NCBI RefSeq assembly: GCF_003609605.1
Contig: NZ_MCHY01000008.1
Coordinates: forward strand, 558,001 to 622,000
Length of the DNA: 64,000 bases
Reading direction: 5' to 3'
Source of the DNA: Ammoniphilus oxalaticus
Lineage (GTDB): Bacteria; Bacillota; Bacilli; Aneurinibacillales; RAOX-1
Part shown: piece after piece, positions 1 to 64,000 of the stretch
Layout of the letters: every line of letters starts with the position of its first letter
Numbering within the stretch: the stretch's first letter is position 1
Program-made: the position numbers and the translations under genes
The notes under the pieces: generated by a model
What the model was told of the DNA's origin: nothing
Database searches by the model: none
The model's input: the letters and a program-made list of their open reading frames with translations, nothing else

Positions 1-157
<157 letters not shown>

Positions 158-160
158 AAC

Positions 161-187
161 AAAAGCGGGGAAATCCCCGCTTTTTCT
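161..187 (+). terminator. rho-independent terminator of rpsO
   Basis: A GC-rich stem, AAAAGCGGGG paired with CCCCGCTTTT around a 4-base AAAT loop, runs into a T-tract a few bases after the rpsO stop codon. Confidence 0.9.
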
Positions 188-342
188 GTTGTTGCAGTGA
201 CTGGAGGAAAATGGCTAATCAGCCAGTTTTTTAGCTAATAAAGTGAAATGAACGATTTCCTCTTTAATTTTTGGGTTAGCAGGAAATACTAGCTTAATGA
301 AGAAGTGCTTATATGATAATAGAAATGAAGGGAGGCACTATC

Positions 343-2472
343 ATGGAGATTTTTGAATACGAGTTAGGTGGTCGTAAATTGACCATCGAATATGGAAAAG
401 TGGCCAAACAAGCGAATGCGTCGGTATTAGTGCGTTATGGTGATACGGTTGTGTTGTCGACTGTGACCGCATCAAACGATCCATCCCATTTAGACTTTTT
501 CCCATTAACGGTTAACTATGAAGAACGTCTGTATGCTGTCGGGAAAATTCCAGGGGGGTTCATTAAGAGAGAGGGCAGACCCAGCGAAAAAGCAATTTTA
601 GCAAGTCGTTTGATCGATCGCCCGATTCGCCCGCTTTTCCCAGAAGGTTTCCGTAATGAAGTGCAAGTTGTGAATGTTGTAATGTCAGTTGATCAAGATT
701 GTTCCTCCGAGATTGCGGCAATGATTGGAACGTCCGCGGCGTTATCTATTTCTGATGTTCCGTTTAGCGGGCCGATCGGTGGAGTGATTGTTGGACGGAT
801 TGACGGCGAATTCGTGCTGAATCCGACGATTGAACAGCTTACGCAAAGTGATATTCATCTTGTCGTAGCTGGAACGAAAGAAGCAATCAACATGGTGGAA
901 GCGGGGGCTGAAGAAGTCTCTGAGGAGGTCATGTTGGAGGCAATTATGTTCGGTCATGATCACATTCGTTCGATTGTTAGCTTTGTTGAAGACATCCAGG
1001 CGAAGATTGGTAAACCGAAAATGAATGTTGTTTTACACGGTGTGGATGAGGAGATTGATCAGGCCGTTCATACGTTTGCAAAAGATCGTCTAATTGAAGC
1101 CATTAAGATTGAAGAGAAGCATGCCCGTCAAGAGGCGATCGATGCGATTGATGAGGAAGCAAAGGAGCATTTTGCGGAACAGTTCCCAGAACAAGAAAAG
1201 GCCATTTCAGAAGTGATCCAGACGATTGTGAAGGAAGAGGTTCGTCGTCTGATTACGGAGGAGAAGGTTCGCCCAGATGGTCGTTCAATAGAAGAGATTC
1301 GTTCGATTTGCTCTGAGGTTAACTTGTTGCCGAGAACGCATGGATCTGGATTGTTTACACGGGGTCAAACACAAGCGATGAGCATTTGTACGCTTGGAGC
1401 GTTAGGCGATGTGCAGATCCTAGATGGTCTTGGTATCGAAGAGACGAAGCGTTTTATGCACCATTATAACTTCCCGCCATTTAGTGTCGGTGAAGCAAGA
1501 CCTTTGCGGGCGCCTGGAAGACGTGAGATTGGACATGGGGCGCTAGGTGAAAGAGCGTTAGAACCCGTTATCCCTTCGGAAGAAGAATTCCCATATACGA
1601 TTCGCCTTGTCTCTGAAGTCCTAGAGTCAAATGGTTCAAGTTCGCAAGCAAGTATCTGCGCTAGCGTCTTGGCGATGATGGATGCTGGTGTTCCGATTAA
1701 AGCGCCTGTCGCTGGGATAGCAATGGGACTTGTTAAAGAAGGCGGGAACGTTGCGATCTTATCTGATATCCTTGGTCTGGAAGATCACCTTGGCGATATG
1801 GACTTTAAAGTTGCGGGTACGCGTCAAGGGATTACAGCCTTACAGATGGATATCAAAATTGAAGGAATCGATCGCGCTATTTTGGAACAAGCGTTGCAAC
1901 AAGCAAAAGAAGGCCGTATGCACATTTTAGACAAGATGCAAGAAGCGATCACAGCCCCAAGGGAACAGTTATCCCCGTTCGCGCCTAAAATTACAACGAT
2001 GAAAATCGATCCCGATAAAATTCGCGATGTAATTGGCCCAGGCGGAAAGATCATCAACAAGATCATTGAAGAAACGGGCGTTAAAATTGATATTGAACAG
2101 GATGGCAGAATTTTTATCGCATCAGTAGATGAAACAATGAACAATAAAGCAACACAAATCATTGAGGATCTTGTGCGCGAAGTAGCTGTTGGACAAGTCT
2201 ACTTAGGCACCGTCAAGAGAGTCGAAAAGTTTGGCGCCTTTGTCGAAGTGTTTAGCGGCAAGGAAGGGCTCGTTCACATTTCTCAACTAGCGGAAGAGCG
2301 TGTTAATAAAGTAGAAGACATCGTTGAGGTTGGCGATCAGATCATGGTTAAGGTTGTTGAAATAGATAACCAAGGTCGCGTGAATTTATCGCGTAAGGCA
2401 TTATTAAAAGAAGAGCGTGAAAGCAAAGAGGACGCGGAAGGAAAACGAACGGAAACGAAAGTTTCGAAGTAA
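343..2472 (+). CDS. pnp: polyribonucleotide nucleotidyltransferase (PNPase)
   Basis: Phosphorolytic 3'-5' exoribonuclease of mRNA turnover, normally a trimer in the cytoplasm. 709 residues from ATG 343, close to the 705 of B. subtilis. Two RNase PH-type halves (about 10-145 and 310-530, the second beginning RPDGRS), a KH domain with the GPGG loop near 565, and an S1 domain from about 618 ([16 protein letters not shown]) are all visible. An upstream in-frame ATG at 313 exists, but a GGGAGG Shine-Dalgarno sequence lies 7 bases before 343, so 343 is preferred. The roughly 185-base gap after rpsO contains small hairpins that may form the leader. Confidence 0.97.
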
Positions 2473-2523
2473 AGTTTTCCTTTCGGACTTGTCCGAAACC
2501 TCTCTAAAAACAACATAGGAATT

Positions 2524-2554
2524 GAAAAAGCTTCGAGATTAGAAGCTTTTTTTG
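2524..2554 (+). terminator. terminator of pnp
   Basis: Stem AAAAAGCTTC / GAAGCTTTTT with a 7-base loop (2525-2551), continuing as a T-run, about 50 bases after the pnp stop. Confidence 0.85.
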
Positions 2555-2681
2555 CTTGTAAAAACCTCGATGAAAAATGTTCATGGAGGTTTTTTTAGTT
2601 GAGCCGCATTCTTATACATACTTGAAACAAGACTGTCATACCTTGTACCAATGGAAAAAATGGGCATTGGAGGCGGTTGGG

Positions 2682-3653
2682 ATGAACAAGAGAAGAGCGC
2701 AGTCCCAAGTTTTAATGGGCGGCCTATTTCTTTTGCTATTTTTATATTTATTTAATTCCCCTACGATTGATCAATATATCGCGAGTGTGAAAGGACAACC
2801 CGTTGTCGCTCCGATCCAGCAAGCGGAGTGGATTGAAAAGTTGGAGGAGTTGAAAAGCAAACATGATCTTAAGCCAATTGACGCCCGCATTGATCCCGTT
2901 TGGAAGGCCATTCCTGGGTATGACGGACTAAAATTAGATATAGAGGCATCGATCGAGAATCTAGGTAAACGGGGTAAATGGGATGATGAGGCCGTTGTTT
3001 TTGAAGAAGTAAAACCAACTGTCGTCTTATCTGATTTAAAACCATCGCCCATTTATCGCGGAAATGCGGAGAAACCGATTATCAGTTTTATGATTAATGT
3101 CGCATGGGGTAATGAGCATCTGCCTTCCATTTTGGAAACGTTGGACCGCTATAAAGTGAAGTCAACCTTTTTCTTGGATGGGTCATGGGTAAACAAATAT
3201 CCGGACGAGGCGAGGAAAATCAAAGAGGCGGGCCATGAAATCGGCAGCCATGCCTATTCGCATCCGAAAATGGCCGATATTTCATTAAACAGAATTCGCC
3301 TGGAAATTACGAAAACAAATGAAGTATTGCAAAAAGAACTTGGTGTGAAACCGACATTGTTCGCGCCCCCCTCAGGATCGTTTGATGATCGAACGGTGCA
3401 GATGGCCGCGCAAGAGGGAATGTACACGATCTTGTGGACGCTCGATACAATCGACTGGCGCAAACCCGCCCCAAGTGTCATTCTTGATCGAATTAACCCG
3501 CAGTTGGCTAACGGCAGCTTAATCCTGATGCATCCCACGAAGGAATCCGCGATTGCTTTACCGAAGATGATTGAGGCGGCCAAAGCAAAAAAATTAAAAG
3601 TCGGAACGGTGAGTGAACTGCTCTCTTCAAAACGAATTTACACTATTGAGTAG
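2682..3653 (+). CDS. ylxY: YlxY-type polysaccharide deacetylase-like protein, probably exported
   Basis: NodB-fold protein of 323 residues with an N-terminal membrane anchor or uncleaved signal (VLMGGLFLLLFLYLF, about 9-23). The fold begins near residue 130. The HxxxH metal motif is present (GSHAYSHP, about 187-194), as are LDTIDW near 250 and LILMHP near 282. The first motif, normally TFDDGP, reads MINVAWGNE, so the catalytic and metal-binding aspartates are missing; activity as a canonical deacetylase is doubtful. ATG 2682 has GGAGG 8 bases upstream; the open frame extends in-frame to 2577 but gives an unlikely N-terminus. The position after pnp and before an M16 protease matches B. subtilis ylxY-mlpA. 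Confidence 0.85.
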   Translation: MNKRRAQSQVLMGGLFLLLFLYLFNSPTIDQYIASVKGQPVVAPIQQAEWIEKLEELKSKHDLKPIDARIDPVWKAIPGYDGLKLDIEASIENLGKRGKWDDEAVVFEEVKPTVVLSDLKPSPIYRGNAEKPIISFMINVAWGNEHLPSILETLDRYKVKSTFFLDGSWVNKYPDEARKIKEAGHEIGSHAYSHPKMADISLNRIRLEITKTNEVLQKELGVKPTLFAPPSGSFDDRTVQMAAQEGMYTILWTLDTIDWRKPAPSVILDRINPQLANGSLILMHPTKESAIALPKMIEAAKAKKLKVGTVSELLSSKRIYTIE

Positions 3654-3737
3654 GGTTCAACATTCTGATATAGTAGATATATTGTCAAAAATTAGATGCT
3701 TTTTAATCGTATAGGTTTTTTAAGGAGGCTTTCACTC

Positions 3738-5000
3738 GTGATCGAAAAATACACCCTTGATAATGGGGTTCGCGTCATTGTTGAGAAGATCCCAACAGTT
3801 CGATCTGTTGCTTTAGGGATATGGGTAGGTACAGGTTCCCGCCATGAAGAAGCAGGAAACAATGGAATATCACATTTTACTGAACACATGCTTTTCAAGG
3901 GAACGAAATCGCGATCTGCGAAAGAGATAGCCGAATCGTTCGATCATATCGGGGGACATGTGAATGCGTTCACCTCTAAAGAATATACATGTTATTATGC
4001 TCGTATCTTGGACGAACACGCTCCGCTGGCGCTCGATATATTAGCGGATATGTTTTTCCATTCAACTTTTGATGAGGAAGAAATTACGAAAGAACGAAAA
4101 GTCGTGATTGAAGAAATAAAGATGTATGATGATACGCCAGATGATCTTGTTCATGATTTGATTGCAAAGGCGAGTTTTCAAAATAATCCGCTTGGGTATA
4201 GCATTCTTGGGACGGAAGATGTGTTGAACACGTTTACGCGGGATACGCTTATTGACTATGTAGAGCAACGTTATACACCCTCAAACTTGGTCATTACCGC
4301 CGCTGGAAATGTAAGCGATCAATTGTTAGATTCGATCCAAAGTTACTTTTCAACCTTTTCAAGGGAACTAAAGCCGTCGAGTGGAGCGCTAGATGCGCGC
4401 GATTTTGATTCGACGGTCCGCATTAGACAGAAGGAAACGGAACAAGCGCATCTATGCCTTGCTTTCCCTGGGTTAGAAATTGGGAATGAAGATATTTATT
4501 CGCTTATTTTGACGAACAACATTTTAGGAGGAAGCATGAGTTCACGCCTGTTTCAAGAAGTGCGCGAACAACGAGGACTCGCCTATTCTGTATTTTCCTA
4601 TCATTCATCGTTTAAAGACAATGGGATGTTTACCGTCTATGCGGGTACGGCGCCTCACCAGTTGGAGGAAATGTACAAGGTAATTACCTCCACGTTACAG
4701 CAATTGAAGCGGGATGGGATGAGCGCGGACGAATTGAAAAAAGGCAAAGAACAATTAAAAGGAAGTTTAATGTTAAGTTTGGAGAGTACCAATAGTCGAA
4801 TGAGCCGATTGGGTAAAAACGAATTGTTGCTTGGCAAACATCTTACGCTCGATGAAATTTTGGAGCGGGTTGATCAGGTCAGCTTAGAACATGTCCGAAG
4901 CACAATCTTTAAAGTGTTGGACAATAAGATGTCAATCGCCTTGGTAAGTCCGTTTGAGCAACTGCCAGCAACCTTTAATCAAAAGGATCTGTTAAGTTAG
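3738..5000 (+). CDS. mlpA: M16 family zinc metalloprotease MlpA (YmxG)
   Basis: 420-residue pitrilysin/processing-peptidase-like protein. The inverted zinc motif HFTEH lies at 46-50 and the distal glutamate region EEIKMYDD follows about 75 residues later. The C-terminal half has the second M16 repeat, with LGGSMSSRLFQEVREQRGLAYSV. The start is GTG 3738, nine bases after AAGGAGG; the longer frame from 3696 lacks a good ribosome site. In B. subtilis this protein has been linked to control of extracellular protease levels; I infer the same type here from gene order. dut follows 22 bases later, so they are probably co-transcribed. Confidence 0.93.
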   Translation: MIEKYTLDNGVRVIVEKIPTVRSVALGIWVGTGSRHEEAGNNGISHFTEHMLFKGTKSRSAKEIAESFDHIGGHVNAFTSKEYTCYYARILDEHAPLALDILADMFFHSTFDEEEITKERKVVIEEIKMYDDTPDDLVHDLIAKASFQNNPLGYSILGTEDVLNTFTRDTLIDYVEQRYTPSNLVITAAGNVSDQLLDSIQSYFSTFSRELKPSSGALDARDFDSTVRIRQKETEQAHLCLAFPGLEIGNEDIYSLILTNNILGGSMSSRLFQEVREQRGLAYSVFSYHSSFKDNGMFTVYAGTAPHQLEEMYKVITSTLQQLKRDGMSADELKKGKEQLKGSLMLSLESTNSRMSRLGKNELLLGKHLTLDEILERVDQVSLEHVRSTIFKVLDNKMSIALVSPFEQLPATFNQKDLLS

Positions 5001-5022
5001 TTAGAAAGATAGGTGACATGTT

Positions 5023-5475
5023 TTGCAACAGCAAGTGAATATTCAGATTATGAAGTTGCCTGGAAACGAGGACATCTCACTTCCAAAAAAAATGTCGGAG
5101 ACCGCTGCGGGTTTTGATCTGTATGCGGCTGTTCGGAAAGCGGTTCAGTTAATGCCGGGTGAACGGGTGTTAATCCCAACCGGCTTTGCCCTTGCGCTGC
5201 CGTCGAGTATGGAAGCCCAAATCCGACCACGCAGCGGATTGGCATTGAAGCAAGGGGTAACTTGCCTCAATGCTCCAGGCACGATTGACGCTGATTACCG
5301 CGGGGAAGTTGGCGTAATCTTAATCAATCATGGAGAGAATCCGTTTGTCATTGAACGCGGTGATCGGATCGCTCAAATGGTAATCCAGTGGTTGCCCATC
5401 GTTACCTTAAATGAGAGCGATGCGCTGCCGCCTACTGAGCGCGGCGCCGGCGGGTTTGGACACACTGGGGTTTAA
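5023..5475 (+). CDS. dut: deoxyuridine 5'-triphosphate nucleotidohydrolase (dUTPase)
   Basis: Hydrolyses dUTP to dUMP and pyrophosphate, keeping uracil out of DNA and supplying dTMP synthesis. The 150-residue protein has all five motifs of the trimeric family: AAGFDLYAA, RPRSGLALK, GTIDADYRGEVGVI, GDRIAQMVI and the C-terminal ERGAGGFGHTG that closes over the substrate. The start is TTG 5023 with AGGTGA six bases upstream; no in-frame ATG fits. Confidence 0.95.
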   Translation: MQQQVNIQIMKLPGNEDISLPKKMSETAAGFDLYAAVRKAVQLMPGERVLIPTGFALALPSSMEAQIRPRSGLALKQGVTCLNAPGTIDADYRGEVGVILINHGENPFVIERGDRIAQMVIQWLPIVTLNESDALPPTERGAGGFGHTGV

Positions 5476-5658
5476 TTTATCATCAATTGGGAGGATCTAA
5501 GCCGAAGCTGTAAGCTCCTTGAAGTCTACACGGTTTTGTTGCGGCGTCAGCCCTCTGTCTAAAGGTACTTTCTGTATAGAAGGTACTTTTTTTCATCTTA
5601 CAAGCATATCTTCCAGTGCGAGGGTTTGCGCTCACAATGCTAGAAAGGACGGATCGGA

Positions 5659-5913
5659 ATGCGATTTAGCAAGTTTAGCGGGAAAGAAGTCATCGATTTA
5701 GATAATGGGGAACGAATGGGAGCTCTGGGGCATTCAGATCTTGTGATCGACCCCGAAACAGGGCAAATTGAGTCCATCATTTTACCAGGCGGATCAATTT
5801 TGGGTTTCCGTCGTCGAAGAAATGATGTTGTGATTCCTTGGCGCTCGATAAAAAAAGTTGGACCAGATATGATCATTGTAGAATTAAAGGAAAGAGGTCG
5901 GGCGGGTTCTTAG
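5659..5913 (+). CDS. ymxH: YlmC/YmxH family sporulation-associated PRC-barrel protein
   Basis: 84 residues with a PRC-barrel-like core: MRFSKFSGKEVIDLDNGERM, then LVIDPETGQIESIILPGG and VVIPWRSIKKVGPDMIIVE. The family is found in spore formers; its biochemical role is not known. ATG 5659 follows AAAGGACGG. It lies directly upstream of dpaA, as in B. subtilis, and may belong to the same sporulation unit. The 183 bases between dut and this gene hold no convincing gene; a short direct repeat (AAGGTACTT, near 5561 and 5580) is the only feature I noticed. Confidence 0.85.
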   Translation: MRFSKFSGKEVIDLDNGERMGALGHSDLVIDPETGQIESIILPGGSILGFRRRRNDVVIPWRSIKKVGPDMIIVELKERGRAGS

Positions 5914-5927
5914 TGTTTGAAACGCTG

Positions 5928-5952
5928 TAACGGATTCATAGGCCTCTACATA
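5928..5952 (+). promoter_or_regulatory. possible sigma-K promoter of the dpaAB operon
   Basis: TAAC (5928-5931), a 17-base spacer and CATAGGATG (from 5949) resemble the sigma-K consensus of an AC-containing -35 box and CATAnnnTA -10 box. Dipicolinate synthase genes are mother-cell, sigma-K controlled in B. subtilis. The final base deviates from consensus. Confidence 0.35.
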
Positions 5953-6067
5953 GGATGGGGGTAGAACGCAACGAATTCCAGCAAACCAATTTCAATATAA
6001 ACCATGAGTTTGCTACTTTCAAAGAGCGCTTCCCTGTAGTAAACTGTTGAAAGGGGTTAACTGCTAC

Positions 6068-6967
6068 ATGTTTACAGGAATTCAGGCTACCTTCATCGGA
6101 GGAGATGCTCGCCAACTCGAAGTGATTAAAAAGTTTATTGAATTGGATGCATCGGTCACGTTGATAGGGTTTGATAATCTGGAAAGCAATTTCACTGGCG
6201 CAGTTAAAAAAGAGTTATCTCTCGACGTGCTTAGGGATACAGATACGCTCATTTTACCGATCGTCGGAACAGACGAAAAAGGAAATGTGGAAAGTATTTT
6301 CTGTTCAAATTCCATCACTTTAACTGCCGATCATTTTGAGGCGATGAATCCGAACGTTTCAATTTATACCGGAATCGCGAAACCCTTTTTAAAAGAGCAA
6401 TGCGCGGCCAATCAATTAAGATTAACTGAAATCCTTGATCGAGATGACGTCGCCATTTATAATTCGATACCTACCGTTGAAGGGGCCTTGATGATGGCCA
6501 TTCAGAATACGGACATTACGATTCATGGATCTACTAGCATCGTGCTCGGCCTTGGCCGCGTCGGAATGTCTATGGCTCGAGCTCTCCATGCATTAGGAGC
6601 TCGAGTGAAGGTAGGCGCTAGAAACCCTAAAGATTTAGCTAGAATTTTCGAAATGGGATTAACTCCTTTTGAGCTGGGGGGTCTAGCGGACCAAGTCGTT
6701 GACGCTGATATTGTTTACAATACGATTCCGAAAATGATGCTTACCGAGCAAGTTATCGCCCGCATGCCGCATGATACGCTAATTATTGATCTTGCTTCCA
6801 AACCTGGAGGAACAGACTTTCGATATGCCGAAAAAAGAGGGATTAAAGCCTTGCTAGCGCCTGGTTTGCCTGGAATAGTTGCGCCTAAAACAGCAGGCCA
6901 GATCATAGCAAACACATTGTGTAGGCTGGTCACTAAGCATTTGGCAAATCGGGAGGGAACATCATGA
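6068..6967 (+). CDS. dpaA: dipicolinate synthase subunit A
   Basis: With DpaB it oxidises dihydrodipicolinate to dipicolinic acid, the calcium-chelated compound of the spore core. 299 residues against 297 in B. subtilis. The conserved start FTGIQATFIGGDARQLE, the sequence NSIPTVEGALMMAIQ, a Rossmann glycine motif GLGRVGM near 161, and LLAPGLPGIVAPKTAGQI near the C-terminus are diagnostic. ATG 6068 is chosen from the family N-terminus; an in-frame TTG at 6047 would add seven residues. It overlaps dpaB by four bases (ATGA), so the two subunits are translationally coupled. Confidence 0.96.
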   Translation: MFTGIQATFIGGDARQLEVIKKFIELDASVTLIGFDNLESNFTGAVKKELSLDVLRDTDTLILPIVGTDEKGNVESIFCSNSITLTADHFEAMNPNVSIYTGIAKPFLKEQCAANQLRLTEILDRDDVAIYNSIPTVEGALMMAIQNTDITIHGSTSIVLGLGRVGMSMARALHALGARVKVGARNPKDLARIFEMGLTPFELGGLADQVVDADIVYNTIPKMMLTEQVIARMPHDTLIIDLASKPGGTDFRYAEKRGIKALLAPGLPGIVAPKTAGQIIANTLCRLVTKHLANREGTS

Positions 6968-7563
6968 AATTAACAGGAAAAAGAATTGGATTTGGTGTCA
7001 CGGGATCACATTGCACATTAGAAGAAATCATGCCGCAGGTTCAAACATTGGTTGATGCGGGGGCGGAAGTGATTCCGATTATTAGCCATACAGTCGCTAC
7101 GACCGATACGTATTTCGGAAATGCGAAAGACTGGTTACAACAACTTCGAGATATTACAGGTCATCAAATAATTTCTACGATTGTGGACGCAGAGCCCCTA
7201 GGGCCAAAAAATCCGTTAGATATTATGGTGATTGCGCCGATGACGGGAGGTTCAACGAGCAAACTTGCTAATGCGTTGACTGATAGCCCTGTCTTAATGG
7301 CGGCGAAAGCAACGATGCGGACACACCGTCCAGTCGTTGTTGCGATTTCCACAAATGATGGATTGGGGCTGAACCTTGCAAATATTGCAAAGCTAATGGC
7401 TTCAAAAGATATTTACTTTGTTCCATTTGGGCAGGATTCGCCCGAGAAAAAGCCGAAATCATTAGTTGCGCGTATGGAATTGATCAAGGAAACTTGTGAG
7501 ATGGCGCTAGAAGGGAAACAGCTGCAACCTGTCGTCGTAGAAAAATTCAAATATATGAATTAG
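6964..7563 (+). CDS. dpaB: dipicolinate synthase subunit B
   Basis: 199-residue flavoprotein-like subunit of dipicolinate synthase. It starts MKLTGKRIGFGVTGSHCTLE and contains GPKNPLDIMVIAPMTGGSTSKLANA, a layout shared with flavin-dependent decarboxylase-type folds. Its function comes from its tight pairing with dpaA. GGGAGGG lies just before the start, inside the end of dpaA. asd follows 27 bases later in the same direction, joining dipicolinate and diaminopimelate synthesis in one transcriptional neighbourhood. Confidence 0.96.
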   Translation: MKLTGKRIGFGVTGSHCTLEEIMPQVQTLVDAGAEVIPIISHTVATTDTYFGNAKDWLQQLRDITGHQIISTIVDAEPLGPKNPLDIMVIAPMTGGSTSKLANALTDSPVLMAAKATMRTHRPVVVAISTNDGLGLNLANIAKLMASKDIYFVPFGQDSPEKKPKSLVARMELIKETCEMALEGKQLQPVVVEKFKYMN

Positions 7564-7590
7564 AAAAGAGTCTATAAAGGAGAGAAGATC

Positions 7591-8628
7591 ATGTCGAATT
7601 CAAAGACTTATAATGTAGCATTAGTGGGAGCAACAGGCGCAGTAGGAACTCAAATTTTGGGTTTACTTGAAGAACGTAATTTTCCGATTGGAAAATTAAA
7701 ATGTCTCTCCTCAGCAAGATCCGCAGGGGCCACGCTCACGTTTAAAGGGGAAACCGTCACGATTGAAGAGGCGACTCCAGAAAGTTTTGAAGGAGTTGAT
7801 ATCGCCCTCTTCAGCGCGGGCGGCAGCGTCAGTAAAGCGTTAGCGAATGAAGCCGTAAAACGCGGGGCTGTTGTGATCGACAATACAAGCGCTTATCGGA
7901 TGGATCCAGAGGTGCCGCTGGTTGTGCCAGAAGTGAACATGGATCACGCGAAAGAACACAAAGGGATCATCGCTAATCCGAATTGTTCCACAATTCAAAT
8001 GGTTGTGGCTTTAAAGCCGTTGCTGGATGAATATGGACTGGACCGAATCGTTGTTTCTACCTATCAAGCTGTATCTGGGGCAGGCAGCCGAGCAATCGAT
8101 GATTTGAAAAATCAAACCGAGGCGGCATTAGCTGGAAAAGAAGTGAAGGGCGAGATCTTACCGGTCGGTTCATTGCCTAAAAAACATCCAATGGCATTCA
8201 ATGCGATTCCGCAAATTGACGTGTTTGAAGACAACGGCTTCACAGCGGAAGAAATGAAAATGATCAATGAAACAAAGAAAATATTCGGTGATGATCAGAT
8301 CAAAGTCGCGGCGACCTGCGTCAGAGTACCGGTTCTTTTTGGACACTCTGAATCTGTATACATCGAAACGAAAAAGCCATTTGAAGTAGAAGATGTGAAA
8401 GAGTTGTTAACGAATTTTGAAGGGATTACTGTAGTGGATCAGCCAGCGGAGCAAGCCTACCCATTAGCGACGGACGCGGCAGGTAAGAAAGAGGTATTTG
8501 TCGGTCGAATTAGAAAGGATCTATCTTATTCGAATGGCCTGCACATGTGGGTTGTATGTGATAACCTAATTAAAGGCGCTGCTTGGAACGCTGTGCAAAT
8601 CGCTGAAAATTTAGTCGCCGAAAAATAA
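7591..8628 (+). CDS. asd: aspartate-semialdehyde dehydrogenase
   Basis: NADPH-dependent reduction of aspartyl phosphate to aspartate semialdehyde, the branch point to lysine/diaminopimelate, threonine and methionine. 345 residues. N-terminal nucleotide motif GATGAVG; catalytic cysteine within NPNCSTIQM (about residue 131); the substrate and hinge region KHPMAFNAIPQID and the C-terminal GRIRKDLSYSNGLHMWVVCD are typical of the Gram-positive enzyme. AAAGGAGAG precedes ATG. It lies between dpaB and dapG, the next enzymes of the pathway. Confidence 0.97.
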   Translation: MSNSKTYNVALVGATGAVGTQILGLLEERNFPIGKLKCLSSARSAGATLTFKGETVTIEEATPESFEGVDIALFSAGGSVSKALANEAVKRGAVVIDNTSAYRMDPEVPLVVPEVNMDHAKEHKGIIANPNCSTIQMVVALKPLLDEYGLDRIVVSTYQAVSGAGSRAIDDLKNQTEAALAGKEVKGEILPVGSLPKKHPMAFNAIPQIDVFEDNGFTAEEMKMINETKKIFGDDQIKVAATCVRVPVLFGHSESVYIETKKPFEVEDVKELLTNFEGITVVDQPAEQAYPLATDAAGKKEVFVGRIRKDLSYSNGLHMWVVCDNLIKGAAWNAVQIAENLVAEK

Positions 8629-8690
8629 AATAAACGATCGAATCTAAGCATGTTCCCTACAATGAATCTGGCAAGGGAGTATGAAGAATA

Positions 8691-9914
8691 ATGAAAACTC
8701 TTGTGCAAAAATTTGGCGGTTCCTCTCTTTCTTCATTGGAAGGAAGAGAGGAAGCCATTGGTCAAATCCGTTCGGCTATTGAAGAAGGGTATGCTGTTTG
8801 TGTGGTCGTATCAGCCATGGGCAGACAAGGACAGCCTTACGCAACAGATACGTTGCTGACATGGATGAATGAGCACGGATCAGCTTTAGAAGCGAAGGAT
8901 CTAGATTTATTGCTTCACTGCGGCGAGGTGATCTCAGCGACGACTTTGGCAAGTATGCTCAACCAGAAGCAGATACCAACAACGGTGTTTACGGGAGGGC
9001 AAGCTGGGATTATAACCAATCGCGAGTTTGGCAATGCCCAAATTCAAAAAGTAGAGCCAGACCGTTTGCGGCAAGCATTGCAAGATTATAAGGTCGTCGT
9101 TGTAACTGGCTTCCAAGGTAGAACGCTGGAGTGGGAAATCACGACACTCGGGCGAGGCGGAAGCGACACGACCGCAACGGCGCTGGGTGTCGCTTTGCAA
9201 GCAGAAAGAGTAGATATTTTTACAGATGTTAGCGGAGTCATGACAGCCGATCCGCAGATTGTTGAAGAAGCCCAACAGCTTGAGATGGTAACATATACTG
9301 AAATAGCGAATATGGCTTATCAAGGCGCCAAGGTGATTCATCCTCGGGCTGTAGAGCTGGCGATGCAGGGGAATATTCCGATTCGGATTCGTTCGACGTT
9401 TACGAATGGGTTGGGCACCCTTGTCACCCATCGATCTGAATTAGAACGGGGCAAAGGAGTAGCCGAGCGTTTGATTACGGGCATTGCCCATATCTCAAAC
9501 ATTACGCAAATCAAAGTGTATGCCAAAGAGGGACAGTACGACTTACAGTTGAGCGTGTTTAAAGCGATGGCTGAACATGAAATTAGTGTAGATTTCATCA
9601 ATGTAAATCCGATTGGCGTTGCTTACACGGTTAGAGACGCGTACACTGAAAAGGCCGTCCATATTTTAAGAGAGATGGGTTATGAGCCGAAAGTGATCCC
9701 GCGCTGCGCCAAAGTTTCGTTAATTGGGGCAGGTATGGCGGGAGTGCCTGGTGTGATGGCTCAGATTACGGAAGCGCTGAATGAGAAAGATATTCAAATT
9801 TTGCAGTGCGCTGATTCTCACACAACGATATGGGTACTTGTGAAAAATGATGACACGAATCGAGCTCTTCGAGCTTTGCATCATAAATTCAATCTGCACA
9901 AGGTATCAAACTAG
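8691..9914 (+). CDS. dapG: aspartokinase I (diaminopimelate-sensitive type)
   Basis: Phosphorylates aspartate, the first step to lysine, dipicolinate and diaminopimelate. 407 residues: kinase domain with VQKFGGSS at the N-terminus and LGRGGSDTTATALG near 155-168, then two ACT regulatory domains from about 265 (TQIKVYAKEG... and KVSLIGAGMAGVPGVMA). The position before dapA matches DapG of B. subtilis, the isozyme inhibited by diaminopimelate. No lysine riboswitch was recognised in the 62 bases upstream, so feedback is probably at the protein level. Confidence 0.95.
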   Translation: MKTLVQKFGGSSLSSLEGREEAIGQIRSAIEEGYAVCVVVSAMGRQGQPYATDTLLTWMNEHGSALEAKDLDLLLHCGEVISATTLASMLNQKQIPTTVFTGGQAGIITNREFGNAQIQKVEPDRLRQALQDYKVVVVTGFQGRTLEWEITTLGRGGSDTTATALGVALQAERVDIFTDVSGVMTADPQIVEEAQQLEMVTYTEIANMAYQGAKVIHPRAVELAMQGNIPIRIRSTFTNGLGTLVTHRSELERGKGVAERLITGIAHISNITQIKVYAKEGQYDLQLSVFKAMAEHEISVDFINVNPIGVAYTVRDAYTEKAVHILREMGYEPKVIPRCAKVSLIGAGMAGVPGVMAQITEALNEKDIQILQCADSHTTIWVLVKNDDTNRALRALHHKFNLHKVSN

Positions 9915-9935
9915 AGATGAAGGAGGGGCTAATAG

Positions 9936-10802
9936 TTGGTTGATTTTGGACGATTATTAACAGCTATGGTTACACCATTTAACGATGAATTAGAAATTGA
10001 TTATGATCAAGTAGATAAACTTGTGGACCATCTAATAGAAACAGGTACGGATACGATTGTTGTCGCGGGGACAACGGGAGAGTCTCCGACGCTAAGCGGA
10101 GCGGAAAAGGTAGCGCTTTTTAAGCGAGTCGCAGAGCGCGCCGCTGGCAGGGCAAAAGTCATCGCGGGCACTGGCAGCAACAATACGAAGGCTTCCATCG
10201 AATTATCTCAACAAGCCGAGGCGGCGGGAGTAGACGGGTTGATGCTTGTCGCGCCTTACTATAATAAACCTTCGCAAGAGGGACTTTATCAGCACTTTAA
10301 AACGATTGCGAAATCGACCGCGCTGCCTGTGATGATTTACAATATTCCTGGCAGGTCGGCTATTAATATTGAGGTTGAGACGATTTTGCGTTTAGCGGAA
10401 GTTGATAATATTACCTCTGTGAAAGAAGCGAGCGGTGATTTATCCGCAGTTTCTGAACTGGTTGAGAAGTCACCCGCAGGATTTAAAGTGTATTCGGGAG
10501 ACGATAAATTGGCGTTGCCTACACTTAGCGTCGGCGGTTACGGTGTTGTGAGTGTTTCAAGCCACGTTGTTGGTAATCAATTAAAAGAAATGATCGAAGC
10601 GTATGTTGCCGGTCAAGTTGAAAAAGCGGCGACATTGCATCGTAAATATATGCCAGTCTTTGAAGGACTATTTATTACAGCGAATCCAGTTCCAGTAAAA
10701 TATGCATTAGAAAAACAGGGTGTTTCCGTTGGATCTGTGCGACTTCCACTCGTGTCCGTGACAGAAGAAGAAGCCAAATTTATCGATTCATTATTTACCT
10801 AA
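9936..10802 (+). CDS. dapA: 4-hydroxy-tetrahydrodipicolinate synthase
   Basis: Condenses pyruvate with aspartate semialdehyde, making the precursor of both dipicolinic acid and diaminopimelate. 288 residues in a TIM barrel. Visible are GTTGESPTLS near 45, the tyrosine of MIYNIPGR near 136, and the Schiff-base lysine in TSVKEASGD near 163. The start is TTG 9936, seven bases after AAGGAGGGG. It ends the asd-dapG-dapA cluster and is followed by a strong terminator. Confidence 0.96.
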   Translation: MVDFGRLLTAMVTPFNDELEIDYDQVDKLVDHLIETGTDTIVVAGTTGESPTLSGAEKVALFKRVAERAAGRAKVIAGTGSNNTKASIELSQQAEAAGVDGLMLVAPYYNKPSQEGLYQHFKTIAKSTALPVMIYNIPGRSAINIEVETILRLAEVDNITSVKEASGDLSAVSELVEKSPAGFKVYSGDDKLALPTLSVGGYGVVSVSSHVVGNQLKEMIEAYVAGQVEKAATLHRKYMPVFEGLFITANPVPVKYALEKQGVSVGSVRLPLVSVTEEEAKFIDSLFT

Positions 10803-10803
10803 G

Positions 10804-10843
10804 GAAAAACAGCAGCGCGCATCGATGACGCTGCTGTTTTTTG
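10804..10843 (+). terminator. terminator of the dap cluster
   Basis: ACAGCAGCG (10809-10817) pairs with CGCTGCTGT (10829-10837) around an 11-base loop, followed by TTTTTTG. Confidence 0.9.
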
Positions 10844-10903
10844 TGTCTTAAACATGACGAGCAGGCTGATCTGTGTTGGATTCGTCACCACTAACAAATC
10901 TGC

Positions 10904-10932
10904 TTTTCATTAAAAGTCCATTCATGTATAAT
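10904..10932 (+). promoter_or_regulatory. likely sigma-A promoter of rnjB
   Basis: TTTTCA (10904-10909), 17-base spacer, TATAAT (10927-10932), about 80 bases before the rnjB start and downstream of the dapA terminator. Confidence 0.55.
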
Positions 10933-11011
10933 TAATTCTAAGTGACTCGTTCGGTTAAGTTGGAACTACTGACAACTAAATAAGGAGTCAAGAAGGAAAG
11001 GAGGTATCAAG

Positions 11012-12676
11012 TTGTTAAAACATGACAACAAAGTTTTGTCTATATTCGCATTGGGCGGCGTTGGCGAAATAGGCAAGAACATGTACGTGGTTCAATATGA
11101 CAATGAAATTCTCGTGATTGACGCGGGACTTAAATTTCCTGATGCGGGAATGCTCGGCATTGATTTAGTGATCCCCGATATTAGTTATTTAATGGAGCAT
11201 AAGGAGAAGGTGAAAGGGGTGCTAATCACCCATGGTCACGAAGACCATATTGGCGGGCTATCCTACTTTCTTAAAAATATAAATGTTCCTGTGTATGCCA
11301 GTAAACTCACGGTCGGTTTGATAAAAGGAAAGTTACGGGAAGCGGGTATTTTAAGAAACACGACACTACATGTGGTGGACTCTCATTCAAAAGTGAGCTT
11401 TCAATATTTGAAGGCCAGTTTCTTCCGAACAACGCACAGTATTCCTGATTCCTTGGGGGTGTGCATCGATACACCTGAGGGGAAAGTTGTTTATACAGGA
11501 GACTTTAAGTTTGACCAAACGCCTGTTGATCGAAATAGTTCGGATTTTGCGGCGATGAGTCGGTTGGGAGATGAAGGTGTGCTTGCGCTACTATCCGACA
11601 GCACAAACGCGGATAAACCAGGCTTTACCGGTTCGGAGTGGGAGGTTGGACAAGCGATTGGGCGGGTGTTTAGTCATGCCACGGGCAGAATTATTTTTGC
11701 AACGTTCGCTTCTAATATTCATCGGATTCAGCAAGTGTTCGATGCGGCGGCTCGTTTTGGCAGAAAGGTAGCGATCGTTGGTAAAAGTATGAAAAACGTA
11801 ACGAAAATCGCTCATGAGCTTGGCTACCTGCAATTCGAAAATGATATTCTACTTGAACCGGAGGAAATCCAAAGGCTCCCGGTTGATCAGATCGTTATTT
11901 TAGCGACAGGAAGTCAAGGGGAACCGATGTCCGCCCTTAATCGGATGGCAAGATCGGCGCATCGGAAAGCGGATGTTATGCCAGGGGATACGGTCGTGAT
12001 TGCATCGACGCCGATCCCAGGCAACGAGCGGCATGTCGGACGGGTGATTGATCAATTGTTCCGTATCGGCGCCGACGTTATCTATGGACCAGACATCCAT
12101 GTTTCGGGGCATGGTTCACAAGAAGAGTTAAAGTTAATGTTAAATTTAATGAAACCAAAATATTTTATTCCCGTCCATGGCGAATTTAGGATGATGCGCG
12201 CCCACGCCCGCATTGCTGAACAAGTCGGAGTGTTACCAGGAAATATCTTCTTGCTTAATAATGGGGATACGGTTGAGATCGTTGATCAAGACGCGAGACA
12301 GGGCGGCGCTGTGCATGCCGGACAAGTGTTGATCGACGGTTTGGGGGTCGGTGATGTCGGCAATATTGTGTTGCGTGATCGGAAGTTGCTCTCCGAAGAT
12401 GGCATTTTAGTGATTGTTGTGACTTTATGCAGAAGAACAGGGAAGATCCTATCTGGACCTAACATCATCTCGCGAGGTTTTGTTTATGTTCGTGAATCCG
12501 AGGAATTGTTGGATGAAGCGAACCAACTTGTTTCCCAGACTTTAGCTCAGTGTCATGCTGATCAAGTGAAGGAATGGTCTTCTTTGAAATCAAATGTACG
12601 AGATGCGCTTAGTAGATTCCTCTATGATCAAACAAGACGCAGACCGATGATCCTTCCTATAATTATGGAGGCTTAA
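11012..12676 (+). CDS. rnjB: ribonuclease J (RNase J2-type position)
   Basis: 554-residue metallo-beta-lactamase/beta-CASP ribonuclease with endo- and 5'-3' exonuclease activity in mRNA decay and rRNA processing. The metal motif THGHEDHIGG lies near 72-81; later motifs include LLSDSTNAD, GSQGEP, the beta-CASP HVSGHGSQEEL and PVHGEFRM. Length matches RNase J1 and J2 (both about 555); gene order after dapA matches rnjB. The catalytic motif looks intact. The start is TTG 11012 with AAAGGAGGT a few bases upstream. Flanked by its own promoter and terminator. Confidence 0.94.
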   Translation: MLKHDNKVLSIFALGGVGEIGKNMYVVQYDNEILVIDAGLKFPDAGMLGIDLVIPDISYLMEHKEKVKGVLITHGHEDHIGGLSYFLKNINVPVYASKLTVGLIKGKLREAGILRNTTLHVVDSHSKVSFQYLKASFFRTTHSIPDSLGVCIDTPEGKVVYTGDFKFDQTPVDRNSSDFAAMSRLGDEGVLALLSDSTNADKPGFTGSEWEVGQAIGRVFSHATGRIIFATFASNIHRIQQVFDAAARFGRKVAIVGKSMKNVTKIAHELGYLQFENDILLEPEEIQRLPVDQIVILATGSQGEPMSALNRMARSAHRKADVMPGDTVVIASTPIPGNERHVGRVIDQLFRIGADVIYGPDIHVSGHGSQEELKLMLNLMKPKYFIPVHGEFRMMRAHARIAEQVGVLPGNIFLLNNGDTVEIVDQDARQGGAVHAGQVLIDGLGVGDVGNIVLRDRKLLSEDGILVIVVTLCRRTGKILSGPNIISRGFVYVRESEELLDEANQLVSQTLAQCHADQVKEWSSLKSNVRDALSRFLYDQTRRRPMILPIIMEA

Positions 12677-12711
12677 AAAATGAGAGGTGTCCAAATGGAC
12701 ACCTCTTTTTG
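12677..12711 (+). terminator. terminator of rnjB
   Basis: Perfect 10-bp stem AGAGGTGTCC / GGACACCTCT (12683-12706) with an AAAT loop and a T-run. Confidence 0.92.
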
Positions 12712-12796
12712 CTGCGTGGATTCCTATCATACATGATAAACAAAAATACGAACATACTAATCAAAGGAAAGTATTCGTTAAGTTGGAGGGAATCAG

Positions 12797-13594
12797 ATGA
12801 CTTTTGATTGGAGTCAATTTAATAAGCAATATACAGATCAGAGAAATCCATTGTTAAATCATTCCCCTAAAGCATCAGAGGAACCGCAACCGGAACTACC
12901 CGCTGCCGAGGAAGGGAAAAAGCCAGGCGTTTTGGACACGATCCAGCAACTAGGGCAAACGAGTGTGGCCCAAAGTCCGGATAGTAATATTCAATGTTTG
13001 ACGATTATCGGACAAATAGAAGGTCATTTGCAGCTTCCGCCGCAAAACAAAACGACTAAATATGAGCATTTAATTCCACAATTAGTGGCAATTGAACAAA
13101 ACCCGAAAATTGAAGGGTTGTTAATCGTGCTCAATACAGTTGGCGGTGATGTAGAAGCGGGATTAGCGATTGCAGAGATGATTTCTTCGTTATCGAAGCC
13201 AAAAGTATCACTCGTGCTTGGCGGTGGACACAGTATCGGTGTTCCGATCGCGGTTTCTACGGACTATTCGTTTATCGCTCCCTCAGCGACGATGATCGTT
13301 CATCCTGTTCGCTTAACTGGATTAGTTATTAACGTCGTTGAATCATTTGAATATTTGGAAAAGATGCAAGATCGGGTCGTTAAATTCGTCGTGGAACATT
13401 CTAAAATTCAAGAAGAAGAATTTAGGCAAATGATGCTTAAAGTAGGCGAATTGACTCGGGATGTGGGCACAAACATTGTTGGAAGCAAGGCAGTCGAAGC
13501 CGGATTGATTGATGAAGTCGGAGGCATCGCTCAAGCGATGAAGAAACTAAATGAAATGATTCAAGAAAATAAAGAAAATGGAATGCTGCAATAA
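12797..13594 (+). CDS. tepA: TepA, ClpP-like serine peptidase
   Basis: 265-residue relative of ClpP (YmfB/TepA), linked in B. subtilis to protein translocation. It has a polar N-terminal extension of about 60 residues, then the ClpP-like core: [10 protein letters not shown] near 112-121, the nucleophile serine in [10 protein letters not shown] near 146, and a candidate catalytic histidine in [10 protein letters not shown] near 168. No signal peptide is seen, so it is probably cytoplasmic. GGAGGG precedes ATG. Next to ylzJ and spoIIIE, as in Bacillus. Confidence 0.9.
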
Positions 13595-13623
13595 GCGGGA
13601 TTCCGTTTTAAAGGAGCGTTTGC

Positions 13624-13845
13624 ATGATTATTTATTCTGTGATGCCGATGGAAGCAATCATGAAGAACATGGATAATGTGGATTATCAATATACCGAAAC
13701 AGAAGTGGACGGTGTGCAAATGGTGGTCGAACATTATCCGCAATCAGCGGAAGCGAAGATCGTTCGTCTGTTAAGTCCAAATCCACAGGACTACCTAAAT
13801 CCGAAGTTTTCACCTGGACAAACGATCTATTTTCGACCGAACTAG
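13624..13845 (+). CDS. ylzJ: YlzJ-like protein
   Basis: 73-residue protein matching the small YlzJ family by size and place between tepA and spoIIIE. Features include the start MIIYSVMPMEAIM and a C-terminal LNPKFSPGQTIYFRPN. No catalytic motif is visible and the role is unknown. AAAGGAG lies upstream of ATG 13624. Confidence 0.8.
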   Translation: MIIYSVMPMEAIMKNMDNVDYQYTETEVDGVQMVVEHYPQSAEAKIVRLLSPNPQDYLNPKFSPGQTIYFRPN

Positions 13846-13884
13846 GGGCATCCCTAAATCTTCCTATGAAGGCAACGGGACATG

Positions 13885-13926
13885 TGGTATAATATAGTAA
13901 ATAAGAGGCAGCCTATTAGGCTGCCT
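13885..13926 (+). promoter_or_regulatory. extended -10 promoter and leader hairpin of spoIIIE
   Basis: TGGTATAAT (TATAAT at 13888-13893) forms an extended -10 box without a good -35. It is followed by the hairpin GGCAGCC / GGCTGCC (about 13908-13924), which sits near the transcript 5' end and lacks a T-run, so it looks like a leader structure rather than a terminator. Confidence 0.5.
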
Positions 13927-13956
13927 TCGGTGTTATATAGAGAGGTGAAGAAGTCA

Positions 13957-16350
13957 GTGGCATCGAAAAAGAAGAGAAGAAGAAAACAGTCGTCAGGGCA
14001 TAAATTAAAGAGTTCAATCGTCTTTGAATTGTATGGACTTGTCCTATTAGCTGTCTTTCTAATTACACTATCTCGATATGGATGGTTTGGAGAGACTTTT
14101 TCGTGGATATTCCGTTTTTTTACAGGTACATGGGATTTTACAATTCCATTAATCGGAATGTTTTACGCCCTCTATATGATGATAAAAAGACAATGGCCGG
14201 CCTTATTTGCGCCTAGATGGATTGGGCTGTTCATTATGTTTTTTTCCATATTGTTATTAGATCATCTGTTTTTATTTGATCAATTAACAGCGCAAGGAAA
14301 ATTTACAGATCAACATATCGTTCGAATTTCTTGGGATGCAATTTTACAAGAGAAGTTGCAACTTGAGAGAGGACAAGCGTCTACAACAGATATTGGCGGA
14401 GGCATGATCGGAGCCATTGGTCTCGCCGTAAGCTATTACTTATTTGCAAGAACAGGCACATTTATCATTGCTATTTTTACATTTTTAATCGGTCTGATGC
14501 TTTTGTTGCAGATTTCATACGTTAATCTATTTTCGAAGGTAAAACAAGCTTTAGTGGCGCTAAAGAATGCATTCGTCGAAAAAATGCAAGAAATTTGGCA
14601 GTTAATCATCGAAAAGAATCAAGCAAGGGAACAGACGACTGCTCCGCTGCCTGCCTCAGATACCGCGGATTATCAGGCTGTTGATCTTCAGGTTTTCGAA
14701 AAAGAAGAAGTACAGACTGTCACGCCTCCTGTTGAAGAGAGCGGGCCTGTTATTCATGATTTTGCGGAAACAGCATATCAACAAGAGGAAATGGATTTTC
14801 AGGTGGAGATAAATGATAAAACGCCTGCTCCGTCAAAGCGATTAGCGCCTGTGGACAAGAATGAGGATTTAGGCCTTCAAGATGTCGAGTTAATCAGCAA
14901 CAATGAAAATGGAGTTATAGCCGAGGAACCTGTTGAAAATTATGAATTGCCAACGCTGCAGCTATTAACGAAACCGCGTCAAACGAAACAACAAGGGAAA
15001 GAATATCGGGACATGCAATCAAACGCCCGCAAATTGGAACAGACATTAAATAGTTTCGGCGTGCAGGCCCGCGTCATGCAAATCCATCGGGGACCCACCG
15101 TGACACGCTATGAAGTGCAGCCTGCGGTTGGCGTGAAAGTGAGCAGAATTGTAAATCTGTCAGATGATATCGCCCTTGCTTTAGCGGCGAAGGATATCCG
15201 GATGGAGGCGCCAATTCCAGGGAAATCAGCGATTGGGATCGAGGTGCCAAATGGGGAAGTTTCAATTGTTACACTCCGCGAAGTATTGGAAAGTTCAAAT
15301 TATCAAGAATCGGATGGTAAACTGCATGTTGCTTTAGGACGGGATATATCGGGGGAGCCGATTGTCGCTGATTTAACTAAAATGCCTCATTTACTCGTTG
15401 CAGGGGCGACAGGCAGTGGAAAAAGCGTCTGTATCAATGGGATTATTACAAGTATTATTTTTAAAGCAGAGCCGCATCAGGTGAAGTTAATGATGATCGA
15501 CCCGAAGATGGTCGAATTGAATATGTATAATGGAATTCCACATTTACTCTCCCCTGTCGTAACCGACCCGCGTCGGGCCTCGATGGCTTTGAAGAAAGTC
15601 GTCGTGGAGATGGAGAAGCGATATGAATTATTCGCAAAAAGCGGAACGAGAAACATTGATTTGTATAATCAGATGGTTGTTCAAGCTGGAGCTGGCCATC
15701 CACTACCTCACATTGTCGTCATTATTGACGAGTTGGCTGACTTGATGATGGTTGCCCCAAGTGATGTGGAAGATGCGATTTGTCGCCTGGCCCAGATGGC
15801 TAGAGCTGCGGGAATTCATTTAATCATTGCCACCCAGCGACCATCCGTTGACGTGATCACTGGGGTAATCAAAGCAAACATTCCGTCAAGAATCGCTTTC
15901 GGGGTTTCTTCAGTAACAGATTCAAGAACGATTCTCGATATGGGTGGAGCGGAGAAACTGCTAGGCAGAGGAGACATGCTTTATCTTCCTGTTGGCGCGT
16001 CAAAGCCAGTGCGGGTTCAAGGCGCCTTTGTGTCTGACCAAGAAGTGGAGGCGGTTGTTGATTTTGTGAAAGAACAGCAAACGGCCCGCTACCACGAAGA
16101 GATGATCCCGACGGAACCATCAATGCAAAAAGAGACGATTCCTCAAGACGACTTATATGAAGATGCAGTGAAACTTGTGATTGATGCTCAAACAGCATCG
16201 GCCTCATTTTTGCAAAGACGCTTTCGAATTGGTTATACGCGAGCCGCGCGTTTGATCGATATGATGGAGGAAAATCAGATCGTCGGTCCATTTGAAGGCA
16301 GTAAACCGCGGGAAGTTTTAATACAAAACACAGAAACAAATATTTCTTAA
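13957..16350 (+). CDS. spoIIIE: DNA translocase SpoIIIE/FtsK
   Basis: Membrane-anchored ATPase that pumps the chromosome into the forespore at asymmetric division and clears DNA from septa. 797 residues (787 in B. subtilis). A basic start (KKKRRRKQ) is followed by five hydrophobic segments within about 18-190 and an acidic linker. The motor domain has Walker A GATGSGKS near 484-491 and Walker [13 protein letters not shown] near 588, then [12 protein letters not shown]. The C-terminal gamma winged helix (about 730-790, with [19 protein letters not shown]) reads SRS/KOPS-type sequences. GTG 13957 follows AGAGGTGAAG; the longer frame from 13882 runs through the promoter and hairpin, so it is rejected. 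Confidence 0.95.
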
Positions 16351-16413
16351 CGGATAGAAAAGAATCCTATGTCAGAAACTAACTGTGTACAAACATGGAA
16401 AGGATGATTTAGG

Positions 16414-16581
16414 ATGTGGACATGTCCTTATTGTGGAAATAGCGGCGGGGTCGGATTTGTTGATCCTAACCTGAAAGGAATGTTATGCATGCACCCGAAT
16501 TGCGGCAGGTTCGATGAAATGACAGAGGGTAGGATCGAACTGTTGATGCGGTCGGATTTATATGAACAAAGTCTTGTCTAA
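16414..16581 (+). CDS. small zinc-ribbon protein, 55 residues, unknown role
   Basis: Short gene between spoIIIE and ymfF. The product starts MWTCPYCGNSGG and later has MLCMHPNCGRFDE, giving a CxxC pair and a second C(x4)C pair suited to bind one zinc ion, followed by a helix-like acidic tail ending YEQSLV. AAAGGA lies about ten bases before ATG 16414, and the stop codon falls inside a strong terminator stem, which supports a real end of a transcription unit. I do not recognise a named family. Confidence 0.7.
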   Translation: MWTCPYCGNSGGVGFVDPNLKGMLCMHPNCGRFDEMTEGRIELLMRSDLYEQSLV

Positions 16582-16601
16582 ATGAAGACAAGACTTTTTT
16601 T
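16570..16601 (+). terminator. terminator after spoIIIE and the zinc-ribbon gene
   Basis: AGTCTTGTCT (16570-16579) pairs perfectly with AGACAAGACT (16586-16595) and is followed by T residues; the stop codon of the small gene overlaps the left arm. Confidence 0.9.
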
Positions 16602-16645
16602 GGCGTAATCGCTATAAAATAGGTTAAACTATGCAAGGATCAGCG

Positions 16646-16651
16646 TATAAT
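16646..16651 (+). promoter_or_regulatory. possible -10 box of ymfF-ymfH
   Basis: TATAAT about 40 bases before the ymfF start and after the terminator; the -35 region (GTTAAA, 16623-16628) is weak. Confidence 0.35.
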
Positions 16652-16692
16652 GGAAATAATATACCTTTACTTTAAGAAGGAGTGGAAACTCA

Positions 16693-17976
16693 TTGAGTGA
16701 ACCCGTGTTTCAAACCGTGACGGTAAATCAAATGAACGTCCATATTTTACCGACTGATAAATTTAAAACAACGACAATGGTCGTACATATTGAACAGGAT
16801 TTAAAGGAAGAAACAGTAACTCAGACAGCGCTGCTGCCGTTCGTGTTAAAGCGGGGTTGCGTTAAGTATCCAACGGCGCAGCAACTTCGTCAATACATGG
16901 ATGAATTATTTGGGGCGGTTTTTCATGCGGATATTGTAAAGAAGGGCGAGAAGCAGATCATCCAAATCCAACTGGAAATTGCTAACGAAAAGTACTTGTC
17001 TGATACAAGTCCATTGTTACAAAAAGGAATTGAGTTTTTAGGAGAAGTGATTTCACGTCCGCTTGTTGAAAATGGTGGATTTAATAAGAAAATCGTTGAA
17101 ACTGAAAGCGGGCTTCTAAAGAAGCGGATTTTAAGTTTAATCGACGATAAAATTCGTTACGCAAATCAGCGCGTTGTGGAGGAAATGTGCAAAGAAGAAC
17201 CGTATCGCCTATTGTCCTATGGGAAAACGGAAGAATTGGAACAAGTTGATCCAACTGCTCTTTATCAGTATTACCTTAAGCTGCTAGCGGAGAACCCGAT
17301 CGACATTTATGTTGTGGGGGATGTCCAACCGACGGATGTTCAACAAGGGGTCGAGCGTTCGTTTCAGATCGAGCGTACGAACACGCGTCAGCTATCGTTT
17401 AATCCCGTTCAAAAAGAACGTGTTGAGGAGCAAGTTGTGATCGAAGAACTTGAGATTGGTCAAGGAAAATTGAATATCGGCTGCCGTACGCATACAACAC
17501 TACAAGATGAGGATTATGAAACGCTGTTGATTTATAACGGCATCCTTGGCGGTTTTCCGCATTCAAAATTGTTCGTGAATGTGCGGGAAAAGGCGAGTTT
17601 GGCTTACTATGCGGTTTCTCGGTTAGAGAGCCATAAAGGGATGCTCATTATGATGTCCGGTATTGAAATTGATCGCTATGAGCAAGCTGTTGAGATTATG
17701 AAGGAACAATTGAAGATGATGCAGGACGGTGAGATTAGCGACACAGAAATGCAACAGACGAAAGCCAGTCTGATCAATCAGTTATTAGAAACGAAAGATA
17801 ATGCGCGAACGATGATTGATTTTGCCTACAATGGTCAGTTAAGCGATACGAAAAAGACGCTGAAACAGTTTATAGATAAAATTAATCAAGTTACCGTAGA
17901 CGCTGTCGTTGCGATCGCCAAAAAAATTGAAATCGATACAATCTACTTTTTGCGGGATAAGGAGGGGGAAGAATGA
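16693..17976 (+). CDS. ymfF: M16-family protein without the zinc motif (YmfF-like)
   Basis: 427 residues with the M16 architecture but no HxxEH motif: the equivalent stretch reads TALLPFVLKRGC. The second repeat (GILGGFPHSKLFVNVREKASLAYY) is clear. In this superfamily an inactive subunit often pairs with an active one, and the next gene, ymfH, has the motif, so the two likely form a heterodimeric peptidase. The start is TTG 16693 behind AAGGAG. The last four bases overlap ymfH (ATGA), indicating coupled translation and similar stoichiometry. Confidence 0.88.
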   Translation: MSEPVFQTVTVNQMNVHILPTDKFKTTTMVVHIEQDLKEETVTQTALLPFVLKRGCVKYPTAQQLRQYMDELFGAVFHADIVKKGEKQIIQIQLEIANEKYLSDTSPLLQKGIEFLGEVISRPLVENGGFNKKIVETESGLLKKRILSLIDDKIRYANQRVVEEMCKEEPYRLLSYGKTEELEQVDPTALYQYYLKLLAENPIDIYVVGDVQPTDVQQGVERSFQIERTNTRQLSFNPVQKERVEEQVVIEELEIGQGKLNIGCRTHTTLQDEDYETLLIYNGILGGFPHSKLFVNVREKASLAYYAVSRLESHKGMLIMMSGIEIDRYEQAVEIMKEQLKMMQDGEISDTEMQQTKASLINQLLETKDNARTMIDFAYNGQLSDTKKTLKQFIDKINQVTVDAVVAIAKKIEIDTIYFLRDKEGEE

Positions 17977-19256
17977 AAGAAATAAGGTATGAACAGTTAA
18001 ATGAAACGTTGTATTATGAAAAATTAGAAAATGGACTCGACGTCTATATCTTACCAAAACATGGGTTTAGTAAAACGTACGCCACTTTTACAACTAAATA
18101 CGGTTCGATCGACAATCACTTCCAAGTTCCAGGTAAGGAAAAAGTGAAGGTGCCAGATGGAATTGCTCATTTTCTGGAACATAAAATGTTCGAGGAAGAG
18201 GATGGCGATGTGTTCAATCAATTTGCTAATTACGGCGCATCCGCGAACGCTTTTACAAGCTTTGATCGCACCGCCTATTTATTTTCTAGCACAGGAAATG
18301 TCAAAGAAAACTTGACTACTTTATTGAATTTTGTACAGAAACCTTACTTTACAGATGAAAATGTGGAGAAGGAAAAGGGGATTATTGGGCAAGAAATTAA
18401 AATGTACGATGATAACGCTGATTGGCGGGTTTATTTTGGCCTTATTGAAAATATGTATCACCATCATCCTGTAAAAATTGATATTGCAGGAACGATCCCC
18501 TCTATAACAGAGATTACGAAAGAAATGTTGTACACGTGTTATGAGACGTTTTATCACCCAAGCAATATGCTTCTATTTATCGTGGGCGCAGTTAATCCGC
18601 AGGAGATTATTCAAACAGTTCGAGAAAATCAAGCAGCTAAGTCATATGAGCGGCAAGCGGAAATCATTCGTTACTTTGAAGATGAACCTACTCATGTGGC
18701 AAAGGAGCAATCAATAAGAGAAATGACTGTCGCTATGCCAAAAGTGATGTTTGGTTATAAGGATAAAACCGTGGGGCTAAGCGGAAATGAGCTGCTAAAA
18801 AGGGAACTAGCTACCCAACTTGTGTTAGATATACTGCTAGGGCAAAGTTCAGATTTGTATCAGCAATTGTATGAAGCGGGCTTAATTAATGATACATTTG
18901 GAACTGACTATAGCGGAGAGCCACATTATGGATTTTCAGCGATCGGCGGAGATACACCTGACGCTGAGCAGTTGGTTGAGCGGGTAACAGCCGGTTTGGA
19001 AGCGGCAAAAGTGAACGGGATTACGAAGGAGCAGTTTGAATTAAACAAAAAGAAGAAAATCGGTTCTTTTCTCCGTTCATTAAATTCAATCGAGTTTATT
19101 GCGAATTCATTTACGAAGTACGAGTTCAATGAAACGGACCTGTTTGAAATCGCTCCAACGCTGGAACAGTTGACGCTCGAAGATGTGAATCATAGATTAG
19201 CGGAACATATTCAGCCAGAACAATTAAGCGTATCAATGATTAAGCCAATCAGTTAG
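17973..19256 (+). CDS. ymfH: M16-family zinc peptidase (YmfH-like)
   Basis: 427 residues with the inverted zinc motif HFLEH at 66-70 and the distal glutamate region GQEIKMYDDNADWRVYFG. It is the probable catalytic partner of the preceding YmfF-like protein, with which its start overlaps. Substrates are not established; relatives process small peptides. The ymfF-ymfH-ymfI order is the same as in B. subtilis. Confidence 0.9.
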   Translation: MKEIRYEQLNETLYYEKLENGLDVYILPKHGFSKTYATFTTKYGSIDNHFQVPGKEKVKVPDGIAHFLEHKMFEEEDGDVFNQFANYGASANAFTSFDRTAYLFSSTGNVKENLTTLLNFVQKPYFTDENVEKEKGIIGQEIKMYDDNADWRVYFGLIENMYHHHPVKIDIAGTIPSITEITKEMLYTCYETFYHPSNMLLFIVGAVNPQEIIQTVRENQAAKSYERQAEIIRYFEDEPTHVAKEQSIREMTVAMPKVMFGYKDKTVGLSGNELLKRELATQLVLDILLGQSSDLYQQLYEAGLINDTFGTDYSGEPHYGFSAIGGDTPDAEQLVERVTAGLEAAKVNGITKEQFELNKKKKIGSFLRSLNSIEFIANSFTKYEFNETDLFEIAPTLEQLTLEDVNHRLAEHIQPEQLSVSMIKPIS

Positions 19257-19341
19257 GGTTAACATATAAATTTACAAAGAGGTGGATGGTTATGATCCTC
19301 CTCTTTTCATATTGAGAATAGGAAGTGTATGGTGAGGAACA

Positions 19342-20070
19342 GTGGAAAAATGGGCGCTCGTAACGGGAGCAAGCGGAGGAATTGGCGCGGCGATTGCCGT
19401 CGCTTTAGCCAACAAGGGGTATGACTTGTATCTTCATTATTATAGCGGAGAAGCGCAGATTGATAAGTTAGTGATTGAATGTGAACAAAAAGGGAGTTGC
19501 GCGATCCCGATTCAGGCAAATTTGGCGAGGGTGGAAGAGATTGAGTGTTTGCGTGAGCGCATGCCGCGTTCGCCAGATGTCTTAATTAATAATGCAGGGC
19601 TAACCCACTACGGTATATTTACAGATACGAGCATGGAAGAAATTGATTTGTTATACGCGGTGAACGCGCGAGCGGCTTTTTTACTCGCGCAGTTATTCGT
19701 CCCGTCGATGATCAAACGGGGCTTTGGAAGAATCGTCAATATTTCTTCAATTTGGGGAACGACAGGCGCGTCATGCGAAGTGTTGTATTCCATGACGAAA
19801 GGCGCCCTGTTATCTTTTACAAAGGCGCTGGCCAAAGAAGTGGCGCCAAGTGGAATTACGGTTAATGCGGTTGCGCCTGGGGCGGTTGCGGGTCCTCTTT
19901 TAAATCGCCAATTCAGCGCGAACGAATTAGAGGAAATTGCGGCCGAAATCCCAATGGGGCGGTTAGGACAACCGAGTGAGATTGCCTCACTTGTCTGCTT
20001 TTTGATTAGCGATGAAGCAGCCTATATTACAGGCCAGGAATTAAGTCCGAACGGTGGTTGGCATACATAA
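19342..20070 (+). CDS. ymfI: short-chain dehydrogenase/reductase (YmfI, FabG-like)
   Basis: 242-residue Rossmann enzyme. NAD(P) motif TGASGGIG at about 8-15, NNAG near 84-87, catalytic YSMTK near 150-154 with an upstream serine in VNISSIWG, and the C-terminal family signature ITGQELSPNGGW. It resembles 3-oxoacyl-ACP reductases, but its true substrate cannot be read from the sequence. The start is GTG 19342 with GGTGAGG upstream. Confidence 0.9.
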   Translation: MEKWALVTGASGGIGAAIAVALANKGYDLYLHYYSGEAQIDKLVIECEQKGSCAIPIQANLARVEEIECLRERMPRSPDVLINNAGLTHYGIFTDTSMEEIDLLYAVNARAAFLLAQLFVPSMIKRGFGRIVNISSIWGTTGASCEVLYSMTKGALLSFTKALAKEVAPSGITVNAVAPGAVAGPLLNRQFSANELEEIAAEIPMGRLGQPSEIASLVCFLISDEAAYITGQELSPNGGWHT

Positions 20071-20188
20071 GCGAATACAGGTAGCAAATTAAGAAAAACA
20101 GGGATAAGAAGATCTGAAAAAATCCATAATAACAAGTAGTAAGCGGGCATTTTTGCCTCTTGCTGTATGATGTAGGGAGAGTATGTGT

Positions 20189-20232
20189 CGATAAAACAAA
20201 AATGCCCTTTTCAGGGCATTTTTGTTTTATCG
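20189..20232 (+). terminator. long perfect-stem terminator, works in both orientations
   Basis: A 20-bp perfect inverted repeat (20189-20208 and 20213-20232) with a 4-base TTTC loop. The outer part is A-rich on the left and T-rich on the right, so each strand would give a hairpin with an embedded U-tract. It lies in a 270-base gap between ymfI and ymfK that holds no gene. Confidence 0.8.
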
Positions 20233-20245
20233 GGCGCGAATTGTC

Positions 20246-20273
20246 TTGAATAGTTGAAATCAGTTACTATAAA
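20246..20273 (+). promoter_or_regulatory. possible sigma-A promoter of ymfK
   Basis: TTGAAT (20246-20251), a 16-base spacer and TATAAA (20268-20273), about 70 bases before the start. Confidence 0.35.
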
Positions 20274-20342
20274 CAACTAAAATGAAGAGTGAAAAAGAGA
20301 ATTATGATATACTTATACCGATATAAGTAGGGGATGAGACAG

Positions 20343-21116
20343 TTGGTAGCGTCTAATTGGTATTTAGAGTGGGAAATTCACCGAAACAACCCTGGATTAC
20401 TTGGTGATATTGCTGCTGTCCTCGGTATGTTAACGATTAATATTCAAACAATCAACGGGGTTGAGCCTTGTAAACGAGGCATGTTAATTCAGACGGATGA
20501 TGATGAGAAAATAAACTTGTTAAAAAGTGTACTAGACGCGCTTGAAGATATTACGGTTACAGCGTTACGTAAATCCACGGTCATGGATACGTTAGCTGTT
20601 CGACATGGAAAATATAGTGTTCAAGACACAAGAGAAGAGAAAATATTTCGATTTGCGCGAGATGAGATTGGCTTGCTCGTTGAATTTATGGGAGAAATAT
20701 TTAAAAAGAATGGACACCAACTAATCGGTGTGAGGGGAATGCCGCGAGTCGGAAAGACAGAGGCGATGATCGCCGCGAGTGTATCCGCAAATAAACGCTG
20801 GACGTTGGTTTCCTCCACGTTACTTCGCCAAACCGCGCGCAACCAATTGGCGATGAATGAATGGGCGGGGGAGAGCGTTTATATCATTGATGGCGTTGTT
20901 TCTACATTACGGGGAACGAACAAACATCGTAAACTTATGGAAAAAGTGTTGGCTTTGGAAGCGACGAAAGTAATTGAACACCCCGACATCTTTGCGCGCG
21001 AAACGGGCGGAAGCCTGGCCGACTTTGACTATATTATCGAATTGAGGAATCATCCAGATGAAGAAATTACTTATGAGGTTGTCAATGCGAGTATTTCCAA
21101 TTTTGACATCACATAA
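20343..21116 (+). CDS. ymfK: YmfK-like protein (DUF3388), ACT-like N-terminus
   Basis: 257 residues from TTG 20343 (an in-frame ATG at 20334 is too close to the GGGG Shine-Dalgarno sequence). The N-terminus WYLEWEIHRNNPGLLGDIAAVLGML looks like an ACT-type ligand-binding fold. The middle has DTLAVRHGKYS, and the later region contains GMPRVGKTEAMIAASVSANKR, a Walker A-like loop, although the usual downstream ATPase motifs are not obvious. Function unknown; conserved in this gene neighbourhood in Bacillales. Confidence 0.85.
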   Translation: MVASNWYLEWEIHRNNPGLLGDIAAVLGMLTINIQTINGVEPCKRGMLIQTDDDEKINLLKSVLDALEDITVTALRKSTVMDTLAVRHGKYSVQDTREEKIFRFARDEIGLLVEFMGEIFKKNGHQLIGVRGMPRVGKTEAMIAASVSANKRWTLVSSTLLRQTARNQLAMNEWAGESVYIIDGVVSTLRGTNKHRKLMEKVLALEATKVIEHPDIFARETGGSLADFDYIIELRNHPDEEITYEVVNASISNFDIT

Positions 21117-21151
21117 GCAAGAGAGGTTGGACGATCATGGGGGGTGAAGGG

Positions 21152-21988
21152 ATGAGCGAATTAGGTAATACATTAAAAGATGCTAGACTTAAAAAAGGTT
21201 TACAGCTCGAAGATATTCAGAACATAACTAAGATTCAAAAACGATACTTAGAAGCGATTGAGGAAGGCAACCTTGAAATTTTGCCTGGACATTTTTACGC
21301 GAGAGCTTTTGTGAAAAGTTACGCGGAAGCGGTTGGTCTTGATCCAGATGTTGTTTTAGAACAGATAAAAGATACACCGTTTGCCCAGCCTCAGATGGAG
21401 GAACCTAAGGTTCCCTTACGCAGGATGAAGCAAGAGAAAACCTTGTTTCAGCCAAGCAAATGGCTATCTCGGGTATTGCTCGGTTTATTTGCGGCGCTTA
21501 TTATTTGTGTTATTGTAATTGGCGTTGGTCAGTTAAGTAAGTCCCAAAGTGATGGAGAAAGCGCTCAGCAACCACAAGGAGTAGTTGACGATGATCAAAC
21601 GGAGCCGAATAATCCAGAGCAACCATCGCAGGAACCCGAGGAAACGCCTGAGCCGGAAGCGTCAAACAAACCCGTTTTGTCCTATCTTGCTCGTGAGGGG
21701 AATGCTTACAAGTATGAATTGACGGGCGTGGAACAGATCGAACTATCGATGACGGCTTCAGAAAGGTGCTGGTTTAGCTTAAGCAAGGATGGACAGAATG
21801 GAGAGAAAGTAGAGTCTGTTGAAATGGCTGCGGGCAGCGTAAAACAGTGGACAATGTCTGGAACTTCGGCGGCATGGCTACGGATTGGGGCGCCGCAAAA
21901 TGTGAAGATTGAAGTGAACGGGCAGGCGCTTGATACGAGTATTATGGGAAGTTCAGCGCAAAACATTTCCATCATCTTAAAACAATAA
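21152..21988 (+). CDS. ymfM: RodZ-like helix-turn-helix membrane protein (YmfM)
   Basis: 278 residues: an N-terminal Xre-type helix-turn-helix (about 1-65, LGNTLKDARLKKGLQLEDIQ), a positively charged linker, one transmembrane helix near 105-127 (VLLGLFAALIICVIVIGVG), a Pro/Glu-rich outer linker and a C-terminal DUF4115 domain (about 190-275). This is the RodZ layout, which links MreB-type filaments to the cell-wall elongation machinery. ATG 21152 fits the family N-terminus; an in-frame ATG at 21137 is possible. Confidence 0.88.
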   Translation: MSELGNTLKDARLKKGLQLEDIQNITKIQKRYLEAIEEGNLEILPGHFYARAFVKSYAEAVGLDPDVVLEQIKDTPFAQPQMEEPKVPLRRMKQEKTLFQPSKWLSRVLLGLFAALIICVIVIGVGQLSKSQSDGESAQQPQGVVDDDQTEPNNPEQPSQEPEETPEPEASNKPVLSYLAREGNAYKYELTGVEQIELSMTASERCWFSLSKDGQNGEKVESVEMAAGSVKQWTMSGTSAAWLRIGAPQNVKIEVNGQALDTSIMGSSAQNISIILKQ

Positions 21989-21991
21989 AGC

Positions 21992-22022
21992 ACCCTGCTT
22001 CTTTTAGCAGGGTCTTGTTTTT
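21992..22022 (+). terminator. terminator of ymfM
   Basis: ACCCTGCT (21992-21999) pairs with AGCAGGGT (22006-22013), followed by a T-rich tract that runs into the next -35 box. Confidence 0.85.
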
Positions 22023-22049
22023 GACAGTGGTAAACCAATGTATTATACT
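22021..22049 (+). promoter_or_regulatory. sigma-A promoter of rimO
   Basis: Consensus TTGACA (22021-22026), a 17-base spacer and TATACT (22044-22049), about 57 bases before the start codon: the best housekeeping promoter in the window. Confidence 0.8.
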
Positions 22050-22105
22050 GTAATAGGCCAAAAAAGTCCATTGTAGCAGTTTAGAGGAAAAGTGAGGACA
22101 AGGAA

Positions 22106-23449
22106 ATGACTACGAAAACAGAAGCCAAGGAAAAGGTGGCCATCGTCACACTTGGATGCGAAAAAAATTTAGTCGATTCAGACATCATGTCTGATCTCAT
22201 TGATAAAAAAGGATATGAATTAGTTAGCAACCCGGATGAAGCGACGGTAATCGTCGTCAATACGTGCGGATTTATTGATGCCGCAAAAGAAGAGTCGGTC
22301 AATACGATATTAGACATGGCTGATTTAAAAGACACGGGGAAAGTGAAGTCGCTGATCGTCGCGGGCTGTTTGACACAACGCTACAAAGAAGAATTGATGA
22401 ATGAAATGCCTGAAATTGACGGTATTGTAGGAACAGGGGACTTTGATAAGATTACGGATATTATCGAAAAGTCTTTAATCGGAGAAAGACCTGTTTACGT
22501 CGGAAATCCTGTTTTCTCTTATGAGGATGTTTCGCGCAGAAAAGTCGAGGAAGGCACTTATACCGCTTATTTGAAGATTGCGGAAGGATGCGATAACACA
22601 TGCACCTTTTGCATTATTCCCGATTTACGCGGGAAGTTTCGTTCGCGCAGTATCGAATCGGTTGTTCGTGAGGCGCAACAACTGGCGGATCAAGGAATTA
22701 AAGAGATTAGCTTGATTGCCCAGGATCTTACAAATTATGGGTTTGATCTTTATGGAGAGCGCCGTTTAGCTAACTTACTTGATGAAATTTCGAAAGTTCC
22801 GGGGATTGAATGGATTCGAATTCATTACGCTTACCCAGGTTATTTTTCTGATGAACTAATAGAAACGATTGCCTCCAACCCCAAAGTTTGCAAATACATC
22901 GATATGCCTTTACAGCATAGTGAAGATGCTATCCTAAAGAGGATGAGAAGACCAGGCAGACAGCGAGATACGCGTGAATTGATCGCAAAAATTAGAGACC
23001 GTATTGGACAAGTCGCGATTCGGACTTCAATTATTGTCGGATTCCCTGGAGAAACGGAAGAGGAATTTGAACGGTTGTGTGATTTCATTAAAGAGGTAAA
23101 ATTCGATCGTCTCGGCGTCTTTACCTATTCTCAAGAAGAGGGAACGGCAGCTAATCGCCTCCCAGACCAATTGGATCAAGAGACAAAAGAGAGACGAGCA
23201 AACATACTCATGGAGATTCAAAGAGAAATCGCCGCCGAACAAAACGGTCGATTTGTTGGACAAACGTTAGACGTTCTCATTGAAAAATATGATGGAAAGA
23301 ATGATATTTATATCGGAAGAACACCGTTTGACGCTAGAGAAATTGATGGCGAGGTGTTTGTGACCGGTTATGACGGACCGCTTGGCGAGAAGGTTCAAGT
23401 GAAGATTACTCATTCCTATGATTACGATTTATCGGGGGAGGTAGTCTAG
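22106..23449 (+). CDS. rimO: ribosomal protein S12 methylthiotransferase RimO
   Basis: Radical-SAM enzyme that adds a methylthio group to a conserved aspartate of ribosomal protein S12. 447 residues. An N-terminal UPF0004 domain (VTLGCEKNLVDSDIM, then VVNTCGF and AGCLTQ) supplies three cysteines for one Fe-S cluster; the radical-SAM motif CDNTCTFC lies near 161-168; a TRAM domain ends the protein. The LGCxKNLVDS start separates RimO from MiaB, which is also present at 37168. rimO is absent from B. subtilis, so this is a useful taxonomic marker. The stop is immediately followed by pgsA. Confidence 0.94.
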   Translation: MTTKTEAKEKVAIVTLGCEKNLVDSDIMSDLIDKKGYELVSNPDEATVIVVNTCGFIDAAKEESVNTILDMADLKDTGKVKSLIVAGCLTQRYKEELMNEMPEIDGIVGTGDFDKITDIIEKSLIGERPVYVGNPVFSYEDVSRRKVEEGTYTAYLKIAEGCDNTCTFCIIPDLRGKFRSRSIESVVREAQQLADQGIKEISLIAQDLTNYGFDLYGERRLANLLDEISKVPGIEWIRIHYAYPGYFSDELIETIASNPKVCKYIDMPLQHSEDAILKRMRRPGRQRDTRELIAKIRDRIGQVAIRTSIIVGFPGETEEEFERLCDFIKEVKFDRLGVFTYSQEEGTAANRLPDQLDQETKERRANILMEIQREIAAEQNGRFVGQTLDVLIEKYDGKNDIYIGRTPFDAREIDGEVFVTGYDGPLGEKVQVKITHSYDYDLSGEVV

Positions 23450-24025
23450 GTGAATCTGCCCAACAGAATTACCTTGGCGCGCATTTTTCTTGTACCAGTA
23501 GTGATGTTATTCCTACTGGTACGCTTTGATTTTGGTGTTGTAAGTGTTGGCGAATTTAAGATTACCTACAGCGAAATCATTGCAACATTAATATTTATTA
23601 TCGCGGCGAGCACAGATGGACTTGATGGGTATATAGCCCGCAAGAAAAAGATGATTACAAATTTAGGGAAATTTCTTGATCCGCTTGCAGATAAGCTGCT
23701 TATTTCGGCGGCGCTCATTTCACTAGTAGAAATGCACCGTTTAGATGCTTGGGTCGCGATTCTGATCATTAGTCGCGAATTTGCCGTAACTGGTCTGCGG
23801 TTAGTCGCAGTTGCCGAAGGACAAGTCATTGCAGCGAGTAACTTAGGGAAACTTAAAACAGTTATTCAAATTGTTGCCGTCTGTTCACTAATGATCAACA
23901 ATTTCCCATTTTCTTATATTGGCATTCCTTTTTCAAGCATAGCTGTGTGGTTAGCTGTCCTTATTACACTATTTTCAGGTCTAGATTATTTCTTGAAGAA
24001 TAAGCATGTGATTGACTTTGGTTGA
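23450..24025 (+). CDS. pgsA: CDP-diacylglycerol--glycerol-3-phosphate phosphatidyltransferase
   Basis: Makes phosphatidylglycerol phosphate at the membrane, the committed step to phosphatidylglycerol. 191 residues with several transmembrane helices and the CDP-alcohol transferase motif spread over about 57-83 (TDGLDGYIARKK, then GKFLDPLADKLL). The start is GTG 23450, directly after the rimO stop, with GGGGAGG upstream. The reading frame runs into the cinA region; the cinA start lies just beyond the pgsA stop. Confidence 0.96.
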   Translation: MNLPNRITLARIFLVPVVMLFLLVRFDFGVVSVGEFKITYSEIIATLIFIIAASTDGLDGYIARKKKMITNLGKFLDPLADKLLISAALISLVEMHRLDAWVAILIISREFAVTGLRLVAVAEGQVIAASNLGKLKTVIQIVAVCSLMINNFPFSYIGIPFSSIAVWLAVLITLFSGLDYFLKNKHVIDFG

Positions 24026-24042
24026 AAAGGGATGTGGGGAAT

Positions 24043-25281
24043 GTGGAAGCAGAGATCATTTCAGTAGGCACTGAATTGCTGCTTGGTCAGATTTGCAATA
24101 CGAATGCTCAGTTTCTATCTAAGAGACTTGCCGAAATAGGGATCAACGTTTTTTATCATACCGCGGTTGGTGATAACCCAACCCGATTGCTTAACGTCGT
24201 TCGAAGCGCCGAGCAACGCTCTAATATCATTATTTTTACCGGTGGATTGGGTCCTACAAAAGATGATTTAACAAAAGAAACGCTTGCCGCCCATCTTGGT
24301 AAAACTAGAGTCGAACATAAACAAGCCATGGATCGGATACATAATTATTTTAAGCAACGCGGGATTGAAATGACGGCGAATAATCGTAAGCAATCTGAGA
24401 TAATTGAAGGTAGCGTTGTCTTTCCGAATGATCATGGTATGGCTCCCGGCATGGCGATTGAAGTGAACGACATTCATTATTTATTGCTTCCTGGTCCCCC
24501 GAGAGAACTCCATCCGATGTATGATCGCTATACGATTCCTTACTTACAATCTCTTTTTCAAGAGAAATACACTGTTCATTCAAAAACGCTTCGTTTTTTT
24601 GGAATAGGCGAATCCATGCTCGAAGAAAAGTTGATCGATTTAATTGATCAACAAACGAATCCGACGATCGCATTGTTGGCAAGTGAGGCGGAAGTTTCTG
24701 TCCGTTTGACGGCAAAGGCTAAGGATTTAGACGAAGCAAACGAACGGATCGCTACGCTGGAAGCTGAATTACAAGCAAGGGTTGGGGATTCGATCTACGG
24801 GTATGACGATGATAGTTTAGCGAGCGTTGTTTCACATTTGCTAAAGCAAAAGTCATGGTCGTTAGCTGCAGCGGAAAGTTGTTCGGGCGGGGCGATTAGT
24901 CAGTCGTTCACAGAGTTGCCCGGCGCTTCCGAAGTATTTGCGGGTGGGATCGTTAGTTATTCGGCTGATGCTAAAATGAATGCGCTGGGCGTTGATGCTG
25001 ATCTTATCGAGCAATATGGAACAGTTAGCGAACAGACTGCGAGAACAATGGCTATTCAGGCTCGAAAGCTATTCTCTGCGGATATTGGTGTATCTGTGAC
25101 AGGTGTTGCTGGCCCAGAACCGACCGAGAATAAAGCGGTTGGCGTTGTTTTTATTGGTGTGTCTACGAAGCAGGGGGTAGAGGTCTTTGCGCCCCGATTA
25201 TCAGGGAGCAGACAAAATATACAACTAAGAGCGGCAAAATATGCTTTGTTTTACGTTTATGAATGGTTAAATAGACTTTAA
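24043..25281 (+). CDS. cinA: competence/damage-inducible protein CinA
   Basis: 412 residues. An N-terminal MoCF-type domain (about 3-170: AEIISVGTELLLGQICNTNAQ, then TGGLGPTKDDLTKE) is known as an ADP-ribose/NMN-linked pyrophosphatase module. The C-terminal domain (about 250-408: AAAESCSGGAISQ, then GVAGPEP) is nicotinamide-nucleotide amidase-like. It serves pyridine nucleotide salvage and is commonly linked with recA in transcription. GTG 24043 is chosen from the family N-terminus and the AAAAGGGA ten bases upstream; the frame is open to 24022. Confidence 0.93.
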   Translation: MEAEIISVGTELLLGQICNTNAQFLSKRLAEIGINVFYHTAVGDNPTRLLNVVRSAEQRSNIIIFTGGLGPTKDDLTKETLAAHLGKTRVEHKQAMDRIHNYFKQRGIEMTANNRKQSEIIEGSVVFPNDHGMAPGMAIEVNDIHYLLLPGPPRELHPMYDRYTIPYLQSLFQEKYTVHSKTLRFFGIGESMLEEKLIDLIDQQTNPTIALLASEAEVSVRLTAKAKDLDEANERIATLEAELQARVGDSIYGYDDDSLASVVSHLLKQKSWSLAAAESCSGGAISQSFTELPGASEVFAGGIVSYSADAKMNALGVDADLIEQYGTVSEQTARTMAIQARKLFSADIGVSVTGVAGPEPTENKAVGVVFIGVSTKQGVEVFAPRLSGSRQNIQLRAAKYALFYVYEWLNRL

Positions 25282-25304
25282 TGGAAATGTAAGGTGGTTA
25301 TGGA

Positions 25305-26891
25305 ATGATAAAGTTTGAAGATTTTAATTTAAATAGGAATGTGCTGCTTTCAATTAACGATATGGGATTTGAAGAGCCGTCCCCTATTCAAGCGGAAGCG
25401 ATTCCTTTAATTTTAGAAGGTAACGATGTGTTAGGTCAGGCTCAAACAGGTACAGGAAAGACAGCCGCGTTTGGGATTCCGATTATTGAACGAGTCACGA
25501 GTGAGCCACGCGTGCAAGCGCTCGTTCTAACGCCGACGAGGGAACTGGCGATTCAAGTTTCGGGCGAATTAAGAAAAATCGCGAAACACAAACGAACACG
25601 GACGTTGCCAATCTATGGCGGCCAATCGATCGGACACCAGATTCGAACGCTTCGTCAAGGGGTCCAAGTTGTGATTGGAACGCCAGGTCGGATTTTGGAT
25701 CATTTGCGCAGACGGACATTACGCTTACAAGACGTGAGTATGGTTGTGCTGGATGAAGCGGATGAAATGTTGGATATGGGTTTTATTGAAGATATTAGAG
25801 AAATTTTATCTCATACGCCGAATACGCGACAGACGATGTTATTCTCGGCGACGATGCCTTATGAAATTAAAGAATTGACGCGTCGTTATATGCAGAATCC
25901 ACAGACGGTTCAGGTCAATCGCAAAGAAGTGACCGCTCCGCTGATTGATCAAGTGTATTATAAAGTGTTGGAACGAAATAAATTAGAAAGCTTGTGCCGA
26001 ATTTTAGACAGTGAAGAGATCGGCTTGGGGATTGTTTTTTGTCGCACAAAACGAGGTGTAGACGAACTGACCGACGCCTTACAGGAACGCGGCTATCTAG
26101 CAGATGGATTGCATGGAGATCTAAGTCAGGCCCAAAGAGACCGTGTAATGAAGGGGTTTCGCGACTCTACTATTGAGTTGCTTGTTGCGACGGACGTTGC
26201 CGCGAGAGGAATTGACGTTGGGAATGTGACGCATGTGATCAACTACGATATCCCGCAGGACCCGGAAAGCTACGTGCACCGAATTGGTCGCACAGGTCGG
26301 GCGGGACGCAAAGGGATCGCCTTGACACTCGTTACGCCGCGTGAAATGAAGCAGCTAATGACGATTGAAAAGGTTACGAAAACGTCACTTATGCCACGAC
26401 CGATTCCGACATTGGAAGAAGTTGCTGAACGTCAACAATTGTTGTGGAAAGATCAAATTGTTTCCCTGCTTGAAGAAGATGTCGATCTCTCTTTATTTTT
26501 ATCGGTTGTTGAAGAATTGAAAGAGAGATTCCCATTGGATAAAATTACAGCGGCTGCCCTGCATGTTGCTTTCTCTTCGTCCTTCCAAGGGGCGGGAGAC
26601 GAAGAAGTTTATAATTTTGGAGAAACAGGGGCGAGCAAAGGGATGGTTCGCTTCTTCATGAATGTAGGGCGGAATGTTGACATTAAACCGCAAGATTTTG
26701 TGAAAGAAATTTCCGAAATGGTTGGGATTCCACCGAAAACGGTCGGGCGAATTGACATTTTTGAACGATTTACATTTTTTGAAGTAACGGAAGATGTTGC
26801 TCCATTTGTTTATGAGGCTTTGCGACAATCGCGCATTAAAGGAGCGCGTGTGAATGTTGAGCCAGCCAAACCAAGAGGGGCTAGATCATAA
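25305..26891 (+). CDS. DEAD-box ATP-dependent RNA helicase with DbpA-like C-terminal RNA-binding domain
   Basis: 528 residues. The helicase core carries the Q motif (GFEEPSPIQAEAIP), AQTGTGKTAAFG near 46, VLDEADEMLDMG near 149, SAT, and HRIGRTGRAGR near 325. The C-terminus (about 445-520, VRFFMNVGRNVDIKPQDFVK, then KTVGRIDIFERFTFFEV) resembles the RNA-binding fold of DbpA/CsdA helicases. Likely roles are ribosome assembly or RNA turnover in the cold. B. subtilis has no helicase at this spot between cinA and recA. ATG 25305 follows TAAGGTGG; a terminator follows the stop. Confidence 0.92.
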   Translation: MIKFEDFNLNRNVLLSINDMGFEEPSPIQAEAIPLILEGNDVLGQAQTGTGKTAAFGIPIIERVTSEPRVQALVLTPTRELAIQVSGELRKIAKHKRTRTLPIYGGQSIGHQIRTLRQGVQVVIGTPGRILDHLRRRTLRLQDVSMVVLDEADEMLDMGFIEDIREILSHTPNTRQTMLFSATMPYEIKELTRRYMQNPQTVQVNRKEVTAPLIDQVYYKVLERNKLESLCRILDSEEIGLGIVFCRTKRGVDELTDALQERGYLADGLHGDLSQAQRDRVMKGFRDSTIELLVATDVAARGIDVGNVTHVINYDIPQDPESYVHRIGRTGRAGRKGIALTLVTPREMKQLMTIEKVTKTSLMPRPIPTLEEVAERQQLLWKDQIVSLLEEDVDLSLFLSVVEELKERFPLDKITAAALHVAFSSSFQGAGDEEVYNFGETGASKGMVRFFMNVGRNVDIKPQDFVKEISEMVGIPPKTVGRIDIFERFTFFEVTEDVAPFVYEALRQSRIKGARVNVEPAKPRGARS

Positions 26892-26895
26892 ACTG

Positions 26896-26943
26896 GAAAC
26901 AGGGCGCTGCGCATTGCGTAGTACCCTGTTTCTCTTATTTTTT
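26896..26943 (+). terminator. terminator of the helicase gene
   Basis: GAAACAGGG (26896-26904) pairs with CCCTGTTTC (26924-26932), with a T-rich tail. Confidence 0.85.
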
Positions 26944-26979
26944 GCCCCTTTCAGCCTGAAAGCAACAGTTGTTGTAAAT

Positions 26980-26993
26980 CGAACGTTTGTTTG
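26980..26993 (+). promoter_or_regulatory. LexA (DinR) box candidate before recA
   Basis: CGAACGTTTGTTTG matches the Gram-positive SOS operator CGAACnnnnGTTCG at nine of the ten fixed positions. It lies just upstream of the recA -35 box, as expected for SOS control. Confidence 0.5.
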
Positions 26994-27004
26994 CAAAAAA
27001 GTTG

Positions 27005-27033
27005 TTGGCAAGACCATTAAAATTATGTATCAT
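27005..27033 (+). promoter_or_regulatory. sigma-A promoter of recA
   Basis: TTGGCA (27005-27010), 17-base spacer, TATCAT (27028-27033), about 60 bases before the start codon. Confidence 0.6.
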
Positions 27034-27093
27034 GAAGGAAGGTAGAGGATGTAAGACGCCTTATACTGATATGGCATGGAAGGGGAGATTTTT

Positions 27094-28152
27094 TTGTCTG
27101 ATAGAAAAGCCGCTTTAGACATGGCATTACGTCAAATAGAGAAACAATTTGGTAAAGGATCGATTATGAAGCTGGGGGAGATGGGCGCCTCAACGACCAT
27201 TTCTACTGTGCCGAGCGGATCGATCGCTTTAGATATTAGTTTAGGAATTGGCGGGTATCCGCGAGGTCGAGTCATTGAAATTTATGGACCTGAGTCATCC
27301 GGTAAGACAACGGTTGCCTTGCATGCGATTGCGTCTGTTCAAAAAACAGGCGGAACAGCCGCTTTTATTGACGCCGAACATGCGCTTGACCCTGCATACG
27401 CTCGTAACTTAGGAGTAAATATTGATGAATTATTGTTATCCCAACCAGACACGGGAGAACAAGCGTTGGAGATTGCGGAAGCGCTTGTGCGCAGCGGGGC
27501 CGTTGATATTGTCGTGATTGACTCCGTAGCCGCCCTCGTGCCGAAGGCTGAAATTGAAGGGGACATGGGTGATTCGCACGTCGGATTACAGGCTCGTTTG
27601 ATGTCGCAAGCTTTAAGGAAATTAGCCGGAGCGATTAATCGGTCGAAAACGATCGCTGTATTTATTAATCAGTTGAGGGAAAAAGTTGGAGTGATGTTTG
27701 GAAGTCCGGAAACAACCCCTGGCGGACGCGCTCTTAAGTTCTATTCCAGTGTTCGTTTAGATGTGCGTCGAATCGAAACGATTAAACAAGGAAATGAAAT
27801 GGTTGGTAACCGCACGCGAATTCGTGTTGTCAAAAATAAAGTAGCCCCTCCATTCAAACAGTGCGAGGTCGATATCATGTACGGTGAAGGAATCTCGCAT
27901 GAAGGCAGTCTCCTCGATATTGCTTCAGAAATTGACGTCGTGACAAAGAGCGGAGCATGGTATTCCTATCATGACGATCGGCTAGGACAAGGTCGAGAGA
28001 ATGCAAAACAATTTTTGCGGGATCACCCGGAGCTTGCGGAGGTCATTGAAGCGCAAGTGCGGGAGCATTACAACTTGGATGGAAGTGTGGCGGAACCGGA
28101 AAATGACGATGAAGAGCTTGATCTAGAAGAATTGGAAATGGAATTCGAGTAA
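27094..28152 (+). CDS. recA: recombinase RecA
   Basis: ATP-dependent strand-exchange protein, co-protease for LexA. 352 residues: [20 protein letters not shown] at the N-terminus, Walker A GPESSGKT near 66-73, [15 protein letters not shown], the L2 loop region [18 protein letters not shown] and an acidic C-terminal tail ([15 protein letters not shown]). TTG 27094, six bases after AAGGGGAG, gives the standard N-terminus; an in-frame ATG at 27076 overlaps that Shine-Dalgarno sequence and is rejected. LexA box and promoter upstream, terminator downstream. Confidence 0.97.
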
Positions 28153-28163
28153 ATGAATAGAAT

Positions 28164-28222
28164 GGGTAGTCTTCACCGCTAGTTCATGTTTGCTAGGAAC
28201 GGCTCGGAGACTACTCTTTTTT
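28164..28222 (+). terminator. terminator of recA
   Basis: GGGTAGTCT (28164-28172) pairs with AGACTACTC (28208-28216, one G-U), with further imperfect pairing inside the long loop, followed by TTTTTT. Confidence 0.8.
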
Positions 28223-28254
28223 CTATATAAAGTATTGTGGAGAAGGAGAAGGAG

Positions 28255-28917
28255 ATGGAAGTGGAACATAAGATCATCTCGTCGATTCAAAGGCAGAAAA
28301 ATCGTCCGAGATATAATATTTACATGAATGAAGAGTATGCCTTCGCAATTCACGAAGATATTCTTGTGAAGTTTTCTTTGGCGAAAGGGATGGAGCTAGA
28401 TGATGGGGCAATGCTCGATTTGTTAAAGGCGGAAGAGAGACATCGAGCGGAGCAATATGCGCTGCGTTACTTAGGTTATCGAGCCCGCACCGCGTCCCAG
28501 CTGCGTGATTATCTAGCAAAGAAAGGGTTCGAATCGGAAGACTGCGAAGCGGTGATCGAATCGTTTCAAGAGAAGAATTATATTGACGATGAAGATTATG
28601 CGAGGCGCTGGGTGGAAGAGCGGAAGAGAATGAGGCCGAGAGGACGCTACTTGTTAAAGCAAGAGTTGTCGCAACGCGGGATTGCGAAAGACTTGATTGA
28701 TACGGTCGTTGTTAGCCACGTCTCAGATGAGGATGAGCAAGAAATGATCGTTGAATTGATCGATAAAAAATGGCGAAACAAAACGTTTCCGAACTTGTAT
28801 GAAGCAAAGAAGAAAATAATCCCTTATCTTCAGCGAAAAGGGTTTTCAATGGGACCCATTTCAGCGGCGGTTGAACGTCGAGGACCCGCATTTATTGAGC
28901 AAAATGAGGGGGAATAA
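28255..28917 (+). CDS. recX: regulatory protein RecX
   Basis: About 220 residues, made of three-helix repeats typical of RecX, which modulates RecA filaments. Signature stretches are ALRYLGYRARTASQLRDYLAKKG, NYIDDEDYARRWVEERKRMRPRG and LSQRGIAKDLID. ATG 28255 has AAGGAG six bases upstream; an in-frame GTG at 28237 is less likely. Position after recA supports the call. Confidence 0.92.
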   Translation: MEVEHKIISSIQRQKNRPRYNIYMNEEYAFAIHEDILVKFSLAKGMELDDGAMLDLLKAEERHRAEQYALRYLGYRARTASQLRDYLAKKGFESEDCEAVIESFQEKNYIDDEDYARRWVEERKRMRPRGRYLLKQELSQRGIAKDLIDTVVVSHVSDEDEQEMIVELIDKKWRNKTFPNLYEAKKKIIPYLQRKGFSMGPISAAVERRGPAFIEQNEGE

Positions 28918-28957
28918 CAACTTTTGTATTCTTAATTGTCTTTTATCGGGCTAAATC

Positions 28958-28987
28958 TTGACAATAATCCCTTTCTATCAGTAAAAT
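28958..28987 (+). promoter_or_regulatory. likely sigma-A promoter of rny
   Basis: TTGACA (28958-28963), 18-base spacer, TAAAAT (28982-28987), giving a leader of about 180 bases before rny. I found no gene in the 256-base gap after recX. Confidence 0.5.
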
Positions 28988-29173
28988 AAGAAGGTATATT
29001 CATCTTAACTGTTCAATCAAAAAAACGTTTAAGCAACAATTTATGAGGAAACAGTGGAAAATGATTATGATGTCCAAGGAATAATCATCATTTGACAAAC
29101 AAATGCAAGGAAAGAACAAAAACCATCTAAATACGAGGACTTCACGACCTGCAGATGCAAGGAGGTGACGACA

Positions 29174-30721
29174 ATGTTGGTAGGAATAGGAACGGTCCTA
29201 CTTGTATCCGTAGCGGTCGGAGTCGCTTTTTTTGGTATCGGTTATCTCGTTCGTAAGTCTATTGCGGAAGCGAAGATTTCAAGCGCTGAAGAAGCCGCAA
29301 AGCAAATTATCGAGAAAGCCGACCGAGAAGCGGAAGCGCTGAAAAAGGAGAAAGTCTTAGAAGCGAAAGATGAAGCGCATAAGCTGAGAATGGATGCGGA
29401 AAAGGAAAATCGTGAACGGCGCAACGAAGCGCAACGGTTAGAAAAACGAGTCCTGCAAAAGGAAGAAAGCCTTGACCGCAAATTAGAAAATCACGAAAGA
29501 AAAGTAGCCGAGCTGGAACGCAAAGAGAAGCGGATCGCGGATCAGCAGAGCCAAGTGGAAGATTTATATAATAAGCAAAAGGCAGAGCTGGAGAGAATTT
29601 CCGGTTTAACGAAAGAGGATGCCAAATCAATCATTCTTGCCCAAGTGGAAAATGAAATCAGACACGAAAGCGCGATGCTAATTAAAGAGATCGAACAACG
29701 GGCTAAGGAAGACGGCGAGAAGAAGGCAAGAGAAATCATTTCAACAGCCATTCAACGATGCGCTGCGGATCATGTGGCCGAGACAACCGTATCGGTTGTC
29801 GATCTTCCCAACGATGAAATGAAAGGTCGGATTATCGGAAGGGAAGGACGAAATATTCGAGCGATTGAAACATTGACAGGAATCGATCTGATTATCGATG
29901 ATACGCCAGAAGCGGTAATTTTGTCAGGTTTTGATCCGATTCGTAGGGAAATTGCGAAAGCAGCGCTCGAAAAGTTAGTTGCGGACGGACGGATTCATCC
30001 GGCTCGAATTGAAGAAATGGTCGAACGATCCCGACGCGAAGTTGATGAGCGGATTCGTGAATGTGGGGAACAGGCGACCTTTGAAACAGGTGTCCACGGA
30101 CTTCATCCGGATGTGATTAAGATTCTCGGACGTTTGAAATATCGTACGAGTTACGGACAAAACGTGTTGAAACATTCGATTGAAGTCGCTCATCTTTGTG
30201 GCTTAATGGCTGCTGAAATTGGCGAAGACGTCATTCTGGCTAAACGAGCGGGATTACTTCATGATATTGGGAAAGCGATTGATCACGAAGTAGAAGGCTC
30301 ACACGTTGAAATTGGCGTAGAATTGGCGAAAAAATACAATGAGCATCCTCATGTCATCAATGCGATTGCATCGCATCATGGCGATGTGGAACCCAATAAT
30401 GTCATCGCGATGCTCGTCGCCGCGGCGGATGCGTTATCTGCTGCGAGACCGGGAGCGAGAAGAGAAACGTTGGAAACATATATTAAACGATTAGAAAAAC
30501 TTGAAGAAATTTCCGAGTCCTTTGAAGGCGTGGAAAAATCATATGCAATCCAAGCAGGACGTGAAGTGCGTATTATGGTCAAACCAGAAGTCATTGATGA
30601 TTTAGAAGCGCATCGCTTAGCTAGATCAATCACAAAGCAAATAGAGAGTGAATTGGATTACCCTGGACATATTAAAGTTACGGTTATTCGTGAAACAAGA
30701 TCTGTAGAGTATGCAAAATAA
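29174..30721 (+). CDS. rny: ribonuclease Y
   Basis: Membrane-anchored endoribonuclease that starts decay of many mRNAs. 515 residues: an N-terminal transmembrane helix (about 1-25), a long charged coiled coil (about 30-195), a KH domain with GREGRN near 221 and a C-terminal HD domain with HSIEVAHL and [12 protein letters not shown] near 360. ATG 29174 has GGAGGTGA five bases upstream; the in-frame GTG 29165 lies inside that Shine-Dalgarno sequence. In B. subtilis RNase Y works with the RicAFT proteins; a ricA gene is present at 38689. Confidence 0.97.
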
Positions 30722-30725
30722 ATTA

Positions 30726-30755
30726 AAGTGGCGTAAAGCCACTTTTTTCTTTTTT
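30726..30755 (+). terminator. terminator of rny
   Basis: AAGTGGC / GCCACTT (30726-30744) with a 5-base loop and a T-run broken by one C. Confidence 0.88.
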
Positions 30756-30819
30756 AGTAAACCAGCGACAGGGTATAAACAAAAACAAGCTCGGTTAAGT
30801 ATATGAATGAGGTGAAATG

Positions 30820-31614
30820 ATGAGGATTTTGTTTGTGGGCGACGTAGTCGGCAGGCCTGGCAGAGAGACCCTGTTGTCTATGTTACCAACCCTTAGGAGA
30901 AAATATCAACCGACATTTACGATTGTCAATGGGGAGAATGCTGCTGGCGGTCGCGGCATTACCCCACAGATTGCAAAAAGTTTTTATGAGGCGGGCGTGC
31001 AGACAATTACGATGGGAAACCATACGTGGGACAATCGAGCAATATTCGATTTTATAGATGATGAGAAAAAATTAGTCAGACCTGCGAATTATCCGCCAGG
31101 CGCGCCAGGAATTGGTTATACATATATACGCTCAAATGAACTCGAGCTCGCTGTGATCAATTTGATGGGTCGCACCTTTCTGCCTGCGCTTGACTGTCCG
31201 TTTCGAACGGTGGAAGAGCTTGTGGCAACGATCCGAAAACGAACCCCCTATATTTTTGTCGACTTTCATGCGGAGGCAACATCTGAAAAGCAAGCGATCG
31301 GTTGGTTTTTAGATGGCAAAGTGTCCGCTGTTGTCGGGACGCATACCCATGTTCAAACAGGAGACGCCCGCATTTTACCGCAGGGAACAGCCTATTTGAC
31401 TGATGTTGGGATGGTTGGACCTTATGACTCGATCCTAGGGATGGAAAAAGAGGCGGTGCTGAACCGATTTATTACCCAGCTTCCCGCCCGATTCGAAGTC
31501 GCTTCTGGACGAACCCAATTCAATGCTGTTGTGATCGAGGTAGATCCGACATCTGGGAAAGCGCGTCAGATTGAAACGATTCGGATTGACGACGAACATC
31601 CTCTGTCTGAATAA
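30820..31614 (+). CDS. ymdB: YmdB-type metallophosphoesterase
   Basis: 264 residues, the same as B. subtilis YmdB, a cyclic-nucleotide phosphodiesterase needed there for biofilm and nanotube phenotypes and linked to late adaptive gene expression. Metal-site motifs: FVGDVVGRPGR at the N-terminus, NGENAAGG, MGNHTWDN, VDFHAE and GTHTHVQTGD. ATG 30820 is preferred over the adjacent ATG 30817, which leaves only one base after GAGGTGA. Confidence 0.93.
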   Translation: MRILFVGDVVGRPGRETLLSMLPTLRRKYQPTFTIVNGENAAGGRGITPQIAKSFYEAGVQTITMGNHTWDNRAIFDFIDDEKKLVRPANYPPGAPGIGYTYIRSNELELAVINLMGRTFLPALDCPFRTVEELVATIRKRTPYIFVDFHAEATSEKQAIGWFLDGKVSAVVGTHTHVQTGDARILPQGTAYLTDVGMVGPYDSILGMEKEAVLNRFITQLPARFEVASGRTQFNAVVIEVDPTSGKARQIETIRIDDEHPLSE

Positions 31615-31659
31615 AACAAAGATAGACCGCGCGAATTTTTAAGGGTTGTACAATAATAT

Positions 31660-31687
31660 CTGGAATGTTTGGGAAAATCCTTGAATA
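31660..31687 (+). promoter_or_regulatory. possible sigma-H promoter of spoVS
   Basis: CTGGAATG (31660-31667) and TGAATA (31682-31687), with a spacing close to that of sigma-H promoters (AGGAnnT and GAAT elements). spoVS is sigma-H dependent in B. subtilis. Confidence 0.45.
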
Positions 31688-31735
31688 TAGTAGCAATGGG
31701 ATCATCATATAAAATATTCAAGGAGGTACTGGATC

Positions 31736-31996
31736 ATGGATGTATTAAAAGTTTCAGCAAAATCCAACCCAAACTCTGTAGCAGGCGCCCTGGCAGGTGT
31801 TTTGCGGGAACGTGGAGCAGCTGAGATACAAGCGATTGGCGCAGGCGCGTTAAACCAGGCGGTCAAAGCGGTAGCTATTGCAAGAGGATTTGTAGCTCCT
31901 AGCGGTGTTGACTTGATATGCGTTCCAGCTTTCACGGACATTACAATTGATGGGGAAGAACGGACAGCAATTAAATTGATTGTAGAACCAAGATAG
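31736..31996 (+). CDS. spoVS: stage V sporulation protein S
   Basis: 86-residue Alba-like small protein needed for normal sporulation and septation control in B. subtilis. The sequence MDVLKVSAKSNPNSVAGALAG at the start and VAIARGFVAPSGVDLICVPAF in the second half is nearly invariant in spore formers. AAGGAGGT precedes ATG. It is followed by a long hairpin region and the dipeptidase gene. Confidence 0.97.
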   Translation: MDVLKVSAKSNPNSVAGALAGVLRERGAAEIQAIGAGALNQAVKAVAIARGFVAPSGVDLICVPAFTDITIDGEERTAIKLIVEPR

Positions 31997-32013
31997 CGCG
32001 TAAAACATACAAT

Positions 32014-32108
32014 AAAGAGGTTACCCAATAGGGCTTGATCCCACAGTTTTTGGTACTGCTATAAGATGCGGTATGGGATCGGCTCCTTCTTTTTGGGGCA
32101 GCCTCTTT
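32014..32108 (+). other. long imperfect hairpin between spoVS and the dipeptidase gene
   Basis: Four stem blocks stack in order: AAAGAGG (32014) with CCTCTTT (32102), CCCAA (32024) with TTGGG (32093), TGATCCCA (32036) with TGGGATCG (32074), and TACTGC (32054) with GCGGTA (32068), two of them using G-U pairs. Together they form a rod of about 95 bases. The sequence after it is T-rich, so it could be a terminator or attenuator, but it is far longer than the other terminators here. Confidence 0.55.
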
Positions 32109-32146
32109 TCACTTTTATTGATCAATCTGTGAAAGAGGGAACCACA

Positions 32147-33091
32147 GTGAAAATTATCGATGCCCATTGCGATACGTTGATGAAGATGACTCAGAATGAA
32201 TCCTTGTCTTTTTATCGTGGGGATGAACAGCTCCAGACGCAATTTGATTACATGGAACGATCGGATGTGATCCTACAAGTATTTGCCTTGTATACACCCC
32301 CATCGATTCCAATCTCAGCTCGTTTTCAATTCACCTTAAAAATGATCGACGCGTTTTACGAACGGATCGTCAAGCCTGGAAAGATAGCGCCTATTTATTC
32401 GACAGACGATATCGATCGGTTATTTGAATCGTCAACCCGTCACCGCGGCGGGATGTTGAGTTTGGAAGGAGCGGAGGCTTTACAAGGAGAGCTTGTAAAC
32501 TTGCGTATCTTACACCGATTAGGTTTACGCGCCTTAGGCTTCACCTGGAATCACCGTAATGAGGCGGCTGACGGGGTGGAAGAGCCAAATCCGAGCGGAC
32601 TTTCTCAATTTGGTCGTTCTTTGTTGCGCGAAGCAAATCGATTAGGGATTTTGCTTGATGTATCCCATTTGTCTGAAAAGGGATTTTGGGATGTAATTGA
32701 GCGGTCTGAAGCTCCTATTTTAGCTTCTCATTCCAATTGTAAAAAGGTTTATGATCACCAACGAAATTTAACGGATGAGCAATTGCGAGCCATCATATCA
32801 AAACAAGGGGTGATTGGACTCACCTTTGTCCCACAGTTCATTCATCGTAGAGCAAGGGTGAAAATAAAAGATTTGCTGGCGCATGTTGATCATGTGTTAA
32901 GCATAGGCGGAGAGAATCATCTCGCGTTTGGTTCTGATTTTGATGGGATTAGCCGAACGATGTCCGATTTGGAACATACAGGGTACTATTATTTAGTGGT
33001 GAATGAATTAGTGAAGCGTTATCCAGAAGAGCAGGTCAAAAAATGGTTGCATGGCAATTGGCGGCGCCTCTTTTCGACCGTGCTGCCGTGA
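32147..33091 (+). CDS. membrane-dipeptidase family (M19) zinc peptidase
   Basis: 314 residues in the renal dipeptidase fold. The N-terminal DAHCDTL supplies the HxD metal ligands (H7, D9); later come LEGAEAL with the bridging glutamate, LLDVSHLSEKGFWDV and ILASHSNCKKV with histidine ligands, and the catalytic aspartate region GSDFDGI. Hydrolyses dipeptides, probably during amino-acid or peptidoglycan recycling. No signal peptide is seen, so it is probably cytoplasmic. GTG 32147 follows GAGGGA; the open frame to 32066 crosses the hairpin and is rejected. Confidence 0.9.
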   Translation: MKIIDAHCDTLMKMTQNESLSFYRGDEQLQTQFDYMERSDVILQVFALYTPPSIPISARFQFTLKMIDAFYERIVKPGKIAPIYSTDDIDRLFESSTRHRGGMLSLEGAEALQGELVNLRILHRLGLRALGFTWNHRNEAADGVEEPNPSGLSQFGRSLLREANRLGILLDVSHLSEKGFWDVIERSEAPILASHSNCKKVYDHQRNLTDEQLRAIISKQGVIGLTFVPQFIHRRARVKIKDLLAHVDHVLSIGGENHLAFGSDFDGISRTMSDLEHTGYYYLVVNELVKRYPEEQVKKWLHGNWRRLFSTVLP

Positions 33092-33133
33092 GCTTACAAA
33101 CACGAGTCATTCAGGTTTACCAAGCGACCCTTG

Positions 33134-33219
33134 CAATTTGGTAATGTTAGGAATACAATCGGGTCAGGGATGGTTGATTACCTTATTACCGTAAATTGAA
33201 CGCGCCGTAAGCGCTTCCT
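33134..33219 (+). promoter_or_regulatory. korAB leader: stem-loop and cre-like box
   Basis: CAATTTGGTAAT (33134-33145) pairs with ATTACC..AAATTG (33185-33198, two-base bulge). A palindrome-like CGTAAGCGCTTCCT (33206-33219) partly matches the CcpA cre consensus, with three mismatches, and precedes a TATAAT at 33236-33241. Confidence 0.3.
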
Positions 33220-33312
33220 TTTTAAAATCATGCTTTATAATAAGGAAAAATTATAGAATTGATCGGTTCACTAGGTTGACTTGGTAAATGTCAAATCTGA
33301 AAGGGTGGTTTC

Positions 33313-35046
33313 ATGTTAAATCAACTTTCATGGAAGGTTGGAGGGCAGCAAGGGGAGGGAATCGACAGTACCGGCGAAATTTTTGCAATTGCTTTAAACC
33401 GTCAAGGTTATTACTTATATGCTTATCGTCACTTTTCATCCAGAATAAAAGGGGGACACACGAATAATAAAATTCGGGTGAGCACAAAGCCGATCAGCGC
33501 CCTCTCGGATGATTTAGATGTGTTGGTTGCTTTTGATCAGGATACGATTAACGTCAATGCCCATGAACTGCGCGCGGGCGGCATTATTATTGCTGACAGT
33601 AAGTTTTCGCCGAAAGCGCCGACGGAAATGGATGTCCGCTTATTCTCCGTTCCTTTTACGGAAATCGCTCAAGAACTAGGGACTACACTAATGAAAAATA
33701 TGGTTGCCGTTGGCGCTTCTTCCGCTGCTCTCGGTTTGCCTGTTGAGATGTTCAAAGAAGTCGTCACGGAGTTGTTCACGAGGAAAGGACAAAATGTCGT
33801 CGATCGAAATATGGAAGCCATTTCGAAAGGCGCTGAATACATTTATAAAGAAGCGGGCGGCAGTATCCCTGATTTTCAATTAGAATCAGCGGATGGGAAG
33901 AAGCGAATGTATATGATTGGAAATGACGCCATCGCATTAGGTTTGCTTGCGGGCGGCGCTCGGTTCATGCCAGCCTATCCGATTACGCCCGCCTCGGAAA
34001 TTATGGAATATTTAATTAAAAAATTGCCTTTATTCGGCGGCGCTGTTATTCAAACCGAAGATGAAATTGCCGCTGTGACGATGGCGATTGGCGCCAACTA
34101 CACAGGGGCGCGAGCGTTTACAGCATCCGCAGGACCAGGGTTGTCGCTGATGATGGAAGCAATTGGTTTGGCGGGAATGACGGAGACGCCGTTAGTGATT
34201 ATCAACACGCAGCGCGGCGGACCTTCTACAGGCTTGCCAACGAAACAAGAGCAAAGCGATATCAATGCGATGATTTATGGGACACATGGTGAAATTCCAA
34301 AAGTTGTGTTGGCTCCGAGCACACCCGAAGAAGCTTTCTACGACGCAATCGAAGCGCTTAATATTGCGGAGGAATACCAAGTGCCCGTCATTTTGTTAAC
34401 TGATTTACAGCTTTCATTAGGAAAACAAACGGTTGAACCGTTGCAATACGATAAAATTGAAATTCGCCGCGGTAAATTAAATAATTCGGACCAGCCAGAA
34501 ACGGAAAGCGGGATGTTTAAGCGGTATGAATTTACGGAAAGCGGTGTTTCTCCGCGTGTCATCCCTGGTGTCAAAAATGGGATTCACCATGTGACAGGGG
34601 TTGAACATAATGAGGTGGGGCGTCCTTCGGAAGATGCGCTAAATCGGCGGAAAATGATGGACAAAAGATTAAGAAAGTTAGATGGATTTACGCTTCCAAC
34701 AAGTGTCGTAATAGATGAGCAGCATGAGAAGCCCGATGCGTTGGTGGTTGGCATGGGCGCGACGCGGGGCGCGATCGAGGAAGCCGCTCAACGCTTAGCG
34801 GCGGATGGAATGAAAATTAATACGGCTATTATTCGATTAATCTGGCCATTTCCTGAACGAGAGTTGAGGTCTTATTTCGAAAATGCGAAACGAGTGATTG
34901 TCGTCGAAAACAATGCGACTGGTCAGTTGGCAGATTTAATGAAGCTTCACTTTAGCGGACATGAAAAAGTAAAAAAAGTACTCAAGTATGACGGAAATCC
35001 ATTTTTGCCTTCGATTGTATACCAAGAATGTAAGGAGTTGTTATAA
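33313..35046 (+). CDS. korA: 2-oxoacid:ferredoxin oxidoreductase, gamma-alpha fusion subunit
   Basis: 577 residues. An N-terminal gamma domain (VGGQQGEGIDSTGEIFAIAL, then HFSSRIKGGHTNNKIRVS) is fused to an alpha/transketolase-like domain (from about 195: GNDAIALGLLAGGARFMPAYPITPASE, ETEIAAVTMAIG-type region, and GPSTGLPTKQEQSD). With KorB it would oxidise 2-oxoglutarate, or another 2-oxoacid, to the acyl-CoA using ferredoxin. No ferredoxin gene is adjacent. AAAGGGTGG precedes ATG 33313; korB begins three bases after the stop. Confidence 0.93.
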   Translation: MLNQLSWKVGGQQGEGIDSTGEIFAIALNRQGYYLYAYRHFSSRIKGGHTNNKIRVSTKPISALSDDLDVLVAFDQDTINVNAHELRAGGIIIADSKFSPKAPTEMDVRLFSVPFTEIAQELGTTLMKNMVAVGASSAALGLPVEMFKEVVTELFTRKGQNVVDRNMEAISKGAEYIYKEAGGSIPDFQLESADGKKRMYMIGNDAIALGLLAGGARFMPAYPITPASEIMEYLIKKLPLFGGAVIQTEDEIAAVTMAIGANYTGARAFTASAGPGLSLMMEAIGLAGMTETPLVIINTQRGGPSTGLPTKQEQSDINAMIYGTHGEIPKVVLAPSTPEEAFYDAIEALNIAEEYQVPVILLTDLQLSLGKQTVEPLQYDKIEIRRGKLNNSDQPETESGMFKRYEFTESGVSPRVIPGVKNGIHHVTGVEHNEVGRPSEDALNRRKMMDKRLRKLDGFTLPTSVVIDEQHEKPDALVVGMGATRGAIEEAAQRLAADGMKINTAIIRLIWPFPERELRSYFENAKRVIVVENNATGQLADLMKLHFSGHEKVKKVLKYDGNPFLPSIVYQECKELL

Positions 35047-35048
35047 CG

Positions 35049-35915
35049 ATGGCAACATTTAAAGACTTCCGTAACAATGTAAAACCGAATTGGTGCCCAG
35101 GTTGCGGCGACTTCGCCGTTCAGGCTGCAATCCAGCGCGCGGCGGCGAATGAGGGGTTAGAACCAGAGGAACTTGTCGTCGTCTCGGGTATTGGCTGTTC
35201 AGGGCGAATCTCGGGCTATATTAATTCTTATGGATTCCATGGCATACACGGACGAGCATTGCCAATTGCGCAAGGGGTGAAAATGGCGAACCGCGAACTA
35301 ACCGTAATCGCTTCCGGCGGGGATGGCGATGGATTTGCGATCGGAATGGGGCATACGATTCACGCGATGCGCAGAAATGTCGATATAACGTACATTGTAA
35401 TGGATAACCAAGTATACGGATTAACGAAAGGCCAAACCTCTCCACGCAGCAGCGCCGGGTTTGTAACGAAAAGCACGCCGCGCGGCTCGATTGAGTCAGC
35501 CGTTTCCCCGATGCAGCTGGCGCTAACTGTTGGAGCAACGTTCGTCGCTCAAACGATGTCAAGCGATTTGCGAGGGATGACGGATTTGATCCAAAAAGCG
35601 ATTCAACACAAAGGGTTTTCTTTTGTGAACGTATTTAGCCCGTGCGTCACGTTTAATAAAATCAATACGTACGATTGGTTCCGCGAAAATGTGAAAAGCC
35701 TAAATGAAATTGAAGGCTATGACCCACACGATCGAATCATGGCCATGCAGGCGTTAATGGAACACGACGATTTGGTAAACGGACTAATTTATCATAATAC
35801 AAATGCAAGCGATTACCAATCTTTAATTCACGGATTCAAGGAAGAAGGTTTGGCTAAGGCCGATTTAAAACTTGAACAAGATAAGTTTGAGCAATTGTGC
35901 GCGGAATTTATGTAG
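35049..35915 (+). CDS. korB: 2-oxoacid:ferredoxin oxidoreductase, beta subunit
   Basis: 288 residues. It binds thiamine diphosphate: NWCPGCGDFAVQAAIQRA at the N-terminus, SGIGCSGRISGY, GGDGDGFAIGMGHTIHA, then MDNQVYGLTKGQTSPRS. The cysteines of CPGC and GCSG fit the single [4Fe-4S] cluster of two-subunit enzymes. It pairs with korA, with translational coupling likely. In many Bacillales this pair works beside or instead of the 2-oxoglutarate dehydrogenase complex; which substrate is used here is not decided by the sequence. Confidence 0.95.
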   Translation: MATFKDFRNNVKPNWCPGCGDFAVQAAIQRAAANEGLEPEELVVVSGIGCSGRISGYINSYGFHGIHGRALPIAQGVKMANRELTVIASGGDGDGFAIGMGHTIHAMRRNVDITYIVMDNQVYGLTKGQTSPRSSAGFVTKSTPRGSIESAVSPMQLALTVGATFVAQTMSSDLRGMTDLIQKAIQHKGFSFVNVFSPCVTFNKINTYDWFRENVKSLNEIEGYDPHDRIMAMQALMEHDDLVNGLIYHNTNASDYQSLIHGFKEEGLAKADLKLEQDKFEQLCAEFM

Positions 35916-35923
35916 ATTAGTAA

Positions 35924-35965
35924 GGGGCGCCCCCTTTTGCGACGGGGGCGCCCCGAGTTCGTTTT
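35924..35965 (+). terminator. GC-rich hairpin after korB
   Basis: Perfect 11-bp stem GGGGCGCCCCC / GGGGGCGCCCC (35924-35934, 35944-35954) with a 9-base loop. The following tract (GAGTTCGTTTT) is a poor T-run, but the stem is very stable. Confidence 0.7.
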
Positions 35966-36088
35966 ATCAGCCACTTTAGTCGAATTATCTCCGCTTATTT
36001 CTTACCGCGCCCTACCACACCTCCCCGATTCGCTCAGCCGATCATCAATGTTGTATGATAGACAAAAATCAAGTTTGCGGGGGTAACG

Positions 36089-36661
36089 ATGTTTCCACGA
36101 ATTACAGACTATGCCCATCAATTATTAGAGCAACGGATTCAGCCAGGCGCTCATGTGATTGACGCGACGATGGGAAATGGCCATGACACGGTATTTTTAG
36201 CTCAACAAGTAGGCGAGACAGGCAAGGTATACAGTTTCGATATTCAACAACAGGCGCTCGATTCAACACGGCAATTGTTAGTTAAGCGCCATCTGGAGCA
36301 GAGGGCCAGGTTGTTTCTTCAATCTCATGCCATGATGGACTTTCCAGCGGAAAGTATCGATGCGGTTGTTTTCAACTTGGGTTATTTGCCGCGTTCAGAT
36401 AAAACAATTACTACGCAAGCAGAAACGACGATTGAGTCCATAAAAAGGGCGCTTCGCTTTCTGAAAGTCGGTGGATTAATCGTAGTGGTTGTCTATTGGG
36501 GACATGAGCAAGGAAAAATTGAAAAGCAAGCAGTTGAGCAATTTGTAGAAGGGCTACCATTTCCTGAGTTTATGGTGTTGCGGTATCAATATATGAACCC
36601 GTTGAATCAGCCGCCGTTTGTATTGGCAATCGAGCGTCGGCGTCGTCCAACCGTAGATTAA
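36089..36661 (+). CDS. mnmM: tRNA methyltransferase MnmM (YtqB-like)
   Basis: 190-residue class I SAM methyltransferase. Motif I is IDATMGNGHDTVFLA (about 24-38), the acidic loop is YSFDIQQQ, and the motif IV region reads VFNLGYLPRSDKTITT, the NLGYLP signature of the YtqB family. Members were recently assigned to the last step of the mnm5s2U34 modification in tRNA where MnmC is absent; I assign by family. ATG 36089 follows GGGGG. Confidence 0.85.
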   Translation: MFPRITDYAHQLLEQRIQPGAHVIDATMGNGHDTVFLAQQVGETGKVYSFDIQQQALDSTRQLLVKRHLEQRARLFLQSHAMMDFPAESIDAVVFNLGYLPRSDKTITTQAETTIESIKRALRFLKVGGLIVVVVYWGHEQGKIEKQAVEQFVEGLPFPEFMVLRYQYMNPLNQPPFVLAIERRRRPTVD

Positions 36662-36705
36662 TTGAAATAAATTAGCAACAAGCTGCGTAATCAGTCAAAT
36701 AGGGA

Positions 36706-36735
36706 TGGACAACAATCTGCCTTACCCATTAGAAT
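36706..36735 (+). promoter_or_regulatory. possible sigma-A promoter of the 54-residue gene
   Basis: TGGACA (36706-36711), 18-base spacer, TAGAAT (36730-36735), 40 bases before the start codon. Confidence 0.45.
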
Positions 36736-36774
36736 AGATAAGGAATTAAAAAAAGCGCAGGAGATTAATAAAAG

Positions 36775-36939
36775 ATGGCTAGATATCAAATCTTATTTGA
36801 AACAACGGAAGGAAAAAAAATCACAGGCCACATGTTGGCAAACAATAGGGAAGAGGCGCGCAAACGCGCTGAACAAGATGTCAATGAAAAAAATGGTCTG
36901 CGACGTATCGTAGAAGTAAGAGAAAAGGCTGACCTGTAA
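36775..36939 (+). CDS. small protein of 54 residues, unknown role
   Basis: Starts MARYQILFETTEGKKITGHM and ends LRRIVEVREKADL. The pattern is two beta strands, a helix rich in Glu/Arg/Ala (NNREEARKRAEQDV) and a last strand, so a compact beta-beta-alpha-beta fold is likely. CAGGAG lies about 11 bases before ATG 36775, a candidate promoter stands upstream, and the end of the gene lies in a large terminator structure. Family not recognised. Confidence 0.65.
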   Translation: MARYQILFETTEGKKITGHMLANNREEARKRAEQDVNEKNGLRRIVEVREKADL

Positions 36940-37030
36940 AGAAGCAGGGAGGAGGGCCCTTATCCGACACACGCAAGGAAATAAATCGGAGGGGCCACTC
37001 TCCCTTTCATGCCGGGTCAGCCTCTTTTTT
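36926..37030 (+). terminator. compound terminator overlapping the 54-residue gene
   Basis: The outer stem AGGCTGACC (36926-36934, inside the coding end) pairs with GGTCAGCCT (37015-37023), followed by CTTTTTT. Inside it sits a second rod: AGGGAG/CTCCCT, GGCC/GGCC and TCCGA/TCGGA, between 36946 and 37005. Confidence 0.7.
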
Positions 37031-37075
37031 GTTTGCGTATCTACCATCCGATTTTTTAAAACGATTTGATTTTGT

Positions 37076-37081
37076 TATAAT
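37076..37081 (+). promoter_or_regulatory. possible -10 box of miaB
   Basis: TATAAT 87 bases before the miaB start and after the terminator; no good -35 seen. Confidence 0.35.
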
Positions 37082-37167
37082 AGAGTGGTTAAAACGCCAA
37101 CACTAATACAATGATCCATTTCTTTACGATAGATAGCTCAAACATGATGGACAAGGAGTGAAGAACA

Positions 37168-38685
37168 ATGTCTGATAAAAAAGATTACGGTCAGTACTTC
37201 CAAAGTACATATGAACCCGACGGTAATCGCAAAAGACCAAAAACAGCCGAGGATGTCGGCTATTCGCAACAAGAAGGGAAGCGACGGGGCAAGGAAGAAG
37301 TGATGGTTGTTAATTTTGACCCGATTCCCGATGAATTAAAATGTCTTGGCCGAGAACGAACGTATTGTATCGTCACGTTTGGTTGCCAGATGAATGAACA
37401 TGACAGTGAAACAATTGCCGGCATTTTAGAGGATATGGGTTATACAGCAACAACGAATGAACGGGAAGCAGATGTTGTCCTCTACAACACATGCGCGATT
37501 CGGGAAAATGCGGAAGATCGGGTGTTCGGGCATTTAGGCGCGCTAAAAGCAGTGAAGTTGGAAAGGCCGGATATGATTCTCGGTGTGTGCGGTTGCATGT
37601 CGCAAGATGAATCGGTTGTTAATCGCATCTTGACGACGTACCAGCATGTTGATTTAATTTTTGGGACCCACAATATTCATCGCTTGCCGATTCTGCTGCG
37701 AGACGCTTATTACAGTAAAGAGATGGTTGTTGAAGTATGGGCTAAAGAAGGAGACGTTATCGAGAATATGCCGAAAATTCGCGAAGGCGGATTAAAGGCG
37801 TGGGTCAATATCATTTATGGTTGCGACAAGTTTTGTACGTACTGCATCGTTCCTTATACACGCGGGAAGGAACGAAGTCGTTTACCTGAAGATGTTATTG
37901 CGGAAGTGCGCGAGTTGGCGAGACAAGGGTACCAAGAAATTACATTGCTCGGACAAAACGTAAACGCCTACGGCAAAGACCTTGAAGATCGCGACTATTT
38001 GTTCGGCGACTTAATGGATGACATTTCTAAAATTGATATTCCGAGAATTCGGTTTACAACGAGTCATCCACGCGACTTTGACGACCATTTAGTAGAGGTG
38101 TTAGCGAAGGGCGGCAACTTAGTTGAGCATATCCATTTACCGGTTCAATCAGGCAACACCGAAGTTTTGAGAAAAATGTCCCGAAAATATTCAAGAGAAG
38201 AATATTTAGAGCTGGTCGATAAGATCAAGCGCGCGATTCCAAACGCGGTGCTGACGACCGACATTATTGTTGGTTTTCCTGGAGAGACAGAAGAGCAGTT
38301 TCAGGACACGCTGTCGTTGATGGAAGAAGTGCGCTATGATTCGGCCTATACGTTTATTTATTCGCCGCGTCATGGCACGCCTGCGGAAGGAATGGAAGAT
38401 GACATTCCCGAAGAAGTGAAAAAAGAACGGCTACAACGTTTAATGAGTGTAGTAAATCGTATTTCTCGGGAGAAAAATGAAGCGCTACGCGGAGAAATTG
38501 TTGAGGTGCTTGTCGAAGGCGAGTCCAAAAATAATCCTGATGTATTGTCAGGCAGAACGCGCGGAAATAAATTGGTTCACTTCGTTGGGCCAAAGGATTG
38601 TATCGGTAAGTTTGTCCATGTTAAAATAACTGAGCCACAGACATGGGCTTTAAAAGGGGAATTAATGACCAGAGTGGAGGTTTAG
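37168..38685 (+). CDS. miaB: tRNA-2-methylthio-N6-dimethylallyladenosine synthase MiaB
   Basis: Radical-SAM methylthiotransferase acting on i6A37 of tRNAs that read UNN codons. 505 residues: an N-terminal extension of about 65 residues, UPF0004 domain with [13 protein letters not shown], a radical-SAM motif CDKFCTYC near 220-227, [11 protein letters not shown] and a C-terminal TRAM domain. MiaA, which makes its substrate, is encoded at 46948. AAGGAGTG precedes ATG. ricA follows after three bases. Confidence 0.96.
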
Positions 38686-38688
38686 GGG

Positions 38689-39135
38689 ATGGGAAACGAA
38701 CAAACGGTTGTCAATCATAGCGTTATCGTTCAGAAGGCGAAAGAATTAGCTGACATGATTTCTAATTCCAATGAGGTTGATTTTTATAAAAAAGCGGAAG
38801 AGCAAATTAAAGCGAACGATAAAGTGCAAGAGTTAATTGGGCAGATTCGAAATAAGCAAAAAGAAGCGGTTGCCTTAGAAGCGTTAGGGCGCGCGGAGCT
38901 GATTAAAAAGGTCGAGCAAGAAATGGATGAATTACATGAACAACTCGACCAAATTCCACTTGTCACACAATTCAAGCAAACGCAAATGGAAATTAACGAT
39001 TTGCTGCAGATGGTGACAAACGTGATTGCTAACACGGTTTCGGAAAGAATTATTGTCTCAACCGGCGGTGATCCGCTATCAGGAGATACCGGTTATCCGG
39101 TTGCAAGAACAGGCGCGAATACAGGTGGTGGCTGA
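38689..39135 (+). CDS. ricA: RicA (YmcA), RicAFT complex subunit
   Basis: 148-residue YlbF/YmcA-family helical protein: LADMISNSNEVDFYKKAEEQI, a long charged helix and IPLVTQFKQTQMEINDLLQM, then SERIIVSTGGDPLSGDTG. In B. subtilis RicA with RicF and RicT guides RNase Y and affects competence, biofilm and sporulation. Odd point: the protein has no cysteine, while the B. subtilis complex binds Fe-S clusters. Gene order miaB-ricA-cotE matches Bacillus. Confidence 0.92.
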   Translation: MGNEQTVVNHSVIVQKAKELADMISNSNEVDFYKKAEEQIKANDKVQELIGQIRNKQKEAVALEALGRAELIKKVEQEMDELHEQLDQIPLVTQFKQTQMEINDLLQMVTNVIANTVSERIIVSTGGDPLSGDTGYPVARTGANTGGG

Positions 39136-39148
39136 GGCCCAAGTTCAT

Positions 39149-39207
39149 GTTAAGCGCGTGTCGCTTAACAAAAGAAAAGGAGTGTCTATTAGACGCTCCT
39201 TTTTTTG
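39149..39207 (+). terminator. double hairpin terminator after ricA
   Basis: A first hairpin GTTAAGCG / CGCTTAAC (39149-39169) is followed by a second, A-rich to T-rich stem with GGAGTGTCT / AGACGCTCC (39179-39199), ending in TTTTTT. Confidence 0.85.
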
Positions 39208-39235
39208 CGTTGATGGAGAACTCGGCATTTTGCTT

Positions 39236-39259
39236 CACCATAGTCAAACGCCCTGCATA
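39236..39259 (+). promoter_or_regulatory. upstream sigma-K-like promoter of cotE (repeat copy 1)
   Basis: CACC, a 16-base spacer and CATAGGCTG. The -35/-10 pair fits the sigma-K pattern (AC-containing box and CATAnnnTA). Twenty of 24 bases are repeated exactly 100 bp downstream. Confidence 0.45.
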
Positions 39260-39297
39260 GGCTGTAAGTAAACGTAGATAAACATCTAGGTTTTGCA

Positions 39298-39369
39298 AGT
39301 ACATTTGTTTGTTAAATTTTGTGGGATGATTCTCGCACCGTAGACGAATGCCCTGCATACAAATGTACT
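39298..39369 (+). repeat. 11-bp perfect inverted repeat around the cotE promoter
   Basis: AGTACATTTGT (39298-39308) and its exact complement ACAAATGTACT (39359-39369) flank 50 bases. The right arm overlaps the -10 box of the second cotE promoter and the likely transcription start. Confidence 0.6.
39336..39359 (+). promoter_or_regulatory. downstream sigma-K/sigma-E-like promoter of cotE (repeat copy 2)
   Basis: CACC, a 16-base spacer and CATACAAAT, which also approaches the sigma-E -10 box CATACAnT. It lies 37 bases before the cotE start. B. subtilis cotE has two successive mother-cell promoters, which this pair resembles. Confidence 0.5.
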
Positions 39370-39395
39370 GAAAAGCAGCATGGAGGAGGTAAAGT

Positions 39396-39959
39396 ATGCC
39401 GAGTACAGATAAAGAAATGCAGTGCCGTGAGATAATTACAAGAGCGGTCTGTGGAAAAGGTCGAAAGTTTTCTGGACGTAGCCATACCATCACCCCTAAG
39501 CAACCCCCTTCCGAAGTTTTGGGTTGCTGGATCATCAATCACAAATATGAAGCCGATAAAGTGGGTGATGTGATTGAAGTTACGGGTTCATATGATGTGC
39601 AAATTTGGGTTTCTTACAATGACAATACGGATACAGCCGTGATTAAAGAGACGGTCACTTTTGTTGAGAGTGTTCCGCTTTCTTTCTATGATGACAATTG
39701 CCGCGGCAAGCTTGAGGTGTATGCCCAGGCGACCCAACAACCCAATTGTTTAGAAGCGAAGTTGGTCGGCGACGGCAGAGTTGTGGTAAAGGTTGAAACA
39801 GAATACGCTGTAGAGGTCGTAGGCGAAACGAAGTTGTGTGTTGTCATCTGCGATAGTTGTGATGATGATGAAAAAGACTTTGATTTCGGCGGTTTAGACG
39901 ATGTTGAAGAATTTGATGAGCTTGAGTTCGATGAAGACTTTATCGACGACTTAGACTAA
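39396..39959 (+). CDS. cotE: outer spore coat morphogenetic protein CotE
   Basis: 187 residues (181 in B. subtilis). CotE forms the ring on which the outer coat is assembled in the mother cell. Matching stretches are CREIITRAVCGKGRKFS, a central GCWIINHKYEADKVGDVIEV, VWVSY-type strand DVQIWVSYNDNTDTAV, QQPNCLEAKL and VEVVGETKLCVVI. The last 35 residues are very acidic (repeats of Asp/Glu with Phe and Leu), as in Bacillus. GGAGGT precedes ATG. Two promoter-like boxes lie upstream and a terminator follows. Confidence 0.95.
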   Translation: MPSTDKEMQCREIITRAVCGKGRKFSGRSHTITPKQPPSEVLGCWIINHKYEADKVGDVIEVTGSYDVQIWVSYNDNTDTAVIKETVTFVESVPLSFYDDNCRGKLEVYAQATQQPNCLEAKLVGDGRVVVKVETEYAVEVVGETKLCVVICDSCDDDEKDFDFGGLDDVEEFDELEFDEDFIDDLD

Positions 39960-39986
39960 AAGCTTCGCCGAGGCATCATTGATATA

Positions 39987-40016
39987 AAAGGGAGGAAAAC
40001 ATTCCTCCCTTTTTTA
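39987..40016 (+). terminator. terminator of cotE
   Basis: Perfect 10-bp stem AAAGGGAGGA / TCCTCCCTTT (39987-39996, 40003-40012) and a T-run. Confidence 0.9.
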
Positions 40017-40041
40017 CTTTGATCGGCGACGCTGTTTCGTG

Positions 40042-40065
40042 ACACGCTCTGAATCTAGGCGCATA
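40042..40065 (+). promoter_or_regulatory. possible sigma-K-like promoter of the amidoligase-like gene
   Basis: ACAC (40042-40045), a 16-base spacer and CATATGCTG (from 40062). It has the same spacing and a similar -10 to the boxes before cotE; 64 bases before the start codon. Confidence 0.35.
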
Positions 40066-40128
40066 TGCTGTATGGAGCAAGTTGCAAAGGATCAAGAGAG
40101 TCTTTGCAATGGAGAGAGGAAGAGTATA

Positions 40129-41571
40129 ATGTCTGCATTCCTTTTATATTCAAAGCAAAGCCCACCCCATCCGTTGCTGTCTCACCTAAATATTCCGACC
40201 GGGTCCACATTGTCTAGCGATCATCCTCAAATTGTTATTCAATGGGGAATTGCGCAATTGTCGGCCCAGGATCCAAATATCCACGTTTTGAACGGTGAAG
40301 AGGGGCTACACAATGTTTCAAATCGTAAAATGATGCTTGAGATATTAAGATGGAATGGAATTCAAACGATTCATGAAGAAACATCAGCTTCAAAGATATC
40401 GACGATCCGAAGATATTTTATTCCCGTTTTTCAACAGCAAGAACTTGCCTTGTTCCGCTCCCAGGGTAAAAAGGTTTGGTTGACGAATGAACTCTCAAGC
40501 CATTCATCTGATACGTATGAAGAAATTGAAATCACGCGATCGATTCGCGAAATTCGAAGAATTCTGCAACTAGCAGTCCGTAGTGTGTATTGTTTAGGGC
40601 TTGATTTCGGCGGTGTTTTAATCGGAATCGGTTTGAATGGAACGCTCAATGTAATCGATGTAACGCCAACACCGAAATTAAATCAATCGCTTGCTGAAAA
40701 ATTTGGAAAAGCGTTTGAACAGTATGTAAGGCGATATAAGGACCCAGCTCCAAGTCCCGTCGTGATGGGCGCTGATCCAGAATTTGTATTGCGCAATAAA
40801 TCAACAGGTAAAATGGTCTTAGCGTCCCGTTTTTTTGGCAGAAAAGGACCGGTTGGTTGCGACCAGATCTGGCTAAGAGGCGACCAAACGAGACAAAAGT
40901 TACCGCTCGCCGAATTGCGACCCGAGCCTGCAAGTGAACCGCGTCAGTTAACGTTAAATCTATATCGAACGATGCTGTTAGCCGAGAAAAAAATTGACAA
41001 TGCGTCGATCGAATGGTTAGCCGGGGGGATGCCGATGAAAGGCTATCCGATCGGGGGACACATCCACTTTAGTCAAACGAAAGTAAACTCACACTTTTTA
41101 CGGGCGCTTGATTCGTACTTATGTTTGCCGCTGATGATTATCGAAAATCAACATTCGTTGGGTAGAAGACCGAAATATGGATTTCTAGGGGATTATCGCA
41201 ACCAATTTCATGGCGGATTTGAATACCGTCCGTTGCCGAGTTGGCTCGTTTCGCCGAGAGTGACGAAGGGAACGCTTGCTCTGGCTAAATTAATCGCTGA
41301 ATCCTATCCTCGTTTAAATTTGTTGCCCACTTACTATTCATCGATTCAAGAAGCTTTTTATAAGGGGAACAAAAGAAAGATTTTACAAGCTGTTAAAGCG
41401 AATTGGGTTCATCTCGAGAAATTGGATGACTATCGAACATATAAAAAATATATTGAACCGTTACGGGAGATGATCTTCAATCAGGAGGAATGGAATGAAT
41501 TCGGGGACATCCGTCAGGCGTGGAAGATCCGACCATTTTCCGCAAAAAGAACAATTAGTAATATGATATAA
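40129..41571 (+). CDS. amidoligase-like protein: ATP-grasp-like N-terminus fused to a COOH-NH2 ligase domain
   Basis: 480 residues. The C-terminal half (about 210-450) looks like the COOH-NH2 ligase family related to glutamine synthetase: VMGADPEFVLRNKSTGKMV, LAELRPEPASEPRQL, GMPMKGYPIGGHIHFSQT, and GGFEYRPLPSWLVSP. The Asp/Glu and GHIHFS residues are candidate metal and ATP ligands. The N-terminal part (about 1-205) resembles a shortened ATP-grasp: VSNRKMMLEILRWNGIQTI and VYCLGLDFGGVLIGI, then VIDVTPTPKL where an ATP-grasp usually has an Asn. Such enzymes join a carboxylate to an amine, often in peptide tags or protein modification. ATG 40129 follows GGAGAGAGGA; a frame to 40039 is open but without support. 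Between cotE and mutS, so a spore-coat role is possible. Substrate unknown. Confidence 0.72.
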   Translation: MSAFLLYSKQSPPHPLLSHLNIPTGSTLSSDHPQIVIQWGIAQLSAQDPNIHVLNGEEGLHNVSNRKMMLEILRWNGIQTIHEETSASKISTIRRYFIPVFQQQELALFRSQGKKVWLTNELSSHSSDTYEEIEITRSIREIRRILQLAVRSVYCLGLDFGGVLIGIGLNGTLNVIDVTPTPKLNQSLAEKFGKAFEQYVRRYKDPAPSPVVMGADPEFVLRNKSTGKMVLASRFFGRKGPVGCDQIWLRGDQTRQKLPLAELRPEPASEPRQLTLNLYRTMLLAEKKIDNASIEWLAGGMPMKGYPIGGHIHFSQTKVNSHFLRALDSYLCLPLMIIENQHSLGRRPKYGFLGDYRNQFHGGFEYRPLPSWLVSPRVTKGTLALAKLIAESYPRLNLLPTYYSSIQEAFYKGNKRKILQAVKANWVHLEKLDDYRTYKKYIEPLREMIFNQEEWNEFGDIRQAWKIRPFSAKRTISNMI

Positions 41572-41608
41572 TGGGGTTGTTGAGGCTTGTACTAGGAGAG
41601 GAACAAAC

Positions 41609-44239
41609 ATGGCAAAATACACCCCAATGATAGAACAATATTTATCGATTAAGGCAGATTATCCCGATGCCTTTCTTTTTTTTCGATTAGGGGATTTCTA
41701 TGAACTATTTTTCGAAGATGCGGTGTTAGCCGCAAGAGAATTAGAAATTACGTTAACAGGACGGGGTGGAGGAACGGAGGAACGGATCCCAATGTGCGGC
41801 GTTCCTTACCATTCCGTTGATGCTTATTATGAAGCGCTCCTGAAAAAGGGGTATAAAATTGCGATTTGCGAGCAGGTGGAAGATCCAAAAGATGCAAAAG
41901 GAGTGGTGAAAAGGGAAGTTGTTCGCGTCCTAACGCCTGGCACAGTGATGGAAGGTAAGCTGTTAACTGACCGCGAGCACAATTATCTCGTTGCTGCTTG
42001 GGGAGAGCAACAGCAGTACGCGCTCGCCGCCTGCGATATTACGACAGGTCACTTTTATGGCGCCTGGTTCGATTCAATTGAGCAACTCGTTGGCGAAATT
42101 GCTTCGTATCAACCCAAAGAGGTACTGGTGCCCGAACTGGCGCAAAGCGAGGAGATCAGCAAACAGTGTTCGAACCTTGGCGTTCAGATGATCGAACGTG
42201 TTTCAGAAACAGAGCGAGAAACGTATGGACAGCTGGCGGAGCAACAATTCAGCGTTTCAATTGACAAGCCCCTTTTACGAAATACGGCAGGATTGTTGAT
42301 AGCGTATTTAAGAGAGACGCAACGCTCCACCTTAGAGCACATCCAGGAAATTGAAATTTACGCGGCGCAACAGTACATGTTAATTGACCCATATTCAAAG
42401 CGGAACTTGGAGATCACAGAGTCGTTAATCGAGAAGAAGAAGCAAGGCTCGTTGTTGTGGTATTTAGATCAAACCGTCACTGCGATGGGGGCCCGCATGT
42501 TAAGAATGTGGGTGGACAAGCCGCTCTTAAACCGAAATGATATTGAAAAAAGGCTGGACTCAGTTGGTTTTTTTACAACGCAGTTGTTTGTTCGCGAACA
42601 ATTACGCGATTTTTTAAAGTTGATTTATGACTTGGAAAGAATGTCAGGGCGCATTTCGTTTGGTAACGCCAATGCAAAAGATTTGATCCATTTAAAACAA
42701 TCGTTGGAAGTGGTTCCGAAAATCAAACAAATTTTTGAGGCGGAAACGAATTTGCCACAGGGTGTGAGCGAAAATGTTGCGGAATTGGATTCGTGCCCAG
42801 ACATCGTCGCCTTGATTGGAAAATCAATCGTTGATGATCCGCCGCTTTCCTTGAAAGAGGGCGGTTTGATTAAAGAGGGGTATCATGACCATTTGGATAA
42901 ATTGAAAACAGTCAGTCGAGACGGAAAGCAGTGGATTGCGAATTTGGAGAAAGAAGAGCGGGAAGCAACCGGAATCCGTTCGTTGAAGGTCGGTTACAAC
43001 AGAATATTCGGATACTATATTGAAGTGACGAAATCGAACTTGGCTGCGATTCCAAGTGGACGCTATGAGCGCAAGCAAACACTCGCCAATGCTGAACGTT
43101 TTATTACCCCCGAATTAAAAGAGCAAGAAGGGCTCATTTTGGAAGCTGAAGAAAAATTGACCGAGCTCGAGTATAACTTGTTTATAGAGATCCGTTCGCA
43201 AGTCGCTAGCCACGTGAGACGATTGCAGTCTCTTGCCCATCGGATTGCGCAGTTGGACGTTTTAGCGTCACTAGCTGAAGTCGCTCAAGAGCGTCAACTC
43301 GTTCGTCCCGCGTTTAGCGCTCGTTCCGAATTGGTTATCGTGGAAGGTAGACACCCCGTCGTAGAAAAGGTGTTGGACCGTGACACGCCATTTATCCCGA
43401 ATGACACCGTAATGGATGGCGAAGAAAATCGCCTGTTACTTGTTACGGGGCCGAACATGGCGGGGAAGAGCACGTACATGAGGCAATTGGCTTTAATCGT
43501 GATGATGGCTCAATTGGGAAGTTTTGTGCCCGCAAAAGAGGCTCGTTTATCTGTCGTTGATCAAATTTTTACCCGAATCGGGGCAGCGGATGACCTGGTT
43601 GGCGGGCAGAGCACGTTTATGGTAGAAATGAGCGATATTCAACTGATGACCGCGCGGGCAACGAAAGATAGTCTAGTCATTATTGATGAGATAGGGCGCG
43701 GCACCTCGACGCATGACGGGATGTCGATTGCTCAGGCAGTGATCGAATATGTGCACGATCAGATCGCTTGTCGGGCGTTAGTATCTACTCATTATCATGA
43801 GCTTGCGGTTTTGGAAGAATCGTTGTCTGGCATGAAGAACTACCACATGGCTGTCCAAGAAGAAAAAGATCGCGTTATTTTCTTGCGGAAGTTAAAACGA
43901 GGCGCGACCGATGAAAGCTACGGGATCTATTGCGCTACATTAGCTGGGCTGCCAGAACAAATTATTCAACGAGCGGAGCAGTTGTTAAATCAATATCGTT
44001 TAACTAACCGCTCTACGTCCGAAACAACAGAAAAGCATTCGTCGCAACTAGAAGAGCTCGTACAAGAAAGTTTCCAACTTGGCCTCTTTTCCGAAACAGC
44101 GCCTCCGGAGCAAAAGAGGCAGAAGATAGACAAAGAAACGCAGCAGTTAATTCAATCGTTAAAAGAGGTAGATTTAATTAATATGACGCCGCTGCAAGCG
44201 ATGAACTTCCTGTATGAAATGAAACAAAAGTTAACCTAA
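41609..44239 (+). CDS. mutS: DNA mismatch repair protein MutS
   Basis: Recognises base mismatches and small loops, then recruits MutL. 876 residues. The N-terminal mismatch-binding domain starts MAKYTPMIEQYLSIKADYPDAFLFFRLGDFYELFFEDA with the intercalating Phe-x-Glu (FYEL). The ATPase has Walker A TGPNMAGKSTYMRQ near 611-624, GAADDLVGGQSTFMVEM, DEIGRGTSTHDG and STHYHEL. A C-terminal tail of about 100 residues carries the tetramerisation region. AGGAGAGG precedes ATG; mutL follows closely. Confidence 0.97.
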   Translation: MAKYTPMIEQYLSIKADYPDAFLFFRLGDFYELFFEDAVLAARELEITLTGRGGGTEERIPMCGVPYHSVDAYYEALLKKGYKIAICEQVEDPKDAKGVVKREVVRVLTPGTVMEGKLLTDREHNYLVAAWGEQQQYALAACDITTGHFYGAWFDSIEQLVGEIASYQPKEVLVPELAQSEEISKQCSNLGVQMIERVSETERETYGQLAEQQFSVSIDKPLLRNTAGLLIAYLRETQRSTLEHIQEIEIYAAQQYMLIDPYSKRNLEITESLIEKKKQGSLLWYLDQTVTAMGARMLRMWVDKPLLNRNDIEKRLDSVGFFTTQLFVREQLRDFLKLIYDLERMSGRISFGNANAKDLIHLKQSLEVVPKIKQIFEAETNLPQGVSENVAELDSCPDIVALIGKSIVDDPPLSLKEGGLIKEGYHDHLDKLKTVSRDGKQWIANLEKEEREATGIRSLKVGYNRIFGYYIEVTKSNLAAIPSGRYERKQTLANAERFITPELKEQEGLILEAEEKLTELEYNLFIEIRSQVASHVRRLQSLAHRIAQLDVLASLAEVAQERQLVRPAFSARSELVIVEGRHPVVEKVLDRDTPFIPNDTVMDGEENRLLLVTGPNMAGKSTYMRQLALIVMMAQLGSFVPAKEARLSVVDQIFTRIGAADDLVGGQSTFMVEMSDIQLMTARATKDSLVIIDEIGRGTSTHDGMSIAQAVIEYVHDQIACRALVSTHYHELAVLEESLSGMKNYHMAVQEEKDRVIFLRKLKRGATDESYGIYCATLAGLPEQIIQRAEQLLNQYRLTNRSTSETTEKHSSQLEELVQESFQLGLFSETAPPEQKRQKIDKETQQLIQSLKEVDLINMTPLQAMNFLYEMKQKLT

Positions 44240-44276
44240 AAGAACGATCGCTGTTTTGCGAAAAGGTGGTGCGAAA

Positions 44277-46154
44277 ATGAACAGCATTCAAGTCCTCGAA
44301 GAGCAACTTTCTAATATGATTGCGGCTGGTGAAGTCGTCGAGCGTCCGGCTTCTGTTGTTAAGGAACTCGTAGAAAATGCGGTTGATGCGGGCAGTCGTT
44401 CAATTGAAGTACATGTGGAAGAGGCTGGCTTGAAATTAATTAAAGTGGTGGATGATGGCCGCGGCATGAGCGCCGATGATTGCAAACTTTGTTTCGAACG
44501 TCATGCCACGAGTAAGATTAGGCGGGCGCGGGATTTGTTTCAGATTGCGACACTTGGCTTTCGGGGAGAGGCGCTGCCGAGTATTGCCGCGGTGAGTCGA
44601 ATTGAATTGACGAGTTGTCAGGCCCCAGGGCAAGCGGCGACTAAACTTGTATTGGAAGGCGGCGCTTGTCAACACATCGAAACCACGGCGCGGCCCAAGG
44701 GGACCGAAATTAAAGTACATGATCTGTTTTTTAATACGCCTGCCCGCTTGAAATATATCAAATCGATTCCAACCGAACTCGGTCATATATCCGATTACCT
44801 AAATCGGTTAGCGCTCTCTTTCCCCGAGATCTCCTTTTTGCTTGTTAGCAATGGGCGAACGTTGTTGCGGACCTATGGTGATGGACAATTGATTCATGCG
44901 ATTTCAGCGATTTACGGAATGGCGATCGCGAAGGAAATGAAACTAATCCAGGCAGAAGATTTGGACTTCAAATTGCATGGGTATGTAGGTAATCCACAAG
45001 TCACAAGGGCGAATCGCTCCTATATCTCCCTATTAATTAACGGTCGATACATTCGTCATTCAGGCCTAATCCAAGCGATTTTACGCGGCTACCATACGTT
45101 GTTGCCTATTCACCGTTATCCAATCGTTGTTTTATCGATCACAATGGAACCCTCATTAGTTGATGTCAACGTGCATCCGGCGAAGCTTGAAGCTCGTTTT
45201 AGTAAAGAACAAGAATTGATTGCCTTTGTTGAGGAGCAGGTGAAGCGTGTTTTACGGGAGCAACGTTTGATTCCCGAACCGACTCGCCAAGTGGTTAAGT
45301 CGGATTCAGTTCAAACTTCGTTCTCTATCGCTGAAACGAGGACGCCCTGGAACGATCAAATATCAAGGGGCCAGCCTGGAGACGCAGGCGCGGACGCGTT
45401 AGATCGTAATAAGCCAACCGTTGAACAAAGCCAACCGTATACGGATCAAGGACTGATCGAGACTGCAGGCCCGAGCCCAGCTGAAATAGAGACGTCGAAA
45501 GAAGAAGAGTGGTCTTCTAATTCTGACGAGGAGCAGATGATGGAAACGGAGCAACAACAGGAACAAAATAAAGTCCCATTGCTTGATCCATTGGCTCAAT
45601 TGCATGGGACTTACATATTGGCTCAAAGTGAAGAAGGGATGTACATGATCGATCAACATGCCGCTCAGGAACGAATTTGGTATGAATATTTCATGGAGAA
45701 GTTAAAGCAAGAGAAAATTGAAACGCAAGAGCTACTCGTTCCGATTTCCATTGACTTATCTTTCAAAGAAATGCAGCAAGTTGAAGAAAAAATGGAACTA
45801 TTTCAGCAAGTCGGTATCGATCTGGAACCTTTTGGTCAGCAAACATTTCTGATTCGCTCTCATCCGATTTGGTTCACGCTTGGGGAAGAGGAAGCGATTA
45901 TCCATGAAATGGTTGACATGATCGTTCGCGGCGAAGCGAAGATTGACACGGTCAAGATTCGCGAGGAGGCGGCGATTACGATGTCTTGTAAAGCGGCGAT
46001 TAAAGCGAACCGTCATCTAAGCCAACTCGAGATGGAGGCATTACTCAATCAATTGAGAACCACATCGTCCCCCTATACGTGTCCGCACGGTCGTCCAATC
46101 ATAGTGCATTTCTCTACGTATGAAATTGAAAAAATGTTTAAGCGAGTGATGTAA
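44277..46154 (+). CDS. mutL: DNA mismatch repair endonuclease MutL
   Basis: 625 residues. GHKL ATPase N-terminus: GEVVERPASVVKELVENAVDAG, DDGRGM, FRGEALPSIAAV. A charged linker (about 350-435) is followed by a C-terminal domain with the metal endonuclease motif DQHAAQERIWYE near 458, and SCKAAIKANRHL and CPHGRP. So this is the nicking type of MutL used where MutH is absent. ATG 44277 (family N-terminus MNSIQVLEEQL) has AAAAGGTGG upstream; the open TTG at 44256 is rejected. Confidence 0.96.
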   Translation: MNSIQVLEEQLSNMIAAGEVVERPASVVKELVENAVDAGSRSIEVHVEEAGLKLIKVVDDGRGMSADDCKLCFERHATSKIRRARDLFQIATLGFRGEALPSIAAVSRIELTSCQAPGQAATKLVLEGGACQHIETTARPKGTEIKVHDLFFNTPARLKYIKSIPTELGHISDYLNRLALSFPEISFLLVSNGRTLLRTYGDGQLIHAISAIYGMAIAKEMKLIQAEDLDFKLHGYVGNPQVTRANRSYISLLINGRYIRHSGLIQAILRGYHTLLPIHRYPIVVLSITMEPSLVDVNVHPAKLEARFSKEQELIAFVEEQVKRVLREQRLIPEPTRQVVKSDSVQTSFSIAETRTPWNDQISRGQPGDAGADALDRNKPTVEQSQPYTDQGLIETAGPSPAEIETSKEEEWSSNSDEEQMMETEQQQEQNKVPLLDPLAQLHGTYILAQSEEGMYMIDQHAAQERIWYEYFMEKLKQEKIETQELLVPISIDLSFKEMQQVEEKMELFQQVGIDLEPFGQQTFLIRSHPIWFTLGEEEAIIHEMVDMIVRGEAKIDTVKIREEAAITMSCKAAIKANRHLSQLEMEALLNQLRTTSSPYTCPHGRPIIVHFSTYEIEKMFKRVM

Positions 46155-46157
46155 GCA

Positions 46158-46931
46158 GTGATCGTGACGACGGCTCAAAAGATGAATAAACAGTTGATTG
46201 AAGAAGCGCGTTCGATTTCGAACAGATTGGGAGTCCGATATGTCGGACGTAAAGAACGTTCACTGCAAACGATTTATCGCGAGGAAAAAACGGATGAAGC
46301 GCTTGTTGTGTTACGAGAGCAGTTGAACTGGTATGTAAAGGGCGTTGAAGGGCCTTTCTTTTTTCATCCTGGTTTATCCGTCGTTCGTATAAAGAGGTTG
46401 CTCGGCGGCGATAATGATATAATGATTCAAGTATGCCAATTACAACCAGGAGATTCTTTTTTAGATTGTACGCTTGGCTTGGCTGCGGATGCGCTCGTCG
46501 CTTCGTTTGTCGTCGGGGAACAAGGTCGCGTGTTCGGAGTTGAATCGGAAGCGATGGTCGCCTTGTTAGTCGAACATGGACTAAAGAAGGACCAACATTT
46601 TTCTGAACTTGAACAAGCGGCGCGTAGGATTCGGGTCATTCATGACGATCACCTTTCCTATTTACGTTCTTTACCAGACGGCTTTGTCGACGTTGTCTAC
46701 TTTGATCCGATGTTCCGAGAAGGGGTAGCGGAATCTTCGTCCGCCCAACACTTGCGCTTGTTTGCAAACATAACTCCTCTTTCTGAGACGACAATTATAG
46801 AGGCTAGGCGGGTGGCCAAGAAGCGTATTGTTCTGAAGGAAAGGAAGCATAGTGAAGAATTTGCGCGATTAGGATTTACTGTTGCGCGCAGAGACCGCAG
46901 CGGAGTAGCCTATGGGGTCTTTGAGGTTTAG
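46158..46931 (+). CDS. class I SAM-dependent methyltransferase, RsmJ-like
   Basis: 257 residues. Motif I is FLDCTLGLAADALVASFVVG (about 97-116) with FGVESE as the acidic loop; motif IV is VVYFDPMFREG, similar to the DPMF signature of RsmJ-type 16S rRNA guanine methyltransferases. The N-terminus (TAQKMNKQLIEEARSISNRLG, then RKERSLQTIY) is typical of the Gram-positive members found beside miaA. The start is GTG 46158, three bases after the mutL stop, so translation is probably coupled. The end overlaps an open extension of miaA. The exact nucleotide target is unproven. Confidence 0.82.
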   Translation: MIVTTAQKMNKQLIEEARSISNRLGVRYVGRKERSLQTIYREEKTDEALVVLREQLNWYVKGVEGPFFFHPGLSVVRIKRLLGGDNDIMIQVCQLQPGDSFLDCTLGLAADALVASFVVGEQGRVFGVESEAMVALLVEHGLKKDQHFSELEQAARRIRVIHDDHLSYLRSLPDGFVDVVYFDPMFREGVAESSSAQHLRLFANITPLSETTIIEARRVAKKRIVLKERKHSEEFARLGFTVARRDRSGVAYGVFEV

Positions 46932-46947
46932 GAGGATAAGAAAAAGC

Positions 46948-47883
46948 ATGAAAGAGAAGTTGCTCGTGATCGTAGGGCCAACGGCTGTGGGAAAGACGGC
47001 ATTAAGTATCGAGTTGGCTTTGAAACTGCAAGGCGAAGTGATTTCGGGAGATTCGATGCAAGTCTACCGCGGTATGGACATTGGGACAGCGAAAATTACG
47101 TCCGAAGAGATGCGGGGGGTTCCCCATCATTTGATTGATATTCACGATCCGACTCACGCCTTTTCAGCGGCTGAATTTCAAGGTAGGGCGACTGAATTAA
47201 TTCATCAGATCAACCAGCGTAACCGTTTGCCGATGATTGTCGGCGGAACAGGCTTGTATGTTCAATCTGTTATTTATCAATATGAATTTTCAGAAGCGGG
47301 ACAAGATGAAGCATTTCGGAGCAAAATGGAACAATTTGCGGAGGAACGCGGTCGGGAAGCCTTGCATGAACAGTTGCGTCAAATCGATCCTGTTACAGCG
47401 CAAAGGCTGCATCCAAATGACTTGAAACGGGTGATTCGAGCTCTTGAAATTTATGAACTTACTGGCGCGACGATGGCGGAATATCAGAATCGGGCCAAAC
47501 AATCGCCGTATGAACTTTGCCTGCTGGGATTAACGATGGATCGCGCTGTGTTGTATGAACGGATTAACCTGCGTGTTGACCTCATGATTGAACAAGGATT
47601 GGTTGACGAGGTAGAGCGGTTGCTTAAGCGTGGCTATACGAGAGATTTGATTTCGATGCAAGGGATCGGGTATAAAGAGATCGTGGAGTATTTAGAAGGC
47701 AATGTCACTTTGCCTGAGGCAATCGAATCACTCAAACAAAACACGCGTAACTTTGCTAAACGGCAATTAACTTGGTTCCGTTCGATGAAGGAGATCGAAT
47801 GGATTGACTTAACAGAACCAACGGATCACTTGAAAATTGTCGAAAATATTTGCAGTTACGCGGCAGGAAAGATCCTATCATAA
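46948..47883 (+). CDS. miaA: tRNA dimethylallyltransferase MiaA
   Basis: Adds the dimethylallyl group to A37 of tRNAs that read UNN codons; MiaB (37168) then thiomethylates it. 311 residues: P-loop VGPTAVGKTALS near 8-19, GDSMQVYRGMDIGTAK, PHHLID, GGTGLYVQS, and RNFAKRQLTWFR near the C-terminus. ATG 46948 has GGAGG 12 bases upstream; the frame is open to 46912 inside the preceding gene. hfq follows after 46 bases, the widely conserved miaA-hfq pair. Confidence 0.96.
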   Translation: MKEKLLVIVGPTAVGKTALSIELALKLQGEVISGDSMQVYRGMDIGTAKITSEEMRGVPHHLIDIHDPTHAFSAAEFQGRATELIHQINQRNRLPMIVGGTGLYVQSVIYQYEFSEAGQDEAFRSKMEQFAEERGREALHEQLRQIDPVTAQRLHPNDLKRVIRALEIYELTGATMAEYQNRAKQSPYELCLLGLTMDRAVLYERINLRVDLMIEQGLVDEVERLLKRGYTRDLISMQGIGYKEIVEYLEGNVTLPEAIESLKQNTRNFAKRQLTWFRSMKEIEWIDLTEPTDHLKIVENICSYAAGKILS

Positions 47884-47929
47884 GACGAATATAAAAATTT
47901 AAGATATAAATAGAGGAGGTAACACCCCA

Positions 47930-48163
47930 ATGGCTAATGCAATTAATATTCAAGATACTTTTTTAAATCAATTAAGAAAGGAAAATATTCCCGTTACCAT
48001 ATATCTCGTGAACGGATTCCAACTACGCGGGTTCATTCGCGCTTTTGATAATTTTACAATTGTGATCGATAGTGAAGGAAAGCAACAATTGGTATATAAG
48101 CACGCAATTTCCACATTTTTGCCACAACGTTCGGTATCTTTGATGCCCGATAATGAATCGTAA
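47930..48163 (+). CDS. hfq: RNA-binding protein Hfq
   Basis: 77-residue Sm-like hexameric RNA chaperone. Sm1 region: [31 protein letters not shown]; Sm2: [13 protein letters not shown], containing the YKHA motif of the proximal RNA site. The tail after the Sm core is short, as in Bacillus. GAGGAGGT precedes ATG. A short hairpin and a new promoter for metN lie directly after the stop. Confidence 0.97.
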
Positions 48164-48165
48164 AT

Positions 48166-48174
48166 TGGTATAAT
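48166..48174 (+). promoter_or_regulatory. extended -10 promoter of metNI
   Basis: TGGTATAAT right after the hfq stop codon, with no obvious -35. Transcription would begin near 48181, just before the hairpin at 48187. Confidence 0.5.
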
Positions 48175-48186
48175 GAAGAGAAAGGC

Positions 48187-48217
48187 GGCCTCCTGCGTTA
48201 AGGAGGTCCTTTTCTTT
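48187..48217 (+). terminator. hfq terminator / metN leader hairpin
   Basis: GGCCTCCT (48187-48194) pairs with AGGAGGTC (48201-48208, one G-U), then CTTTTCTTT. It can end hfq transcripts, and it lies at the start of any transcript from the metN promoter, where it would cover an AAGGAGG sequence. Confidence 0.6.
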
Positions 48218-48247
48218 GAGAGACAATTATACAGCGGAGGCTCACCA

Positions 48248-49276
48248 ATGATTACGATTAAAAATCTACAAAAAACATATCGACAAGGGAATCGCATAGT
48301 CGAGGCTGTTAAAGATGTGAACATAGAAGTGAAAAAAGGGGAAATCTTCGGCGTGATCGGATTTAGCGGCGCGGGAAAAAGCACGCTTATTCGTTGTGTC
48401 AACCTTTTGGAGAAACCGACTTCAGGCTTGGTGCAAGTGAACGGGCTGGAACTGACGAGTTTAACAGAACCTGAATTGCGGGCGGCGCGGCGCAAGATCG
48501 GGATGATTTTCCAACATTTTAATTTACTTAGCTCAAGCACTGTCTTTGAAAATGTGGCCGCGCCCTTGCGCTTGGCGCGCGCCCCCAAGAAACAAATAGA
48601 AGAGAAGGTAAATGAGTTGCTGCGGCTTGTAGGACTAGCTGACAAAGGCGGCTCGTATCCGTCTCAGTTATCCGGAGGTCAAAAACAACGGGTTGCAATC
48701 GCTCGGGCGCTTGCGAATGATCCCGAAATATTGTTGTGCGATGAAGCGACTTCTGCTTTGGACCCGCAAACGACGGATTCCATCCTGGAGTTGTTGCTAG
48801 ACATTAACCGCAGATTCGATATTACCATTATGCTCATTACGCATGAAATGTATGTGATTAAGCAAATATGCGACCGTGTGGCCGTGATGGAGCAAGGCGC
48901 GGTTGTCGAACAAGGAACGGTGCTAGACATCTTTGCCCGCCCGCAAACGCATACGACGCGAAATTTCATTAAAAATATTTTTGATATACATCTACCTGAA
49001 AACATTCAGCGCAAAATACAGACAGAGCATGTCAATGGATCTATTTTACGCGTGTCGTTTGTCGGCGAAGCGACGACGGAGCCATTTATCGCGGAATTAG
49101 CGATTCGTTATGGATTGCGACCGAACGTCATCTTTGGAAATATTACGCAAATTAAACAAACGACGTTTGGCAGTTTGATGATCGCAGTGAACGGAGAACC
49201 AAACATCATTCAACAAGGGATTGCGTATCTACAGCAACAAGGACTCACCGTGGAGGTACTGGAACATGTGGAATAG
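48248..49276 (+). CDS. metN: methionine ABC transporter ATP-binding protein MetN
   Basis: 342 residues. ATPase domain: Walker A GFSGAGKST near 38-46, Q-loop MIFQHFNLL, signature LSGGQKQRVAIARAL, Walker B ILLCDEATSALDP, H-loop ITHEM. The C-terminal NIL domain (about 265-340) senses methionine in known MetN proteins. It energises import of methionine with MetI. ATG 48248 with GCGGAGG upstream gives the family start MITIKNL; the frame is open back to 48173. The metI start overlaps its end. Confidence 0.95.
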   Translation: MITIKNLQKTYRQGNRIVEAVKDVNIEVKKGEIFGVIGFSGAGKSTLIRCVNLLEKPTSGLVQVNGLELTSLTEPELRAARRKIGMIFQHFNLLSSSTVFENVAAPLRLARAPKKQIEEKVNELLRLVGLADKGGSYPSQLSGGQKQRVAIARALANDPEILLCDEATSALDPQTTDSILELLLDINRRFDITIMLITHEMYVIKQICDRVAVMEQGAVVEQGTVLDIFARPQTHTTRNFIKNIFDIHLPENIQRKIQTEHVNGSILRVSFVGEATTEPFIAELAIRYGLRPNVIFGNITQIKQTTFGSLMIAVNGEPNIIQQGIAYLQQQGLTVEVLEHVE

Positions 49277-49928
49277 TTTGATTGATCGCGGGGACTTGTA
49301 TCTGAAGGCATTGGAAGAAACATGGTGGATGGTTTCCTTTGGATTAACGATCTCGGTCCTAATCGGTTTGCCGCTCGGCATTTTATTGGTAGTTACCCGT
49401 CCTCAGCATATTTACGAGAATCGTTTCATCTATACGGTCTTGAATTTTATCATAAACATTCTTCGTTCGATTCCGTTTATCATTTTGATGGTTGCCATGT
49501 TTCCGATTACGGCGGTCATTGTTGGTACAAAAATTGGTGTGAAAGGCGCGATTCCACCGCTTGTTTTCTATACTGCCCCCTATATTGCTCGCTTAATCGA
49601 GTCAGCATTATTGGAAGTGGATCGAGGCTTAATTGAAGCGTTTCAAGCCATGGGCGCCTCGCGACAACAGATTATTACGAAAGTTTTATTAAAGGAAGCG
49701 CGTCCATCAATCACATTGGCGATTACAATTGCAACGATTGGCTTAATTGGAGCGACGGCGATTGCGGGGGTGATCGGCGCGGGGGGACTCGGTGACTTAG
49801 CTTTGCGTTACGGTTTTCATCGTTATCAGTCGGATGTGATGATTTGGACAGTAATTATTTTGATTATCATCGTCCAATCGATCCAGTCGTTAGGTAACTT
49901 TATTGCCAAAAGGTTAAGAAAAAATTAG
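49266..49928 (+). CDS. metI: methionine ABC transporter permease MetI
   Basis: 220 residues with about five transmembrane helices and the EAA-type coupling loop EAFQAMGASRQQIITKVLLKEA. N-terminus MWNSLIDRGDLYLKALEETW. The start lies inside the metN end with GGAGGT nine bases upstream. The usual third gene, metQ (binding lipoprotein), does not follow; a terminator comes next, so metQ must lie elsewhere if the transporter works in the standard way. Confidence 0.95.
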   Translation: MWNSLIDRGDLYLKALEETWWMVSFGLTISVLIGLPLGILLVVTRPQHIYENRFIYTVLNFIINILRSIPFIILMVAMFPITAVIVGTKIGVKGAIPPLVFYTAPYIARLIESALLEVDRGLIEAFQAMGASRQQIITKVLLKEARPSITLAITIATIGLIGATAIAGVIGAGGLGDLALRYGFHRYQSDVMIWTVIILIIIVQSIQSLGNFIAKRLRKN

Positions 49929-49942
49929 TTGAGAAGAACAAG

Positions 49943-49972
49943 ACTTGTCTTAAAACCAGGCAAGTTTTTTTC
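49943..49972 (+). terminator. terminator of metNI
   Basis: ACTTGTCT / AGGCAAGT (49943-49950, 49958-49965, one G-U) and a T-run. Confidence 0.88.
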
Positions 49973-50078
49973 TTGCAATCCAAAAGGTTTAGAAAATTAG
50001 CGACAAATAAGGAAACTAAACGTCTTAGTTGACGTAAATATAGAGTAGTAGGGATTGAACAGAAAGGAATGGATAACA

Positions 50079-50387
50079 ATGGACCGAAGAGCCTCCCTAA
50101 TTATCATTCATGCAAGTACTTTTTTTGCGCCAATATTGGTGCCGCTTATATTTATGCTAGCCTCTACTGAAAAAGAAGTGAAGGATTTCTCGATTCAAGC
50201 GCTCCTGTTTCATATTATGATTAGTTTTTGTATCTTTATCTCATTTTTGCTTTCCTTTGTGCTGATTGGGATTCCATTGTTAATCTTCTTCGGGATTGTA
50301 GGGATTTGGTGTCCGATTAAAGGGATTGTTTACGCTGCTCAAGATCGGCCGTACCGTTATCCAATCGTCGGTAACTGGGTATCCTAA
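50079..50387 (+). CDS. DUF4870-like small membrane protein
   Basis: 102 residues with three predicted transmembrane segments (IIIHASTFFAPILVPLIFMLA, a second around ALLFHIMISFCIFISFLLSF and a third around IPLLIFFGIVGIWCPI) and the C-terminal RYPIVGNWV typical of the DUF4870/Tic20-like family. No biochemical role known. ATG 50079 follows AAAGGA; a TTG at 50055 could extend it. Confidence 0.78.
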   Translation: MDRRASLIIIHASTFFAPILVPLIFMLASTEKEVKDFSIQALLFHIMISFCIFISFLLSFVLIGIPLLIFFGIVGIWCPIKGIVYAAQDRPYRYPIVGNWVS

Positions 50388-50408
50388 ATGGTGGTAACAT
50401 TTATCAGA

Positions 50409-50457
50409 CCTCTGCATATAGTTATAAAGGTTAGATGACATCGACGATATGCGGAGG
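50409..50457 (+). promoter_or_regulatory. hairpin that covers the ribosome binding site of the next small gene
   Basis: CCTCTGCATAT (50409-50419) pairs over 11 bp (one G-U) with ATATGCGGAGG (50447-50457). The 3' arm contains most of the GGAGGG Shine-Dalgarno sequence (50453-50458) of the gene at 50466. Confidence 0.6.
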
Positions 50458-50465
50458 GATTTTTG

Positions 50466-50639
50466 ATGAGTGGAAGTATTTTTGATCCGAGACAAAGGAT
50501 GGAACTAATTCGAAAATTACTTAAGGATAAGATCCAATTGCGCGAGTGGTTGGATCGAGACATTCGTGAACTGCAACAATCGTTGCAAGACATAGAAGAG
50601 ATGATTGTTTCTGAGCGCGATAAAGTCACACTTACTTAA
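50466..50639 (+). CDS. small helical protein of 57 residues, unknown role
   Basis: Product starts MSGSIFDPRQRMELIRKLL and continues as an almost uninterrupted amphipathic helix pattern (LREWLDRDIRELQQSLQDIEEM) ending RDKVTLT. GGAGGG lies seven bases before ATG 50466, and a terminator-like hairpin follows the stop by 10 bases. The Shine-Dalgarno sequence is buried in a hairpin. No family recognised; a small protein-binding regulator is conceivable but unproven. Confidence 0.65.
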   Translation: MSGSIFDPRQRMELIRKLLKDKIQLREWLDRDIRELQQSLQDIEEMIVSERDKVTLT

Positions 50640-50649
50640 AAATAGAGCT

Positions 50650-50676
50650 GGCCTCTCAGTCAGAGAGGCCTTCTTC
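50650..50676 (+). terminator. terminator-like hairpin
   Basis: GGCCTCTC / GAGAGGCC (50650-50657, 50663-50670) with a 5-base loop; the following tract is only moderately T-rich. Confidence 0.65.
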
Positions 50677-50787
50677 AACTTTCTTCCTATATACTGAAGG
50701 AGGCCAAAACAGCTTTCTTCTCTCCTAAAAATCTTGTACAATAAAATGGGTAAACTTTAGGGTGAAACTCTGGCGGGAGGAATCGGA

Positions 50788-51588
50788 GTGAGTAGTCGAG
50801 ACTGGGATAAATTTTTGATCCCCTATGAACAAGCGGTGGAAGAATTAAAGATAAAATTTAGAGGGATCCGAAAAGAATACAAAAAAAGGGAAGATTATTC
50901 GCCAATTGAATTTGTGACTGGTAGAGTGAAGAAACTTTCGAGCATTTTTAACAAAGCGAAGCGATTAAATGTCTCAATGGAAGAGATTGATACAGGCATT
51001 GAAGACATTGCCGGCATTCGTATTATGTGCCAATTCGTTGAAGATATTGCTAAAGTGAAAGAATTGATCCGACAGCGTGATAAAAAAGATATGGATATCG
51101 TTTATGAGAAGGATTACGTAAATAACCAGAAGGAAAGTGGTTATCGAAGCTATCATTTTATTATCCGTTACCCTGTGCAAACCTCCATTGGACAAAGGGA
51201 AATCTTAGCGGAAATTCAAATTCGGACTTTGGCGATGAATTTTTGGGCAACGATTGAACACTCGCTCAATTATAAATATGAACAAAATATCCCGCCTCAC
51301 ATCCGGGAAAGATTAGTGCGCGCTGCAGAAGCTGCTTATGAATTGGATCAGGAGATGTCGCTTATTCGCGATGAAGTAACCGAAGCCCAACAAGAGTTTG
51401 AAACAAAATCTCAAATGGTCAGCAATATTTTACGTGATATACAACGGCTATATACGTATGGTCACGTGACGGAAGCGGATCGTTATTATCAAAGTTTCAA
51501 AGAGTTGTGGGAGTTTGGAAAAATAGCGCAGTTACATCTTCTAGCCCAGCGGATCCGCGTTTCAATCGAAAATGCCCTTAACGAGTGA
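50788..51588 (+). CDS. relQ: small alarmone synthetase RelQ (YjbM type) with a C-terminal extension
   Basis: Makes (p)ppGpp from ATP and GTP or GDP, without a hydrolase domain. 266 residues. WDKFLIPYEQAVEELKIKFRGI, SPIEFVTGRVKKLSSI, DIAGIRIMCQFVEDI, KESGYRSYHFIIRYP and the strongly conserved EIQIRTLAMNFWATIEHSLNYKY are all present. B. subtilis YjbM is 211 residues; here about 55-60 extra residues follow the usual EVTEAQQEF end as a helical extension. The start is GTG 50788 with GGGAGGA upstream. The neighbourhood of nadK is also seen for yjbM in Bacillus. Confidence 0.93.
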   Translation: MSSRDWDKFLIPYEQAVEELKIKFRGIRKEYKKREDYSPIEFVTGRVKKLSSIFNKAKRLNVSMEEIDTGIEDIAGIRIMCQFVEDIAKVKELIRQRDKKDMDIVYEKDYVNNQKESGYRSYHFIIRYPVQTSIGQREILAEIQIRTLAMNFWATIEHSLNYKYEQNIPPHIRERLVRAAEAAYELDQEMSLIRDEVTEAQQEFETKSQMVSNILRDIQRLYTYGHVTEADRYYQSFKELWEFGKIAQLHLLAQRIRVSIENALNE

Positions 51589-51701
51589 AGGAGTAGATTT
51601 TGATCTGCTCTTTCGCTTCATATCAAATTTTACATACATCGACTCGCGTTTTCGTTTAAAATAGAACGAGATGAGTTTAAAAAGGAGATCGAATAAAGAT
51701 T

Positions 51702-52805
51702 ATGTATCATAGAGAGCAAACAAGAGCTGTTCAAGTTGGAAATCTAACGATTGGCGGCAATAATGAGGTTGTTATTCAAAGCATGACGATGACGAAGACA
51801 GCCGATGTACAAGCTACGGTCGAGGAAATCCATCAATTAGAGGAAGCGGGCTGTCAAATCGTTAGGGTGACTGTGAACAATATGGAAGCGGCCGAAGCGA
51901 TCAAAGAGATCAAAAAACAAATCCAAATCCCACTCGTTGCCGATATTCACTTTGATTATAAGTTAGCTTTAAAAGCGATCGAAAACGGTATTGACAAAGT
52001 GCGCATTAATCCTGGAAACATTGGTCGAAAAGAGCGCGTTCAAGAAGTGGTGAGGGCGTGTAAAGAAAAAGGCGTGCCGATTCGAATCGGGGTTAACGCT
52101 GGTTCCTTGGAAAAACATTTGTTGGAGAAGTACGGTTATCCAACTGCGGAAGCAATGGTGGAGAGCGCGCTGCATCATATTCGGATTTTAGAAGATCTCG
52201 ATTTTCACGATATTATTGTTTCCTTGAAAGCATCTGATGTTCCCTTAACGATAGAGGCGTATACGAAGGCCGCTGCGGCTTTTAATTATCCGCTCCACCT
52301 TGGGATCACGGAGGCGGGCACGCTCTTTGCGGGGACGGTCAAAAGCGCGGCAGGTCTTGGAGCTCTGTTAGCGCAGGGCATCGGATCAACGATCCGAATT
52401 TCGTTAAGCGCCGAGCCTGTTGAAGAAATAAAAGTGTGTCGCGAATTGCTGAAGGCGTTTGGGTTGGCTTCTAATGCGGCTACGCTTATCTCGTGTCCAA
52501 CTTGCGGCCGAATCGAAATCGATCTGATCTCTGTCGCAAACGATATTGAAAACTATATTTCTAAGATCAAAGCCCCGATTAAAGTCGCTGTGTTAGGGTG
52601 CGCTGTCAATGGACCAGGCGAAGCGCGGGAGGCGGATATCGGGATAGCCGGGGCGCGTGGCGAAGGACTGTTGTTTCGTCATGGTGAGGTCGTTAGAAAG
52701 ATACCAGAAGATGAACTCGTTGACGAATTAAAAAAAGAAATCGACAATCTTGCGGAAATTTATGAACGTACGGGTTCGCTGCCCCGCAGACATGAAGCAA
52801 ACTAA
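51702..52805 (+). CDS. ispG: 4-hydroxy-3-methylbut-2-en-1-yl diphosphate synthase IspG
   Basis: [4Fe-4S] enzyme of the methylerythritol phosphate pathway to isoprenoids, using reduced flavodoxin or ferredoxin. 367 residues. TIM-barrel part: [50 protein letters not shown]. Cluster-binding part: [12 protein letters not shown] and [24 protein letters not shown] precedes ATG 51702. A terminator follows. Confidence 0.96.
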
Positions 52806-52836
52806 GTCTTGCGCCTTTTAGGTCAAGACCTTTTTT
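52806..52836 (+). terminator. terminator of ispG
   Basis: GTCTTG (52806-52811) pairs with CAAGAC (52824-52829), followed by a T-run. Confidence 0.7.
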
Positions 52837-52863
52837 CTATTTCAGCGTAGAGGAGATCGAAAA

Positions 52864-53130
52864 ATGAGCAGAAACCATAGAAATAAATCAAACCGTAATT
52901 CGAATCGTAATTCGAAAAAAGATGAACAAGGGATTAGTTTAGGGGATTTACTCGATTCAAAGATGGCTGAGCAATTGAAACAGTTGAAAAAAGAACAGCA
53001 AAAAGAAGCGGTAAAACGGCAAGAGGAAGAGCGAGCCCAACGGGAGTTTGAACGAAAACAGCGAGAAAAAAATAAATCATTCGAGGAATTGTTAAACGAA
53101 TCAGAGCTTGATTGGAAAAACTATAAATAG
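52864..53130 (+). CDS. YqkK-like small charged protein (DUF3886)
   Basis: 88 residues: an Asn/Arg/Ser-rich basic start, GISLGDLLDSKMAEQLKQLK, a long Glu/Lys/Arg helix and the family ending KNKSFEELLNESELDWKNYK. The family is conserved in Bacillales with no known function. GAGGAGA precedes ATG 52864. Confidence 0.82.
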   Translation: MSRNHRNKSNRNSNRNSKKDEQGISLGDLLDSKMAEQLKQLKKEQQKEAVKRQEEERAQREFERKQREKNKSFEELLNESELDWKNYK

Positions 53131-53183
53131 CGTGACTAATCGACCTGCGCCCTGAATAGAGTTTAGCAGGAGGGATCGAGCAC

Positions 53184-53366
53184 ATGGTCTTATTTGCGAT
53201 TGTAGTCAGTTTACTCTCATTTTTGCTTGTTGGAGTGATGGGCATCTTTAAACATTATCTGGGTAATTCTGAAATGAGTTTAAGTGAACATCGTTTTATT
53301 GATCGTTTAAATAAAGAAAAATATTTAGAGGAAGTCGGCTACAATGTGATGAATGATCCGTGGTAA
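53184..53366 (+). CDS. small single-span membrane protein, 60 residues, unknown role
   Basis: One N-terminal transmembrane helix (LFAIVVSLLSFLLVGVMGIF, about 3-22), then a short soluble tail (SLSEHRFIDRLNKEKYLEEV) ending NDPW. GCAGGAGGG lies before ATG 53184, a strong ribosome site. The small size and single helix suggest a membrane regulator or cofactor protein. Family not recognised. Confidence 0.7.
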   Translation: MVLFAIVVSLLSFLLVGVMGIFKHYLGNSEMSLSEHRFIDRLNKEKYLEEVGYNVMNDPW

Positions 53367-53515
53367 TCAATCGGGTGTCGTTACCCCTTGCTGTGTTTGC
53401 GCGTCAGCATCTCTTTACGGTTGGTTTGTTAAATTAAGAGCGGAATGGGCAAACTAACTTTCAAAAGCGAGAGAAGCTCACAGTGATGTAGCAGATCGTG
53501 ATCGGGGTGAATAAA

Positions 53516-54328
53516 ATGGATTTTGCAGTGATTAGCAGAGGGGATGTCCTATCAGAAAAGCGTAAAGGGCATGTGATCGATGTCCTTACAACAAAAGGGT
53601 ATACGCACAATCAAGCTCACCCCCAAATGGTCATTGTGGTTGGAGGCGATGGCACCGTGTTGCGCGCTTTCCACACGTATCAAGCGATGATTGAGCGCGT
53701 TTGTTTCATCGCCTACAATACAGGCCACCTTGGTTTTTATTCGGAATGGGATGATGTTGACGCGTTACTTAAAGCGATTACGGAAGACAAATTGATCACA
53801 GTTGAGTATCCCTTGGTACAAGTCGAGTTAACGGAAGAACAGCAGACGCGTCGTCTGTTGGCTCTCAATGATTTTACAGTGAAAGGGATCAGAGGGTCCG
53901 TTCAGGTCGATGTGGAGCTTAACAACCGCTCGTTTGAATCGTTTAAAGGGGATGGCTTATGTATTTCGAGTCCTTCGGGAAGCACAGGATATAATAAAAG
54001 TTTAGGAGGGGCGATTGTGCACCCTTCTTTAGAGATGATCCAGCTGAGTGAAATCGCCTCGATCAATAACCGTGTGTATCGGACGATCGGCTCTTCGCTT
54101 GTCATTCCAAAAGGGCACACGCTTACGCTTCATCCACAGCCAAACACGTATACAGTTTCTGTTGATCATGCCACCTTTCAGACGGAACATTTACAAAAAG
54201 TGACGTGTTCCGTGGCGACAGAACGGATTCAGTTTTTGAGGTGTGAATCGTTTCCTTTTTGGAGTCGCGTAAAAGAAGCTTTTATTGCGTTGGATTGTCC
54301 AAAAACGGAGCAAGCAGAAGGAGAATAA
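53516..54328 (+). CDS. nadK: NAD kinase
   Basis: Phosphorylates NAD to NADP. 270 residues (266 in B. subtilis NadF). Motifs: VVGGDGTVLRAFH near 42-54, AYNTGHLGFYSEW, NDFTVKG, and GDGLCISSPSGSTGYNKSLGGAIVHPS. ATG 53516 has GGGGTGA five bases upstream; the in-frame GTG at 53498 is less likely. A terminator overlaps the stop codon. Confidence 0.95.
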   Translation: MDFAVISRGDVLSEKRKGHVIDVLTTKGYTHNQAHPQMVIVVGGDGTVLRAFHTYQAMIERVCFIAYNTGHLGFYSEWDDVDALLKAITEDKLITVEYPLVQVELTEEQQTRRLLALNDFTVKGIRGSVQVDVELNNRSFESFKGDGLCISSPSGSTGYNKSLGGAIVHPSLEMIQLSEIASINNRVYRTIGSSLVIPKGHTLTLHPQPNTYTVSVDHATFQTEHLQKVTCSVATERIQFLRCESFPFWSRVKEAFIALDCPKTEQAEGE

Positions 54329-54358
54329 AGTTGGTAAAATGCGCGCTTTATTCTTTTT
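54323..54358 (+). terminator. terminator of nadK
   Basis: GAATAAAG (54323-54330, containing the stop codon) pairs with CTTTATTC (54346-54353), followed by TTTTTG. Confidence 0.82.
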
Positions 54359-54435
54359 GTTGTAAGTTTGAAAAAGGTGTTGCGAGATGCAAGATTCCAT
54401 GGTATTTTAATGATTGATACAAATTAGGAACCAGG

Positions 54436-54520
54436 ATTCACTCAAGGAAATTCTCCTCGAAGATAGTGAATGGCGTAGGTCCTAGCGATATCGAAGAATT
54501 ATATTATGCTAGGAGGGGGG
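54436..54520 (+). promoter_or_regulatory. speD leader with hairpins touching the ribosome binding site
   Basis: Hairpin 1: ATTCACT (54436-54442) with AGTGAAT (54465-54471). Hairpin 2: TCCTAGC (54480-54486) with GCTAGGA (54508-54514), which overlaps the AGGAGGGGGG Shine-Dalgarno sequence (54511-54520). CTCCT in loop 1 (54453-54457) could pair with the same site. Confidence 0.45.
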
Positions 54521-54528
54521 ACCGAGAG

Positions 54529-54933
54529 ATGGAATATTCAACTTTCGGAAGACATGTTGCAATCGATACTTGGGGTGTAGATTTTGATTTATTAAATAAT
54601 GCGGAACGGCTTCAGCATTACATGGTGGAGGCGGCAGAGGCTTGCGGGGCGACTGTTTTGAGTATCCAATCGAAACAATTTGATCCGCAAGGCGCTACGG
54701 TTCTGGTTCTTTTATCGGAAAGTCATTTGTCGATTCATACGTACCCAGAAAGAGGATTTGCCGCGTTAGATTGTTATACGTGCGGAGAGACGGTAGATCC
54801 AGAGGTTGCGATTGAATATTTAGTTCATGTTTTAAATCCAGAAAAGACCTACGCTCGTAAGTTGATTCGGGGCGTCGGCGATATGGAAGTTGTAACGCCG
54901 AACTTTGATAAACAGACGGCGCCTGTAAAATAG
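54529..54933 (+). CDS. speD: S-adenosylmethionine decarboxylase proenzyme
   Basis: 134-residue prokaryotic-type enzyme that supplies aminopropyl groups for spermidine. It self-cleaves next to a serine that becomes the pyruvoyl group, in LLSESHLSIHTYPE (about 60-73); DCYTCGE is also conserved. The N-terminus STFGRHVAIDTWGVDFDLLN fits the family. ATG 54529 is chosen because AGGAGGGGGG lies eight bases upstream; the frame is open back to 54466 but that part is leader sequence. No speE is nearby. Confidence 0.95.
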   Translation: MEYSTFGRHVAIDTWGVDFDLLNNAERLQHYMVEAAEACGATVLSIQSKQFDPQGATVLVLLSESHLSIHTYPERGFAALDCYTCGETVDPEVAIEYLVHVLNPEKTYARKLIRGVGDMEVVTPNFDKQTAPVK

Positions 54934-54949
54934 TATGAGTATGGAACAC

Positions 54950-54979
54950 AGCCACCTTTAGCTAAGGTGGCTTTTTTTA
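54950..54979 (+). terminator. terminator of speD
   Basis: Perfect 9-bp stem AGCCACCTT / AAGGTGGCT (54950-54958, 54964-54972) and TTTTTTT. Confidence 0.92.
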
Positions 54980-55071
54980 CCGCTTTTTATGATTGTTTAC
55001 GCATGTTATAATTCCTACACAGGACCGCTTCCGGTTTAATCCGAAATAGAATAGGACGTGATGGTAAAACG

Positions 55072-55467
55072 ATGAATCACTTCATTCACTCAAATGAAAG
55101 TCCTGGGATCCAGCTGAAAACGAATATTGTCGCTGGAGAAGAGTTGTTGACCGTCCGCATATGCGCAAGCAAGGACTGCATTGGTTGGTCTAAAAATTTG
55201 GATATCGAAGAATGTCCATTTTGTCGTAATCGTATGGTTCTAGCAGAAAAGAAGATTCCTAAGATTCGTTCTGTCAATTCTTGTCGACATTGCTTTTTCT
55301 TAGTGAAATCAGAGAATCTTTGTATGAAAAAACAAAAGAAATTGTCCTTTCAAGCGAGTGATTATTCCGAAGACTGTGATTCATATAAACTAGAGCGTCG
55401 CGCAACAAAACAAGAGCGACTAGAAAAAGAGAGTTTCATAGAAAGTTGGAAACAAAAAACCTGCTAA
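55072..55467 (+). CDS. cysteine-rich protein with zinc-ribbon pattern, unknown role
   Basis: 131 residues with ten cysteines. They occur as CASKDC, ECPFC, NSCRHC, ENLC, EDC and a final C, so one or two zinc sites are likely. The N-terminus (IQLKTNIVAGEELLTVRI) looks like a beta domain and the C-terminus is a charged helix. Ribosome site is modest (AGGACGTGATGG about 10 bases upstream). The stop codon lies in a terminator. No named family recognised. Confidence 0.65.
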   Translation: MNHFIHSNESPGIQLKTNIVAGEELLTVRICASKDCIGWSKNLDIEECPFCRNRMVLAEKKIPKIRSVNSCRHCFFLVKSENLCMKKQKKLSFQASDYSEDCDSYKLERRATKQERLEKESFIESWKQKTC

Positions 55468-55488
55468 AGATAGCAGGTTTATTTTTTT
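55457..55488 (+). terminator. bidirectional terminator between convergent genes
   Basis: AAACCTGCTA / TAGCAGGTTT (55457-55466, 55471-55480) with an A-run before and a T-run after, between the Cys-rich gene and the minus-strand regulator. Confidence 0.88.
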
Positions 55489-55502
55489 AATTTTTATGTT
55501 CG

Positions 55503-55700
55503 TTAAGTAACAGCCCATTTTCCTTTGCCGGTATTTTTCACTAAGTTATTATACTCTAAAGTCCGCAAGTCCCGTTGAATCGTTCTCGGTGTGTATCCAA
55601 ATTCTTCTGCCAGTTCCGAAGAATCAACTGCATTTCCTTTCTTTTTTAAGTAAATGTAGATCGATTTGATTCGGTTTAACATACGCTCACTTGGATTCAA
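55503..55700 (-). CDS. small DeoR-type winged-helix regulator
   Basis: 65 residues that form little more than one helix-turn-helix: MLNRIKSIYIYLKKKGNAVD, then SSELAEEFGYTPRTIQRDLRTLEYNNLVKN and a closing wing GKGKWAVT. This matches the N-terminal DNA-binding domain of DeoR-family regulators without the sensor domain. The start is TTG with AAGGAGG nine bases upstream on the minus strand. A hairpin lies in its leader. Target unknown. Confidence 0.75.
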   Translation of the reverse strand: MNPSERMLNRIKSIYIYLKKKGNAVDSSELAEEFGYTPRTIQRDLRTLEYNNLVKNTGKGKWAVT

Positions 55701-55733
55701 CTAAAAACGCCTCCTTCAGATATTAAAACATCG

Positions 55734-55759
55734 GTAAGAGACACGGAGGTGTCCCTTAC
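55734..55759 (-). other. leader hairpin of the DeoR-type gene
   Basis: On the minus-strand RNA, GUAAGGGACAC pairs over 11 bp (one G-U) with GUGUCUCUUAC around a CUCC loop, about 35 bases before the start codon. A TATAAT (55899-55904, minus) could be its promoter, giving a leader of almost 190 bases. Confidence 0.5.
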
Positions 55760-55998
55760 ATCTTCTACCCCAAAGTCTCGAGTTGATTTGATTAGGACAA
55801 CCATACGCAAAGCGCAAAGGATGAGCTTGTCATGAAAGACACTATACATCTTTATTTCTATCTTAAGGTTATCATATTCCGGATGTGAAAGAAACATGAT
55901 TATATCTTGTAGTTTATGTCTACATTTACCCTATGTTGGAAATCATCGTGAATAATTCGGTATAATTTGAATCGAATGATGTGAAAGGAGGGAAGAAG

Positions 55999-56214
55999 AT
56001 GAACAAAGAACAACTCATTGATCAATTGAAAGAGAAGCAATTAGAGGACATATTAGAATTAATTGAAGATGCCGAGACAGGGGATTTAGAAGAATTGGAA
56101 CTAGTCGAATCCATTGGGCTCGTTCATGACAGTCAATTAAACGAACAGGTGATCAGCCTGTTGCGGCAATTAGGTGTAACGATCATATACGTAACCGATG
56201 ATGAAGACGAGTAA
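55999..56214 (+). CDS. small acidic protein resembling sigma-70 region 1.1
   Basis: 71 residues, strongly acidic. The pattern of helices (EQLIDQLKEKQLEDILELIE, then a loop and QLNEQVISLLRQLGVTIIYV) ending in TDDEDE looks like the autoinhibitory region 1.1 of primary sigma factors, where LGV plus a strand plus an acidic tail is typical. AAAGGAGGG precedes ATG 55999; an in-frame GTG at 55981 lies before it. TATAAT at 55961-55966 may be the promoter. The similarity is by eye only. Confidence 0.6.
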   Translation: MNKEQLIDQLKEKQLEDILELIEDAETGDLEELELVESIGLVHDSQLNEQVISLLRQLGVTIIYVTDDEDE

Positions 56215-56222
56215 AGGTGAAA

Positions 56223-56250
56223 GGGGCCGCCGCTCGAGCGGGAGGGCCCC
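56223..56250 (+). terminator. GC-rich hairpin between convergent genes
   Basis: GGGGCC / GGCCCC (56223-56228, 56245-56250) encloses a palindrome CCGCTCGAGCGG. The T-tract is poor. Confidence 0.6.
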
Positions 56251-56274
56251 TACTTTAACGCGTTGCCTACAGGA

Positions 56275-56766
56275 TTAAAGTAATGTTTTGAACATTAGAA
56301 ATCGCGGCATGCCGTCTTCTTCAATTTCTTGGTCCATAATGAAATAATGGTTGCGTTGATAGAAGGAGATAGCGACCTCATTCATACTGCTCGCGTGCAG
56401 AAAAGATGAAGTCGCCCCTAGACGCTTCGCGTCTTGTTCAAAATGACGCAGGATCATGTGCCCATATCCTCGCCCACGGTACTCTTCGACAACAAACATT
56501 TGCATCAAATAAACAGTTTCTTTATTTTTTTGGTATAAATAAAAGCCGATTAACTTCTTCTGTGAATTAAATAGCAAGGCGGAGTGACAATCTTGTTCCA
56601 TCGTTCCGTACATATACCAGTTTCTTATATTCGCGTAGAACATCTGGTCAAATTCCATTTGGGTGAAATTTAGAGAATACAATTCCTCTTGATGTTGTAG
56701 AATAAGAGGGAGAAATTTACTGGAGAAATTTTCCCAATTGTACGACAGTTGCTGAGAAGAGACCAT
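56275..56766 (-). CDS. GNAT family N-acetyltransferase
   Basis: 163 residues. The acetyl-CoA motif is MQMFVVEEYRGRGYGHMIL (about 88-106), with the R-G-x-G-x-G/A signature and a following helix; the last strand is AISFYQRNHYFIMD. The substrate cannot be deduced. The long N-terminal helix region (SSKFLPLILQHQEELYSLNF) is specific to this protein. It is transcribed towards the sigma-1.1-like gene. Confidence 0.85.
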   Translation of the reverse strand: MVSSQQLSYNWENFSSKFLPLILQHQEELYSLNFTQMEFDQMFYANIRNWYMYGTMEQDCHSALLFNSQKKLIGFYLYQKNKETVYLMQMFVVEEYRGRGYGHMILRHFEQDAKRLGATSSFLHASSMNEVAISFYQRNHYFIMDQEIEEDGMPRFLMFKTLL

Positions 56767-56828
56767 TCATACTTTCCCCCCGCTTCTTAATTGGATCATT
56801 TACTTGAAGTATACACAAAAAAAAAGAA

Positions 56829-56866
56829 GGACAAAAGGCTAACTTGGACAAGTTAGCCTTTTGTCC
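56829..56866 (-). terminator. terminator of the cyclase-family gene
   Basis: Perfect 17-bp inverted repeat (56829-56845 and 56850-56866) with a 4-base loop. On the minus strand it is followed by a U-run (the A-tract at 56817-56825 plus). It separates two minus-strand genes. Confidence 0.92.
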
Positions 56867-56903
56867 GACCGTGTGTAAGAAAATTTATTCTGTAGTTGCG
56901 GAT

Positions 56904-57536
56904 TTACTTGTCTAGCGGGAGTGTTCCTTCGATTAAAATGACGCGGGCGGGTGACGCATCCGTTCCAATCAGCTTAAGTGGGGTCGCGACCATGAAATAC
57001 CGCCCTTCCGGGACATCTTTTAGGCGAAGCCCTTCGATGATAATAATCTCATGCTGAAACAATGTTTTGTGGGTAGGGTGACCAGGCTGAGAACGTTCAA
57101 CGCCCAATGAATCAATGCCAACGCCGCTTACTTTTTGATCGGCTAAATAATGGGCGCCGTCTTCCGCAAGATAGATAAAATCGGGGTTAAATGCTTCTTG
57201 ATAGGAATTGGATGTCTTTAATAAAATAAATTCATCTTGGCGCGGTTGGTGTTGCTCGAGGTGTTCTCGGGAAATAGCTCCTGTTACGTCGGTAAAGTCA
57301 AGCACTCTACATGGACCGACTAAATTCTCAAGCGCGATACTTTCAATCGTTTCCCCTTCGGGAACCATATGCAGCGGCGCGTCTACATGAGTTCCGCAAT
57401 GAACATCGAGCTGAATTTTCGTTTCGCTGACATAGTTATTCGTGCTCCGTTCAAAACGGGGCTGCTTTTCCGCTTTATTTTTATAGACGGTCATTCCTTC
57501 GAAGATAGACATCGAAACATCGTAGATTTTATACAT
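56904..57536 (-). CDS. cyclase/kynurenine formamidase-like metal hydrolase
   Basis: 210 residues of the cyclase superfamily. The signature metal motif is DVHCGTHVDAPLHM (about 43-56), followed by VLDFTDVTG, LLKTSNSYQEAF, DGAHYLADQKVSGVGIDSLG and GHPTHKTLF, which carries another metal-binding His. Related to KynB, but no other tryptophan-degradation gene is nearby, so its substrate is uncertain. The ATG at 57536 (minus) has GGAGGT upstream; the frame extends to 57548. Confidence 0.87.
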   Translation of the reverse strand: MYKIYDVSMSIFEGMTVYKNKAEKQPRFERSTNNYVSETKIQLDVHCGTHVDAPLHMVPEGETIESIALENLVGPCRVLDFTDVTGAISREHLEQHQPRQDEFILLKTSNSYQEAFNPDFIYLAEDGAHYLADQKVSGVGIDSLGVERSQPGHPTHKTLFQHEIIIIEGLRLKDVPEGRYFMVATPLKLIGTDASPARVILIEGTLPLDK

Positions 57537-57645
57537 AATAACCTCCAATGGTTTATTTTCCCTATATAACCTATAATACCCTATTAATGTAAAATAAACG
57601 AAAGACCGACGAAGCAGCTAAAGATTTGCTTTTTTTCGCTGGCTA

Positions 57646-57674
57646 TTGAAAATTTAAAGCGCTTGTCCTATGCT
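57646..57674 (+). promoter_or_regulatory. likely sigma-A promoter of thiDE
   Basis: TTGAAA (57646-57651), 17-base spacer, TATGCT (57669-57674), about 70 bases before thiD. No TPP riboswitch sequence was seen. Confidence 0.45.
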
Positions 57675-57742
57675 TAGTTTAATGAATATTAAAGCAACAA
57701 GAAGCTTATAACAACACTGTTTTTGGAAGGAGTGTAGGTCAA

Positions 57743-58537
57743 ATGATTGCAAGAGCATTGACAATTGCGGGTTCTGACAGCGGCGGGGGAGCTGGGATTC
57801 AAGCGGATCTGAAAACCTTTACAGTTAGAAATGTATTTGGGATGAGCGCCTTGACTGCGATTACCGCCCAAAATACGCTTGGGGTAGAGGATATTCACCC
57901 GATTCCTTTAGAAATGATAGAGAAACAAATTGAAATGGTGATTACGGATCTCGGTGTTGACGCTGTTAAGACAGGTATGATGGGGACGGCTCCCGTGATT
58001 GAGCTTGTCGCTCGAAAATTAAAGGAACATTCCGTAAAACAGTTGGTTGTTGACCCTGTAATGATTGCGAAGGGCGGCGCGAAATTGTTAGAAAATGATG
58101 CGGCTCATGCGCTGGTCACCGAATTGATTCCGCTAGCGACGATTATAACGCCGAATATTCCAGAGGCCGAAGTCATCTTGGAGCGAAAGATTCAGACCGT
58201 TGCTGATATGACGGAAGCGGCAAAAGCGCTTGTTGAACTTGGGGCAAAAGCGGCGATTGTCAAGGGGGGGCATTTCGAAGGGGATCCGACCGATATTTTA
58301 TATGATGGAACAGAAATTTATACGTTCCCAGGAAAACGAATTGAAACAAGACACACGCACGGGACAGGCTGTACCTTTGCCGCTTGCATTACTGCGGAAT
58401 TAGCGAAAGGAAATTCCCTCGTGGAGAGCGTCGAAACAGCGAAAGCGTACATTACGGCCGCGATTAAAGAGGAATTAGGATTAGGACAAGGGCATGGGCC
58501 GACAAACCATTGGGCTTACCAAGGTGAGCAATCATGA
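57743..58537 (+). CDS. thiD: hydroxymethylpyrimidine/phosphomethylpyrimidine kinase
   Basis: 264-residue ribokinase-fold enzyme making HMP-PP for thiamine. ALTIAGSDSGGGAGIQADLKTF at the N-terminus, MGMSALTAITAQNT-type stretch, VVDPVMIAKGGAKLL, ITPNIPEAEVIL, and the catalytic TRHTHGTGCTFAACITA near the C-terminus. AAGGAGTG precedes ATG. It overlaps thiE by four bases, so product and next enzyme are coupled. korAB at 33313 uses thiamine diphosphate. Confidence 0.94.
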   Translation: MIARALTIAGSDSGGGAGIQADLKTFTVRNVFGMSALTAITAQNTLGVEDIHPIPLEMIEKQIEMVITDLGVDAVKTGMMGTAPVIELVARKLKEHSVKQLVVDPVMIAKGGAKLLENDAAHALVTELIPLATIITPNIPEAEVILERKIQTVADMTEAAKALVELGAKAAIVKGGHFEGDPTDILYDGTEIYTFPGKRIETRHTHGTGCTFAACITAELAKGNSLVESVETAKAYITAAIKEELGLGQGHGPTNHWAYQGEQS

Positions 58538-59172
58538 TTAACTGGAACGTGTACCTTGTGATGGACCTGAAGGGGCATCGCGAACGAAGCGCTTATGAGA
58601 TTGCCGCGGAGGCGATCGCAGGTGGCGCGGAAGTGGTGCAAATTCGCGAAAAAGAGCTGTCTCGCCCGCAATTTATAGAGCTGGCAAGACCTATTCGGCA
58701 ACTATGCAAGGAACAAGGGGTTACATTTATTGTCAATGACTACCTAGATTTGGCGATCGAATTGGACGCGGATGGTCTGCACGTTGGTCAAGATGACTTA
58801 GCCGGTAATGAGGCGAGAAAAAGTTTAGGCAACGATAAACTGATCGGAATCTCCGCCTCTAGCATCAAAGAAGCAGAGATTGCGCTCGCAAATGGGGCTG
58901 ATTATTTAGGCGTTGGCTCAATCTATGCTACAGCGACAAAAGCGGACGCAGGCGCGGCGGTAACACCTGCGCTCATTGAAGATGTTAGAAAGATAACAAC
59001 CCTCCCTATCGTTGGCATTGGCGGGATCAAGCATGGCAACGCGGCGCCCGTTATTGTTGCTGGCGGCAATGCTGTCGCGGTCGTATCCGCGATTTGTAAT
59101 GCGGACAATCCAATGGAAGCGACGCAACGATTGAAACAAGAAGTGACGCAAGCCAAACAACCAACACGGTAG
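58534..59172 (+). CDS. thiE: thiamine-phosphate synthase
   Basis: 212 residues in a TIM barrel. Joins HMP-PP with the thiazole phosphate. Motifs: VQIREKELSRPQFIELA, FIVNDYLDLAIELDADGLHVGQDDL, GVGSIYATATKADAG and PIVGIGGIKHGNAAPVI. The ATG overlaps the thiD stop. No other thi genes are in the window. Confidence 0.94.
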   Translation: MINWNVYLVMDLKGHRERSAYEIAAEAIAGGAEVVQIREKELSRPQFIELARPIRQLCKEQGVTFIVNDYLDLAIELDADGLHVGQDDLAGNEARKSLGNDKLIGISASSIKEAEIALANGADYLGVGSIYATATKADAGAAVTPALIEDVRKITTLPIVGIGGIKHGNAAPVIVAGGNAVAVVSAICNADNPMEATQRLKQEVTQAKQPTR

Positions 59173-59232
59173 GAACACCCTTAGTACCGAGTTCATACGA
59201 TAATGAAAGCGGTTAAAAGGAGTGTCGGTTAA

Positions 59233-59604
59233 ATGCGCTTAGGAACCTTTTTTAATTTGTTACTAGGCGCGGCTTTGTTAGCGGTCGCGATCGGAGGGTT
59301 TCTCCCCGCGTTGCTTGATGTTTTCGGGGTTGATGAACAGCAAGAACAAAAAATGGCAGAATCGGTTGTAGAAGAGGCGGCTTGGTGGTATGTGTTGCAT
59401 CAAGGTCAACCGCTGGAAACAATGCAAACGGAGCAAGTAAAGGAAGCGTTAATTCCTGATTATTTAAATAAGTGGCCGGGGAAATACCCGATACAATGTG
59501 AAATAGACAGCAATGGCAATATAAATGTAAAGACAATAAAACATAACACAACCTGGAAAGAGCGGATCAGACATTTATTTGCGGGGGAAATAACCTTGCG
59601 GTAG
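59233..59604 (+). CDS. hypothetical protein with N-terminal membrane helix
   Basis: 123 residues. One hydrophobic segment (LLLGAALLAVAIGGFLPALL, about 9-28) followed by a soluble part: EEAAWWYVLHQGQPLETMQ, and WPGKYPIQCEIDSNGNINV as likely strands. Probably a membrane-anchored outside-facing domain. AAAAGGAGTG precedes ATG. Family not recognised; it may be transcribed with thiDE, which ends 60 bases upstream. Confidence 0.65.
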   Translation: MRLGTFFNLLLGAALLAVAIGGFLPALLDVFGVDEQQEQKMAESVVEEAAWWYVLHQGQPLETMQTEQVKEALIPDYLNKWPGKYPIQCEIDSNGNINVKTIKHNTTWKERIRHLFAGEITLR

Positions 59605-59700
59605 ATTGTTTGACCGTTTTTTTTATGAAAGGGTTGAATTTTTATAAATGATAATGTATATTTAACACAATGCTAAGGGATGAAATGGGGGAAAGGTTTT

Positions 59701-59901
59701 ATGAAGGCGGAAAGTAATAAGGATAAAAATCTTCAAATAAAACAGGAAAGTGAGCTCTTACGTCAATCCCTGCAAGAGGCAACGGACACGATTGAATTTA
59801 TGGTGAACTCTTTAATGTGGAGCGCTGAATATAGAGTGTTAGCGCAATCCAAAGAGAAATTGTGGAAATTGAAAAAAGTCTTAGAAACGATCCAAAACTA
59901 A
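59701..59901 (+). CDS. small helical protein, 66 residues, unknown role
   Basis: MKAESNKDKNLQIKQESELL followed by heptad-like helices (RQSLQEATDTIEFMVNSLMW and LAQSKEKLWKLKKVLETIQ); a coiled-coil dimer is plausible. GGGGGAAAGG precedes ATG 59701; an in-frame ATG at 59680 could add seven residues. A strong terminator follows. Family not recognised. Confidence 0.62.
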   Translation: MKAESNKDKNLQIKQESELLRQSLQEATDTIEFMVNSLMWSAEYRVLAQSKEKLWKLKKVLETIQN

Positions 59902-59918
59902 CAAAGTTTCAGTAAATT

Positions 59919-59966
59919 AAAAAGCTTTTGTCCAGTGTGATTTCATCTGGACAAAAGCTTTTTTAA
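59919..59966 (+). terminator. bidirectional terminator between convergent genes
   Basis: A 17-bp perfect stem (59919-59935 and 59947-59963) with an 11-base loop, A-rich on the left and T-rich on the right. It serves the 66-residue gene and the minus-strand ccdC gene. Confidence 0.92.
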
Positions 59967-59977
59967 AAAAAGGACTA

Positions 59978-60457
59978 TCAGGCTGCTTTTTCAGTTAATG
60001 AGCGTTGCAGTTGTCTATAACGAAAAGCCATTGCAATTCTCCAAGGAAAAATCATACCGACAGCAAGTAGGTAGAACAACCCTCCCGTTTCGAAGAGGGA
60101 GACATGTTCACCAACATACACTTTTGCAGCGAGACGAACGAGCAACAATCCGATCAGAATAAATGCAAAAGCTTTGGAACGTTTCATAAAAATTTGATCG
60201 CCTCTTAATTCAAACTTAGAGGTTAGAATAAGCGGTATCGAGAGGATCATTCCCATAAAAAGTGATTCTAGGGCAAAGATTGCGTCGACTCTCGTTGGTG
60301 GATAGAGGAACATCATCGAACCCGTGCTCATAAATAGAGGCGGTAGTATGATTTGCTTCATTGAGGTCGGTCTATTCGCTCTTCGCAATCGAATCGTTAA
60401 AACAATAAAGGCCATAAGAATACTGCCTATCGTAGCAATGACAGTAAAAATGTTCAA
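59978..60457 (-). CDS. ccdC: CcdC family membrane protein
   Basis: 159 residues with four or five transmembrane segments: a first at the N-terminus (VIATIGSILMAFIVLTI), LPPLFMSTGSMMFLYPP, LESLFMGMILSIPLILTS, AFAFILIGLLLVRLAA and GLFYLLAVGMIFPWRIAM. The pattern and length fit CcdC (DUF1453), associated in Bacillus with cytochrome c biogenesis. No ccdA gene is adjacent. The start is TTG at 60457 (minus strand). Confidence 0.85.
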   Translation of the reverse strand: MNIFTVIATIGSILMAFIVLTIRLRRANRPTSMKQIILPPLFMSTGSMMFLYPPTRVDAIFALESLFMGMILSIPLILTSKFELRGDQIFMKRSKAFAFILIGLLLVRLAAKVYVGEHVSLFETGGLFYLLAVGMIFPWRIAMAFRYRQLQRSLTEKAA

Positions 60458-60583
60458 TCTACCTTTTCCTTTCTTTGAAAATCAGCTAATCTACTAATAT
60501 TATAGCAAAAAAAATCAACTTGGTATGTTTAGAAAGATAATTAATGTGTGCACAGTAAAATAACTTAGCCGATAATGACTAAG

Positions 60584-60799
60584 TTATTCGTCTGGATCAT
60601 CATTACCGACAGCATGTTCGATAATGACATCACCAATTAAATATAAATGACCATCACTCCCTAAGATGACGAGCGGACGGGCGCATTGACTACAGACCAT
60701 AACTAATCCGTCTTGCATGACCTGGTCTGTGATGATAATGTTATCGTACGGGGAGCAAGGACATTGTAGTACAATCATCCATTCTCTTTGTTGTCCCAT
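60584..60799 (-). CDS. small zinc-ribbon-like protein, 71 residues, unknown role
   Basis: MGQQREWMIVLQCPCSPYDN, then MVCSQCARPLVILGSDGHLY and an acidic end (HAVGNDDPDE). CPC and CSQC pairs could hold a zinc ion. GGGGGA lies eight bases before the ATG at 60799 (minus); the frame is open to 60826. Not assigned to a family. Confidence 0.6.
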   Translation of the reverse strand: MGQQREWMIVLQCPCSPYDNIIITDQVMQDGLVMVCSQCARPLVILGSDGHLYLIGDVIIEHAVGNDDPDE

Positions 60800-60910
60800 T
60801 TGCAAGTTCCCCCTGCATGCCGCCATGATTTTAATGTATCATATGCGGCGTTGGAAGGAATCGGTTCCTAAACAAAGGATAACCAGGCGTTTGTTTAGCG
60901 GATCTCACTT

Positions 60911-61153
60911 TTAGAGCGAATGCCCGCTGCGGTCCCACACTTTTCGATAACGAGGGACCTTCTTCCCGTCGAGTTCAACTGAACCAATGAACATCGATAA
61001 AGGTCGAACAAAGACGACTTCGCCATCACTTTTGTAGATGACCATTTCTTCAGTTGTTTCCGTATGGATCGCTCGGCCGACAATCATATATAAATTGCCT
61101 TTGTAACTTTGAAAGACATCTCCTGCTTCCGGCTTCTCGATACTGTTTACCAT
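60911..61153 (-). CDS. DUF1653 domain protein
   Basis: 80 residues: FQSYKGNLYMIVGRAIHTETTEE, then MVIYKSDGEVVFVRPLSMFIG and KVPRYRKV. This is the YxHxKGxxY / HxET / VYxxxxxxxxVRPxxMF pattern of DUF1653. Role unknown. TAGGAG lies seven bases before its ATG on the minus strand. Divergent from argJ. Confidence 0.82.
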   Translation of the reverse strand: MVNSIEKPEAGDVFQSYKGNLYMIVGRAIHTETTEEMVIYKSDGEVVFVRPLSMFIGSVELDGKKVPRYRKVWDRSGHSL

Positions 61154-61247
61154 ACTTGAACTCCTACCTTTATAATCTAATTTACAATAGTATAAAGCCT
61201 GTTGCTTTAAAGCACAACACCGTTAAAGTGAATTGAAAAGAAAGCGG

Positions 61248-61281
61248 TTGTATTAAAATTTTAAATATAGTATAAATATAC
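61248..61281 (+). promoter_or_regulatory. argJ promoter with overlapping palindrome, possible ArgR operator
   Basis: TTGTAT (61248-61253), 17-base spacer, TATAAA (61271-61276). A perfect palindrome GTATAAATATAC (61270-61281) covers the -10 box and resembles AT-rich arginine-repressor half-sites. Confidence 0.4.
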
Positions 61282-61321
61282 ATATGATTACTTTTTTCAG
61301 AAGTTAGGGGAGAACCGTTTT

Positions 61322-62536
61322 ATGATGAAGATCGTGGAAGGAAGTATTGCAAAGCCCAAAGGTTTTTTAGCAACTGGATTACATTGCGGCATTAAAGAGA
61401 GCGCTGATTCTTTAGATTTAGGTGTCGTGATTAGCGAGCAACCGGCTGTTTCCGCCGCTGTTTATACGACGAACTTGTTTCAAGCGGCTCCTTTACATGT
61501 TACCAAACAGTCTATTGAGAAAAACGAAGGAAAGTTGCAAGCTGTCATTGTAAACAGTGGGAATGCGAACGCTTGTACGGGGGATCGCGGCTGGAATGAC
61601 GCGCAAGCGATGCAACAAGCGGTAGGAGAAGCTTTTTCAATCCCAACAGAAATGGTTGGCGTTGCTTCAACGGGTGTGATTGGAGAATATTTACCGATGG
61701 ATAAGATCCAGGCTGGAATTCGCCAATTACCGCCTCATGTGTCGGAACAGAGTGGACCGCTTTTTTCTAAAGCGATTTTAACGACAGACTTAGTTGAAAA
61801 AACAATTTGCGTGGAATTATCAATTGATGGTCAAACGATCACAATCGCCGGAGCAGCGAAAGGTTCAGGGATGATTCATCCGAATATGGCGACCATGCTA
61901 TCTTTTATTACAACGGATGCGGCAATTGAGCCTGTCTTTTTGCAACAAATATTAAAAAAAGCGACAGATGAGAGCTTTAATATGATTACAGTCGATGGAG
62001 ATACGAGCACAAACGATATGGTTGTCGTGTTAGCAAACGGACTTGCGTCTAATGTGATGTTGACCGAGCAACACCCTCAAGCGGAAGCGTTCTATGAAGC
62101 CCTATGTTTTGTGATGCAAGATCTAGCGAAGAAAATCGCCCGTGATGGCGAGGGCGCGACAAAGTTAATCGAAGTTGAAGTGAGGCAAGCTCCTTCTATT
62201 GAAGCAGCTAGGCAAATTGCCAAGTCTGTGATCGGCTCCAGTTTAGTGAAGACGGCCGTGTATGGCGCGGACGCCAATTGGGGTCGAATCATCTGCGCGG
62301 TTGGCTATAGCGGGGCCCAGATTAATCCCGATCTTGTCGACGTTTTACTCGGTGAGATTCAAGTGGTTAAAGCGAGTTTTCCTGTTCCGTTTGATGAAGG
62401 ATTAGCTAAAGATTACCTTGAACAAGAAAATGTAAAAATCGTGATTGATTTACATAGCGGGATTGAAGGGGCGGTTGCCTGGGGATGTGATTTAACATAC
62501 GACTATGTAAAAATTAATGCGAGTTATCGCACATAA
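61322..62536 (+). CDS. argJ: bifunctional ornithine acetyltransferase / N-acetylglutamate synthase
   Basis: 404 residues (a second ATG at 61325 would give 403). It recycles the acetyl group in arginine synthesis. The proenzyme cleaves itself before the threonine in HPNMATMLSFITTDA (near 192); GSGMIHPN and GDTSTNDMVV are also conserved, as are ANWGRIICAVGYSG and the C-terminal GCDLTYDYVKINASYRT. GGGGAG precedes ATG. The usual partners argC, argB, argD are not adjacent, unlike the argCJBD operon of many Bacillales. Confidence 0.95.
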   Translation: MMKIVEGSIAKPKGFLATGLHCGIKESADSLDLGVVISEQPAVSAAVYTTNLFQAAPLHVTKQSIEKNEGKLQAVIVNSGNANACTGDRGWNDAQAMQQAVGEAFSIPTEMVGVASTGVIGEYLPMDKIQAGIRQLPPHVSEQSGPLFSKAILTTDLVEKTICVELSIDGQTITIAGAAKGSGMIHPNMATMLSFITTDAAIEPVFLQQILKKATDESFNMITVDGDTSTNDMVVVLANGLASNVMLTEQHPQAEAFYEALCFVMQDLAKKIARDGEGATKLIEVEVRQAPSIEAARQIAKSVIGSSLVKTAVYGADANWGRIICAVGYSGAQINPDLVDVLLGEIQVVKASFPVPFDEGLAKDYLEQENVKIVIDLHSGIEGAVAWGCDLTYDYVKINASYRT

Positions 62537-62540
62537 GCTA

Positions 62541-62581
62541 AGGTTCCTTTATCGCGCTACATTTGGTAAAGGAACTTTTTT
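62541..62581 (+). terminator. terminator of argJ
   Basis: GTTCCTTTA (62543-62551) pairs with TAAAGGAAC (62567-62575), extended by G-U and A-T, then T-run. Confidence 0.85.
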
Positions 62582-62664
62582 TGCAGGTTTAATTGATTCG
62601 ATTGGGAATATGATATGATAAGGGAATATTTGGGCGGATAATCGATGAGAGAGGGGGAGCAAAT

Positions 62665-63402
62665 ATGAGTCAATGGCAACTGGTTGCCTTAGATTTGGAC
62701 GGGACCTTGCTTGACCCTGCGGGAACGATTTCGAGCGAGAATAGAAAATGGATTAAGATTGCTCAGCAATCAGGACTCGAAGTTACGATCGCGACAGGAC
62801 GCCCATTAAGAATGATGAAATCTTTTTTGGATCTGTTGGAAATTAGGGCGCCTTATGTCGTCGCCAATGGCAGCGAAGTTTGGGCGCCGCCTAACCAACT
62901 GTTGGAACGTCATCTGTTTGAAACGAAGGATATCGAGTACCTGTTACAATTAGCTAAAGAATATGGGACTCACTTTTGGAGCTCTGTTGTCGATCATGTG
63001 TTTGAAACGGGCCAGTTCCCAGATGATGCGGGTCGATATCAATGGTTAAAGTTTGGTTACCAAAGCTCTGATCAAAAGATAATGAAAGAAATTTGGGATC
63101 GTCTGCATGCGCGCGGTAATTTAGAAGTGAGTAGCTCTGATCCGACCAACATTGAGGTTAATCCGTATGGGGTGACAAAGGCGACGGGGTTGCAAACAGT
63201 TTGCGATCAATTAGGCATCCAAGCGGAGCGCGTAGTCACGATTGGAGACGGGTTAAATGATATATCGATGATGCGTTGGTCGGGGATGGCGATCGCGATG
63301 GAAAATGCGCGGCATCAGGTAAAAGCGGTTGCTGATCGGCAAACGGTTCACCATGCAAAGGATGGGGTAGCCGCGGCGTTACGCGCATTATTACGGGACT
63401 AA
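62665..63402 (+). CDS. HAD superfamily phosphatase, Cof type
   Basis: 245 residues. Motif I LDLDGTLLDP (about 9-18), motif II TIATGRP, motif III around VTKATGL and motif IV IGDGLNDISMM. A C2-type cap lies between motifs II and III. Such enzymes hydrolyse sugar phosphates, flavin or pyridoxal phosphate; substrate unknown. It is slightly shorter than most Cof proteins. GAGGGGG precedes ATG. Confidence 0.88.
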   Translation: MSQWQLVALDLDGTLLDPAGTISSENRKWIKIAQQSGLEVTIATGRPLRMMKSFLDLLEIRAPYVVANGSEVWAPPNQLLERHLFETKDIEYLLQLAKEYGTHFWSSVVDHVFETGQFPDDAGRYQWLKFGYQSSDQKIMKEIWDRLHARGNLEVSSSDPTNIEVNPYGVTKATGLQTVCDQLGIQAERVVTIGDGLNDISMMRWSGMAIAMENARHQVKAVADRQTVHHAKDGVAAALRALLRD

Positions 63403-63454
63403 TTCTTATAAGTCATCTAAATTGATCCATCGACAACTGTATTTGTTTCAGGGT

Positions 63455-63489
63455 TGCTTTCCATTTTTTGAGGAAGGCATTTTTTTTTG
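63455..63489 (+). terminator. terminator of the HAD gene
   Basis: TGCTTTCC (63455-63462) pairs with GGAAGGCA (63472-63479, one G-U), followed by a run of T. Confidence 0.82.
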
Positions 63490-63520
63490 AGTCGCTATGT
63501 TGATTGGACAAGCTGTCATG

Positions 63521-63526
63521 TATAAT
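63521..63526 (+). promoter_or_regulatory. possible -10 box of the MoxR-type gene
   Basis: TATAAT 34 bases before the start codon; TTGATT (63500-63505) could be a -35 with a short 15-base spacer. Confidence 0.35.
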
Positions 63527-63559
63527 AGTTCCCAAAGCAGCAGAACAAGGGGTGGTAAA

Positions 63560-64000
63560 GTGGAGATTGCAAAACATTTATCTCATACAGTGAAAGATTT
63601 AATTCAACAAAGAATAACGACGGCTTCGTCAGAGTTTGATTATCTGATTGGAACAAGCGGTTATACGCCTCCAAATGATGAGATCGTGATCGATGCGGTT
63701 ACTGCCTTGGCGTTGGGTAAAAACATATTGTTAAAAGGTCCGACGGGCGCGGGAAAAACGAAATTCGCGGAGACGTTGTCTGCCTTGTTTCATCAGCCGA
63801 TGCATATGGTCAATTGTTCCGTCGATCTAGACGCGGAAAGTTTGTTAGGCTGGAAGACGTTAGATTATCAAGAAGATCGTCAAGTGATCCAATTCGTGCC
63901 AGGCCCTGTTATTCAAGCAATGAAGAATGGGCATTTTTTATATATAGATGAAGTGAATATGGCAAAACCAGAGACGTTGCCCCTCCTAAACGGGGTGTTA
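63560..64000 (+). CDS. MoxR/NorQ-type AAA ATPase, N-terminal part
   Basis: 147 codons before the window ends. Walker A is [15 protein letters not shown] (about 54-68); [17 protein letters not shown] and [34 protein letters not shown], with Walker B DEVN, follow. This fits the MoxR/NorQ branch (such as B. subtilis YojN), ATPases that work as chaperones with a VWA-domain partner, to be expected just beyond the window. The start is GTG 63560 with AAGGGGTGG upstream. Confidence 0.88.

Follow-up and report, generated by a model that had tools for sequence, protein, structure and literature searches.

The locus

The window considered here is a stretch of 64,000 nucleotides from Ammoniphilus oxalaticus, and the gene of interest, referred to below as the ligase gene, lies on its forward strand between cotE and mutS. 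The features of the locus are the following, with positions counted from the first letter of the window.

39396–39959, + strand: cotE, encoding the outer coat morphogenetic protein (PF10628, 230 bits)
39989–40014, + strand: intrinsic-terminator-like hairpin and T run 3' of cotE (sequence read by eye)
40044–40069, + strand: sigma-K-like promoter, AC-N16-CATATGCT (pattern enriched in cotE-adjacent ligase genes)
40129–41571, + strand: two-domain amidoligase gene, 480 aa (open reading frame and translation; PF14395, 328 bits; same Met start in homologues)
40129–40755, + strand: degenerate RimK/phage-type ATP-grasp domain, aa 1–209 (family profile against phage ATP-grasps, PHROG 2599 and RimK)
40765–41529, + strand: COOH-NH2 ligase (GCS-like) domain, aa 213–467 (PF14395; residues invariant in 61/61 homologues; AlphaFold fold match)
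41609–44239, + strand: mutS, a conserved downstream neighbour with no part in the function (open reading frame; order cotE-ligase-mutS-mutL kept)

The reading frame runs from the ATG at 40129 to the stop at 41571. An alternative in-frame GTG lies upstream at 40039; the ATG is the likely start because the closest homologues begin at the equivalent residue. A first-pass annotation, made from the letters alone, had placed the gene directly after cotE and its terminator. This placement holds: the upstream frame encodes CotE, and it is followed by a terminator-like hairpin (GGGAGG-AAAACATT-CCTCCC-TTTTTT, about 39989–40014). The motifs on which that annotation relied (LGLDFGG, VIDVTPTPKL, ADPEF, LAELRPEP, GGHIHFS and GGFEYRPLPSW) are all present in the translation. 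The A. oxalaticus genome also encodes SpoIVA and CotE.

The ligase belongs to a family that is known but uncharacterised. In 2009 Iyer et al. reportedly linked the PF14395 family to YheC/D ATP-grasps and to CotE and suggested a role in the coat, and the Pfam text for the family is reported to do so as well. In the literature library searched, no study of the ligase gene was found. The recognition of the N-terminal domain as a decayed ATP-grasp, together with the statistics on promoters and the counts of synteny given below, appears to be additional to this earlier prediction.

The predicted catalytic domain

The C-terminal half of the protein is matched over the full length of PF14395 (COOH-NH2 ligase type 2, phage phiEco32-like; profile 1–254 of 254, aa 213–467), with 328.2 bits against a curated cut-off of 25 bits. 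With E = 3.8e-98 the match is therefore not a chance one, and the assignment of this half to the amidoligases is borne out. Eight residues, D216, E218, E262, R264, H311, H313, E365 and R367, are invariant in all 61 of the diverse homologues compared; mapped from the GCS fold, they are candidate metal and ATP ligands. With these candidates all kept, the active site looks intact.

As for the structure, AlphaFold was given the window protein along with two homologues and ten viral relatives, and its model of the full-length protein is confident across most of aa 210–470. The modelled domain finds its best match in YbdK (Z 16.8, rmsd 3.3, 244 aligned), followed by Dop (Z 15.2), plant glutamate-cysteine ligase (GCL, 15.0), PafA (14.2) and GshF (13.7), in alignments of 3–4 Å across about 240 residues; with YbdK, GCL and GshF the common fold goes with only about 9–15% identity. 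The model shows the fold of GCS-like carboxylate-amine ligases, which is that of glutamate-cysteine ligase, YbdK and the Pup ligases. The window protein, searched singly against PDB sequences, had found no relative.

What could such a domain join? One answer is that it ligates small molecules or oligopeptides. In concert with ATP-grasps of the YheC/D type and with MurF-like ligases, it would build a peptide, free or polymeric, that is deposited in the spore or around it and is comparable with the products of GshF or cyanophycin synthetase or with the teichuronopeptides; coat proteins would then not be what it modifies. That YbdK heads the fold matches and that GCL and GshF are among them agrees with this answer, but the protein modifiers PafA and Dop match too, at Z 14–15. 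It is a reading to be taken seriously, although on balance we lean against it, and it is met again below among the gene neighbours.

PafA and Dop have a D/E-x-E motif in the first strand, as in the ligase. Tagging of the Pup type was considered and set aside: the window's genome contains no match to Pup (PF05639), so that such tagging by the ligase is unlikely.

The N-terminal domain

The N-terminal half is less easily recognised. No Pfam family matches it, either in the window protein or in the 61 homologues, and Pfam and NCBIfam scans of the domain alone gave nothing usable. Yet a profile built from 46 N-domains matches ATP-grasp proteins, as had been supposed for this half: it covers those of two phages end to end (92 and 54 bits) and finds RimK in the PDB (E = 0.002, two collinear stretches). 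In the other direction, PHROG 2599, a phage “S6 glutaminyl transferase”, matches 20 of the 46 N-domains (best 1.2e-9). These phage RimK-like ATP-grasps, exemplified by gp008 of Pseudomonas phage PA11, are collinear with the N-domain profile at 54–92 bits.

The likeness stops at the catalytic apparatus. In the phage ATP-grasps both the ATP loop and E-V-N (VLEVNTAPG) are preserved, whereas the window protein has D177-V-T179 and some 40 residues fewer. In the last core strand, none of 61 homologues has both residues of Glu-x-Asn, the pair of metal ligands, and 55 of them, the window protein included, lack some 40 residues of the ATP loop or lid (subdomain A). Between the two conserved blocks lie 55–59 residues in the phage proteins and 15 in the window protein; the distance is 31 or fewer in 56/61 homologues and below 30 in 55/61. 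Five homologues from outside the class have kept 53–54 residues between the blocks and have lost E-x-N as well. The profile match to phage ATP-grasps, the lost E-x-N and the loss of the ATP loop together make the domain a decayed ATP-grasp by descent, and to judge from its sequence it is catalytically dead. The earlier remark that the ATP-grasp part is short and lacks the usual Asn is borne out.

Could the domain still be a working ATP-grasp, and the protein bifunctional in the manner of GshF? The end-to-end match to the phage enzymes is what speaks for such an activity, but a domain without Glu-x-Asn in 61/61 homologues, and without the ATP-loop segment in 55/61 including the window protein, is a very improbable catalyst. 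GshF does resemble the ligase in combining a GCS-like domain with an ATP-grasp; its domain order is opposite, and its ATP-grasp is active.

AlphaFold gave pLDDT 39 for the N-domain alone and mostly below 50 for it in the full-length model, and neither was used for this domain; among the model-input sequences it is present only in the window protein, L031 and L032, which leaves the alignment shallow. YheC/D was tried as the nearest relative and rejected: the hhalign match was limited to 28 columns surrounding the last core strand, so that YheC/D is apparently not the closest kin of the N-domain.

Relatives in phages

A tblastn search with the window protein against phages, and a scan of viral contigs with the single protein, found nothing; an alignment-based viral scan and indirect searches did find phage relatives. 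The phage copies of PF14395, together with one plasmid copy, are located outside spore loci, and the domain itself is therefore not spore-specific. Those phage members that were inspected consist of one domain and have a separate ATP-grasp gene nearby, whereas those of spore formers carry a fused, degenerate ATP-grasp. In Zobellviridae phages (L169:1-3651 and L170:1-5619) a module comprises a glutamine amidotransferase, the type-2 COOH-NH2 ligase, a second amidoligase and a RimK-like ATP-grasp.

Distribution and linkage to cotE

The ligase is found almost only in spore formers, and nearly always beside cotE. In a class sample of 300 genomes it occurs in 160, and CotE is encoded in 160/160 of these; another 49 genomes encode CotE and no ligase, and in no genome does the ligase occur without CotE (Fisher 4e-41, a value not corrected for kinship). 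The cotE gene lies upstream, on the same strand and within 5 kb, for 109 of the 113 ligase genes with a listed cotE position; of the other four, three are long fusion paralogues and one (G430) retains mutS as its neighbour. A phylum-wide sample of 299 genomes has the ligase in 37, of which 36 encode SpoIVA and the exception is a genome 61% complete. Orthologues are thus not mainly those of non-sporulating bacteria away from cotE, and the adjacency noted in the first-pass annotation is kept across spore formers. For several relatives that adjoin YheCD genes, among them L087-L094, no neighbouring cotE was recognised. In one genome (L103) two divergent ligase copies flank cotE in the order ligase-cotE-ligase. 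B. subtilis, among the control genomes, has CotE and YheC/D and no ligase; therefore, the ligase is not essential to coat assembly in general.

Does this linkage make CotE the substrate? The first-pass annotation had named the acidic CotE tail as a possible target, and the ligase might add residues to it, or cross-link the protein through glutamate or aspartate side chains. The adjacency (109/113) and the presence of CotE in every ligase-positive genome of the class are what one would expect from direct modification. However, genomes without the ligase encode CotE tails of equal acidity, with a mean of 15.0 acidic residues among the last 32 against 16.4 in genomes that have it, and because of this similarity the tail is not favoured as a specific target. 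Moreover, the direct neighbours of cotE in many families are YheCD genes and not the ligase. We consider direct modification of CotE improbable.

Inherited gene order could partly be the cause of the adjacency. Taken to its end, this thought makes the adjacency inheritance only and gives the ligase a housekeeping role unrelated to the coat; the gene does adjoin mutS-mutL as well in much of the class. Such a role sits badly with the co-occurrence with CotE (160/160, and no ligase in the CotE-lacking genomes of the class sample), with cassettes in other classes that persist beside cotE and away from mutS (L086, L099, L101, L102), and with a sigma-K-like promoter of the ligase gene's own, and we hold it to be decidedly improbable.

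The sigma-K-like promoter

The pattern used for sigma-K-like promoters was AC-N15-17-CATANNNT; in the window the last consensus A is unmatched. It occurs upstream of 12 of the 33 ligase genes lying immediately after cotE, where dinucleotide shuffles lead one to expect 0.28, and upstream of 0/44 of those that closely follow another gene, inside operons. Some of the 12 genes with the pattern are close relatives, and so they do not count as 12 independent cases. The gene cotE itself has the pattern upstream in 17/34 cases, and in the window AC-N17-CATAGGCT precedes it at 39237–39263, with GCATANGCTGTA common to this sigma-K-like sequence and the one before the ligase. A test of the sigma-E consensus showed no enrichment. 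The pattern fits sigma-K-type transcription of the ligase in the mother cell, and the late mother-cell expression that had been proposed for the gene is consistent with it.

Cassettes with YheC and YheD

Gene order was read from gene calls around 40 loci. The order of the window is miaB-ricA-cotE-ligase-mutS-mutL, and another family has miaB-ricA-cotE-YheCD x3-ligase-mutS-mutL at the corresponding site of the chromosome; further arrangements are cotE-YheCD x2-ligase-YheCD and, outside the class, cotE-cotE-YheCD x4-ligase. Cassettes of cotE, one to four YheCD genes and the ligase are not confined to the window's class; other classes of the phylum have them too. Those inserted genes for which a scan was made encode YheC/D ATP-grasps (PF14398) with their catalytic residues intact. 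The two arrangements, with the ligase next to cotE or next to YheCD, cluster strongly on the tree of the ligase, with 8 changes compared with 23.8 after shuffling.

The YheC/YheD proteins are long-known ATP-grasps associated with the spore coat, to which no reaction is known to have been assigned. They have a catalytic fold different from that of the ligase C-domain, with active residues intact, and in the window's genome they are at other loci: all of its 15 PF14398 genes lie elsewhere, five of them in tandem (G000:C8:3676-9966; L141-L144, L146). In B. subtilis, yheC and yheD are regulated by sigma-E and SpoIIID (PMC517825), so that the partners of the ligase in the cotE cassettes have relatives there in the mother-cell regulon, and YheC is listed among coat proteins (PMC7352945).

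Other neighbourhoods recall the synthesis of small molecules or polymers. In the window's own genome a MurF-like ligase gene adjoins a YheC/D ATP-grasp (L148:14-1411). At L118:4601-13012 and L119:7548-15946 a ligase-YheCD fusion of 880–905 aa belongs to a 2-aminoethylphosphonate cluster joined to amide-ligase genes. The families were scanned in L119, where the fusion is followed by a MurF-like ligase, a PEP mutase, a phosphonopyruvate decarboxylase and a nucleotidyltransferase-AEP transaminase fusion; L118 was assigned by the same gene order. Both the MurF-like gene beside YheCD and these side-branch fusions next to MurF-like and 2-aminoethylphosphonate genes count in favour of a builder of free or polymeric peptides. 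The phosphonate neighbourhood, however, belongs to distinct fusion paralogues of 870–924 aa and not to the cotE-linked form.

A proposed function and its implications

Collectively, we think it probable that the ligase is a mother-cell amidoligase that acts in one pathway with YheC/D ATP-grasps and makes or attaches an amide-linked component of the coat or crust. We infer its catalysis, its partnership with YheC/D, its location at the coat and the role of its N-domain. On this reading the enzyme would be sporulation-specific. At the expense of ATP, its C-domain would convert a carboxylate, probably that of a glutamate or aspartate side chain or of a small amino acid, into an activated acyl phosphate, which would then be joined to an amine to give an amide bond. 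In the mother cell the ligase would work alongside ligases of the YheC/YheD ATP-grasp type, and the product would be a component made for, or attached to, the spore coat or crust. The dead ATP-grasp has probably been retained for binding a substrate or a partner.

A wider proposal, speculative and rather doubtful at present, is that in many spore formers other than B. subtilis the coat is decorated or cross-linked by non-ribosomal amide ligation. An amidoligase, several YheC/D ATP-grasps and sometimes MurF-like ligases would take part, the dead ATP-grasp would serve as a module for binding the acceptor or the partner, and the system would be related to the phage-like pair of ATP-grasp and amidoligase.

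A cotE-linked amidoligase that shares cassettes with YheC/D would imply that amide-bond chemistry takes place on or in the coat. It offers a concrete set of enzymes, and lineages beyond B. subtilis (Ammoniphilus-, Brevibacillus- and Paenibacillus-like), in which the amide chemistry of the coat may be sought.
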